From NCBI GenBank assembly GCA_945877625.1, contig CAMCSF010000002.1, forward strand, positions 1 through 49,410: DNA of 49,410 nt. The letters run 5' to 3'. Positions 1-49,410 of the stretch are shown one piece after another (position 1 is the first letter of the stretch; every line of letters begins with the position of its first letter). Position numbers and translations under genes: made by a program. The notes beneath the pieces are model-generated. The model saw nothing but the letters and a program-made list of their open reading frames with translations. It made no database searches and was not told where the DNA came from. Source of the DNA: Methylomonas koyamae (GTDB lineage Bacteria; Pseudomonadota; Gammaproteobacteria; Methylococcales; Methylomonadaceae).

Positions 1-306
1 ACAAAAAAACACAGCACATTGATGGTGGCAATCATTCTAGCTGCCGCTTCAAGCGCAACTTTTGCTATCGACAATCAATTGGGCACTGCTTTGGGACACG
101 CGGAGTCTGCTACCAAAACCGATGATGTGAAAGAAATTGAAACTCACGCTGAGGCGGCCAAAACTTCTATCACTAATTTAGAGCTGCATTTGAAAGAAGC
201 ACTGAATTGTCTAAATTCAGCGATTGAACACAGCAAGCATGGCCATGTTGAGTTAGCGAAAAAATCTGCTGAAGATGCGGTTAAACATTTGAAAGCGGCT
301 AAGTAG
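1..306 (+). CDS. SmbP-like small secreted His-containing protein (5' end outside window)
   Basis: Frame is open to the left edge (TKKHSTLMVAIILAAASSATFA reads as a signal peptide), followed by a helical repeat protein with spaced His/Ala (HAESATK, HAEAAK, HSKHGHVELAKKSAEDAVKHLKAAK), resembling small metal-binding protein SmbP. Confidence 0.6.
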   Translation, partial: TKKHSTLMVAIILAAASSATFAIDNQLGTALGHAESATKTDDVKEIETHAEAAKTSITNLELHLKEALNCLNSAIEHSKHGHVELAKKSAEDAVKHLKAAK

Positions 307-348
307 TTAAAGAAAAAACCACCGTTGCAATTTTGCTTGCAACATAAG

Positions 349-442
349 CCGTTTGTGCTGAGCTTGTGTAAGCATGAGCGGTGGTGTTTGGCGACCGACT
401 CGGCATACCCGCTCATCCTTCGACAAGCTCAGGACGAACGGG
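349..442. repeat. Pair of inverted REP-like elements
   Basis: ccgtttgtgctgagcttgtgtaagcatgagcgg (349-381) followed by cccgctcatccttcgacaagctcaggacgaacggg (408-442); the second is near the reverse complement of the first. A related pair lies at 22193-22270. Confidence 0.6.
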
Positions 443-543
443 ATGCCTTAACTTGCTTGGCAAGTTTGATGGCGAAGTCGCCAACCCGACTAGTGACACA
501 GGCATATACCGAATTTAAACGTCTGCGGGCTTCGTAACATCCG

Positions 544-1227
544 TTATTTATCAGGCGTTTGTCGTTGTATCTTACCTTCAACACCACAAAATACTTCAGT
601 AGCCAACCGGTGAAAAATGCCGTGCTCAACCACACCAGGTATGCTGGACAAGGTTTTGTTTAAAAGGCTAATGTCGGTAGCGGTATCAAAGAATATATCA
701 AGTACCAGACTTCCATGTGCAGTGACAGCTATCCCATCGCCAGTCGAATTAAGTCTCAAACCTCCTCGCCCACCTATCGCTTCAATACTGCTTAAAACTA
801 ATCTCCAAGCAAAAGGCATAACTTCAACCGGAACTGGAGATTTTGATGCAAGCCGTTCAACCCGTTTGCTTTGATCAATTAACACCCAGAATGCATGACT
901 GTTATGAGCTAAAAGTTTTTCACGAACCAGATCAGAACCTTTTCCCTTGAGAAGATTCAACTCGGAATCAACTTCATCAGCACCATCCACATAAACATCT
1001 AGTCGCTCAACCTGATCAATTCCCACTAAAGGTAATCCTAGAGTATGGGCTTTGATGGCGCTGACAACAGAACTTGATACGGTGCTAATTCTTAAGTTTT
1101 CCTCCTGCATACGGCGTGCAAGGGCATCTATAAAATAATTAGCCGTGGAACCTGTTCCTAACCCAACCAACATGCCATCTACTATTTGGCTAGCCGCATA
1201 TTCTGCAACCAGTTGTTTTTCATTCAT
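544..1227 (-). CDS. rpiA: Ribose-5-phosphate isomerase A
   Basis: GLGTGSTANYFIDAL, YVDGADEVDSELNLLKGKGSDLVREKLLA, PVEVMPFAW motifs of RpiA. Confidence 0.9.
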   Translation of the reverse strand: MNEKQLVAEYAASQIVDGMLVGLGTGSTANYFIDALARRMQEENLRISTVSSSVVSAIKAHTLGLPLVGIDQVERLDVYVDGADEVDSELNLLKGKGSDLVREKLLAHNSHAFWVLIDQSKRVERLASKSPVPVEVMPFAWRLVLSSIEAIGGRGGLRLNSTGDGIAVTAHGSLVLDIFFDTATDISLLNKTLSSIPGVVEHGIFHRLATEVFCGVEGKIQRQTPDK

Positions 1228-1352
1228 TGATTACTCCCTTGATTTTTAATTAGAGCTTATCTGATTTTACGAAAATAAGCCTATATTATGTTTCTAGGAA
1301 TCATATAAGCCAATGGAGCATCATTCAACTTTTGAAAACTGCCATTTTAATT

Positions 1353-1640
1353 TCACCACTTCCATACTTGCTGGGACTGTATTGAATAAACAAAACCAGC
1401 ACTAGCTTTATAGGATTCTTCAAGTGTCCCTTGTTGTAATCGCTCAGTAAACAGTATCTTGTATTGATTACTAAAGGCAATAACCATTTAAGCATTCACC
1501 TCTAAGCTCAAATCATTCAAAAACATTGGCAACCTGGCACCACCGAACCCAACCAATAAAGTCATAGTGACTGATATCAAAACCCCACTTAGTGCCGAAC
1601 TTGGTGACGGACCCTGAGAACGACTTAAAGAATATTTACT
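1353..1640 (-). pseudogene. Possible decayed coding region (two short tandem minus-strand frames joined at TAAATG)
   Basis: Minus strand 1640-1488 open without a good start (..RSQGPSPSSALSGVLISVTMTLLVGFGGARLPMFLNDLSLEVNA*), then ATG at 1487 encoding MVIAFSNQYKILFTERLQQGTLEESYKASAGFVYSIQSQQVWKW*. No family recognised. Confidence 0.2.
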
Positions 1641-1814
1641 TTATTTGTAGTACTGGTATCCTCTGACTGAATCAAATTTCTCAGAACACAACATCACAAA
1701 CCGTTGATCTAATTAGTTTTTAAATTTCAAACAATTAATTAGAGGTGCTTGACAAAAAATGGCAATGTCAACTTGCTGTTTTTAAAATGCAATTATAATT
1801 AACAGGAGCCCGTC

Positions 1815-2225
1815 ATGATCAAATCCAATCTAAAGAAATCAATTTTCTTGAGTCTTGTTGTCGTTTTTTTCTCTTCCTTCTCGATTACAGCTAATGCAAA
1901 TGCAGATACAGAAAAGCAATGTTTTTCTGATGTTCAAGGTAAAATTCCTTGGAATGCTGAAAAAAACATGAACTGGGATCCGAAAAATGTTGAACAATTA
2001 TGCAAAGGAACTGAAAAACCATCCCAACCGGGGCAGTGCTTTAATAACATAATGCATGGTCATGTTAATTGGGGACAAGGAACAGATTGGGAATGGCAAA
2101 ACGCCATTAACCTATGCTCTGGTTCAAATGATGCTGAAAAAACTGTCCAATGTTTTAAAAATGCGGTTGGCTTAGGCAAAGATTGGCAAGAAGCAATTTT
2201 AACCTGTCAGCGTTCTAACCATTAA
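1815..2225 (+). CDS. Secreted protein with three Cys/Trp repeats, function unknown
   Basis: Signal peptide (SIFLSLVVVFFSSFSITANANA); three CF...W...LC/TC units; RBS aggag upstream; terminator downstream. Confidence 0.75.
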   Translation: MIKSNLKKSIFLSLVVVFFSSFSITANANADTEKQCFSDVQGKIPWNAEKNMNWDPKNVEQLCKGTEKPSQPGQCFNNIMHGHVNWGQGTDWEWQNAINLCSGSNDAEKTVQCFKNAVGLGKDWQEAILTCQRSNH

Positions 2226-2251
2226 TCTCGCCACTATTCAAAAATTAAAAG

Positions 2252-2279
2252 GCTTATGGATTAATTCATAAGCTTTTTT
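2252..2279 (+). terminator. Rho-independent terminator after the 1815-2225 CDS
   Basis: GCTTATG-gattaatt-CATAAGC followed by TTTTTT. Confidence 0.75.
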
Positions 2280-2641
2280 CTGTTTAAATCATTTCGTTAA
2301 AAATCCAAGTGCTTTGAAAATGCTATCCATTAACTGGTTGAATTTTGGTCTCTCGGTCGGTATCGCCGGCAATTAGAATCAGCATTATAGGCTGCTCAAA
2401 GTGCTGACTGCTTCACCGGTAATGACCAAACAACTAGCAACAATTTACTCCCCTCGGTTTGATATAAAACCCAGCTTGCCAAATAGCGCTTAAATTCGGC
2501 TTTTTAATCAGGTTAATCTAGTGTGCCCCGATTAGTGTTGAGCGCATTTTGTGTGCTAATCAACAGACTGCTAGTTATTGTTGCCGTTAAGCTACGGATT
2601 CGCTGTTGTTGCAACATTTTTAAACATTAAAGGAATCCATT

Positions 2642-3706
2642 ATGCGAAAACATAAACAACTCATCATCGCCTCATTACTGGCGACTAGCATTATGCCGGT
2701 GGCGCAAGCTGTCACTGATCAACCTCAAGATGATCGTTGGTACGTTGCGCCGTTTGCTACTTTTCTCCATACCGATAGCGACCGTCAAGCCGCCGATGGT
2801 TGGGGTGGCGGTTTGGGTGTCGGTAAAATTATTGACGAACATTTCAATGTCGAATTAAAAGGCTTTTACCAAGGCTTTAACGGTAAAAATGGCTCGTGGG
2901 ATTTGGTCGGCGCTAGTGCCGATGTGCAGTATTACTTGTCCCGTGACAAACTCTCGCCTTATGCCGTAGTCGGTATCGGTGGCATGAACACTTGTGTTTC
3001 GGCCAATTGCGGTATTGGTGTGACTGGCGAAGCCGGTTTAGGTCTTAGCTATGAGCTTAACGATAATTTGCTGATTCGTAGTGATGTTCGTTACCGCTAT
3101 AACAATAATCTGAGCGCCCATGTTCAACCGGGTTCTGATGATTTTCACGATATGACCGTCAATTTGGGGGTGGTGATTCCGTTTGGTGATAAACCTAAGT
3201 ATGCCGAAGTAAAAGCCGAGCCAAGAGCTAGAGTGGCACCAGTTGCTGTCGCGCCCGTTGATGATTGTTCTACTCGCGATTCAGATGGTGATGGCGTCAA
3301 TGATTGTGCTGACCAATGTCCGAAGACGGTTAAAGGTAGCTTAGTCAATGGCAAAGGCTGTGCGGTTAAGTTAGTGCTAAAAGGCGAACACTTTAAATAT
3401 GACTCGGCTGAATTGGGCTTGAATGCCAAAGAATTATTAGATGGTGTCGCCGCTGATTTGATGGCTTATCCGCAAAAAAATGAGGTTGAAGTCCAAGGCC
3501 ACACCAGTAGCGAAGGCAGCGATGCTTACAACATGAAACTATCGCAACGTCGCGCCAATTCAGTGGTGCAGTATTTGAAAAACAAAGGCGTTACCAACAA
3601 ATTGACTGCTCATGCTTATGGTGAAAGACAGCCGATTGCGGATAACAAAACCGAGGCCGGTAAATCAGAAAACCGCCGAGTTGAATTGATTTGGATAGAA
3701 ATGTAA
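2642..3706 (+). CDS. OmpA family outer membrane protein (beta-barrel, TSP3-like calcium-binding segment, C-terminal peptidoglycan-binding domain)
   Basis: Signal peptide; barrel-like N-terminus; DSDGDGVNDCADQCP; VEVQGHTSSEGSDAYNMKLSQRRANSVVQYLKNKGV...AYGERQPIADN...NRRVELIW. Confidence 0.92.
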   Translation: MRKHKQLIIASLLATSIMPVAQAVTDQPQDDRWYVAPFATFLHTDSDRQAADGWGGGLGVGKIIDEHFNVELKGFYQGFNGKNGSWDLVGASADVQYYLSRDKLSPYAVVGIGGMNTCVSANCGIGVTGEAGLGLSYELNDNLLIRSDVRYRYNNNLSAHVQPGSDDFHDMTVNLGVVIPFGDKPKYAEVKAEPRARVAPVAVAPVDDCSTRDSDGDGVNDCADQCPKTVKGSLVNGKGCAVKLVLKGEHFKYDSAELGLNAKELLDGVAADLMAYPQKNEVEVQGHTSSEGSDAYNMKLSQRRANSVVQYLKNKGVTNKLTAHAYGERQPIADNKTEAGKSENRRVELIWIEM

Positions 3707-3715
3707 TTACGTTTT

Positions 3716-3745
3716 AGTGCCAATATGCAAATGTTGGCACTTTAA
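3716..3745 (+). terminator. Terminator-like hairpin after ompA-family gene
   Basis: AGTGCCAA-tatgcaaatg-TTGGCACT then ttaatt (weak U tract). Confidence 0.55.
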
Positions 3746-3994
3746 TTCTCACTTCAAAGTCAACTTAATGTTAATTTTCGACGCAAAGCAAGCCACTAAA
3801 ACAAGCAAATTTTTTAAAATAAGCCAAGTTATGTTTGATAGCGTACCGAGCTAATTATGTTTGGGCGATATTCTGTAATCTCACGGTTATTAATTAACCT
3901 GATTTTTGAATAAATTAATTTTGAATTTTGTGTTTCTAATGTAGACGCAATTTCATTGTTTTTCGTTAAATCAACTGGATTATAAGGATACGTT

Positions 3995-5275
3995 ATGACA
4001 ACTGTTGCTGTAATTGGTTTAGGTTATGTAGGACTTCCACTAGTCGTTGAATTTGGTAAACACGGTCCAACGATAGGCTTTGATATTGCAGAAGCGAAAG
4101 TTGAATCTTGCAAAAATGGTGTTGATCCGGCGCATGAATTATCAGAACAAGATATGGCCTCAGCCGTATTTGCTGAATACTCCTCTGATCCATCAGTATT
4201 GGCTGAAGCCGATATTATTATCATTGCGGTGCCAACACCGGTCGATGGCGCACATATTCCCGACTTCACACCGTTAATAGGTGCTAGTCGCTGCGCTGGT
4301 CAATATATGAAAAAAAATACCATTGTTATTTATGAGTCAACGGTATATCCCGGCGCCACTGAAGAAATCTGTATTCCTGTATTAGAACAAGCCTCAAATA
4401 TGAAATGGAAAAAAGATTTCTTTGTCGGTTATTCGCCCGAAAGAATTAACCCCGGTGATCGCGAACATACGCTGACTAAAATCTTGAAAGTCGTATCGGG
4501 CGATACCGCTGAAACTTTAGAAAAAGTCGCTGAATTATATGAAAAAATCGTCATTCCAGGGGTGCATCGTTGTTCCAGTATTAAAGCAGCCGAAGCCTGT
4601 AAAGTGATTGAAAATACCCAGCGTGATTTGAATATTGCGTTAATGAATGAATTAGCAATTATTTTTGAAATGCTAGATATTGATACTAATGAAGTATTCG
4701 AAGCCGCTGGCACTAAATGGAATTTTTTAAATTTCAAGCCGGGGTTGGTGGGTGGTCATTGTATTGGCGTAGATCCTTATTATTTAACCCATAAAGCGGT
4801 AACCATGGGTTATCACCCGCAGGTGATTTTAGCGGGCAGACGGATTAATGATGGTATGGGGAAGTTTATTGCTGAGCAAACCATTAAAGTGATGATTTCT
4901 TGTGGTAGTTACGTTAAAGGCGCTAGAGTTAATATTCTAGGGCTTACATTTAAAGAAAACTGTGCTGATTTGCGTAATTCAAAAGTGATTGATGTAATTA
5001 ATGAATTAGCTATTTATGGTATTGATGTATTTGTTCATGATCCTCATGCCGACCATGACGAAGCATTGAATGAATATGGGGTGAAATTATTGCCTTGGAA
5101 TGATATGCCAAGAGCGGATGCGATTATTGCCGCTGTCTCGCATCAACAATTCAATGATTTATCAGTTGATGATTTTCAACAAAAACTGATTAAAGGCGGT
5201 TGTTTAATTGATGTGAAATCCAGTTTTTCAGTCCCAGAAATGCAAGCAGCCGGAATTAAAGTTTGGCGGCTTTAA
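3995..5275 (+). CDS. Nucleotide-sugar dehydrogenase, TviB/WbpA-WbpO type (UDP-HexNAc 6-dehydrogenase)
   Basis: Rossmann VAVIGLGYVGLPL; IVYESTVYPGATEE; GYSPERINPGD; catalytic FKPGLVGGHCIGVDPYYLTHKA; ILGLTFKENCADLRNSKV. Confidence 0.92.
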   Translation: MTTVAVIGLGYVGLPLVVEFGKHGPTIGFDIAEAKVESCKNGVDPAHELSEQDMASAVFAEYSSDPSVLAEADIIIIAVPTPVDGAHIPDFTPLIGASRCAGQYMKKNTIVIYESTVYPGATEEICIPVLEQASNMKWKKDFFVGYSPERINPGDREHTLTKILKVVSGDTAETLEKVAELYEKIVIPGVHRCSSIKAAEACKVIENTQRDLNIALMNELAIIFEMLDIDTNEVFEAAGTKWNFLNFKPGLVGGHCIGVDPYYLTHKAVTMGYHPQVILAGRRINDGMGKFIAEQTIKVMISCGSYVKGARVNILGLTFKENCADLRNSKVIDVINELAIYGIDVFVHDPHADHDEALNEYGVKLLPWNDMPRADAIIAAVSHQQFNDLSVDDFQQKLIKGGCLIDVKSSFSVPEMQAAGIKVWRL

Positions 5276-5353
5276 GACTGAAATATTTTTATAAATTAAA
5301 TAATTTAGCGTAAGCTGGAATTGGGTTTTAATTTAGGATTTGGAAGGATTACT

Positions 5354-6175
5354 ATGCGTAATGCTTATATTAGTTATTCTTATTGGTTTATGGCTTTATT
5401 AAGCAGTAGTTCTAGGATGGCCTCAGGTGCGGGAATGGTGGATGACTTTGATCAAGCGACGCCCTCTGTTATCTACGAAACCGGATCAATGTCTGAATCG
5501 ACCGAACCTCAGTGGTGGTTGAATTCGGGTGGACAGTTGACCCGCACAGGCAAAATGCTCAGTAGCGTGCAAGGCCAGTTAGCCAATTCAGATAGTTTTC
5601 GTAATTTATATGCTAACTCTAATCCAGTCGATACTGACAATGGTTATCGGCCACAAAATTTATTGCGATTGGTGACAAGGGTTAAATTTAAGAACTTTAA
5701 TCAACAAGTGTTCTTCAATATTCAGAATATCAATGCCTCAGATAGTCCCAATCGAAATCAATCAAATGGGGTGTTTTTCTTTAATCGTTATCAAGATGGT
5801 AAAACGCTTTACTACGTCGGGATTCGTGTTGATGGTACTGTGGTTATCAAGAAGAAATTTGCTGGCGAATATACAACTTTAAAGTCTGCGGTTGTTTATC
5901 CCGGTGTTTATCAACATGAAATCCAAGCTAATTTATTGCCGACCCATCGCTGGATAGGTATTCGCTCAGAAGTTGTTAATCTTGACAATAACTCGGTTTT
6001 AATTGCGATGTATTTAAACGATAGTCAGCTAGGAACCGGTTGGACTAAGGTATTAGAAGTAATCGATTCCGGTAGTAATGGTGAAGCTATTTTAAATGAA
6101 GGTTTTGCTGGCATACGCAGTGATTTTATGGATGTTAATTTTGATGCTTATATGGCCGTTGAGAATCCTGAATAA
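5354..6175 (+). CDS. Secreted protein with ConA-like/LamG-like beta-sandwich pattern
   Basis: Start moved to MRNAYISYSYWF (ATG 5354). The segment HRWIGIRSEVVNLDNNSVLIAMYLNDSQLGTGWTKVLEVIDSG resembles [40 protein letters not shown] in the 6249-7889 product. Confidence 0.6.
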   Translation: MRNAYISYSYWFMALLSSSSRMASGAGMVDDFDQATPSVIYETGSMSESTEPQWWLNSGGQLTRTGKMLSSVQGQLANSDSFRNLYANSNPVDTDNGYRPQNLLRLVTRVKFKNFNQQVFFNIQNINASDSPNRNQSNGVFFFNRYQDGKTLYYVGIRVDGTVVIKKKFAGEYTTLKSAVVYPGVYQHEIQANLLPTHRWIGIRSEVVNLDNNSVLIAMYLNDSQLGTGWTKVLEVIDSGSNGEAILNEGFAGIRSDFMDVNFDAYMAVENPE

Positions 6176-6202
6176 TTAATCCGGTTTTTTGATCATAAAG
6201 CG

Positions 6203-6240
6203 AGGGTGGATAGCTTGTACTTATCCACCCTGTGTTTTTT
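6203..6240 (+). terminator. Rho-independent terminator
   Basis: AGGGTGGATA-gcttgtact-TATCCACCCT then gtgtttttt. Confidence 0.8.
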
Positions 6241-6248
6241 ATATTCAG

Positions 6249-7889
6249 TTAAGGAACGATGCTTAAAATTCTACAAACCGAATCATAGCCTACACTTGCG
6301 ATACTGGCGAAATTATTAATCAACGGCACATAAGATTGTTCGGTTCGGAATAAAAGGTTTTTACCGATTATTTGGTAGTTAGTGCCATCGCTACTGACAT
6401 AAGCATTGTAACGATGATTTAGTAGATTAATATAAAGTCTGAATCGATAGGCTTTATTGGGCAGATAACTAATTGAGGTACTGGCTTTATAAGCGCCACC
6501 GCTACGGGCATCGATTTTACCGTTGGTATTAAATCTAACTGCGGCCGCCAAATCACTGTAGTTATCAGCAATACCATTCGATAAACCAAATACACCATCA
6601 ATATTGGTTCCCGAAGGAGTGGCATCAAACTCAACTGTCATCGTGGTTTTGGTGGGGGTGAGTGATTTATTCACCCATTGGCCATTACTGGCGATGCAAT
6701 TATCAACGGTTTTGAACGATTGATCGCTGGATGTGCCGATGTTGCCAGCAGTATCTTCGGATTTGACCAAGTAATGATAAATCGTATTAAGGCTTAAACC
6801 GGTTAAATCGACATTATGAATAGTCACCAAAACTTCATCCAAGATGCTCGGTTTTTCGTAGGCGGTAGTGGTGCCGTATTGCACTTCCGAACTGGCTAAT
6901 TCATCAGTGGTCCAAGTAACAGTCGCTTGCTCACCTTGGATATTTTCTGCCGCCACATCACTAATAATTGGTGCGATAGCATCCGGCAAAATCGAGGCGT
7001 TTGGCGCAATCTCGCGGATAGTCATTTTTTTGTAAACCAAACCATTAGTCGAAACATTATCGCTACGGAAATAGACGGTGATGTTCGGTTTGCCGGATTC
7101 ACTACCCGGTCTAGCATCAGAATTGCTCAGTTTGATGCCGGGATTTATCCCTGATTTACAAGGCGTGCCTTGCGCACCGAAATTGCTGCCGGTATCGACT
7201 AATTCATTGACTTTAATCCAGTTTCCACCGTTCGCGCCATCGGATTGATCCATCCACAATTCCATTTTGACATTGCCATCCGGTTGGTCATAAACCACAT
7301 ATTTATAGCCAATCCAGACATTTTTCGGTAAGCCGGAAGACCAAACAGTTTTGTTTTGGATTGCGGTGGAATTAGGGTGACTGGTTTCTTTTTCAAAATC
7401 GATATGACCGTCATAACGAATCCTAGCCCCTATACCGCGTGTATCGCAGAGGTTGGCAGTTTCTGAGCCAGTGGTGCCGTGGTTGGTACGAGCGATTCCG
7501 ACGATGCCGCCCCAAGCAGTGCCGCTATCAGCGACGCGCATCGCATAAACCGTCATTTCCACATTACGCCAACTATTCAGTTTAGCGGGATCGTGGATAT
7601 ACATTCTCGGCACTGAGCCGGAAATCTTGAATAAGCCCTTGCCATCGACGCTATAGGTGGCGTCGCCATGATCGGCGTCGAACCAAGCATCTTGAGGATC
7701 GACACCCGAAAAAGAGCGGGTGATGCCGTTATCCCATTTTGAAACCCATGATTTTCCACCATTTAGCGATGGGTAGATTTGCGTTATGCCAAAGGAATCA
7801 TTGGCAGCCATCACCGGTGTCGACAATATCAAGCCAGTGGCAATGCCGACAGAGATTAATTTAGAACAAAAAAAGGGAGGTAGATTCAT
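6249..7889 (-). CDS. Secreted protein: ConA-like N-terminal region plus fibronectin-III-like domain plus unknown C-terminal domain
   Basis: Signal peptide ([20 protein letters not shown]); [39 protein letters not shown]...[33 protein letters not shown] is a typical FnIII pattern. Confidence 0.7.
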
Positions 7890-8353
7890 TGCTTTACTCC
7901 ATGTTAATGAATATGACGAATTTTTAATCTAAGAAAAACGAGTCGAATCAATTAAATAAGTATTTGATGACTTGTAAAAATAAGAATAGATATTTAACAT
8001 CCCCTAGAAACATCGCATCATAATAGTTGTTCTTAGATTTTTTAAATCAAGTGTAATGGGGATTAATTGAATTCTAACCCTAAAAACATAGCGTGTTTGT
8101 TATTTGATGATGAAACTTACAATTGTTGATTAAATAAAATAAAAAGTTATGTTACTTAGTTAACGAATGTTATTTATCGCACAGAACGGTTTTTTATCGA
8201 TTGATATGGTTACTGTAAGTTGAATAAGTAGTGATTTTATTTGGCTTGCTTTGAATAGAAAGTGTCTACCTAAAAGGCATATCAATTATATGCTGAAGCA
8301 GTTATTGATTTTCAAAACTGCATTATTTCAGTAAACCCGTTTTGGAGAGAGCG

Positions 8354-9685
8354 ATGTTATCAACCGAAAAAGCAGTTTCAATTGTCGATTACGACGCCGC
8401 TGGGTTAAGCCCGCCTATGAGTTGGAATTTAGATTTCAAACGCCCATTAATTTTTATTGCTGCTGTAGGATTAATTGTTTTTGCAATGGTGACAGTATTT
8501 GGTTTGCGATTAAGTAATTTTACTTATTATTGGTATAGCCCTTATGCCAATTTATATTCGATAGCCATTGCTGGTTTTATCTTTTCCCGATTCCTGTTTT
8601 CTTTGCTGTATCGCACCCCCTACGACGCTCATATCACCCCCAAAGTCAGCATTATCATTACCGCCTTTAACGAAGAAGAGGCGATTTATAGAACCGTTAA
8701 AGCTTGCTATGACATTGATTATCCAGCGGATCTGTTTGAGGTGATCGTGGTGGATGATGGTTCTAGCGATGGCACGGTTGCGGAAACTCGACGCGCCCAG
8801 AAACGCTGGCCGGAACTGAAATTAGAAATTTTTGCCCATAACAAAGGTAAACGCGAAGCGATGGCGGCAGGGGCTTATATTTCCGATGGCGAAATATTGG
8901 TCTATGTCGATTCCGACAGCTTTGTTAAGCGCGATGGCGTACGCAAAATTGTGCAAGGCTTTGCTGATCCGCGTGTCGCCGCGGTGGCAGGGCATACCGA
9001 AGTGGCTAATGTCGCTGAAAACAGCCTAACCCGAATGCAACAAGCCCGTTATTACGTGGCGTTTCGGGTCATGAAAGCCGCTGAGAGTATTTTCGGCACC
9101 GTCACTTGTTGCCCCGGTTGCTTTTCCGCTTATCGCCGTAGTTGTGTGATGGAAGTGTTGCCGGTTTGGTTGAATCAGCACTTTCTCGGCATTCAAGCCA
9201 CCTTTGGCGATGACCGCAGTTTAACCAATTACTTGCTACGCAAATATCGCGTGATTTATGCCGCCGATGCGGTTGCCACCACCATCGTCCCAGAACATCA
9301 CAAACAATTTCTAAAACAGCAATTACGCTGGAAAAAATCTTGGTTTCGCGAAACCTTAATCGCCGCCACCTTTATGTGGAAAAAACACCCGTTTGCAGCG
9401 ATTGCTTTTTATGCCCAGCTTTTATTCCCCATCATTGCGCCGTTATTGATTTTGCGCTTGTGCTTATGGTTGCCGATTATGGAAACCGATTTGATTTCAC
9501 CGCTGTTGTATTTAATGGGTACGGTGATTATTGGCTTAATGTTTTCGGCCTATTACCTGTTTTGGAAAGCTGATCGTTACTGGATTTATGGTCTGTATTT
9601 CACCGTGTATTACTTGATGTTTTTGGTTTGGCAAATGCCGTATGCGATAGCCACCCAACGTGATAACAGATGGGGGACCCGATGA
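8354..9685 (+). CDS. Family 2 glycosyltransferase, membrane synthase (HasA/NodC/PgaC-like)
   Basis: SIIITAFNEEEAIYRTVKACY; VVDDGSSDGTV; YVDSDSFV; QQLRWKKSW; N-terminal and multiple C-terminal TM segments. ATG at 8354 follows ggagag. Confidence 0.88.
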   Translation: MLSTEKAVSIVDYDAAGLSPPMSWNLDFKRPLIFIAAVGLIVFAMVTVFGLRLSNFTYYWYSPYANLYSIAIAGFIFSRFLFSLLYRTPYDAHITPKVSIIITAFNEEEAIYRTVKACYDIDYPADLFEVIVVDDGSSDGTVAETRRAQKRWPELKLEIFAHNKGKREAMAAGAYISDGEILVYVDSDSFVKRDGVRKIVQGFADPRVAAVAGHTEVANVAENSLTRMQQARYYVAFRVMKAAESIFGTVTCCPGCFSAYRRSCVMEVLPVWLNQHFLGIQATFGDDRSLTNYLLRKYRVIYAADAVATTIVPEHHKQFLKQQLRWKKSWFRETLIAATFMWKKHPFAAIAFYAQLLFPIIAPLLILRLCLWLPIMETDLISPLLYLMGTVIIGLMFSAYYLFWKADRYWIYGLYFTVYYLMFLVWQMPYAIATQRDNRWGTR

Positions 9686-11562
9686 GTAGCTTACCAATGC
9701 AGCATTTTCCTAAATATCCGGTACCCGTCAGCCATAAACGCAACCTGATTTGGTGGTTGCTATTAATTGCTGCGGTGATTACCGGTCACGAATTACCAAA
9801 ATTACTAGCCAGCACGGGTACTCAAAGCCCGCCAGTTATCACTAGCATCGAAAACCAAGCGTTTTTGGCTTTAACCTTTGGCAAAGTCAGTAATAAGGCT
9901 GGTTTGGCGATTTCGGTTAACAGCTTAAAAGACGATTTAAGCGCGATTAAACAAGCCGGTTACCACACGCTGAGTTTGGCGCAAATCAATGGTTGGCGAA
10001 CCAATAATAATCAATCGCTACCCAGCAACCCTGTGTTGCTGACTTTTGAAGAAGCCAATCGCGAAACCATTGAAATTGTTGATCCAGTGTTAGCCCGACT
10101 AGGGATGACCGCTACCGTGTTTGTTGATGTCGCTGAGCTTGAGCAGGCCAATATTCATTTGGTGTCGTGGCATAAGCTAGAGCTGATGGCGAAAAGTGGT
10201 CGTTGGGAAGTGGCGGTCTCTGCTTGTCCGAATGGTGATGACCAAGGCTTTGCTAATCCGGTGTTATTGGCACAGAAACTGAGCCAACAACGGCAAAGAT
10301 TAGAACAGCGTCTACAAATGCCAGTGTTAGTGGCGGATTGTTCACGGGCGTGGAATCCGGCCTATGGCGATGGCGCGGTGATTTGGCCGCAAACATTGAC
10401 TGAGGCTGGTTTTTCTATGGGCTTCGTCGCAGCGGCATCGGGGGCTAATTATCACGCCGATAATGCATCGAATTTAAAACGGATTCGGGTTTCAAGAACC
10501 TGGTCGCCAGCCGAATTAGTCAGTCAACTCAATAATAACCAACCGCGCCGTACCGAATTTGTCGATCAATTTGATTCGGCGCTTTCGGCCTCGGCGTGGA
10601 TTGTTGATAGCGGTGAATTGAATATTGAGCCGGGTAATTTACGTCTAAGCAATAGCCCGAACCAGCAGGGCGGATTAATCAGTTTAGCGGGTACTGAAAA
10701 ATGGCGAGATGCCGATCTTGAAGTGCAATTAGCTGGGCCGCCCACCGGCCAATTTTGGCTGTCTTTACGCCACGACAGCCATCGCCCTTCGATTCGGCTC
10801 GGCATCGCTAATGGCCAAGTTTTATTGCAAGAATCACTCGCTACCGATGTCCATCGCCAATTAGCCAGTGTTGATGTCAGTGAAGGGCCGTTGAGTTTAA
10901 GACTGCGGGTGGTCGGCAAAGGCGCGATGGCGTATTTGAATGACCAGCCGTTAACCAATCGCCCAGTCGCCATGCCAGAAGGCGCTGAACAAGGCCCTGT
11001 GAGCTTGTCGGTTTGGCAGCCAGTGTCTGAAACCGCTGATTTAATCGAGGCGGTGGTCAATCTCAGCAAAGTCAGCGCAAAACCGCTAGAAGCCAAAGCC
11101 GGCATTATTAGCCCCGTGTTAGATGAAAACGGCTGGCAACAACTGCATGATGCGGTTGATCAATTGGCGATCCTCAGTCCGCAGTATTTCGCTTGGCAAG
11201 AGGGTAAGCCACAAGTGTTAGCGGCTTATGACAATGCCTTGGAGATTTTTGCCCGTTTTCACCAGCTTAGTTTTCAACCGACTGTGGTTGTTGATCGTCA
11301 AACTCCGCTGTCTGAGGCGCCTTTATTGGCCGAACAACTGATTAATTGGGCTAGTGAACCGGAATTTGACGGGCTGAATCTGGTGTTAAACGATTCTATG
11401 CTCAATGATGGCTGGCGGGCATTTTTGACCGATTTAATCCAACGTATCCGTCAAACCGGCAAGACGCTGACGGTGACTGTACTTGATGTCAATCAACAGT
11501 CTCAACCTATGGATGCTAATCATTTTTTATCGGTGGTGGCTAGTGCGGCAACCATCAATTAA
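9682..11562 (+). CDS. Membrane-anchored protein with degenerate polysaccharide deacetylase-like fold plus ConA-like and barrel-like C-terminal regions
   Basis: ATG at 9682 overlaps the upstream stop (ATGA). One TM segment, then VLLTFEEANRETIEIVDPVLARLGMTATVFVDVAELE... parallels PgaB AIMLTFDDGYQSFYTRAMPLLKKYKYPATLAVVGTWLE in this same window. Confidence 0.65.
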   Translation: MSSLPMQHFPKYPVPVSHKRNLIWWLLLIAAVITGHELPKLLASTGTQSPPVITSIENQAFLALTFGKVSNKAGLAISVNSLKDDLSAIKQAGYHTLSLAQINGWRTNNNQSLPSNPVLLTFEEANRETIEIVDPVLARLGMTATVFVDVAELEQANIHLVSWHKLELMAKSGRWEVAVSACPNGDDQGFANPVLLAQKLSQQRQRLEQRLQMPVLVADCSRAWNPAYGDGAVIWPQTLTEAGFSMGFVAAASGANYHADNASNLKRIRVSRTWSPAELVSQLNNNQPRRTEFVDQFDSALSASAWIVDSGELNIEPGNLRLSNSPNQQGGLISLAGTEKWRDADLEVQLAGPPTGQFWLSLRHDSHRPSIRLGIANGQVLLQESLATDVHRQLASVDVSEGPLSLRLRVVGKGAMAYLNDQPLTNRPVAMPEGAEQGPVSLSVWQPVSETADLIEAVVNLSKVSAKPLEAKAGIISPVLDENGWQQLHDAVDQLAILSPQYFAWQEGKPQVLAAYDNALEIFARFHQLSFQPTVVVDRQTPLSEAPLLAEQLINWASEPEFDGLNLVLNDSMLNDGWRAFLTDLIQRIRQTGKTLTVTVLDVNQQSQPMDANHFLSVVASAATIN

Positions 11563-11566
11563 GGAG

Positions 11567-11608
11567 TTTTTCATTTAGCCCTGTGATTAGCGCAGGGCGA
11601 ATGAAAAA
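11567..11608. other. Imperfect hairpin immediately after the 9682-11562 CDS
   Basis: TTTTTCAT-tta-GCCCTG-tgattagcg-CAGGGC-ga-ATGAAAAA. Confidence 0.6.
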
Positions 11609-11615
11609 AGGTGAG

Positions 11616-11648
11616 ACCACTAAGCAATCTAGCAAAGCGGTGGTTTTT
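11616..11648 (+). terminator. Possible terminator/attenuator hairpin
   Basis: ACCAC-19 nt-GTGGT followed by TTTT. Confidence 0.4.
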
Positions 11649-11686
11649 ATATGAATAAGTGATCAACAAAAAGAAATTTGGCTTTT

Positions 11687-11724
11687 TTAAGCTGGACTGG
11701 ATTTGTTAAGCCGGACGTGGTTTG
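11687..11724 (+). repeat. Adjacent imperfect 19-nt tandem repeat in leader
   Basis: TTAAGCTGGACTGGATTTG followed directly by TTAAGCCGGACGTGGTTTG (15/19 identical). Confidence 0.55.
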
Positions 11725-11798
11725 TAGCCCCGTCTGATAGCCCAAAAGACTTTAGTTCGATGACTTATCTTTAATCTGTCATTTAAGGAAGCTATGCC

Positions 11799-12365
11799 AT
11801 GAATCAATATAAGAATCATCAACTTAACTATTCAGGGGGCGGTGGCGCTGTTGGGCGCTGTCGGCCAGTCCGTTTAATCGCCGCAACTTTGCTGATAGCC
11901 GCTTCAGCTTCGGTGTTTGCTGATGCTCATTTGGGACTGACCTTAACTGGGCCAAAAACCGCACCATCGGGTTATCCGGTTGAAGGGATTAATGTCAAAT
12001 TGGTTAATCAAAATGCGACTGATGCCCCCGCATCGCGGTTACGTGTCTTTATTCATGATGAACTAGACCGCGATTTACAAACCGGCGACATCAAAATTGA
12101 TGTACTGGAAGGCGGTGATTGGCAAGCGTTATCACTGGAGCCGATTGATGGCGGCGTGATGGCGGCGATAGGTTCTGCCGGTCTGCCACATGATGATTAC
12201 CATGAAAAAGGCGGCTTTCCGATTGATAAAAAAACCATTAAAGAATGGCGTTTACGAGTAACGCTGGCTTTGTCGGGGCATTATTCGCTAGTGGTGGCGG
12301 TGTCGCCGGATAACGGCAGTACTCATTTAGCGCAACCGGCTAGTTTGAAATTGGAGGCCTTATGA
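11799..12365 (+). CDS. Secreted protein of unknown function, translationally coupled to downstream deacetylase
   Basis: Signal peptide (LIAATLLIAASASVFADA); stop overlaps the next ATG (ATGA at 12362). Confidence 0.7.
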   Translation: MNQYKNHQLNYSGGGGAVGRCRPVRLIAATLLIAASASVFADAHLGLTLTGPKTAPSGYPVEGINVKLVNQNATDAPASRLRVFIHDELDRDLQTGDIKIDVLEGGDWQALSLEPIDGGVMAAIGSAGLPHDDYHEKGGFPIDKKTIKEWRLRVTLALSGHYSLVVAVSPDNGSTHLAQPASLKLEAL

Positions 12366-14782
12366 GAATCCAGTCTTTCAAACTGATGTTGATGGTTTTA
12401 TTGTCGATAGTGAGCTTAAATCAGTCGGTGCAAGCGGCGCCATTGTGGCGGACGTTAGTATCGTTAACCTTTGATGATGGTTTAACTCAATCAGCGGCGC
12501 TGGCGATTTTGGCAAAACACAAAATGGTCGGCACGTTTTACGTGAATAGCGATAGGATTGATGATACTGATTATTTATCCAAAGCCGAGTTAGATAGCTT
12601 GGTCGCTGCTGGTAGTGAAATTGGTGGTCATACGATCAATCATGTTGATTTAGCGACCTTGTCAGACTCAGCCCAACGCACGGCGATTTGTGATGATATG
12701 AAAAATTTGGTCAATTGGTATGGTGTTGATCAAGTTCATAGCTTTGCTTATCCGTTCAGTTCGACCGGGCCGACTACGCAAAGTATCGTGGCTGCTGGAT
12801 GTTCGGGAGTTGGTACTTATGAAAGTGCTCGAGCGGTGGGTGGTTTAGTCAGTGGTTCTTTTTGTACTAGCTGTCCTTGGTCGGTCAATGTGCCACCGGG
12901 CAATCCTTATTTCATCCCTACCAATAGCTCAACCAAATCGTTCAATACCTTGGCCGATTTACAAAGCTATGTGTTACAAGCAGAGCAACATGGTGGCGGT
13001 TGGATTCCGATTGTGTTTCACCGAGTGTGCGATGGTTGTGACACTTTGTCGGTTAGTCCAACGGTTTTGGATGATTTTTTAACTTGGTTGGAACCACGCG
13101 CTGCGGCTAATGCGACCTATGTCAGAACGGTGCATCAGGTGATGGCGGGAGATTTTCCGGCGCCACCTGAGCCGCAATTGGGGCCTAATCTACTGAAAAA
13201 TCCGTCCTTAGATTTAGATGCAGATAACAATAATCAAGCCGATTGTTGGTATCGCTCTAACTATGGCAGCAACACCGCAACTTGGACACACAATAAAGAT
13301 TTGACTAAATCCCATAGCGGTATTGGTAGCGAAACTGTCACGATGACCAGTTATAGCAACGGAGATCGTAAATTATTGCCGACTTTAGACTCAGGCCAAG
13401 CGGCGGGGGCTTGTGCGCCGAATGTGGTGGCAGGGCAAACCTATCAGTTAAGTGCTTGGTACAAATCAACTGCGTCGGTGTCGTTGACCTTGTTTTATCT
13501 TGATGCGGGTAACGTTTGGCGATACTGGCGTGATGGGCCTTTGTATGACGCCGCGGGTAATTGGACTCAGTTTAAATACTATGCAACCGATTTGCCGGCC
13601 GGTGCGAAAGCGGTTAGTTTTGGTTTGTCATTGGCTAAAGTCGGTGAACTCACCACCGATGATTATTCATTGGCTATGGTCACAGGTTCGGGTGGGGGTG
13701 TTGTTACAGATAACACGCCGCCAGTGATTGCCAACATCACGCCGGCGAGTGGGACTACGGTCAGCGGTGTTGTCTCGCTAACAGCCAATGTGACTGATGA
13801 CACTGAGGTTCAACAAGTTGAGTTTTTAATCAACGGTACTGTGGTGGGAACTGATAGCGCTAGCCCTTACTCCGTTTCGTGGAATTCAACAGCAGTGGGC
13901 AATGGTACGGTGAACTATAGCGTCAAGGCGGTTGATACGTCGGGTAACCCAGCCTCTTCTGGCAATAACGCCTTAACGGTGAAAAATGATGCTGCCGCGC
14001 CAACCATTAACTTTAACCAGCCGCCGACACCAAATGCCGGTGACACGGTGTCTGGTCAAGTGACGTTGTCTGCCAATGCGAGTGATGATATTGCTGTCAC
14101 CAAAGTGGAGTTTTTGGTCAATAACCTGGTGGTGGCGACGGTTAATGCCAGCCCTTACACAGCGACTTGGAATACCACGCAGAATGCCAATGGCTCAGCC
14201 AGCATCGTTGCCAAAGCGTATGATGGTTCTGGCAATGTGACGCCGACAGCGCCGTTGAGCGTGACGGTCAACAACACGCAAGCAGTTAGTTTGTTGAGCA
14301 ATGCTTCGTTGGAAACCGATGCCAATAACGACAATATTCCTGATTGTTGGTATCAAGATGCTTATGGTTCTACCTATAATCGTACTGTTTGGACTCGGAT
14401 TAACAACCCTAGCTTGGCGCATAGCGGTAATTATGCACACTCTGTACAGTTGACTCGCTATAGATCCGGTGATGTGAAGTTGCTACAAGATGAATCAAAT
14501 AGTTCTTGTGTGCCGTCGGTTGTTGCCGGTAAGAAATACACGATTAGTGCTTGGTATAAATCGACCGTAGCGACCAGTATGGCGGTGTTTTATCGCAATA
14601 GCGCTGGCAACTGGGTGTATTGGTTGAACACTCCTAACTTTGCGGTGGCTAGTAATTGGACGCAAGCCAGTTACACACTGCCTGTGGTACCGGTCGGTGC
14701 GACGGCAATCTCGTTTGGCTTGTCTATTCAGAAAGTCGGTACTTTAATTACCGATGATTATGCGGTGGTTGCAGTGCCTTAA
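12362..14782 (+). CDS. Secreted multidomain polysaccharide deacetylase (NodB homology) with two Ig-like domains and two homologous C-terminal modules
   Basis: SLTFDDG, GGHTINHVD, FAYPFSSTG, PIVFHRV (NodB motifs); two PPVI..ITPASGTTVSGVVSL-type Ig-like repeats; two ~165 aa DCWY...SAWYKST...ISFGLS.KVG.L.TDDY modules. Confidence 0.85.
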   Translation: MRIQSFKLMLMVLLSIVSLNQSVQAAPLWRTLVSLTFDDGLTQSAALAILAKHKMVGTFYVNSDRIDDTDYLSKAELDSLVAAGSEIGGHTINHVDLATLSDSAQRTAICDDMKNLVNWYGVDQVHSFAYPFSSTGPTTQSIVAAGCSGVGTYESARAVGGLVSGSFCTSCPWSVNVPPGNPYFIPTNSSTKSFNTLADLQSYVLQAEQHGGGWIPIVFHRVCDGCDTLSVSPTVLDDFLTWLEPRAAANATYVRTVHQVMAGDFPAPPEPQLGPNLLKNPSLDLDADNNNQADCWYRSNYGSNTATWTHNKDLTKSHSGIGSETVTMTSYSNGDRKLLPTLDSGQAAGACAPNVVAGQTYQLSAWYKSTASVSLTLFYLDAGNVWRYWRDGPLYDAAGNWTQFKYYATDLPAGAKAVSFGLSLAKVGELTTDDYSLAMVTGSGGGVVTDNTPPVIANITPASGTTVSGVVSLTANVTDDTEVQQVEFLINGTVVGTDSASPYSVSWNSTAVGNGTVNYSVKAVDTSGNPASSGNNALTVKNDAAAPTINFNQPPTPNAGDTVSGQVTLSANASDDIAVTKVEFLVNNLVVATVNASPYTATWNTTQNANGSASIVAKAYDGSGNVTPTAPLSVTVNNTQAVSLLSNASLETDANNDNIPDCWYQDAYGSTYNRTVWTRINNPSLAHSGNYAHSVQLTRYRSGDVKLLQDESNSSCVPSVVAGKKYTISAWYKSTVATSMAVFYRNSAGNWVYWLNTPNFAVASNWTQASYTLPVVPVGATAISFGLSIQKVGTLITDDYAVVAVP

Positions 14783-14900
14783 ATTTATCTGCTTCAAACA
14801 TTTTGAAACAACCAAAGCCTTTTCTGTTCGCTCCGCTTGGGGGGAATGGGAAGGGCGGCGGTTGTTTTTATGTTGCTGAATTCAATGCGATTGAGTTTGT

Positions 14901-14926
14901 CATCCCCGCGAACACGAGAATGACGG
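14901..14926. repeat. REP-like palindromic element
   Basis: gtcatccccgcgaacacgagaatgac; related to copies near 25642 and 27768. Confidence 0.5.
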
Positions 14927-14945
14927 CAAACTTTGTCTAACGCCT

Positions 14946-15467
14946 TTAAAAATCAAAAAAACCTTTTTCATTAGACTCAGTGGGAGCGGGTTCACCGGCG
15001 GGTTTGGTGGTGGCTTGGGTATCGGGTTCGTTGCTGAATAAACCGCCGATTTTTTCGCTCATTGATTTATCGAGACTACGTTTGGGAAGCTCGACGCTGG
15101 CTTCGGCGGATGGTTTAACCACGGGCACCGCGCTTGGATGGAAGTCGCCCTGAACGCCCATTAAGTTGTCGCCGTTAAAAAACAATGAAATGCGTTTTTG
15201 GACACGGTCTTCGCCATCTTTTTGGTCAGAATAGAGATAATCCCAGCGACGTTCGTGAAAGGTGTCGGCCAGCATCGGTGAGCCCATGATGTAGAGCACT
15301 TGGCGTTTGGTCATATTGGGGCGGAGTTGGTCAATCATGATTTGATCGACCATATTGCCTTGCTGGATTTCTAAGGTGTAAACGCCCGGTAAATTGCTAA
15401 GGATGGTGGAGCAAGCTGGGGTGATTAAAATTGTGGAAACGGCAAGCAAAAAGGCTGGTTTTTTCAT
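14946..15467 (-). CDS. bamE: Outer membrane protein assembly factor BamE (SmpA/OmlA)
   Basis: Lipoprotein signal (TPACS); [55 protein letters not shown]. Confidence 0.93.
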
Positions 15468-15579
15468 GAATTAACAGGGAAGCTGGGGAAAAACGGCTTT
15501 CATTATCCCATAATTCCGCCGACGACTAGGGGCAAAAAAAGCTACAATAACCTTTGTTAATGATCTCGGAGATTCATTT

Positions 15580-15996
15580 GTGGAAACACAGGATTTGCGT
15601 AAAGCAGGTTTGAAGGTAACAACGCCTCGAATCAAGATTTTGGAACTATTAGAAAAGCAGCAAGATGACCGGCATTTATCGGCTGAACAGTTGTATAAAA
15701 TCCTGCTGGCAGAAGGTGAAGAAATTGGCTTAGCGACGGTTTATCGGGTGCTGACACAGTTTGAAGCGGCGGGATTGGTTAATCGCCATCATTTTGAAGG
15801 TGGCAACTCGATTTTTGAATTAAACAAAGGTAGTCATCACGACCATGTGGTGTGCATGAAGTGCGGCAAGGTCGATGAATTTACCGATGAAATGATTGAA
15901 AAACGCCAAATAGAAATTGCCCAGCGTTTGGGTTATACCTTAACTGATCATAGTCTTTACCTCTACGGCTATTGCGCTAATTGCAATCGCCCATAA
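15580..15996 (+). CDS. fur: Ferric uptake regulator Fur
   Basis: DLRKAGLKVTTPRIKILELLE; GLATVYRVLTQFEAAGLVNRHHFEGGNSIFEL; HHDHVVCMKCGKVDEF. GTG start. Confidence 0.95.
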   Translation: METQDLRKAGLKVTTPRIKILELLEKQQDDRHLSAEQLYKILLAEGEEIGLATVYRVLTQFEAAGLVNRHHFEGGNSIFELNKGSHHDHVVCMKCGKVDEFTDEMIEKRQIEIAQRLGYTLTDHSLYLYGYCANCNRP

Positions 15997-16006
15997 TCTC
16001 TAAAAT

Positions 16007-17254
16007 ATGTTCAAACCACTGATTCTTTATATCGGCTTGCGCTATACGCGCGCCAAACGACGCACGCAGTTTATTTCTTTTATTACCTTGACCTCGGTAC
16101 TAGGGATTGCCTTAGGGGTAACCGCGCTGATTACCGTGTTATCGGTGATGAATGGCTTTGAAGCCGAGCTGCGCGAACGTATCTTAGGCATGACTTCTCA
16201 TACCACAATTAGCGGCCCATACGGTCAGCTTGATGATTGGCAAACCTTGGCAGATCGCACCTCGAAATTGCCGCATGTTGAAGGCTCTGCGCCTTATATT
16301 CATGGCCAAGTGATGATTAATGCCGACCGACAGGTTAGCGGTACCGTGGTGCAAGGGATTTTGCCCGACTATGAGCCGAAAGTGTCGGAAGTGGCCAACA
16401 AAATGGAATTTGGCACTTTAGATAGTTTGGTTGCCGGTGAATTTAATATCGTTTTGGGTCATGAATTAGCCAATTATTTAGGCGTGACCATCGGCGATAA
16501 AGTCACCATCATTACCCCACAAGTCAATTCCACCCCAGCGGGTATTTTGCCGCGTTTAAAACGCTTTACTGTTAGCGGTATGTTCAGGGTTGGCATGTAT
16601 GAATATGACCGCAATATGGCGCTGATTCACTTGGATGACGCCGGCAAATTGTTTCGTATTGAGCCTGCAGTTTCTGGTTTGCGTTTGAAATTAGATGATT
16701 TGTTTAATGCGCCAAGGATTACTCAAGGTTTAGCAGATGGTTTAGGGGATGCTTATCGTGTCAGCGATTGGACCAAAGCACACAGCAATTTCTTTAGAGC
16801 CGTTCAAACCGAAAAACGGGTGATGTTTATCATTTTGATGCTGATTGTCGCGGTTGCGGCATTTAACATCGTTTCGACCTTGGTAATGGTGGTGACTGAT
16901 AAACGCGGCGATATTGCGATTTTGAAAACCCAAGGTTTATCGAATCAATCGGTGATGGGGATTTTTATTATTTTAGGCGGCATTATTGGTTTGGTCGGTA
17001 CCGTGATTGGTACTATCGGCGGTATTGCTTTAGCTTTGAATGTTGAAACCATCGTGCCAGCGATTGAAAAAGCTTTTGGTACCCAATTTTTAGCCGCCGA
17101 TGTTTATTACATCAGCGAAGTGCCATCGAAATTAATCTGGGGGGATGTGTTCTGGATTGCGGCGATGGCCTTGATTTTGTCTTTGTTGGCGACACTTTAT
17201 CCTGCTTGGCAGGCGTCGCGGATTAATCCTGCCGAGGTGTTGCGTTATGAGTAA
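16007..17254 (+). CDS. lolC: Lipoprotein-releasing ABC transporter permease LolC/LolE family
   Basis: [49 protein letters not shown]; followed by lolD. Confidence 0.92.
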
Positions 17255-17927
17255 TCCTGTCATTTTAGAATGCCGTCAGCTAACCAAGCGCTATGTGCAA
17301 GGCGAGCTGGACGTGGAAGTGTTAAAGGGCGTTGATTTAGCAATTAATGCCGGTGAGCGAGTCGCAATTATGGGTGCGTCTGGTTCGGGTAAAAGTACTT
17401 TGATGCACTTATTAGGCGGCTTGGAAAAACCAACTTCCGGTAGCGTGATTTTGGATGGTAATGATTTAAACAAAATCAGCGCCTCTAAATTGAGCCAAGT
17501 ACGGAATTCATCATTAGGTTTTATTTACCAGTTTCATCATTTGTTGGGCGAATTTACCGTGTTGGAAAATGTCGCTATGCCATTGTTGATTGGCGGTCAA
17601 AGCATTAAACAGGCACAACAACGGGCGACTGAGTTATTGAAACGGGTCGGCTTAGGGCATCGGATTCTGCACAAGCCAGGTGAATTGTCAGGCGGTGAAA
17701 GACAACGTGCTGCTGTTGCTCGGGCTTTGATTAATCAGCCTAAATGCGTGTTAGCCGATGAGCCTACTGGGAATTTAGACAGTAAAACCGCTGAGCAGAT
17801 TTATCAGTTGATGCTGGAGTTGAATCGAGAATTACAAGTTAGCTTTTTGGTGGTGACCCATGATCCTGATTTAGCAGGCAGAATGGATCATGTGTTGCAT
17901 ATGGAAGATGGGTTGATTGTTAGGTAG
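17247..17927 (+). CDS. lolD: Lipoprotein-releasing ABC transporter ATP-binding protein LolD
   Basis: [60 protein letters not shown]. Confidence 0.94.
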
Positions 17928-17952
17928 TCTGTGCTAAAAAAATCCGCAAGGG

Positions 17953-18111
17953 GAACTTGCAACCAAAGACGATTTACACCGTGAAATAGAAAGCTTAAAG
18001 AACACCACTAAAACAGAATTACTTGAACTCAAAGTAGACATCGTTAAATGGGTTGGTGGCTTAATGTTGGCTCAGGTTGCTATTATTGCGGCATTAATGA
18101 AATTGTTATGA
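17953..18111 (+). pseudogene. C-terminal remnant of a DUF1640/CCDC90-like coiled-coil + TM protein
   Basis: Frame reads ELATKDDLHREIESLKNTTKTELLELKVDIVKWVGGLMLAQVAIIAALMKLL* with an in-frame stop just upstream (17935-17937 area) and no start codon; missed by the ORF track. Confidence 0.6.
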
Positions 18112-18237
18112 TTTTGAGGCAGGACTGTATATTTATCCAATGCTGTTAACTGATGTTACGCATCTGCTGTGTTTTTAAGCAAAATGATGAAATCACCTCT
18201 GGCAAAGTATGCTTTAAAATTGCTGATCCACTTTTGT

Positions 18238-18263
18238 TTTGTCATCCCGTTAGGGATCGCTTA
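18238..18263. repeat. Intergenic repeat, copy 1
   Basis: tttgtcatcccgttagggatcgctta; exact reverse complement of 25543-25568. Confidence 0.8.
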
Positions 18264-18321
18264 ACGCTAAACGGATTGGATCACTTAGAGGCTGAGGTAT
18301 TAAATTAGTAATGCCGTTAAG

Positions 18322-18367
18322 TTAAGAATCGTAGGTGCGAAAATTCATTCGCACCTACGATTCTTAA
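18322..18367. repeat. Perfect 20-bp inverted repeat just downstream of ackA
   Basis: TTAAGAATCGTAGGTGCGAA-aattca-TTCGCACCTACGATTCTTAA. Confidence 0.9.
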
Positions 18368-18370
18368 GTG

Positions 18371-19564
18371 CTAATCAATTGAGGTTAAGCATTGATCGGC
18401 TTGCAAAGCGATTTCCAATTCTTCATCAGTAGCAATAACCAACACAGCCACTTTAGATTCTGCTTGGCTAATCAAACCACTGGGTCGGGTTGGTGATTGG
18501 TTGTTCTTGCTATCCAGCGCTATCCCAAATAAGCCCATATTTTCACAACATTGCTCGCGTAACCAAGCATCATTCTCACCGATACCGCCAGTAAAAACCA
18601 AGGCATCAACTTGGCCTAAAACTGCGAAATAAGCACCAATGTATTTTTTAATTCGATAAGCGTACATCGCCAATGCCAATTGTGCTGATTGATCACCGCT
18701 TTCTGCTCGCTGATGAATCGCTCGCATATCGTTTTCACCACAAATGCCTTTGCAACCGCTGTCTTTGTTCAATAGGTTTTCAATCACTTGGCTAGACAGA
18801 TTTAAGCAACGGCTTAGATAAAAAATAATCCCCGCATCAATATCGCCACTACGAGTTCCCATCATCAAGCCTTCTAAGGGGGTCATGCCCATTGAGGTGT
18901 CAACGCTAACGCCATCGGAAATCGCGCTGACGCTGGCACCGTTACCTAAATGCAGAGTAATCAGATTGGTTTCTTGTAATGGTTTGCCGAGTAATAAAGC
19001 CGCTTGTTTGGCGACATAAGCGTGAGATGTGCCATGGAAACCGTAGCGTCTGACGCCATGTTGTTGATATAAATTGACGGGTAGGGCGTAGTGATAAGCA
19101 TAGTCGGGCAGGGTGTGATGAAACGCGGTGTCAAACACGGCGATTTGCGGGGTATCCGGCATTTGCCGACGAGCTTCTTCTATGCCAAGTAAATTGGCGG
19201 GATTGTGGAGTGGCGCTAAAGGGCTAATGTTGGCGATTTCAGCTAACACGCTGTCGGTGATTAATGTCGGTTGTTGGAATTTTTCACCACCATGAACCAC
19301 GCGATGACCGATACAAAATAAACCGTCATTACCGACCACTTTAGTGCTGGACAGCGTGGCAAATAATAGCTGTAAAGCCTGTTGATGATTGGCAATCGGC
19401 TGAATAGCGTTCTGGGTGCGGCCATCGCTTAAGCTGTAACGGTGCAAGGATTCAGTTTCTGCGATGCGTTCAATCAAGCCAGTTAGCAAGCGGCTTTGAT
19501 CCTCCAAGTTGATTACGGTGTATTTGATTGATGAGCTACCAGAATTAATAACAAGAATTTTCAT
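18371..19564 (-). CDS. ackA: Acetate kinase
   Basis: MKILVINSGSSSIKYTVI; CIGHRVVHGG; FDTAFHHTLPDYAYHYALP; YGFHGTSHAYV; LHLGNGASVSAI; VFTGGIGEND. Confidence 0.96.
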   Translation of the reverse strand: MKILVINSGSSSIKYTVINLEDQSRLLTGLIERIAETESLHRYSLSDGRTQNAIQPIANHQQALQLLFATLSSTKVVGNDGLFCIGHRVVHGGEKFQQPTLITDSVLAEIANISPLAPLHNPANLLGIEEARRQMPDTPQIAVFDTAFHHTLPDYAYHYALPVNLYQQHGVRRYGFHGTSHAYVAKQAALLLGKPLQETNLITLHLGNGASVSAISDGVSVDTSMGMTPLEGLMMGTRSGDIDAGIIFYLSRCLNLSSQVIENLLNKDSGCKGICGENDMRAIHQRAESGDQSAQLALAMYAYRIKKYIGAYFAVLGQVDALVFTGGIGENDAWLREQCCENMGLFGIALDSKNNQSPTRPSGLISQAESKVAVLVIATDEELEIALQADQCLTSID

Positions 19565-19567
19565 GGC

Positions 19568-20077
19568 TTAATGTTTATTAGGTGCTGGAGGTGTGTAGCG
19601 ATTGTCTAAAACTTTATCGATTTTTACCACTAAACTTTCAACGGCTTTTATCGTTAGTTCGGCATTAGGGCCTTTTGATTCGCTGATAAAGTTTCCTACC
19701 CATTTACCTGTGCTGACTTTGGCCATATTGCCCATTAAATAAGCAAACAAAAAACTGGGTTTGTGCAAACGGCCAACTAATACATAGTCAGCGTCAAATT
19801 GTTTTCCAAGTTGACTCGCCACATCAGGATGATCAAATAAATAACCAATGCCACTATTGGCTTGATTTTGGGCGCTGGCTGGGATATTTACAATTTCATA
19901 ACCACCTGTGCGCAGTTCTGCTTCCAGTAGCGGCTTTATTGATGCGGTGCGCTGAATTTCAGCGGGAATTCCGGGTGCTAAAGTTAAATCCTTTAATTCA
20001 AAATCCAACACTGCAATTTTTGGGGCGGCGATGGTTTCAAAGCTGATCAGTAACAGAAATAGTAATTGCTTTATCAC
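19568..20077 (-). CDS. Secreted DUF2380-like protein
   Basis: Signal peptide; APKIAVLDFELKDLTLAPGIPAEIQRTASIKPLLEAELRTGGYEIV...ADYVLVGRLHKPSFLFAYLMGNM; overlaps pta stop by 4 nt. Confidence 0.65.
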   Translation of the reverse strand: MIKQLLFLLLISFETIAAPKIAVLDFELKDLTLAPGIPAEIQRTASIKPLLEAELRTGGYEIVNIPASAQNQANSGIGYLFDHPDVASQLGKQFDADYVLVGRLHKPSFLFAYLMGNMAKVSTGKWVGNFISESKGPNAELTIKAVESLVVKIDKVLDNRYTPPAPNKH

Positions 20078-22146
20078 GAATGACTCTCCTGAGCTTGGAT
20101 GGCGGTAATAATCACCGTGTTAACAATATCAGTTACCGTACAACCTCGGCTTAAATCATTAACCGGTTTGTTTAGACCTTGCAAAACCGGCCCAACGGCA
20201 ACCGCGCCCGATGAGCGCTGCACGGCTTTGTAGGTGTTATTGCCGGTATTCAAATCGGGGAAAATAAACACGGTGGCTTTGCCGGCTACTTCGCTGGCTG
20301 ATAGTTTGGTTTTCGCCACTTCAGGATCAACTGCCGCATCATATTGCATCGGCCCTTCCAGTTTTAAATCGGGCCGTAAGCCTTGGGCAATCGCCACCGC
20401 TTCACGGACTTTATCCACCGCTTCACCTTTGCCAGAATCGCCGGTTGAATAAGATAGCATCGCGATTCTTGGCTCGATGTTAAACATTTTCGCGGTATCG
20501 GCGGCGCTAATCGCAATAGCGGCAAGCTCTTCAGCGCTGGGGTTTACGTTCACCGCGCAATCGCCATACACCAAAACTTCATCTTCCATACACATAAAAA
20601 ACACGCTGGAAACGATAGAGGCGTCGGGCTTGGTTTTGATGATTTCAAAGGCTGGGCGAATCGTGTGTTGGGTCGAATGCACGGCACCCGACACCATGCC
20701 ATCGGCATAGCCCAAGTGAATCATCAAGGTGCCAAAGTAGCTGACATCGGCCATTAAATCGAAAGCGGTGTCGTAGACGATGGATTTGTGTTTACGGGCT
20801 TGGTAATAGCATTCAGCAAAAATCGGACGTAACTCCGATAGCAAAGGGTCGATGATTTTGACCTGATCCAGTTTTAAGCCCAAGCTTTGAATCTTCTGTC
20901 TAATCTCGGTTTCATTGCCGAGCAAAGTAATTTCAACCACATCTCGCAATAACAAAATTTCAGCAGCGCGCAAAATCCGTTCTTCATTGCCTTCGGGCAG
21001 CACAATATGCTGTTTTTTAGCTTTGGCGCGTTGCAGCAATTCGTATTCAAACATCAACGGCGTCATTTTATGGCTGACTTTACTCAGCAAGCGCAAACGC
21101 AGCTCAACTAAATTGATATGGTTTTCGATTAAACCTAAGGCTTTAGCGATTTTGCGATCATCTTGCCAGCTTAATTGCCCACTAATTTGGCTGACAGCTA
21201 AGGCAGTGCTAAAAGTATCGCCAGCAACTGCTAAAACGGGAAAGGGCATTTCGCCTAAGCCAGCAATCAGGGATTGAATTTGGGTTGGTATGGCTTGATG
21301 GCCGGTTAATAGTAAGCCGGCAATTTGCGGGTAGTTACTGGATTGGTAGCTTAATAAACTTGCCAGAATAATGTCAGCGCGGTCACCGGGGGTAATGATT
21401 AAATCGCCGGCCTCAACGTAATCGAGAAAATCCGGTACCAACATTGCCGCTACTTTGTAATGCAATACCTCGCGATTGAGCGCATGTTGATCACCCGATA
21501 AAACCTCGGCTTTTAGGGCTTCGGCAATATTGGCAATGCTGGGGCGGTCGAGTGAAATATCGGTGGGGATGCAATAAATCGGATAACCGAGTGATTCAAT
21601 TGCTAGGCTATCAATGCCATTGATGACAACCGCTAAAACTTGGCAATCGTTCTCTTGTAAGACATGCTTCAAGCCAGCTAGTTGGTTTTGTAATTGAGCT
21701 TCATCGCGATTGGCGCCGTGAATCACTGGCATTAATAGACAATCTAAATTGTTGGCAATATCGAGATTAAATTCCAACTGATAAATCGGATCACTGTTTT
21801 GATAATCGCTACCGACACATAACACTTGATCAAAGTGTTCACTTAAAGCGCGATATTTAGCCAGAATGATTTTTAGTAACTCGTCGTATTGATTACTGGC
21901 GAGTAATTGATGGGCTTGGTCGCTTTGACAGCCATAAAGGGCTTCGTAAGGCAGGTTGTTGGGATAACGATGGCGGATAAATTCAATCAAAGGATCGACG
22001 GCTTGATCGCTATCGATAATTGGTCTAAATAGCGCCGTTTTGCCGGAATAAGCGTTAAGCATTTCTATCAAGGTCAACATGATGGGCGTGTTGTCGCCGC
22101 TGCTGTCAACGCTGGTTAGGTAAATGTTGTGTGATTTGGATGGCAT
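20074..22146 (-). CDS. pta: Phosphate acetyltransferase (long form with N-terminal P-loop-like and DRTGG domains)
   Basis: N-term YLTSVDSSGDNTPIMLTLIEML; C-term HIVLPEGNEERILRAAEILL; YADGMVSGAVHSTQHTIRPAFEII; MLSYSTGDSGKG; NTGNNTYKAVQRSSGAVAVGPVLQGLNKPVNDLSRG. Confidence 0.95.
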   Translation of the reverse strand: MPSKSHNIYLTSVDSSGDNTPIMLTLIEMLNAYSGKTALFRPIIDSDQAVDPLIEFIRHRYPNNLPYEALYGCQSDQAHQLLASNQYDELLKIILAKYRALSEHFDQVLCVGSDYQNSDPIYQLEFNLDIANNLDCLLMPVIHGANRDEAQLQNQLAGLKHVLQENDCQVLAVVINGIDSLAIESLGYPIYCIPTDISLDRPSIANIAEALKAEVLSGDQHALNREVLHYKVAAMLVPDFLDYVEAGDLIITPGDRADIILASLLSYQSSNYPQIAGLLLTGHQAIPTQIQSLIAGLGEMPFPVLAVAGDTFSTALAVSQISGQLSWQDDRKIAKALGLIENHINLVELRLRLLSKVSHKMTPLMFEYELLQRAKAKKQHIVLPEGNEERILRAAEILLLRDVVEITLLGNETEIRQKIQSLGLKLDQVKIIDPLLSELRPIFAECYYQARKHKSIVYDTAFDLMADVSYFGTLMIHLGYADGMVSGAVHSTQHTIRPAFEIIKTKPDASIVSSVFFMCMEDEVLVYGDCAVNVNPSAEELAAIAISAADTAKMFNIEPRIAMLSYSTGDSGKGEAVDKVREAVAIAQGLRPDLKLEGPMQYDAAVDPEVAKTKLSASEVAGKATVFIFPDLNTGNNTYKAVQRSSGAVAVGPVLQGLNKPVNDLSRGCTVTDIVNTVIITAIQAQESHS

Positions 22147-22192
22147 AGGGCGTTAAAAGTCCTGTTTAAATAGTCGCTAACCACTGCTGACT

Positions 22193-22270
22193 CCGTTGGT
22201 GGTGAGCTTTTCGAACCATCAATGGAGCAAGCCACTTTGCCCCGTCCTTCGACAAGCTAAGGACGAACGG
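22193..22270. repeat. Pair of inverted REP-like elements
   Basis: ccgttggtggtgagcttttcgaaccatcaatgg and cgtccttcgacaagctaaggacgaacgg; same family as 349-442. Confidence 0.6.
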
Positions 22271-22296
22271 TGAAGGATAATTAAAATTTGTCGCAT

Positions 22297-22337
22297 AACT
22301 TTAGTCGGGTCAGCTTTCGCTTAACCCGACTAAAGTT
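22297..22337. repeat. Perfect 14-bp stem-loop downstream of pntB
   Basis: AACTTTAGTCGGGT-13 nt-ACCCGACTAAAGTT. Confidence 0.8.
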
Positions 22338-22344
22338 GGTCAAT

Positions 22345-23736
22345 CTAAGCTTGTAAAGCTTTTAATAAGGCTTGCAGTCTGTCATTGGCATCACCAAATA
22401 ACATTCTAGTGTTTTCATGAACAAACAACGGATTGCCAACCCCCGCGTAACCAGAAGCCATACTGCGTTTCATGGCAATGGTAGTGCCGCTTTTCCAGCA
22501 TTCCAATACCGGCATGCCTGCAATCGGGCTATTTGGATCGTCTAATGCCGATGGATTAACGATGTCATTCGCACCAATTACGATGGAAACATCAACATCA
22601 GGAAAATCTTCGTTGATTTCGTCCATTTCAAACACGATGTCATAAGGCACTTTCGCTTCCGCTAACAACACATTCATGTGGCCTGGCATACGACCGGCCA
22701 CCGGATGAATTGCAAAGCGCACTTTTTTACCTTGGCTAACCAATAACTTAGTAATTTCGTTGACCGTGTGTTGCGCTTGCGCCACCGCCATGCCGTAGCC
22801 GGGGATGATGACAATGTTTTTAGAGTCGCGTAACAATTGTGCGGTTTCTTCTGCTTCAATTGGATTGACTTCGCCTTCAACTTCGGCTGCTTCTCCGCCA
22901 CCAGCACTACCAAAACCACCGGCAATTACGCTGATGAAATGGCGGTTCATGGCTTTACACATGATGTAGCTCAAAATCGCACCGCTACTACCGACTAATG
23001 CACCAGTAACAATCAATAAATCGTTGCTGAGCATAAAACCAGTCGCCGCTGCCGCCCAGCCCGAATAGCTGTTCAACATCGAAACTACTACCGGCATATC
23101 GGCACCGCCAATCGCCATTACCATATGCACACCAAATAGTAAAGCAATGCCAGTCATAATTAATAGTGGTGTTAAACCTTGGCCTGATTCGCTGTCGCTT
23201 AAAAACCAGTTACCTAAGCCAACAGTGATAATCAGCAAACCCAGATTCAGCCAATGACGAGCCGGTAATAACACCGGTTTGCCGCTGACTTTGCCGCATA
23301 GCTTGCCAAACGCAATCACCGAGCCAGAGAAAGTTACCGCACCAATGAAAATACCGATGTAGATTTCAAGTTCGTGAATGGTTTTTTCTGCGCCTTCTAA
23401 ACCAGCGCTGTGATCAAGGAAGTTGGCATAACCGACTAAAACCGCCGCCATACCCACCAAACTGTGCATTAAAGCCACCAATTCAGGCATTTGGGTCATT
23501 TCGACTTTAGCGGCAGCGCGAGCGCCAATAAATCCGCCAATTAATAAGGCTACTGCCAAAATTGCATAAGCGGTGACATTGCCGCTGAATACCGTGGCGA
23601 TAATCGCAATCGCCATGCCGGACATACCAAAATAATTACCGCGTCTGGCGGTATCTTGGCGACTTAAACCGCTCAGGCTCAAAATAAATAGAATCGATGC
23701 CGCTATGTAGGACATTGTGACTAAACCGTGTGACAT
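22345..23736 (-). CDS. pntB: NAD(P) transhydrogenase subunit beta
   Basis: [105 protein letters not shown]. Confidence 0.96.
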
Positions 23737-23746
23737 GTCATTCCCC

Positions 23747-25297
23747 TTATTTTCTAAACATTTCAAGCATACGGCGAGTCACTAAAAAGCCGCCTGCAAT
23801 GTTGATGGAGGCGATTAAAATCGCAAGTCCAGACAAGATTTGTACCATCGCGCTGGGGGCAGAAATTTGCACCAAAGCGCCGATGACGATAATGCCACTG
23901 ATGGCATTGGTGACGCTCATTAATGGCGTATGCAATGACGCAGACACATTCCAAATCACTTGATAGCCGACAAAACAGGCCAAAATAAACACCGTAAAGT
24001 GCGATAAAAACGATCCAGGAGCTACTGCGCCCATACCAAACAAAGCACCACCGGCTAATAAAATTGGTAGCCATTGGGAAAGCGAGGAAGGTTTAGTTTC
24101 AGCTTTAACCACTGGTTTCTCGGCTTCGGTTTTTGCGCTAGGTGCGGCTGAAAGTTTGGGTGGCGGAGCCGGCCAAGTGATTTCACCTTGTTTAATCACT
24201 GTCGCGCCACGAATCACTTCATCGTCCATATTGACGTTAAGCGAACCGTCTTTATTTGGGCATAAATCGGTCAATAAATGCCGTAAATTGGTGGCGTATA
24301 ACTGGCTGGATTGATTGGCCAAGCGGCTTGGTAAATTGGTGTAGCCGATGATGGTGACATCGTGTTCGACTACCACTTGATCTTTTTGAGTGAAACTACA
24401 GTTACCGCCTTGTTCTGCGGCTAAATCGACAATCACGCTGCCGGCTTTCATGGAAGCAACCATTTCGGCAGTAATTAACTGCGGGGCAGGTTTGCCAGGG
24501 ATTAAAGCGGTGGTGATGATAATGTCTACTTCTTTGGCTTGTTGCGCGAATAAAGCCATTTCCGCTTCGATAAATTCTTTGGACATGGTTTTGGCATAAC
24601 CGCCAGCACCGGCACCGTCTTCTTTAAAATCTAATAGTAAGAACTCAGCGTCCATACTTTCGATTTGTTCTTTCACTTCGGGGCGAGTGTCAAAAGCGCG
24701 AACGATTGCCCCCATGCCTTTTGCTGCACCAATTGCCGCTAAACCGGCAACGCCTGCGCCAATCACCAATACTTTGGCAGGTGGCACTTTGCCAGCAGCG
24801 GTGATCTGGCCAGTAAAAAAGCGACCAAAATGCTGAGCGGCTTCAACTACGGCGCGATAACCAGCAATATTAGCCATCGAGCTAAGGGCGTCCATTTTTT
24901 GTGCGCGGGACATGCGTGGCACGCTGTCCATTGCTAACACCGTGACGTTTTTAGCGGCTAATTGCTGCATTAACGCTTCATTTTGAGCGGGCCAGATAAA
25001 GCTGATTAGATGTTGTCCGCTGTGCAATAACTCAACTTCGTTAATGTCTAATTGCGGGTGAAATTCAGGGGCGCGAACTTTAAGGATGATTTCAGATTGT
25101 GACCAAAGCTCTTGTGTAGAGTTGACGATAGTGACGCCGGCTTGACGGTAGGCTTCGTCAGAAATATTAGCCGCATCACCTGCGCCGCTTTCGACAAACA
25201 CTTCAAAACCGAGTTTGATAATTTTGTCCGCTGCCTCCGGCGTGGTTGCGACGCGTTTTTCGCCGTCGTGAACTTCCTTGGGAATACCGATTTTCAT
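23747..25297 (-). CDS. pntA: NAD(P) transhydrogenase subunit alpha (fused form)
   Basis: [74 protein letters not shown]-terminal TM region. Confidence 0.96.
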
Positions 25298-25486
25298 GCG
25301 ACCTCCTGATAATTTTTGAGGGATAGGAAAACTAAGTTCAAGTCGAGAATAGGGTAAGGGCTGGGTTTTTTCAATTGTTTTCTCTGTGCCGACTGATTTA
25401 AATAATCGATGTTACCTAGCGCCGCTAACCTAAATACTTCAAAGAATTAATTTACCACTGCATAAAAATAATGCCTTAGCCTTTGC

Positions 25487-25569
25487 TTTTGTCATTCCGT
25501 TAGGAATCCCTTGGCCTATAAGTTAATCAATACGTTTTAAGCTAAGCGATCCCTAACGGGATGACAAAG
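25487..25569. repeat. Inverted-repeat element containing copy 2 of the GTCATCCCGTTAGGGATCGCTTA repeat
   Basis: cttttgtcattccgttaggaatccctt ... taagcgatccctaacgggatgacaaag; right arm is the exact reverse complement of 18238-18263. Confidence 0.8.
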
Positions 25570-25605
25570 GTAAGCTTGGTTAACCTTTCGGCGGTCAATA
25601 ACCCA

Positions 25606-25716
25606 AGTTATGCAGAAATTACAGTTATTCGCAGATCCTGTCGTCATTCCTGCGAAGGCGGGAATCCAGAGGTCGAAGCTAATTACCTAGATTCCGGCCC
25701 TCGCGGGAATCACGAA
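25606..25716. repeat. Composite MITE/REP-like repeat, copy A
   Basis: aagttatgcagaaattacag...gtcattcctgcgaaggcgggaatccagaggtcgaagctaat...ccctcgcgggaatcac; parallels the reverse complement of 27752-27821. Confidence 0.55.
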
Positions 25717-26080
25717 GCTAACAGAGGAATAGTTAAGTCCATCCTGTGGCTTATAGGTGATTATTTTTTAAGTCATTTCACACATTTTTTTGGAAAAACC
25801 AGTCATATAACACAGTTTAATTACTAAGCCTTTTTAATCAATGCCATTGAGTGTGGATTCAATTTATTGATTGCCGCCTAATTATTTGATTAAAAACAAA
25901 TAGATACGCGGCATTTGCTACAAATTACAAGCTTGTTAAATAATTTTTATAATAACTGGCCTGAAAATTGCTTTAGTAATTGTGATGATGTTAAAAAATG
26001 GTAAAGCAGAAATCCTAATTTAACACTGTCATAAAAAATACAGCGGGTATCTGAGCAAGCTTAGTAACCCTTCATAAATC

Positions 26081-26632
26081 ATGATTGTGACAAGCGTTAT
26101 TGAAATGACTATCAACAGGTTATTGGACAAACTATTTCGCCAACACCGTAAAGAACTCCTCGCATTCGCAGAGCGCCAACCCAGCGCCAATCTTGCAGAA
26201 GATATTGTTCAGGAAACCTATTTACGCTTGATGCAACACCCAGATTTGGCATCGATTCAAAATCACAGAGCGTATTTGTTCAAAACAGCGAGTAATCTCA
26301 GCAACAATCAATACGCTTATGATCAAGTTCGCAGGCGTCATCTGATTGACGATCCTATAGAACTCGATAGCTTAATTTCGCCTTTACCCAGTCCTGATTC
26401 GACTATCAATGCTCACCAACAGATTGAGCGTTTTATGTCTGTACTTGGACAATTACCCGAAATCTGTCAACACGCATTTATTTTGAACAAATTCGAAGGT
26501 TTAAGCTATCAAGAGGTCGCCCTATCATTAGCAATTTCGAGTAAATCCGCCCAACGCTATATCATCAAAGCTTGGCAGCACTTGCTCCAGCATTTAGGCG
26601 ACGATTTTTTTGACGATGACCTGACTCTATAA
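26081..26632 (+). CDS. FecI-like ECF sigma factor
   Basis: LDKLFRQHRKELLAFAERQPSANLAEDIVQETYLRLMQ; HRAYLFKTASNL; FEGLSYQEVALSLAISSKSAQRYIIKAWQHLL; followed by fecR. Confidence 0.92.
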   Translation: MIVTSVIEMTINRLLDKLFRQHRKELLAFAERQPSANLAEDIVQETYLRLMQHPDLASIQNHRAYLFKTASNLSNNQYAYDQVRRRHLIDDPIELDSLISPLPSPDSTINAHQQIERFMSVLGQLPEICQHAFILNKFEGLSYQEVALSLAISSKSAQRYIIKAWQHLLQHLGDDFFDDDLTL

Positions 26633-26684
26633 AGATTGCTCAACTGTCTTAATTAGATAGAGTCACCGCACCCCAATAAACCAG

Positions 26685-27743
26685 ATGAAATTAAAACCAC
26701 ACAACCCAACCGGCAACATCCAAGAGCAAGCTGGCTATTGGGTATTAACCAAACACAGCCCTGATTGGAACGCCACCGCTGAAACCGAGCTTCAAACTTG
26801 GTTGGCGCAGAGCGAAAGCCATCGCCAAGAATATCTGCGAGCAATTAAACTCTGGCAGAAATTGGATCAATTCAAGGCAAGTTCATTCCCGGCCAGACAA
26901 ATCGCACAAAACTTGCGAGCAAAGCATTTACAACGTCGGCAGCGTGTTTTAGCGGCTAAACGCGCCGCTGGGCAAGGCGCTTTAATTCTAATGATTGCGA
27001 TAGGGCTTAATGAATATATCGCAACCGATAATTATCACACCGCGATAGGACAGCGTCAGGCGCTTACCTTAGCCGATGGTTCGGAAATGATGCTCAACAC
27101 CGATACCGAAATCAACGTTAAATTCACTAACAACCGACGTCTGATCAATATAGCGCATGGCGAAGCCTATTTTGTCGTTACCCATGATGCCGCTAGACCA
27201 TTCGATGTCGTAACCGGCCACTCTCGGATTCATGATATTGGCACACGGTTTAATGTATACGCTCAACAAGATATGACCTATGTCACGGTAGAGGAAGGGG
27301 AGGTTGCGGTTATTCATGATCGCCAAATGACTCAAGTGCCGTGGCTCGACCATTTAATTAGCAAAGTTGAGCGCTGGTTGCCATTAACGACTGAGGATGA
27401 CGAGACAAGCGCTAGACACCTGATTGCAGGTCAACAAATTGCCTACAATGAATTGGGTGCATCAAGTGATTTGATCGAGGTTGATGTCAATAAAGTCAGC
27501 GCTTGGCGTAGCGGGCGCTTGGTATTTGAGATGGCACCTTTGGAAGTGGTCTTAAATCAGCTGCAACGCTATCATCAGGTCAATTTTCAATACAGCGGTA
27601 AAGCAATCAAACAGATTATGGTCTCGGCCAGTTTTGAAATAGACAATCTGCCGAAAATACTTAACACCTTACAAGCGGCTTTTCCGATCAAAATTCAGCA
27701 GTTTCAGGATGGGAAAATACTTGTTTCATCGGTAAAAGGGTAA
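26685..27743 (+). CDS. FecR-like anti-sigma regulator
   Basis: QAGYWVLTKHSPDWNATAETELQTWLAQSESHRQEYLRA; GQRQALTLADGSEMMLNTDTEINV; AHGEAYFVVTHDAARPFDVVTG; AWRSGRLVFEMAPLEVVLNQLQRYH. Confidence 0.93.
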   Translation: MKLKPHNPTGNIQEQAGYWVLTKHSPDWNATAETELQTWLAQSESHRQEYLRAIKLWQKLDQFKASSFPARQIAQNLRAKHLQRRQRVLAAKRAAGQGALILMIAIGLNEYIATDNYHTAIGQRQALTLADGSEMMLNTDTEINVKFTNNRRLINIAHGEAYFVVTHDAARPFDVVTGHSRIHDIGTRFNVYAQQDMTYVTVEEGEVAVIHDRQMTQVPWLDHLISKVERWLPLTTEDDETSARHLIAGQQIAYNELGASSDLIEVDVNKVSAWRSGRLVFEMAPLEVVLNQLQRYHQVNFQYSGKAIKQIMVSASFEIDNLPKILNTLQAAFPIKIQQFQDGKILVSSVKG

Positions 27744-27751
27744 GCAATTTT

Positions 27752-27821
27752 GCTATTGGCTTCGATTTCTGGATTTCCGCTTTCGCGAGAATGACTGAAA
27801 TTACTGCGTAACATCAGTTAA
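27752..27821. repeat. Composite MITE/REP-like repeat, copy B
   Basis: gctattggcttcgatttctggatttccgctttcgcgagaatgactgaaattactgcgtaacatcagttaa; its end tgcgtaacatcagttaa is the exact reverse complement of 18146-18162. Confidence 0.55.
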
Positions 27822-27943
27822 ATAACAAACAAATTTACTAATAAATATTAATCCAACCTGTCCAGATTTTCGAAGCTGAATTGTCTTACTTGATGAGCCG
27901 CAAAAAAAACGGCGCAGACCTTTCAGCAATCAGAGGATTAATA

Positions 27944-30412
27944 ATGAAAAATTTCACATGGAAACCACGTCGCAGCTTGCTGGCACTGGCTATCTTGTTT
28001 GCAACTGGCACAGCAATTGCCGAGCAGAAAACCCATCATCTGAACATTGCTCCGCAAAGTATCAGTGACGCATTGAAAGCACTGGCAGCGGAAACTCACA
28101 TTCAAATTTTTAGCGATGGTGAAGCGCTGAAAGGCAAAAAAACCAACGGGATTCAAGGTGACTTTACCTCGAAGGAAGCCTTGCAAAATTTGTTGGCTGG
28201 CACGGGGTTAACTTATACCTTTACGTCGGATGATGCAGTGGCTGTGAAGGCGGTGGAATCGGGAAATGATGCGGCGGCGACTTTGCCGGCGGTGACGGTT
28301 GTAGGGAAGGCGGTTTATGATTCGACCGACCCTTATAACAAAAGCTACACCGTCACTAACAGTGCTACCGCCACCAAAACTGATACACCTATTTTTGATA
28401 CGCCCGTATCTATCCAAGTTGTTCCTAGAGTAGTAATGGACGACCAAAAAAGTACCCGTGTGAAAGACGCGCTAGAAAATGTCAGCGGTGTCCGCACCCA
28501 GCCCACGCTAGGAAATGGCACAGGTTTTATTATTCGAGGCTTTCGATCCAACCATGTCTACCGCAACGGCTTAGTCACCGATATTGACGGTTTCAGCTCC
28601 GAATTTGATACCGGCAACCTGCAGAGTATCGATGTTTTGAAAGGTCCGGCGGCAGTGTTATTTGGTCGTGTTGAGCCAGGAGGCTTGGTCAATATCACCA
28701 CCAAAAAGCCCCAGGCAACGCCGTATTATTCGTTGGAACAACAATTCGGTTCCTTTGACCATTACCGCACCCAGTGGGATGCCACAGGCGCGGTCAATAA
28801 GGACAAAAGCTTGATGTACCGTTTTTCGGGCGCTTATCAAGATAGCGGCTCGTTTCGGGATTTTATTTCCACGGACAGGGTTCTAGTTAACCCCAGTTTT
28901 ACTTGGAAACCTAATGATAAAACGGATATGACCTTGAATATCGAGGGCTTGGATCAAAACTATCAGGCCGATTTTGGTATCCCCGCCATCGGCACACGTC
29001 CTGCGCCCATTCCGATCAAGCGCTCGTTGGATGACCGAAACAGCCCTGTGGATCATATTTCAAGGGCCATCGTCAGCACTGAAATCAATCACCGCTTAAA
29101 TAGCGATTGGGCGATACATAACCGTTTTTATGCAGGATTCACCGACAACGCCAGCCATTTTGTTAATCCTGCACCCGCTTTTGGCCCCAGCTCTGACGCG
29201 CTGTTGCCGGATGGGACCCTCAAACGCAATGTTTTTGGGCAAACTGATAAAGGGGCGGTGTATTCCACAAACCTGGATTTAACCGGAAAATTCAAGTTGG
29301 GTATAAGTAGCCATGAAACACTTGTCGGTTTTGATTACCACGAGAGCAGGCAAAACTACCATTATTTCGGCGAGTTCAATACACCCAACAATGTTTTAGA
29401 TATTAATATTTATAATCCTAGTTACGGCATTAATCCGGCTTTAATCAGTCAAACACTCGCCAGTGACCCCGATTGCTGTGCTGGCTTCAACTATGCTGCC
29501 TTCAAAAATGAATGGAAAGGCGCGTATTTTCAAGACCACATCACCTTATGGGATAAGCTGCATATTCTTGGTGGCGGTCGCTACGATTGGGCAAGCTCTG
29601 GCAGTGCTTATTTAGGTTCTTTTGCCGAAGCCGAAAAAGCGATTGCACCAGCCCATGTTGAAGGTTTTAGCCCACGTGTTGGGGTTTTATATCAACCAAT
29701 TAATTGGTTAAGTGTATATGGCAACTGGACGACTTCGTTTAGTGCCAACAACGCCCCCGCAGATGATGGCACAACCTTTGATCCACAAACGGGCGAGCAA
29801 TTTGAAGCGGGCTTTAAAACCCAATTGTTCGATAACCGTTTGCTGGCAACCTTGGCCTATTATCATTTGACCAAAGACAATATTCTGGTCAACAACAATG
29901 CTACGCCTTTCCTGTTTGACAAAATCGCCAATCAACAACGTAGTCGTGGTATTGAGTTTGATGTCTCTGGTCAACTGACCAGTCAGGTGAGTTTGATCGG
30001 TAGCTACGCTTACACTGATGCCAGAGTTACAAAGGATTTCGACGGCATTACACAAGGCAATCAACTACCCAATGTCGCCGAACATTCTGGTAGTTTGTGG
30101 GTGAAGTTTGATGTCAACGGCTATCAAGCCCGGCAAGGTTTTAGTTTTGGTCTTGGTGGTGTGGCGGCAGGCGAGCGGGAGGGCGATTTTGACAATTCTT
30201 TCCAATTGCCGGGCTTTGTCAGGATGGATGCGTTTGCCGCCTATAAATTGGTGGTGGGTGGTGCCAAAGTCACCACACAGTTCAACATCCACAATTTGCT
30301 AGATAAAACTTACTACGATTCAACGGATCCCTTTTCCAATATCGTTCCTCGTTTAGGTATTGCTCCTGGTGCGCCGTTAACGGCGATTGGGTCCATTCGG
30401 GTTGAGTATTAA
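27944..30412 (+). CDS. TonB-dependent siderophore receptor with N-terminal STN signalling domain
   Basis: STN: HHLNIAPQSISDALKALAAETHIQIF...; plug: DTPVSIQVVPRVVMDDQKSTRVKDALENVSGVRTQP...IRGF; LKGPAAVLFGRVEPGGLVNITTKKP; C-term LLDKTYYDSTDPFSNIVPRLGIAPGAPLTAIGSIRVEY. Confidence 0.93.
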   Translation: MKNFTWKPRRSLLALAILFATGTAIAEQKTHHLNIAPQSISDALKALAAETHIQIFSDGEALKGKKTNGIQGDFTSKEALQNLLAGTGLTYTFTSDDAVAVKAVESGNDAAATLPAVTVVGKAVYDSTDPYNKSYTVTNSATATKTDTPIFDTPVSIQVVPRVVMDDQKSTRVKDALENVSGVRTQPTLGNGTGFIIRGFRSNHVYRNGLVTDIDGFSSEFDTGNLQSIDVLKGPAAVLFGRVEPGGLVNITTKKPQATPYYSLEQQFGSFDHYRTQWDATGAVNKDKSLMYRFSGAYQDSGSFRDFISTDRVLVNPSFTWKPNDKTDMTLNIEGLDQNYQADFGIPAIGTRPAPIPIKRSLDDRNSPVDHISRAIVSTEINHRLNSDWAIHNRFYAGFTDNASHFVNPAPAFGPSSDALLPDGTLKRNVFGQTDKGAVYSTNLDLTGKFKLGISSHETLVGFDYHESRQNYHYFGEFNTPNNVLDINIYNPSYGINPALISQTLASDPDCCAGFNYAAFKNEWKGAYFQDHITLWDKLHILGGGRYDWASSGSAYLGSFAEAEKAIAPAHVEGFSPRVGVLYQPINWLSVYGNWTTSFSANNAPADDGTTFDPQTGEQFEAGFKTQLFDNRLLATLAYYHLTKDNILVNNNATPFLFDKIANQQRSRGIEFDVSGQLTSQVSLIGSYAYTDARVTKDFDGITQGNQLPNVAEHSGSLWVKFDVNGYQARQGFSFGLGGVAAGEREGDFDNSFQLPGFVRMDAFAAYKLVVGGAKVTTQFNIHNLLDKTYYDSTDPFSNIVPRLGIAPGAPLTAIGSIRVEY

Positions 30413-30556
30413 GCCATAAGGCAGCCTCTTAAACTGATAGGCATTTTACTGGGTGGGTATCAAGCGTTGCCCACCCTATCCAATTTTATGGGCTTGATGA
30501 GAAACTGGATTTGTTAAGCCGCTTGATAGTGCGTTTTTTAGCGCTAACGACACGAT

Positions 30557-31795
30557 ATGAACCGATTGTTTGCCCCACCCAAGATTAACCAACCCGACAT
30601 GAAACAACAGCATCTTGCCAAACTGAAAGCCCGCCGCAAAACTTGGCTTGTTGTACATCTCTGGCTAGGTTTGGCATTGGGTTTTTTTCTATCCATTTTT
30701 GGCATTACGGGAAGCATTTTGGTATTCCATGCCGAAATCAACGAACTGCTCAGACCGCAATTATTAACTGTTGCTGCGCCGGAAACCCATTCTGCATACC
30801 GTCCTTTAGCGGATATTTTGCAAGCCGGACAGGCGGCAATGCCGGAAAAAGCGACCCACAGCTTTGCCAATTATCCACGCAATGATGCGGTGGCTTTCAA
30901 ACTCATGTATACCTTGCCGGTAGCCGACGCTGTCACCGAACGTTGGGAGGTTTACGTCAACCCGTACACCGCGCAAGTTACTGGCAAACGCTTGATGTCT
31001 AGCTCCGACAACTTTATCCCCCATACTTTCATCGGTTTCATCTTCGAACTGCATTATGCCTTGCTACTGGGCGAAGAAATTGGCTACGTCGTGGTCGGCA
31101 TCATGGGTATGTTGTTGATTATTTCTGTACTAACGGGTTTGATTCTCTGGTGGCCTTTGACCGGAAAATGGCGGCAAGCCTTAACCATCAAACGCAAAGC
31201 CAGTATGGAACGGCTGAATTTTGATCTGCACAAAACATCCGGCTTTTACACCACATTGGTGTTAATACCCGTGTTGTTTTCCGGTGTGTATATGGATATC
31301 CCTGAGCGCGTCGTTCCGATATTGGAATTGTTCTCGCCCGTCACCTACCGCTACTGGTTTCAATCCAATCCTCACGCCAACCCCAAGCCAATCACAATGC
31401 CTGAAGCTTTGGCAATAGCCGAACAACTTTATCCAACAGGGCGCCCAGATTGGATTTACGGGGCAACTCAGCCAACTAACACTTACATGATCTGCAAAGA
31501 CGGCGTGACTGAGCAGGGCAGTTTTCTGCAACGTCGATGCGTGGTAATTGACCAATACAGCGGCAAAATATTGGATGTAGACGATCCTGCTATCGGCACC
31601 GCTGGCGAAGTGTTCACCCATTGGCAATGGCCTTTACACTCCGGGCAGGCGTTTGGCTGGACTGGACGGATTTTGGTGTTTCTAGCGGGTTTGGCTTGCC
31701 CGGTTTTGTATGTAACGGGGGGGATTCGTTGGCTACAAAAACGCCGAGCGGCTAAACAACATCAAATCAAATGCCGCTCACATTCCATACGCTGA
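30557..31795 (+). CDS. PepSY-associated TM domain protein (siderophore/iron-uptake associated)
   Basis: RKTWLVVHLWLGLALGFFLSIFGITGSILVFHAEINELLRPQ; SVLTGLILWWPLTGKWRQALTIKRKASMERLNFDLHKTSGFY; GQAFGWTGRILVFLAGLACPVLYVTGGIRWLQKRRA. Confidence 0.9.
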   Translation: MNRLFAPPKINQPDMKQQHLAKLKARRKTWLVVHLWLGLALGFFLSIFGITGSILVFHAEINELLRPQLLTVAAPETHSAYRPLADILQAGQAAMPEKATHSFANYPRNDAVAFKLMYTLPVADAVTERWEVYVNPYTAQVTGKRLMSSSDNFIPHTFIGFIFELHYALLLGEEIGYVVVGIMGMLLIISVLTGLILWWPLTGKWRQALTIKRKASMERLNFDLHKTSGFYTTLVLIPVLFSGVYMDIPERVVPILELFSPVTYRYWFQSNPHANPKPITMPEALAIAEQLYPTGRPDWIYGATQPTNTYMICKDGVTEQGSFLQRRCVVIDQYSGKILDVDDPAIGTAGEVFTHWQWPLHSGQAFGWTGRILVFLAGLACPVLYVTGGIRWLQKRRAAKQHQIKCRSHSIR

Positions 31796-32055
31796 TGCAA
31801 AACCCGAATGACTCGGACGCCGTAACTATAAGGCCGGTAGAAAATCACATGTTTACCATGGAAGTAACTGCGATAGCCACTGCGCAAGCTTTCACGCGAG
31901 AGTCCAAGTTCGGGGTTATCTACCAGCAAGCGAATCGCGGCTTGTATAGCCTGCAAATATGCATCCGCTTGGGTTTCGCCCCACTGATCGAGGGTATAGT
32001 CCCAAATGGCGAGTAAATCCTGCTCGGCTTGTTTGCTGAGTTTATACACCCGCAT
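31762..32055 (-). CDS. parE: ParE-family toxin
   Basis: MRVYKLSKQAEQDLLAIWDYTLDQWGETQADAYLQAIQAAIRLLVDNPELGLSRESLRSGYRSYFHGKHVIFYRPYSYGVRVIRVLHQRME; paired with the ParD gene upstream. Confidence 0.92.
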   Translation of the reverse strand: MRVYKLSKQAEQDLLAIWDYTLDQWGETQADAYLQAIQAAIRLLVDNPELGLSRESLRSGYRSYFHGKHVIFYRPYSYGVRVIRVLHQRMECERHLI

Positions 32056-32308
32056 GCTTGGTCTGCCGTTTTTGCTTGGCAAGCGCAATAATGTCGTCAA
32101 TCTGCAGCTCGCTGTCGCCGCTGTTTTCTCCGGCAATCAAGGCGGCCCGCAAAGCTTCTTGTTTGCTTTGAAACTCCATTTCCTGCACTTCCAGCAAGCG
32201 CAGCGCGGCACGTATCACTTCACTGGCGGTGTCGTAGCGGCCATTAGCTATTTGGCTGCTGATAAAACCATCAAAATGATCGCTGATAGAAATACTGGTT
32301 TTGGGCAT
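32042..32308 (-). CDS. parD: ParD-family (RHH) antitoxin
   Basis: MPKTSISISDHFDGFISSQIANGRYDTASEVIRAALRLLEVQE; overlaps parE by 14 nt. Confidence 0.92.
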   Translation of the reverse strand: MPKTSISISDHFDGFISSQIANGRYDTASEVIRAALRLLEVQEMEFQSKQEALRAALIAGENSGDSELQIDDIIALAKQKRQTKHAGV

Positions 32309-32525
32309 GGGTTGCCTCCACTAATTTATTTACTAAATAATACTAATTATAGGTAATAGCTGCGATGGGTAAAACATTTATATCGCCTTCGATTGGCGCC
32401 AGTCAAAATCAAGTGTTGGAATTCATCTCAACAGCTAATTTTCATCAAAATTGCGGGTTTCGCAAGGTTCATTCGTTTCATAAGCATGAACAACATTAAA
32501 CCCTCAACCACTTTGATCTTTACTG

Positions 32526-33938
32526 ATGCTGACACGCCGCGTTAATACCCCGCTTTGCCAGTGTGTCGTGCTATTCGCTCTAGTGTTGACGGGTTGCGAG
32601 TCGACACCCGTTCATCAATCTGATGTGTTGGCATTCGACAAACCGTCCAATTGGCAAAGCCAGGCATTGCCCAGTGAGCACGTCGTGGACAATTGGTTGG
32701 CAAGCTTTAATGACCAGCCTTTAATTGCGCTGGTAGGAAATGGCTTAAGCCATAATTTTGATTTGCGCGCCGCCGCTGCCCGCGTTGATGCCGCTAAGGA
32801 ACAAGTCGTGATTGCTGGTGCCGGACGATTGCCGCAAGTGTATTTTGCGCCGGGTTATCAATGTGGCAAGGATGCGTTGAGCAGCGAGTCCGGTCAGTTT
32901 TTGGCGTTGTTCAATTTAAGCTGGGAGCTGGATGTTTGGGGCCGCATCAAAGCTTCACAACAAGCCGCACTGGAAGATGCGGTGGCGGTAAGCGAAGACT
33001 ATCAGGCCGCGCGTTTGTCGTTAGCAGCGCGACTTGCTCAGGTTTACTTTCAATGGCTTGAGGCCCGTTTGCAGGCCGAAGTGGCGGCACAATCTGTCAA
33101 AGACCGTAGCGTGATTGTTGAGTTGGTGCGCGGTCGGTTTAACAAGGGTTTAACCCGTGGCCTGGATTTACGGCTGGCTCTGACCGACTTGGCCAATGCC
33201 GAAGCCCAATCGGCGCAGTCGCACAACGATGTGCAGTTGTTGCATAAGCAGTTGCAGACCTTAGTGGGGCGTTATCCGACTTTGGATGATTCCGCTTTCG
33301 TCGGTCAGGCGAATGAATTCGCCCCTACCAAAACCCGGCATTTGCCGGAACCACCTGTAACCCTGGCTGCCGGTTTACCGTCCGAACTGCTCAACCGCCG
33401 TCCGGATGTGGTGGCCGCGTTTAAACGTTTGCAAGCAGCCGACCAACGCTTAGCCAGCAGCGAAAAAGCGCTTTTGCCGCGCATCACCTTAACCGCCGCC
33501 GGTGGCAGTGTCGGTGCCGCGTTGGCCGACATCGTCGATCCGCGCGCCGCGGCCTGGAATCTGGCCGCAGGACTTGCTCAGCCATTGTTCACTGGCGACC
33601 GCTTGCAAGCCGATATTCGCCTGAAACAAGCCAACGTCGAAGACGCCTACAACCAATACCAGAGCGTGGCTTTGAATGCCTTCCGCGAAGTCGAACAAGC
33701 TTTGGCTGCCGAAAGCCGCTTGCGCGAGCAGGAACAGGCGTTACGCGAATCCGTTTCGCAAACCGAAGCCAGCCGCAAGCTGGCGGTTTATTCGTATCGG
33801 CAAGGTTTGATCGAGATTTTGACCTTGCTGGATAGCTACCGCAGCACCCTAAATTCGCAAAGTGCGCATCTGGCAGTACAGCGGCAATTGCTGACTAATC
33901 GGATTAGTCTGTATTTGGCTTTGGGTGGTGGGGTATGA
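32526..33938 (+). CDS. RND efflux outer membrane lipoprotein (NodT/OprM family)
   Basis: Lipobox LTGCES; NWLASFNDQPLIALVGNGLSHNFDLRAAAARVDAAKEQ; NRRPDVVAAFKRLQAADQRLASSEKALLPRITLTAAGG; FREVEQALAAE. Confidence 0.93.
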   Translation: MLTRRVNTPLCQCVVLFALVLTGCESTPVHQSDVLAFDKPSNWQSQALPSEHVVDNWLASFNDQPLIALVGNGLSHNFDLRAAAARVDAAKEQVVIAGAGRLPQVYFAPGYQCGKDALSSESGQFLALFNLSWELDVWGRIKASQQAALEDAVAVSEDYQAARLSLAARLAQVYFQWLEARLQAEVAAQSVKDRSVIVELVRGRFNKGLTRGLDLRLALTDLANAEAQSAQSHNDVQLLHKQLQTLVGRYPTLDDSAFVGQANEFAPTKTRHLPEPPVTLAAGLPSELLNRRPDVVAAFKRLQAADQRLASSEKALLPRITLTAAGGSVGAALADIVDPRAAAWNLAAGLAQPLFTGDRLQADIRLKQANVEDAYNQYQSVALNAFREVEQALAAESRLREQEQALRESVSQTEASRKLAVYSYRQGLIEILTLLDSYRSTLNSQSAHLAVQRQLLTNRISLYLALGGGV

Positions 33939-35098
33939 AGTGGTCATCTGCGTCACTCAAAATCGTGTTACCCATCGCTGTGTTGCTGACGGCAGGCGTT
34001 GCCAGTTGGGCGGTATTTGCGTTGCGTCCGCAACCCGAACCACAAGTCCTTGTGCCTGCTATTCCCGAAGTTAGCGTGCTGCGTGTTGAGCCGCAAACCC
34101 TGCGATTGAATGTGCAATCCCAAGGCGTGGTCACACCGCGCGAAGAAATCGATCTCGTCAGTGAAGTGGCAGGTAAAGTGGTGCAGATGCATCCGTCTTT
34201 GGTCGCGGGTGGCTTCTTCAAAGCCGGTGAGTTACTGCTGAGTATCGATCCCCGCGATTACGACTACGCCATTACCGCAGCCCTTGCCCGCATTGCTGAG
34301 GCTAAACGGGTGTTGATTGCCGAGCAGGCCCAAGTGGAACAAGCACACAGTGAATGGCAGGCACTGGGTGAAGGTGAAGCCAGCGAACTGGCCTTGCGCA
34401 AACCGCAATTGGCGGAAGCTCAGGCCAAGCTGCAAGCCGCGCAAGCCGATCTGGCCAAAGCCCAACTCAATCGCAGCCGTTGTGAGCTACGCGCACCGTT
34501 TGCAGGCCGCATTTTGACTAAACAAGCTGGCGTTGGACAGTTTTTAGCATCGGGTGCGGTAGTGGCGCGGATTTACGCCAGCGACAAAGCCGAAGTGCGA
34601 TTGCCAATCAGTAGTGAACAACTGGCGTTTTTGAATTTGCCGCTGGCATTAGCTTATAGCGATGCCAGCTTGTGGCCAAAGGTGACGTTGACAGCTGAGC
34701 TTGGCGGTCATCAACACCAATGGTTAGGTCAGATTGTCCGCAGCGAAGCGGCGGTGTCCGAAGACAGTGGCCAGTGGTATCTGGTCGCTCAAGTGTCCAA
34801 TCCGTTTCAAGCGGTTGCCAATCGTCCTCCGCTGTTGAAAGGCCTGTTTGTACATGCCGAGATTGAAGGTGCCGAGCGCGCTGGTGTTTATCGCTTGCCG
34901 CGTAATGCCGTTAGCCCCATGCAAACCGTTACATTGGTCAATGCCGAGCAAACGCTTGAAATTCGCCCCGTGGAGGTTTTGCGTACGGACTCCGATGCCG
35001 TGTTGATCAAATCGGGTCTACGAAGCGGTGATCGCGTCATTGTCTCTGAACTGCCGATGGCGATTGCTGGCATGCCGGTCAAGGTGCTGAATGACTAA
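33935..35098 (+). CDS. RND efflux periplasmic adaptor (MFP) subunit
   Basis: VVTPREEIDLVSEVAGKVVQMHPSLVAGGFFKAGELLLSIDPRDY; LNRSRCELRAPFAGRILTKQAGVGQFLASGAVVARIYA. Confidence 0.93.
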   Translation: MKWSSASLKIVLPIAVLLTAGVASWAVFALRPQPEPQVLVPAIPEVSVLRVEPQTLRLNVQSQGVVTPREEIDLVSEVAGKVVQMHPSLVAGGFFKAGELLLSIDPRDYDYAITAALARIAEAKRVLIAEQAQVEQAHSEWQALGEGEASELALRKPQLAEAQAKLQAAQADLAKAQLNRSRCELRAPFAGRILTKQAGVGQFLASGAVVARIYASDKAEVRLPISSEQLAFLNLPLALAYSDASLWPKVTLTAELGGHQHQWLGQIVRSEAAVSEDSGQWYLVAQVSNPFQAVANRPPLLKGLFVHAEIEGAERAGVYRLPRNAVSPMQTVTLVNAEQTLEIRPVEVLRTDSDAVLIKSGLRSGDRVIVSELPMAIAGMPVKVLND

Positions 35099-38000
35099 GC
35101 ACCTGCACTCTAGAAATTTGCTGGCCTGGTTTGCCGCCAATCCGGTCGCCGCCAATTTGCTGATGCTGCTGATCATGAGTGGCGGCTTGCTGGGCATTGC
35201 CGATGTCGATAAGGAAGTATTTCCGCGCTTCAGTCCACACCAGATTGTGGTCAACACCCAATACCCCGGCGCTGGTACTGCAGAAGTCGAAGAATCAGTG
35301 TGCGTGCCGATTGAAGAAGCCATTCATGACATTCCCGGCGTTAAACATTTGCACAGCGAGATTCGCGGTGATGACTGCAAGATTGAAGTAGAGATTTTGC
35401 CGGATGTGCCTCGCGAACAAGTCATGGCCAGTGTGCAAAGCAAGGTGCAAGGCATCGCCAAATTGCCCAAGCAACTGGAAAAAATCCAGGTGCTGCCTGC
35501 TGATCGTAATGATGATGACGGTGTAATCTGGGTCGCACTGCACGGCAATACCGACGCCTTTACCCTGCAAAGCTTTGGCGAACACATTCAACAACAACTG
35601 GCGGCAATTCCCGGCGTCAGCAAAGCCAGCAATTATGGGGAAATGGCTTACGAGCTGGCGATTGAAGTCTCGCCAGACAAATTACATCAATACCAATTAA
35701 CTCTGGACGAAATCGCGCAAGCGGTGCGCAAAGCTTCGGTGGATTTGCCGGGTGGGTTGATCAAAAATCCCGATGGCGAATTGCTGTTACGGGTTAATCA
35801 ACGGGCTAAGGATGCCGATGCGGTCAGTGCGTTAATCATCAAAACTTTACCGGACGGTAATCGGGTCAGGCTCGACCAAATTGCCACGATTAAGGATGGT
35901 TTAGAAGAACGCTTATCCGAGTGGCATCACAATGGCGAAATCGCACAAGGCTGGGAAGTGCATACCACGCAAGACAGTGTCGCGGTGGCTCGGCAAGTTA
36001 AAGCGAGCGTTGAACAGCTTCGCCAGCAGTTACCACCCGGTTTGCGACTGATAACCTGGTGGGACGACTCGCAAGCCTATGACGAGCGTATCGATACCCT
36101 ACTGGAAGATGGTCTGAGCGGCTTTTTGCTGGTGTGTCTGGTGTTATCGCTGTTCTTGCGGGTGCGAGTGGCACTGTGGGCTGGCGTGGGAATTTTTACC
36201 TCAGTGTTGGGGGCGTTCTGGTTGATGCCTGCTTTGGATGTATCGCTGAACATGCTGTCCTTGTTCGGCTTCTTACTGGCGATGGGGATTCTGGTGGATG
36301 ACGCCATCATCATTGGCGAGAGCGTGCATAGTCGCCAAGTCGAAAACAGGCTTTCGCCACTGCAAGCTACCATCCAAGGCGTGCAAGACGTTGCCTTGCC
36401 AGTGATTCTGTCGGTGTTGATTGTACTGGTGGCCTTTTTGCCTGGCTTGTTCCTACCCGGCTGGGGCGGACAAATGATGAAGCCGATTTGTCTGGTGATG
36501 ATTTTGACCTTGGTATTTTCCTTGGTCGAAGCCTTGCTAATTTTGCCATCTCATCTGGTTAGTGATGTGGAATCGACCGTTAAGCCCAGTCGCCTGCAAC
36601 GCCTTCGCCAGCGCGTGAACGACCGGCTGGATCATTTTCTCGAGCAGGTCTATCGCCCATTCCTTGAAACCGCCATCGCTTGGCGCTATTTAACGGCGTC
36701 TTTGTTTTTGGGGCTGATCCTGTTTTGCGTAGCCTTAGTCACTAGCGACACGGTGCGGCAATCCATCAATCCCGATGTCACCAAAGACAGCTTTTGGGTA
36801 TCCATGCAGTTGCCGCAAAGTGCGCCGTATAGCGAAGCCAAAGCCTTAGCGACCAAAGTGGAACTGGCCTTATTCAGTTTGCGTGATGAGTTGGATGGTG
36901 TGAAGCACAACGAGCACCCGACGAATCAAACCGTACAAGCCGCTCAAGCACATGAAAACAGTGTCATCGTCGGCGTAGAAACCATCATCTGGGAACACGG
37001 TGCCGGTATTTGGTTGGAGTTCTCGCCTGTCGGCCGTCAACGCATTAAAGTCGAAGACTTTATCCACCAATGGCGTGAGCGCATCGGCGACATTGGACGC
37101 GGTAAGGTGGATTTTATCTACAAAGAAGGCGATGTGCCGTATGACATCGAATTGCTGCTGGGCGCCACCGATTCTGAGCTGCTACCCACGGCTGCCGAGC
37201 AACTTAAACAGCAATTGCAGGCGCTGCCCGGCGTTTACGATGTGGTCGATTCCAGCGAACCCGGCAAACCGGAAATCAAACTCAGCCTAAAACCCAACGC
37301 CGAACGCTTGGGACTGCGCTTAGTACAACTGGCTGAACAAGTCCATCACGGTTATTACGGTGACGAAGTGCATCGGTTTTTACGCGGCCGCAGCGAAGTC
37401 AAAGTCATGGTGCGTTATCCACTGGATCAACGGCAATCGCTGGATACCTTAAAGCAACAACCGATTCGCTTGCCGAATGGTTCGACTGCGCCACTGGGTG
37501 AATTAGCGGAGATTCAATTGGCGCCGGGTTATTCACGTTTGGTGCGGGAGGATCGGCAGCGGGTATTAAAAGTCCAGGCCCGCGTCAATCCAGCTTTGGC
37601 CGATGCCAATGCCTTGTATGCACAACTGGAGCAAACGCAGATACCGGCTTTGCAGCAAGCCTTGCCTGGCTTAACCGTGCAAATCGGTCAACAACGCCAG
37701 GAACAGGAAGCCATGTTGGCCGCCTTTGCCAAAAACACCCTGATTGCCTTGCTGGTGATTTATGCCTTGATCGCAGTGCCGTTTAAGTCATACAGCAAAC
37801 CTTTGATCTTTTTGCTGGCCGCGCCGGTTGCGTGGTGCGGGGCGGTGTTGGCGCATTGGGCGTTTGGCTTGCCGCTGTCGATGGAGTCTTTGGTAGGCAT
37901 GATTGCTGCCAGCGGTGTGGTGGTCAATGACAGTCTGGTGCTGCTGGATTACATCCGCCAGCACGGCGATGACGACCAGCCGGTTGAGCGCCTGATCATC

Positions 38001-38207
38001 GACGCGTGTAGTTCCCGTTTTCGCGCCATCCTGCTGGCGTTTTTAACCAACTTTGCCGGTTTCCTGCCGACGCTACTGGAAACCAGTCCGCAAGCGCAAT
38101 TTTTGATTCCGATGACCTTGTCGCTATCAGCCGGTTTGCTGATCGGTATGGCGGCCAGTTTGATTCTGACACCAGTGTGTTATGCGATTTTGGCGCGACC
38201 CTCTTAA
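35091..38207 (+). CDS. RND efflux transporter permease (AcrB/MMPL superfamily)
   Basis: NPVAANLLMLLIMSGGLLGIADVDKEVFPRFSPHQIVVNTQYPGAGTAEVEESVCVPIEEAI; FGFLLAMGILVDDAIIIGESV; AASGVVVNDSLVLLDYI. Confidence 0.95.
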   Translation: MTKHLHSRNLLAWFAANPVAANLLMLLIMSGGLLGIADVDKEVFPRFSPHQIVVNTQYPGAGTAEVEESVCVPIEEAIHDIPGVKHLHSEIRGDDCKIEVEILPDVPREQVMASVQSKVQGIAKLPKQLEKIQVLPADRNDDDGVIWVALHGNTDAFTLQSFGEHIQQQLAAIPGVSKASNYGEMAYELAIEVSPDKLHQYQLTLDEIAQAVRKASVDLPGGLIKNPDGELLLRVNQRAKDADAVSALIIKTLPDGNRVRLDQIATIKDGLEERLSEWHHNGEIAQGWEVHTTQDSVAVARQVKASVEQLRQQLPPGLRLITWWDDSQAYDERIDTLLEDGLSGFLLVCLVLSLFLRVRVALWAGVGIFTSVLGAFWLMPALDVSLNMLSLFGFLLAMGILVDDAIIIGESVHSRQVENRLSPLQATIQGVQDVALPVILSVLIVLVAFLPGLFLPGWGGQMMKPICLVMILTLVFSLVEALLILPSHLVSDVESTVKPSRLQRLRQRVNDRLDHFLEQVYRPFLETAIAWRYLTASLFLGLILFCVALVTSDTVRQSINPDVTKDSFWVSMQLPQSAPYSEAKALATKVELALFSLRDELDGVKHNEHPTNQTVQAAQAHENSVIVGVETIIWEHGAGIWLEFSPVGRQRIKVEDFIHQWRERIGDIGRGKVDFIYKEGDVPYDIELLLGATDSELLPTAAEQLKQQLQALPGVYDVVDSSEPGKPEIKLSLKPNAERLGLRLVQLAEQVHHGYYGDEVHRFLRGRSEVKVMVRYPLDQRQSLDTLKQQPIRLPNGSTAPLGELAEIQLAPGYSRLVREDRQRVLKVQARVNPALADANALYAQLEQTQIPALQQALPGLTVQIGQQRQEQEAMLAAFAKNTLIALLVIYALIAVPFKSYSKPLIFLLAAPVAWCGAVLAHWAFGLPLSMESLVGMIAASGVVVNDSLVLLDYIRQHGDDDQPVERLIIDACSSRFRAILLAFLTNFAGFLPTLLETSPQAQFLIPMTLSLSAGLLIGMAASLILTPVCYAILARPS

Positions 38208-38260
38208 CTTCGTCTCGCCATCCCCATAATTATAAAGAGTATTAAGGAAGGAGAATTTAC

Positions 38261-38506
38261 ATGTTACGAAAACCCCACAAGAAATCGAGGCTTGAACCTC
38301 CGATAGTGGTTTCATCTGAACAAGCTACGGAAGTGTTTCCATCGGTGCGCTATTTTCAGATTCATTTTGAGTTCTTACAGGAACAATTAAGCTTGATTCT
38401 GCATAATCAGGAGCGCTTGCAGCACCAAATTCAGCAGTTGAGGGCAAATTATGGTGAAGCTGTTGATGAGGAATTAGCGGTGATTCATCAATCTCGAAAG
38501 CCTTGA
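38261..38506 (+). CDS. Small hypothetical protein with predicted coiled coil
   Basis: 81 aa; RBS aaggagaa; LQEQLSLILHNQERLQHQIQQLRANYGEAVDEEL. Confidence 0.55.
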   Translation: MLRKPHKKSRLEPPIVVSSEQATEVFPSVRYFQIHFEFLQEQLSLILHNQERLQHQIQQLRANYGEAVDEELAVIHQSRKP

Positions 38507-38593
38507 AAACACGGTTTTAATTATCAAAACCTATTTTTAGCTGGCTGGTTAACTTAAAATCGCGATTGTTTTGGTTTTTAATCTTCAAATATC

Positions 38594-39520
38594 GTGTATC
38601 AGGCAAAAGATTTTATAGAAACAACCCAAGGCTTACTGTTTGCGGTGGTAATGGCTGGTGTTGAAGCCAGCAAAGTACGTTGTTTCTTGCGCTATATTCA
38701 AATCGATCAACATTGGCAAAAGGTGAATACCGAAAATGCTAATCAATACCTAGCAACAAATTTTCCACAGTATTTGTTTTATTCAAATCAGTTAGACGCG
38801 CAAATGCATGGTGTCGAGATTGGTCAGATTGTTAATCATTATTCGCCGCAGACAGTCTTACAAACCCTGTTAAAACAGTTGCCCAGCGATCAAGTTATCG
38901 CTGATTTACAGCAGTTATGTGGCTTATTTATTGGGCAAGGCATTGATTTGCAACATATTGGTATTACCGGTTCTTGTTTGCTGGGATTGCAAAATCATCA
39001 TTCTGATATTGATTTGGTTTGTTATGACCGAGGTGAATTTCAGCGATTGCGGAATGTGGTGCAAAGCTTGATTGCTAGTAACGATTGTCAAAATCTAGCT
39101 GATGCCGATTGGCTGGAGGCTTATCAGCGCCGTAATTGTGATTTGTCATTGGATGATTACATTTGGCATGAGCAGCGTAAATACAACAAAGCCTTAATTA
39201 ACCAGCGTAAATTTGATTTGTCTTTGCTGGTGCCGAGTCAATCAGCTAATCGGCAATTTCAGAAATTGGCTGCAATTGAGTTACAGGCAAAAGTAATCGA
39301 CGATCAATTTAGTTTTGATTATCCGGCTGAATTTTTGATTGATGATGCTGACATTGAACGGGTGGTTTGTTTTACCGCGACTTATAACGGCCAAGCAGTT
39401 AACGGCGAGCAAATCGCGATTGCTGGGCAGTTAGAGCAAGATCAATTTGGCGCCAAGCGGATTGTTGTTGGTTCTAATCGTGAAGCGCAGGGCCAATATA
39501 TTAAGGTGATACATGGTTAA
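38594..39520 (+). CDS. Nucleotidyltransferase-domain protein
   Basis: GTG start; ITGSCLLGLQNHHSDIDLVCY fits GSx..(G)..SDIDL nucleotidyltransferase active site; overlaps next gene by 8 nt. Confidence 0.7.
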   Translation: MYQAKDFIETTQGLLFAVVMAGVEASKVRCFLRYIQIDQHWQKVNTENANQYLATNFPQYLFYSNQLDAQMHGVEIGQIVNHYSPQTVLQTLLKQLPSDQVIADLQQLCGLFIGQGIDLQHIGITGSCLLGLQNHHSDIDLVCYDRGEFQRLRNVVQSLIASNDCQNLADADWLEAYQRRNCDLSLDDYIWHEQRKYNKALINQRKFDLSLLVPSQSANRQFQKLAAIELQAKVIDDQFSFDYPAEFLIDDADIERVVCFTATYNGQAVNGEQIAIAGQLEQDQFGAKRIVVGSNREAQGQYIKVIHG

Positions 39521-40202
39521 AGCCATTATCTTTGATATGGATGGCTTGGTGATTGATAGCGAAGCCGGTTATGTTGCGGCTTGGCGGCAAACTGCGATGG
39601 CGATGGGTTATTCGATTGATGATGAGTTTGCTCATGGCTTATCGGGTGCCAATGCTGAGCATGTCAAAAACTATCTGTTAGAAAAATTCGGTGATGGGTT
39701 TGATTTGACGCGGTTTAGGCAATTGAGCACTGAAATTTGGTTGGCGCATGTTGAGCAATATGGGATTGCGGTTAAACCGGGTTTCTTTAGCCTGCTTGAG
39801 TTGATTCAACAACGCCAAATACCGTTTTGCTTGGCGACTAATAGCCAGCGAGTCCAAGCTTTACGGTGTTTAAGCTTTGCTGGATTGGATGGTGTGTTTC
39901 AGCACATTATTGCTCGTGATGATGTGATTAAGGGCAAACCGGCGCCTGATTTGTTTATTAAAGCAGCCGATGTTTTAGCGCATTCTGTCGCTGATTGTTT
40001 GGTGTTAGAGGATTCGCCGATTGGGATTGAGGCTGCGGTTGCGGCGGGAGCACCTTGTTTTTATTTGCCCTCGCAAGCGGTGGGCGATCCTTGGGCGAGT
40101 CAGCAAGCGATTCGGGTGTTTGAGGATTTAGAGCAAGTGGCGACTGAATTGATGCAAGCATCCGATTCCAGTTTGCAAAATAGTCGGCATGACTGGGTTT
40201 AA
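39513..40202 (+). CDS. HAD family hydrolase (beta-phosphoglucomutase/HxpB-like)
   Basis: KAIIFDMDGLVIDSEAGYVAAWRQ; PFCLATNSQRVQALRCLSFAGL; KGKPAPDLFIKAADVL; CLVLEDSPIGIEAAVAAGAPCFYLP. Confidence 0.92.
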   Translation: MVKAIIFDMDGLVIDSEAGYVAAWRQTAMAMGYSIDDEFAHGLSGANAEHVKNYLLEKFGDGFDLTRFRQLSTEIWLAHVEQYGIAVKPGFFSLLELIQQRQIPFCLATNSQRVQALRCLSFAGLDGVFQHIIARDDVIKGKPAPDLFIKAADVLAHSVADCLVLEDSPIGIEAAVAAGAPCFYLPSQAVGDPWASQQAIRVFEDLEQVATELMQASDSSLQNSRHDWV

Positions 40203-40310
40203 ATAAAGCATGATAAAGTTGATGATTCGGGTAAAATTCCGGCGGAATTCTGGCCTTTACTTTGTTTAAGAGCCAGCTTTATCTGGTTTTTCTGGTTTAA
40301 CGAATCCAAT

Positions 40311-42224
40311 ATGCGCCTTTTAGCTCGTTTAGTTTTTATATTTATCTGCCTTTTTTTCAGCACTTTAGCGATTGCTGAAACCGCTATTCCCGGTTTTATT
40401 GTGGTGAATTATCACGATATTCTCGAAGAAGAGGAGCGGGTACCGCCATTTGATCGAATCGCTGTTTGTAAACAACATTTGGAAGATCATTTCGCTTGGC
40501 TGAAGAAAAATAACTATCACGTTATTAGCGTTCAAGACGTTTTGGATGCCATGAAAGGTGACAAGCCATTGCCGCCCAAGGCAATCATGCTGACTTTTGA
40601 TGATGGCTATCAAAGCTTCTATACCCGAGCGATGCCACTGCTGAAAAAATATAAATATCCAGCCACTTTAGCGGTAGTCGGTACTTGGTTGGAACAGCAA
40701 AAAGTCGCCGGTGTTAAGCCTTTAATGACGCCAGCGCAAATTCGTGAAGTGATGAATAGCGGTTTGGTCGAAATTGCTTCTCATACCCACGATTTACACC
40801 ATGACATTCCTGCTAATCCACAAGGCAATAATCAAAGTGCCGTCACAGCGCGTTTGTATAGTGCTGAGTATGATGAATATGAGAATGACGAAAGTTACCG
40901 TAAACGCTTGTTTAACGAAATTGACAAAAGTTCTGAGCGTTTATTTCAAATTACCGGCAAACGCCCAAGGGTGATTGTCTGGCCTTATGGCGAATACAAC
41001 AGCATCGCTTTGGAAGCCGCTAAATTGGCCGGAATGCCCATTACTATGGGTTTAAATGATGGCCTGAATACTTTGGCCGATGCTCGAGTCATGAAGCGAA
41101 TGATGATTACAGACGATGCAAATGCCGAGCAATTTGCTGAAATCGTTAAGAATCAACGTAACGCAGAAAAATTACGGGTTGCTCATGTTGATTTGGATTA
41201 CATCTATGATGACGATGAAGAACAAACTGCTAAAAATTTAACCTCCTTGTTAGAGCGGATTAAAGCCAGTGGTGCTAACACTGTTTATTTACAAGCTTAT
41301 TCCGATCCTGATGGTGACGGCAACGCCGATCAACTGTATTTTCCGAATCGCCATTTGCCAGTTCGTCGTGATTTGTTCAATCATGTGGCATTACAGTTGC
41401 GTACTCGCGCTGGGGTTAAAGTTTATGCGTGGATGCCGATTTTGGCTTACAAAGGCGATGCGCCTTTGAAATGGTATGTCAAAGAATGGCGTGATGGTGA
41501 AGCGCAGTTATCGCGTCACATCTATACGCGTTTATCGCCGTTTAATCCTGAAGCGCGTCAATATATTGGCGAGATTTACGAAGATTTAGCCAAAAACTGT
41601 AGCTTCAATGGCATTTTGTTCCATGATGACGGAATTTTGTCTGATTATGAAGACGTGTCGCCAATGGCGATGGATTTTGCTCATAACGTTTGGGGCTTGC
41701 CGGCTGAGTTTAAAAAAATCCACGATTCGCCTGAACTGCGTTTACGTTGGGGGCAATATAAAACTGAATTTTTAGGTCAATTCACCGATTATTTGACCGA
41801 TAGAGTTCGTTATTACCGTCCGTATGTCAAAACTGCGCGTAATTTTTATGCTTTGCCATTAATGCAGCCTTATAGCGAAGAATGGTATGCACAATCATTC
41901 CCAAGCTTTATGAAGCATTACGATTACGTGGCGATAGAGGCGATGCCTTTCATGGAAAAAGCGGCCGATCCTAAAAAATGGTTAACTGAATTAGTGAAGA
42001 AAACCGCTGAATATCCACATGGTTTAGACAAAATGGTGTTTGAGCTACAAGCGGTGGATTGGGAAAAACAGCAAGATATTCCGATGGCCATATTTAATGA
42101 GCAATTCCAGTTGTTGAAAAAACAAGGTGCAAAACATATTGGTTATTACCCTGATAATCAGTATCGCGATCAACCTAAACTGGAAGAGTTGAAGAAATAT
42201 TTTGCTGTCGATAAACAAAATTAA
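40311..42224 (+). CDS. pgaB: Poly-beta-1,6-N-acetyl-D-glucosamine N-deacetylase PgaB
   Basis: NYHDILEEEERVPPFDRIAVCKQHLEDHFAWLKKNNYHVISVQDVLDA; IMLTFDDGYQSFYTRAMPLL; EIASHTHDLHH; WPYGEYN; C-terminal glycosidase-like domain with FNGILFHDDGILSDYED. Confidence 0.95.
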   Translation: MRLLARLVFIFICLFFSTLAIAETAIPGFIVVNYHDILEEEERVPPFDRIAVCKQHLEDHFAWLKKNNYHVISVQDVLDAMKGDKPLPPKAIMLTFDDGYQSFYTRAMPLLKKYKYPATLAVVGTWLEQQKVAGVKPLMTPAQIREVMNSGLVEIASHTHDLHHDIPANPQGNNQSAVTARLYSAEYDEYENDESYRKRLFNEIDKSSERLFQITGKRPRVIVWPYGEYNSIALEAAKLAGMPITMGLNDGLNTLADARVMKRMMITDDANAEQFAEIVKNQRNAEKLRVAHVDLDYIYDDDEEQTAKNLTSLLERIKASGANTVYLQAYSDPDGDGNADQLYFPNRHLPVRRDLFNHVALQLRTRAGVKVYAWMPILAYKGDAPLKWYVKEWRDGEAQLSRHIYTRLSPFNPEARQYIGEIYEDLAKNCSFNGILFHDDGILSDYEDVSPMAMDFAHNVWGLPAEFKKIHDSPELRLRWGQYKTEFLGQFTDYLTDRVRYYRPYVKTARNFYALPLMQPYSEEWYAQSFPSFMKHYDYVAIEAMPFMEKAADPKKWLTELVKKTAEYPHGLDKMVFELQAVDWEKQQDIPMAIFNEQFQLLKKQGAKHIGYYPDNQYRDQPKLEELKKYFAVDKQN

Positions 42225-42232
42225 GGTAGGCA

Positions 42233-43582
42233 ATGGACAATCTTATCGCACAGCCTTGGGTACAAGAGCTAATTGATTTTTGGTTGAAGGCGCAAGAGCA
42301 TTATCAAGAATTGCCTTGGGCGCATTTTGATGAATGGCTATCGCGATTTATCTTTTATTACCCATTATTAATGGCTTATGTCTGGATGTTGGGTGGGATT
42401 ATTTACTATCTGCGCTGGGAACGTAATCGCGGTAATGTGTTGTCAGATTTGCCGGTTTTGGATCAATATCCATCGGTTTCAATTTTGGTGCCTTGTTATA
42501 ACGAGGGCGAAAATGTTCGGGAAACGATTGAATATTTATTACATCAGCAATATCCCAATTACGAGATTATTGCGGTTAATGACGGTAGTAAAGACAACAC
42601 CTTAGACATTCTGCATGAATTGGCCGATCAACATCCGCTAATTCGGGTGGTTAATTTAGCCAGCAATCAAGGTAAAGCGGTTGGATTACGGACAGCAGCT
42701 TTAGTATCAAACAGCGAAATCTTAATCGGTATTGATGGTGATGCGCTATTAGCACCGAATGCGACGGCTTGGATTGTGCGTCATTTTCTTGACAATCCTA
42801 ATGTCGGCGCAGTGACCGGTAATCCACGGATTCGCAATCGTTCCAGTTTGTTAGGCAAGATTCAGGTCGGTGAGTTTTCAGCGATAGTTGGGATGATTAA
42901 ACGTGCTCAACGATCGTATGGACACATTTTTACCATTTCCGGAGTGATTGCAGGTTTCCGTAAAACCGCGCTACATGATGTTGGTTATTGGAGTCCTGAT
43001 ATGGTGACCGAGGACATCGATATTAGTTGGAAATTGCAATTGGCGGGTTGGTCAATTCGATTTGAGCCTAATGCGCTGTGTTGGGTGTTGATGCCGGAAA
43101 CTTTGAATGGTTTATGGAAGCAACGCAGTCGTTGGGCGCAAGGCGGGGTAGAAGTGTTATTACGCTACTTTAAACCCTTATTAAGCTGGCGTTCGCGCGG
43201 CATGTGGCCTTTATATTTGGAATGTAGCATTAGTTTATGCTGGGCATTTTTGGTAGTGGGTTTATTACTTGCTGCGCCAGTGCAATGGATTATTAGTGAA
43301 CAACCTCAAGAAGCTTTAGAAGATTTGTCGCCGCGTTGGACTAGTATGTTGTTGTGTGTGACTTGTTTAATTCAGTTTGCGGTCAGTTTGGCGATTGATT
43401 CCAGTTATGAAAAGCGCAGTGGTGGTTCGGCTAAACATTATTATTGGATGATTTGGTATCCGATTGTTTATTGGATGATTAACGTAGGCACCACGATTCA
43501 TGGTTGTTTCAAAGCTTTGCGCAAAAAACGTGGCCAACGCGCGGTTTGGGTGACTTTGGATAGAGGATTAAGACAAAAATGA
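42233..43582 (+). CDS. pgaC: Poly-beta-1,6-N-acetyl-D-glucosamine synthase PgaC
   Basis: SILVPCYNEGENVRETIEYLLHQQYPNYEIIAVNDGSKDNT; GIDGDALL; VTEDIDISWKLQLAGW; KQRSRWAQGGVEVLLRYFKPL. Confidence 0.95.
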   Translation: MDNLIAQPWVQELIDFWLKAQEHYQELPWAHFDEWLSRFIFYYPLLMAYVWMLGGIIYYLRWERNRGNVLSDLPVLDQYPSVSILVPCYNEGENVRETIEYLLHQQYPNYEIIAVNDGSKDNTLDILHELADQHPLIRVVNLASNQGKAVGLRTAALVSNSEILIGIDGDALLAPNATAWIVRHFLDNPNVGAVTGNPRIRNRSSLLGKIQVGEFSAIVGMIKRAQRSYGHIFTISGVIAGFRKTALHDVGYWSPDMVTEDIDISWKLQLAGWSIRFEPNALCWVLMPETLNGLWKQRSRWAQGGVEVLLRYFKPLLSWRSRGMWPLYLECSISLCWAFLVVGLLLAAPVQWIISEQPQEALEDLSPRWTSMLLCVTCLIQFAVSLAIDSSYEKRSGGSAKHYYWMIWYPIVYWMINVGTTIHGCFKALRKKRGQRAVWVTLDRGLRQK

Positions 43583-44016
43583 AAGAAATCATTATTAATC
43601 AGCCGCACTTACAAAGTTTTCGCCAAAAGTGTGGCTCTTGGTTTTTGTCGGCAGTTAGCTGGTTGCTGTGGCTGTATTTTTTGTTACCACTGTTTACTTT
43701 AGGCGGTTGGTTGCTGGGCGTTAAAAGTTTATCGGACGAAATTCGCTGGTTTGGTGGCTATAAGACTTTGCTAGAGTTATTAGAATTGTACGGCGAAATT
43801 ATTTTAGTGATTGCTGCAGGTTGGGCGGTTTGGTCTTTGTGTTTATCTTGGTTGCATGCCGGTAAATCATCAAAACAACTGCCGACTGTCAATGATGAGC
43901 AGTTATGTGCTAGTTTTAAAGTCGATCAAAAGCAGCTAATTGAAGCAAGGGCTTTAAACAAAGTCACTGTTTGCTTTGATGATCATGCTGGTATTGTTGA
44001 TATTCTTCATAAATAA
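43579..44016 (+). CDS. pgaD: PgaD-like membrane protein
   Basis: ATGA overlap with pgaC; two TM segments (LSAVSWLLWLYFLLPLFTLGGWLLG; IILVIAAGWAVWSLCLSW). Confidence 0.85.
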   Translation: MKEIIINQPHLQSFRQKCGSWFLSAVSWLLWLYFLLPLFTLGGWLLGVKSLSDEIRWFGGYKTLLELLELYGEIILVIAAGWAVWSLCLSWLHAGKSSKQLPTVNDEQLCASFKVDQKQLIEARALNKVTVCFDDHAGIVDILHK

Positions 44017-44033
44017 GCAATAGGCCAAATTTA

Positions 44034-44558
44034 ATGAAACTCGCTATCACTGTTTTAGGCAATAAAACTCAGGGATTGATTCCTGAAATGTTAGCGATTT
44101 TAAGTGCTTGTCACTGTGATGTATTGGAGTTGCGTAGTTCGGGATTGTCAGAGATTAGCTGGCTTTATTTGTTGGTCGATGGCAATTGGAATCAGATCGC
44201 TAAGCTGGAAGGGCTTTTAGAATTAATCGCTACTCGTTTAGGCCTTGAAATCAGTTTTTTACGACCAGAAGAAGAATTGCAGGTTAAAGAAGGTGTTCCT
44301 TATTTGTTGGAAACCATTTCTGCCGATAAAAAAGATTTAATGTTTGCGGTTAGTGCTTTCTTGCAAGAGCGTGGTGTGTTTATCGAAGAAATGACGGCAA
44401 GTCGGCATCAGGCACCTTATTTCAATCACAGTGTTTTTTCCAGTAAATTCGTTTTGTTAGTGCCGGCAAATGTACACATTCTGTCTTTGCGTGAAGAATT
44501 TTTGGATTTCTGCGACGATTTGAACATCGACGCTATTCTTGAACCTATCAAGCGGTAA
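44034..44558 (+). CDS. gcvR: ACT-domain protein, GcvR-like glycine cleavage regulator
   Basis: KLAITVLGNKTQGLIPEMLAILSACHCDVLELRSSGLSEISWLYLLVDG...; tandem ACT pattern; directly upstream of bcp as in enterobacteria. Confidence 0.7.
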   Translation: MKLAITVLGNKTQGLIPEMLAILSACHCDVLELRSSGLSEISWLYLLVDGNWNQIAKLEGLLELIATRLGLEISFLRPEEELQVKEGVPYLLETISADKKDLMFAVSAFLQERGVFIEEMTASRHQAPYFNHSVFSSKFVLLVPANVHILSLREEFLDFCDDLNIDAILEPIKR

Positions 44559-44563
44559 TTATT

Positions 44564-45031
44564 ATGGCTATCAACCTTGGCGAGAGTGTTCCTAATTTTC
44601 AAGCTTCTGCAACCGGCGATAAAACCGTTGGCTTGAGTGACTACTTGGGGCAAAAAGTCTTGTTGTACTTCTACCCTAAAGACAATACGCCGGGCTGTAC
44701 TCAAGAAGGGCAGGCCTTTAGAGATCATTACCCCCAGTTTCAACAGCTTAATACTGTAATACTGGGCGTGTCTCGCGATAGTGTCAAAGTGCATGAAGGT
44801 TTTAAATGCAAACAGGCTTTTCCGTTTGATTTGTTGGCCGATCAAGATGAAGCGCTGTGTGAACTGTTTGATGTTATCAAGATGAAAAACATGTATGGCA
44901 AGCAAGTCAGAGGCATAGAACGTAGTACCTTCTTGATTGATGAGCAGGGTGTTTTAATCAAAGAATGGCGCAAGGTTCAGGTGAAAACCCATATTGCTGA
45001 GGTTTTGACGACTTTGGATCAGCTCCAATAA
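44564..45031 (+). CDS. bcp: Thioredoxin-dependent peroxiredoxin (Bcp/PrxQ)
   Basis: VLLYFYPKDNTPGCTQEGQAFRDHYPQF; ILGVSRDSVKVHEGFKCKQAFPFDLLADQDEALCELFDV; RSTFLIDEQG. Confidence 0.93.
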   Translation: MAINLGESVPNFQASATGDKTVGLSDYLGQKVLLYFYPKDNTPGCTQEGQAFRDHYPQFQQLNTVILGVSRDSVKVHEGFKCKQAFPFDLLADQDEALCELFDVIKMKNMYGKQVRGIERSTFLIDEQGVLIKEWRKVQVKTHIAEVLTTLDQLQ

Positions 45032-45157
45032 AAAGCTTACATAGCCTTAACTTAGTGGATTTAAGCCAGTTTTTAGCATAATTTATAAATCTGTAACATT
45101 GTTTAATGACGGGGTTTTGGGGATAATGGCCACTGTCTTATATTTTACGGTCATATC

Positions 45158-45382
45158 ATGAACGAACTTCTGTCTTCAGGAATTGAATTGATGCTAATTG
45201 GAATGGGCATCGTTTTTACCTTTTTGGCAATGTTGGTAGTTGTTATTAACGGCATGGCATCAGTGGTTCAACGTTTTTTTCCAGAAACGCCAGTACCGAG
45301 TCAAAATGGTGAAGATCCTCGAATGATTGCTGCTATTTCTGCTGCAATTCATGAATACCGCAAAAAACATCATAAGCATTAA
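45158..45382 (+). CDS. oadG: Oxaloacetate decarboxylase gamma subunit
   Basis: ELMLIGMGIVFTFLAMLVVVINGMASVV...AAISAAIHEYRKKH; upstream of oadA. Confidence 0.88.
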   Translation: MNELLSSGIELMLIGMGIVFTFLAMLVVVINGMASVVQRFFPETPVPSQNGEDPRMIAAISAAIHEYRKKHHKH

Positions 45383-45469
45383 GTTTTAATGCCGCCAATC
45401 AAAATAGGCATCCAACGCACCCACAAGGTATAACTAGCAGACCCAAAAGAGTCATTAGGAGAAACAAAC

Positions 45470-47263
45470 GTGGCAAAGGTAAAAAAACCTTTAGGAATAA
45501 CAGAAGTCGTACTACGCGACGCTCATCAATCAATCTTGGCAACGCGTTTACGTATCGAAGATATGTTGCCTATCTGTCAGCAACTTGACGAAATCGGTTA
45601 TTGGTCAATTGAATCCTGGGGTGGCGCTACATTTGACGCTTGCATTCGCTATTTAGGTGAAGATCCTTGGGAGCGTTTACGTTTACTCAAAAAAGCGATG
45701 CCGAATACACCACAGCAAATGCTGTTTCGTGGTCAAAATATTTTAGGTTATCGGCATTATGCTGATGATGTGGTTGATAAATTCGTAGAGCGTTGCGCGG
45801 TTAACGGTATTGATGTTTTCCGTATTTTCGATGCGATGAACGATATGCGTAACATTGAGCGGGCTATTAAAGCGGTGCTCCATACCGATGCTCATGCTCA
45901 AGGCACCATTTCTTATACAACCAGCCCAGTTCATACCATTGCTAAATGGGTTGAACAAGGTCGTATCATTGAAGATTTAGGCGCACATTCGATTTGTATT
46001 AAAGATATGGCCGGTCTTTTAACTCCTTATGATGCTTATGAATTAGTGAGTAAGCTGAAAAAAGCGGTTTCTATTCCAATTCACATGCAATGCCACGCAA
46101 CAACGGGTCTAAGTGTCGGTACTTATATCAAAGCGGTTGAAGCCGGTTTGGATAATGCAGACACGGCTATCTCTTCTTTAAGTATGACCTATGGTCATAG
46201 TCCAACAGAAACTATCGTTGCCAGCTTCCAAGGTCAGCCTTATGACACTGGTTTAGATTTGGTTAAGTTAGAAAAAATTGCTGCTTATTTCCGTGATGTG
46301 CGTAAAAAATACGCACAATTTGAAGGCAGCCTAAAAGGCGTTGATGGTCGTATTTTGGTCTCGCAAGTACCGGGTGGTATGTTGACCAACATGGAAAGCC
46401 AGCTTAAAGAGCAAGGCGCGGCTGATAAATTTGATGAAGTGTTGCTCGAAATTCCAAGAGTGCGTAGCGATTTAGGTTTTATTCCTTTGGTTACGCCAAC
46501 TTCGCAAATCGTTGGTACCCAAGCGGTGTTAAACGTCATGCAAGGTGAACGTTACAAAACCATCAGCAAAGAAACGGCCGGTGTTTTGAAAGGTGAATAC
46601 GGTGCAACACCGGCACCTGTTAATAAAGAATTACAAGCGCGGGTTTTAGACGGTGCGGAAGCGATTACTTGCCGTCCAGCTGATTTATTAGCGCCAGAAA
46701 TGGATAAAATCGTTGCTGAAGTTAAACGTAAAGCCGAAGCTGAAGGCGTTAAGTTATCCGAAAATGTCGAAGAAGATGCTTTGATTGACGGTATGTTCGC
46801 TCAAATTGGCTGGAAGTTTTTACAAAATCGCGGCAATCCAGCGGCATTTGAACCAGTTCCAAGTGCTGAATCAGCTGCTCCAGCAGCCGTTGCTCCTGCT
46901 GGATCTGCAACCGGCCCAACAGAAACTTATACTGTCAATGTCGATGGCAAAAACTTTAATGTCGCAGTTGGCCCTGCGGGTGCTGACATTACCGTTAAAG
47001 CCGCCGCGCCAGTTGGCCCTGATTTAGTGATTACACCGCCGATTGTTACCGGTAGTGGCTTTGTGATTTCACCTTTAGCAGGTGTGATTTTAAAAGTGAT
47101 GGCTAATGTCGGATCACACATTGCCGAAGGTGATGTGGTGATTGTGATGGAAGCCATGAAAATGGAAACCGAAATTCGCGCTAAAGTGGCCGGTATTGTT
47201 ACTGAAGTGAATGTCAGACAAGGCGATTCGGTGGCAGTTGGTGACGTGTTAGTAACCTTATAA
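45470..47263 (+). CDS. oadA: Oxaloacetate decarboxylase alpha subunit (biotin-containing)
   Basis: [62 protein letters not shown]; biotinylation site [11 protein letters not shown]. Confidence 0.96.
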
Positions 47264-47270
47264 AGCGAGC

Positions 47271-47297
47271 TAACCCCAGTTGATTAAATTGGGGTTA
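47271..47297 (+). other. Hairpin between oadA and oadB
   Basis: TAACCCCA-11 nt-TGGGGTTA, no U tract. Confidence 0.55.
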
Positions 47298-47333
47298 ACA
47301 TTAAGCTACGATATATAACAATAAAGAAAATCC

Positions 47334-48461
47334 ATGGAAAATATCAGACTGTTGTGGGAAAGCACTGGCCTCTACAACTTTACAGGGCCACAAGCCATTA
47401 TGATGGTGGTTGGTTTTGTGCTGCTGTTCCTCGCCATTAAAAAAGACTTCGAACCCTTGTTGTTGCTACCTATTGGCTTTGGCGCGATTTTGAGCAACAT
47501 TCCCGTCGCAGGTATGATTGATGAGGGCGGGATTCTATACTTCATGTATGGCGGTATTAAAGCCGGCATCTTCCCGCTTTTAATCTTCATGGGCGTTGGG
47601 GCAATGACCGATTTTGGTCCGATGCTAGCCAATCCCAAAACCCTGTTACTGGGGGCTGCTGCGCAATTTGGAATTTTCGCGACCTTGTTCGGTGCTTTAG
47701 CTATGAACGTGTTGCCCGGCATGGAGTTTAGCTTAAAACAAGCTGCGGCTATCGCTATTATCGGTGGAGCTGATGGCCCTACAGCGATTTACGTGGCCTC
47801 TAAACTAGCGCCAGAATTACTGGGTGCAATTGCGGTTGCTGCTTATTCATACATGGCTTTAGTGCCATTAATTCAACCACCGATTATGCGTGCATTAACC
47901 ACGGTTGAAGAGCGCAAAATTGAAATGCAGCAGTTAAGACCGGTCAGCAAAACCGAGAAAACCATCTTTCCTTTGGTGCTTGTTGTGCTAACTGCTTTGT
48001 TATTGCCGTCTGCTGCGCCTTTAGTGGGTATGTTCTGTTTAGGTAATTTAATGAATGCTTGCGGTGTTGTTGATCGTTTAAGCAAAACCGCCCAAAACGA
48101 ATTGATTAACATTGTGACAATTTTCTTAGGCTTAGCAGTCGGCTCAAAACTGAGTGCTGAAGCATTTTTGAAGATGGAAACCTTAGGTATCTTAGGTTTA
48201 GGCGCTATCGCTTTTGCTATCGGTACAGCAAGTGGCGTTTTGATGGCTAAATTGATGAATCGTTTTAGCAGTACGCCAATTAATCCATTAATTGGTGCGG
48301 CGGGTGTTTCGGCGGTGCCGATGGCGGCTAGGGTTGCTAATAAAGTGGGTCAAGAAAGCAATCCATACAACTTCTTATTGATGCACGCGATGGGGCCGAA
48401 TGTCGCTGGTGTTATTGGTTCAGCGGTTGCTGCGGGTGTGTTGTTAAGCTTGATTCGTTAA
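47334..48461 (+). CDS. oadB: Oxaloacetate decarboxylase beta subunit (Na+ pump)
   Basis: [116 protein letters not shown]. Confidence 0.96.
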
Positions 48462-48483
48462 GTCTTAACAAAATCCAAATCTA

Positions 48484-48517
48484 AAAAAAGCCGAAGTTTT
48501 TTAACTTCGGCTTTTTT
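48484..48517. terminator. Bidirectional terminator between convergent oadB and fhs
   Basis: AAAAAAGCCGAAGTT-tttt-AACTTCGGCTTTTTT, perfect 15-bp stem. Confidence 0.93.
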
Positions 48518-48540
48518 ATTGTCTAGCGTTTTAGTGGCGG

Positions 48541-49410
48541 TTAAAACAAACCGCTAATCACGCCATCATCACTAATATCAATTCGCTCAGCGGCAGGGAT
48601 TTTAGGCAAACCTGGCATAGTCATCATATCGCCAGCAATAGCAACAATAAATCCAGCGCCATTGGCTAATCGCACTTCGCTAATTTCGACAGTATGACCA
48701 GATGGCGCGCCTTTGGCATTAGGATTGGTTGAAAATGACATCTGAGTTTTTGCCATACAAATCGGGAAATGACCGTAATTGGCTTGCAAAGCTTTAATCT
48801 CGCTCAACACTTTTGGGCTGGCCGAAACTTTAGCTGCACCGTATAACTTCGTCGCAATCGCTTCGATTTTGCCCAAAAGCGGCAATTCATCGTCATACAC
48901 ATAGCTAAAGCCCGGTTCGCGGTGGTCAACGATGTCTAAAACTGCTTGTGCTAATTGTTCTGCACCAGCGCCGCCATGTGCCCAATGTTTAGACACCACG
49001 CATTTTGCGCCTAAGGCTTCACATTTTTGCTGTAACAAAGCAATTTCGGCATCGCTGTCAAAACTGAAATGGTTAATACAAACCACACAAGGCAAACCGT
49101 AATGGTTGGTGATATTGCTGAGGTGGCGTTCTAAATTAGCAAAACCGGTTTCTAAAGCTTCGAGGTTTTCAACATTTAACCCATCTTTGGCAACGCCACC
49201 GTGGAATTTCAAGGCTCTCACGGTCGCAACTAAGACTACCGCTGATGGTTTTAAACCTGACATCCGGCACTTAATGTCCAGAAACTTCTCTGCACCTAAA
49301 TCAGCGCCAAAACCGGCTTCAGTGACAGCATAATCCGCTAGTTTCAACGCAGTTTTGGTGGCGGTAACGGTATTGCAACCGTGAGCGATATTAGCAAACG
49401 GCCCGCCGTG
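48541..49410 (-). CDS. fhs: Formate-tetrahydrofolate ligase, C-terminal part (5' end beyond window)
   Basis: [49 protein letters not shown]...; frame open to the right edge. Confidence 0.95.

Follow-up and report, generated by a model that had tools for sequence, protein, structure and literature searches.

Seven ORFs make up the locus (Table 1), and all seven were found at the tabulated coordinates in the sequence of the window, which is the whole 49,410-nucleotide stretch of Methylomonas koyamae DNA that was analysed. The source is a MAG assembly with a completeness of 81% and a contamination of 5.9%. Scanning the window with Rfam and for tRNAs gave no matches, and none of the locus proteins had a PilZ or GGDEF domain in its Pfam matches. 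A true PgaB/C/D set, with PgaD at 43579, lies apart at 40311-44016, in agreement with the preliminary description, which had considered the locus to be a synthase-dependent exopolysaccharide (EPS) locus separate from pga.

Table 1. Features of the locus, with their positions in the window and the evidence for each.
Feature	Coordinates	Strand	Evidence
UDP-HexNAc 6-dehydrogenase, TviB/WecC-like	3995..5275	+	domain and family models, nearest solved structures, GT2 linkage
ConA1, secreted jelly-roll protein, about 273 aa, lectin/CBM66-like fold	5354..6175	+	invariant motifs, fold, linkage
ConA2, secreted, 546 aa: ConA-like region, Fn3-like domain, weak CBM-like match	6249..7889	-	domain matches, locus comparison
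HAS-class GT2 synthase, putatively processive	8354..9685	+	family models, motifs, tree, solved-structure neighbours
Membrane-anchored pseudo-deacetylase partner	9682..11562	+	predicted fold, motif loss, ATGA overlap with GT2
Secreted 188-aa protein, fold unassigned	11799..12365	+	ORF, pairing with NodB protein
Secreted NodB-family deacetylase: motifs intact, two Big_7 domains, two repeated binding-type modules	12362..14782	+	domain and family models, locus comparison

The likely start of the GT2 is the ATG at 8354, preceded by GGAGAG. Its best curated family was NodC of NCBIfam (192 bits, cut-off 550), and it scored 121 bits with the PgaC model TIGR03937 where 422 are needed; the window's true PgaC scored 593. 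Hyaluronan synthases were the nearest solved structures (E about 1e-34), in an alignment that reached the end of the GT2. The motifs DDGSSD, DSDS, GDDRSLTN, QQLRWKKSWFRE and a C-terminal WGTR were present, and the HasA/NodC-like character first proposed for this protein was supported. In the GT2 tree the Methylococcales sequences formed one supported clade (98/99), separate from other HAS-like GT2s. With its full motif set, this HAS-class protein would represent the processive inner-membrane GT2 synthase expected of a synthase-dependent EPS system, and the predicted class is also that of the GT2 in a has system.

The dehydrogenase carried UDPG_MGDP_dh domains. Its best equivalog model was TviB (487 bits, under the cut-off of 592), UDP-glucose models reached only 37-137 bits, and the nearest solved structures were Cap5O and other UDP-HexNAc dehydrogenases, in keeping with its initial assignment to the TviB/WbpA type. 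Judged by these models, it would not be the UDP-glucose dehydrogenase of a has system. It was found beside the GT2 in five of 11 Methylococcales loci, the other six (one of them a 3.3-kb contig) having no GT2-adjacent dehydrogenase. GT2-linked dehydrogenases were also found in Pectinatus, Saccharibacteria, Zambryskibacteria and Bacillota loci, and in some of the latter (L111, L155) GT2 and dehydrogenase formed a two-gene pair. All of them scored highest on TviB- or UDP-HexNAc-type or generic NDP-sugar models and never on UDP-glucose models. The enzyme is a probable supplier of UDP-amino-uronic acid.

The partner gene starts at ATG 9682, overlapping the GT2 end as ATGA, and the two genes are translationally coupled. 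A transmembrane helix was predicted near its N-terminus (residues 22-46, in the numbering of the 9670 reading). In the structure model (pLDDT 77) this helix was accompanied by a NodB-type fold, for which PplD, PgaB and IcaB gave matches, by a jelly roll and, at the C-terminus, by an alpha/beta domain. The metal residues are gone, TFDD being replaced by TFEE and the histidine box being absent, so that the partner fits its earlier portrayal as a membrane-anchored, degenerate deacetylase-fold protein. It scored 36 bits with the PgaB model TIGR03938 (322 needed), and a recognisable PgaB hydrolase domain was absent from it. The active-site alignment contained the GT2 partners, the porin fusions described below and the window's own PgaB. 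Metal residues were lost in all 10 Methylococcales partners compared, which had TFEEA, TFDEA, TFDVA or TFDEP for TFDDG and no histidine box, and also in the partners from Omnitrophota, Butyrivibrio and Pectinatus. Patescibacteria partners, from four loci, retained TFDDGR (AFDDGR in one) together with the histidines. As far as the aligned sequences indicate, loss of the predicted metal site is conserved.

The preliminary description had noted no dedicated outer-membrane porin, and this did not hold. When relatives were searched with the partner, a fusion protein of about 1345 aa surfaced as a second, weaker stretch; it lies outside the window and hence was not visible in the initial reading. 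Its TPR repeats (about 40-700) are followed by a PgaB-type deacetylase (724-900) that matches 5bu6 (E 1e-16), by more TPR repeats and by a barrel at the C-terminus. PgaA_barrel of Pfam matched all seven fusion barrel sequences tested, albeit weakly (best E 3e-4), and the sole PDB profile match of the barrel was PgaA 4y25, also weak (E 0.8). The Methylococcales fusion chains terminate in F or Y, as is typical of barrels. TFDDAR and two histidines were kept in seven of eight Methylococcales fusions, and the motif was also intact in a Planctomycete fusion. The exception, in Methyloglobulus, retains the NodB protein. The fusion adjoins the GT2 in eight of 10 informative Methylococcales loci. In the genome of the window (G000) it was found on another contig (G000:C116), with its start cut off by the contig end, and in G004 it was likewise on another contig (G004:C18). 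A local operon of porin and GT2 in the window's genome would be conjectural, the fusion contig being a different, truncated one. No barrel gene was found in the Patescibacteria loci. The fusion, weak as its barrel match is, would thus be a dedicated outer-membrane porin with a TPR scaffold. The OmpA-family gene at 2642 was considered as a porin and rejected; it is an ordinary OmpA that is not conserved beside the cluster, a mere neighbour as had been supposed.

Both proteins originally described as ConA-like and secreted were confirmed as such, and they are weakly related to each other. ConA1 motifs were invariant from Methylococcales to Patescibacteria (NRN..NG, YY.G.RVDG...KKK and a GIRSDFMD-type motif, a polar residue set) at 36-45% identity between the two groups, and in four Patescibacteria genomes ConA1 lay within about 3 kb of the GT2. 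Since it is conserved and GT2-linked in Patescibacteria, ConA1 is regarded as a component and not as a bystander. Its structure model (pLDDT 63, modest) best matched CBM66 and lectins. Matches to PL14 and GH16 reached only about 1e-3, with one CBM-bearing alginate lyase at 8e-5. A role as a polysaccharide lyase, similar to that of AlgL, was tried and set aside since CBM66 and lectins matched the model better than PL14 and GH16. From its modelled fold, ConA1 probably binds the polymer and may possibly cut it. ConA2, present in six of 11 Methylococcales loci, is accessory. The 188-aa protein had no Pfam or NCBIfam match and was always paired with a NodB protein, a second such pair occurring at G000:C30 (L090:876-3850). 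The NodB gene overlaps it by ATGA at 12362, and the NodB deacetylase (806 aa) retains TFDDG and GHTINH, as expected from the initial reading of an orphan secreted protein coupled to an intact NodB deacetylase. ConA1, ConA2, the 188-aa protein and NodB were each absent from some loci.

Absence of co-occurrence in related genomes had been named beforehand as evidence against the locus, but the genes do co-occur. The GT2 was present in six of 101 relatives, spanning four genera and two families, with carriers scoring above 700 bits and the next best match about 100. The partner was found in all six carriers and in none of the other 95 relatives (Fisher p 8e-10, kinship ignored). The porin fusion and the NodB protein were each found in five of the six carriers and in none of the others (Fisher p 8e-8 for each, kinship ignored), and ConA2 in three and, at a comparable level, in none (Fisher p 1e-4, kinship ignored). 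The window and its 97% relative (L093) had different flanking genes.

A genome-wide scan identified 22 GT2 loci. The pair of GT2 and partner recurred in 11 Methylococcales loci, including Methylovulum psychrotolerans, Crenothrix polyspora, Methyloglobulus and Methylocaldum, with a GT2 identity of 72-97%. Loci with 42-52% GT2 identity were found in Omnitrophota, Planctomycetota, Bacillota (Butyrivibrio, Pectinatus) and four Patescibacteria. A PgaB-like gene lay directly 3' of the GT2 in nearly every locus with readable flanks; it was not seen in the Planctomycete locus L103, where gene calls were unclear, in a Nitrosopumilus-labelled MAG (34%) or in the L111 pair. Clade surveys, with seeds counted, recovered the GT2 from three of 294 Planctomycetota genomes and seven of 299 Bacillota genomes, and the GT2 clade was present in no other of 368 Gammaproteobacteria surveyed. 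Weaker HAS-like GT2s (about 250 bits) occurred in Gammaproteobacteria, without an adjoining deacetylase in the three that were inspected. Cultured carriers were Methylovulum psychrotolerans, Methylocaldum and Pectinatus.

What was established directly is the identity of the genes, their folds, whether active sites are lost or kept, the coupling, and how far the genes are conserved and occur together. Like pgaABCD (PNAG/PGA) of Gram-negatives, the cluster has a GT2 synthase, a PgaB-type deacetylase fold and TPR plus PgaA-like barrel export. Unlike pgaABCD, its synthase is HAS-class and not PgaC, no PgaD-like ORF lies next to the GT2, the PgaB-like protein coupled to the GT2 has neither the metal residues for catalysis nor a hydrolase domain recognisable as that of PgaB, a deacetylase predicted to be active is built into the porin, and a dehydrogenase and ConA1 are linked. 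Membership in canonical pga was rejected, as the PgaC and PgaB models were under cut-off, the metal residues were lost and the window's pga is separate. With hasA/hasB the cluster shares a HAS-like single GT2 and a nucleotide-sugar dehydrogenase, including the two-gene form of some Bacillota, but the dehydrogenase is of UDP-HexNAc and not UDP-glucose type, and the cluster additionally has deacetylases and a protein for trans-envelope export. The tvi genes of Vi antigen share a TviB-like UDP-GlcNAc dehydrogenase, though neither a TviE-type polymerase nor an ABC exporter was found in this locus and the TviB model remained under cut-off. The nearest precedent for the fusion is BcsZC, from the cellulose operons of Zymomonas, in which a periplasmic modifying enzyme is likewise fused to an outer-membrane pore (PMC7112194). 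There, a hydrolase is joined to a cellulose pore, whereas here a deacetylase has TPR repeats before it and a PgaA-like barrel behind it. The earlier claim that the gene set matches neither pga nor has therefore stood in that their defining features fail, but not entirely, the synthase being HAS-like and the partner and porin PgaB- and PgaA-like. Since the tested defining features of both fail, we consider the cluster to be a variant of the synthase-dependent EPS class outside pga and has. No published description of the gene set was found in the open-access literature on Crenothrix sheaths, methanotroph EPS, PgaA-PgaB fusions and amino-uronic EPS (subscription papers and preprints being outside the scope), in line with its being proposed as undescribed.

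It is likely that the cluster is a synthase-dependent exopolysaccharide system in which a HAS-type GT2 works with a co-subunit of pseudo-deacetylase type, a deacetylase of the NodB family and a fusion of deacetylase and porin. Drawing on established knowledge of PNAG and hyaluronan and on the gene anatomy, we infer the polymer chemistry, the direction of transfer and a role at the cell surface or in the matrix as follows. The inner-membrane GT2 would polymerise UDP-HexNAc, probably together with UDP-amino-uronic acid from the adjacent TviB-like dehydrogenase, and would push the growing chain into the periplasm. Having lost catalysis, the anchored pseudo-deacetylase may act as a periplasmic co-subunit of the synthase that holds or guides the chain. 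The chain would then pass to the TPR scaffold of the fusion, be partially de-N-acetylated by the fusion's own deacetylase domain and exit via its PgaA-like barrel, while the secreted NodB deacetylase and the jelly-roll proteins could modify or bind the polymer. The inferred composition probably includes HexNAc. Amino-uronic acid is less sure; it is plausible because the linked dehydrogenases have their highest scores with models of UDP-HexNAc type or with the generic one and never with UDP-glucose models.

Part of the evidence would also suit a deacetylated chitin- or PNAG-like GlcNAc/GlcN homopolymer, with the dehydrogenase a mere neighbour serving another surface glycan. Among curated families the GT2 fits NodC best, five loci (L084, L096, L097, L100 and L112) have no adjacent dehydrogenase, and several N-deacetylases are appropriate to a HexNAc homopolymer. 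We nevertheless regard such a product as rather unlikely, as the dehydrogenase is GT2-linked in five Methylococcales and four other-group loci, sometimes as a two-gene pair, and the structural neighbours of the GT2, hyaluronan synthases, use uronic acid. The joint presence of a NodC-like GT2 and a NodB-type deacetylase could even suggest short lipo-chitooligosaccharide-like molecules in place of a polymer. This is very improbable: the locus has no acyltransferase or NodIJ-like exporter, an export machine of TPR and barrel, together with an anchored partner resembling PgaB, suits long chains, and the GT2 bears the HAS-type signature GDDRSLTN...RWKKSWFRE...WGTR.

The assignment of the fusion to this cluster could likewise be questioned, as neither G000 nor the 99% complete G004 has a canonical PgaA above cut-off, even though the window has pgaB/C/D. 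The fusion might then be the missing PgaA of the genes at 40311-44016, the GT2 cluster using another exit. However, it lies beside the GT2 in most informative loci, canonical PgaA and the fusion are both present in G045 and G053, and GT2-negative relatives are without any fusion-level match, which makes this explanation improbable.

The intact deacetylase site lies in the partner in the Patescibacteria loci, which gave no barrel gene, and in the porin in diderm Methylococcales and the Planctomycete. This distribution would fit a duplication followed by division of labour, though other histories are possible. More tentatively, and with somewhat less than even confidence, we suggest that HAS-class synthases of Methylococcales, Planctomycetota, Omnitrophota, Bacillota and Patescibacteria make a widespread and so far undescribed class of bacterial polymers resembling glycosaminoglycans (HexNAc/amino-uronic), and that the deacetylase was duplicated, one copy becoming a dead synthase subunit and the other joining the outer-membrane exit pore in diderms.

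To our knowledge, the synthesis genes of methanotroph matrix and sheath polysaccharides are largely unassigned. Crenothrix is a sheathed genus and one GT2 locus lies within it, and the cluster offers a concrete gene set. Because this set occurs in cultured organisms, its product and mode of action can be tested directly. A deacetylase in the export pore, with a dead paralogue at the synthase, would be informative about the way in which EPS systems link modification of the chain to its secretion.

The secreted 188-aa protein and the NodB deacetylase are encoded by two pairs of genes in the genome containing the window (G000), and the NodB copies of these pairs share 63% identity. Both pairs were found in tandem in genomes G004 and G010 and in UBA6146. 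In UBA6146 an in-frame stop codon interrupts the GT2 synthase gene, and the genes downstream of the GT2 are intact.

The window also carries a true pgaB/pgaC/pgaD set from which pgaA is missing. A canonical PgaA barrel above the cut-off was found neither in G000 nor in its relative G004 (99% complete). In the porin fusion of Methyloglobulus, the deacetylase domain lacks one metal aspartate and one histidine (TFDGAR, CQG).

A ConA1-type domain was detected in a Patescibacteria genome lacking the cluster's GT2, at the end of a far larger protein. Around the same GT2 pair, the Pectinatus locus additionally encodes a NodB protein with two domains, a GH18 protein and a third deacetylase. At two Bacillota loci the sole companion of this GT2 is a UDP-HexNAc-type dehydrogenase, a two-gene layout resembling hasAB.

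Coordinates of the features (L, compared loci; G, genomes; C, contigs)
Feature	Location
188-aa + NodB pair, window	11799-14782
188-aa + NodB pair, second	L090:876-3850 (G000:C30)
pgaB/pgaC/pgaD, window	40311-44016
UBA6146 stop codon	L096:10715-10717
Methyloglobulus porin fusion	L099:16597-20670
Patescibacteria ConA1-type domain	L128 (G328:C7:58190-58918)
Pectinatus GT2 locus	L109:7622-17346
Bacillota GT2 + dehydrogenase	L111:9680-12688
Bacillota GT2 + dehydrogenase	L155:1192-4041
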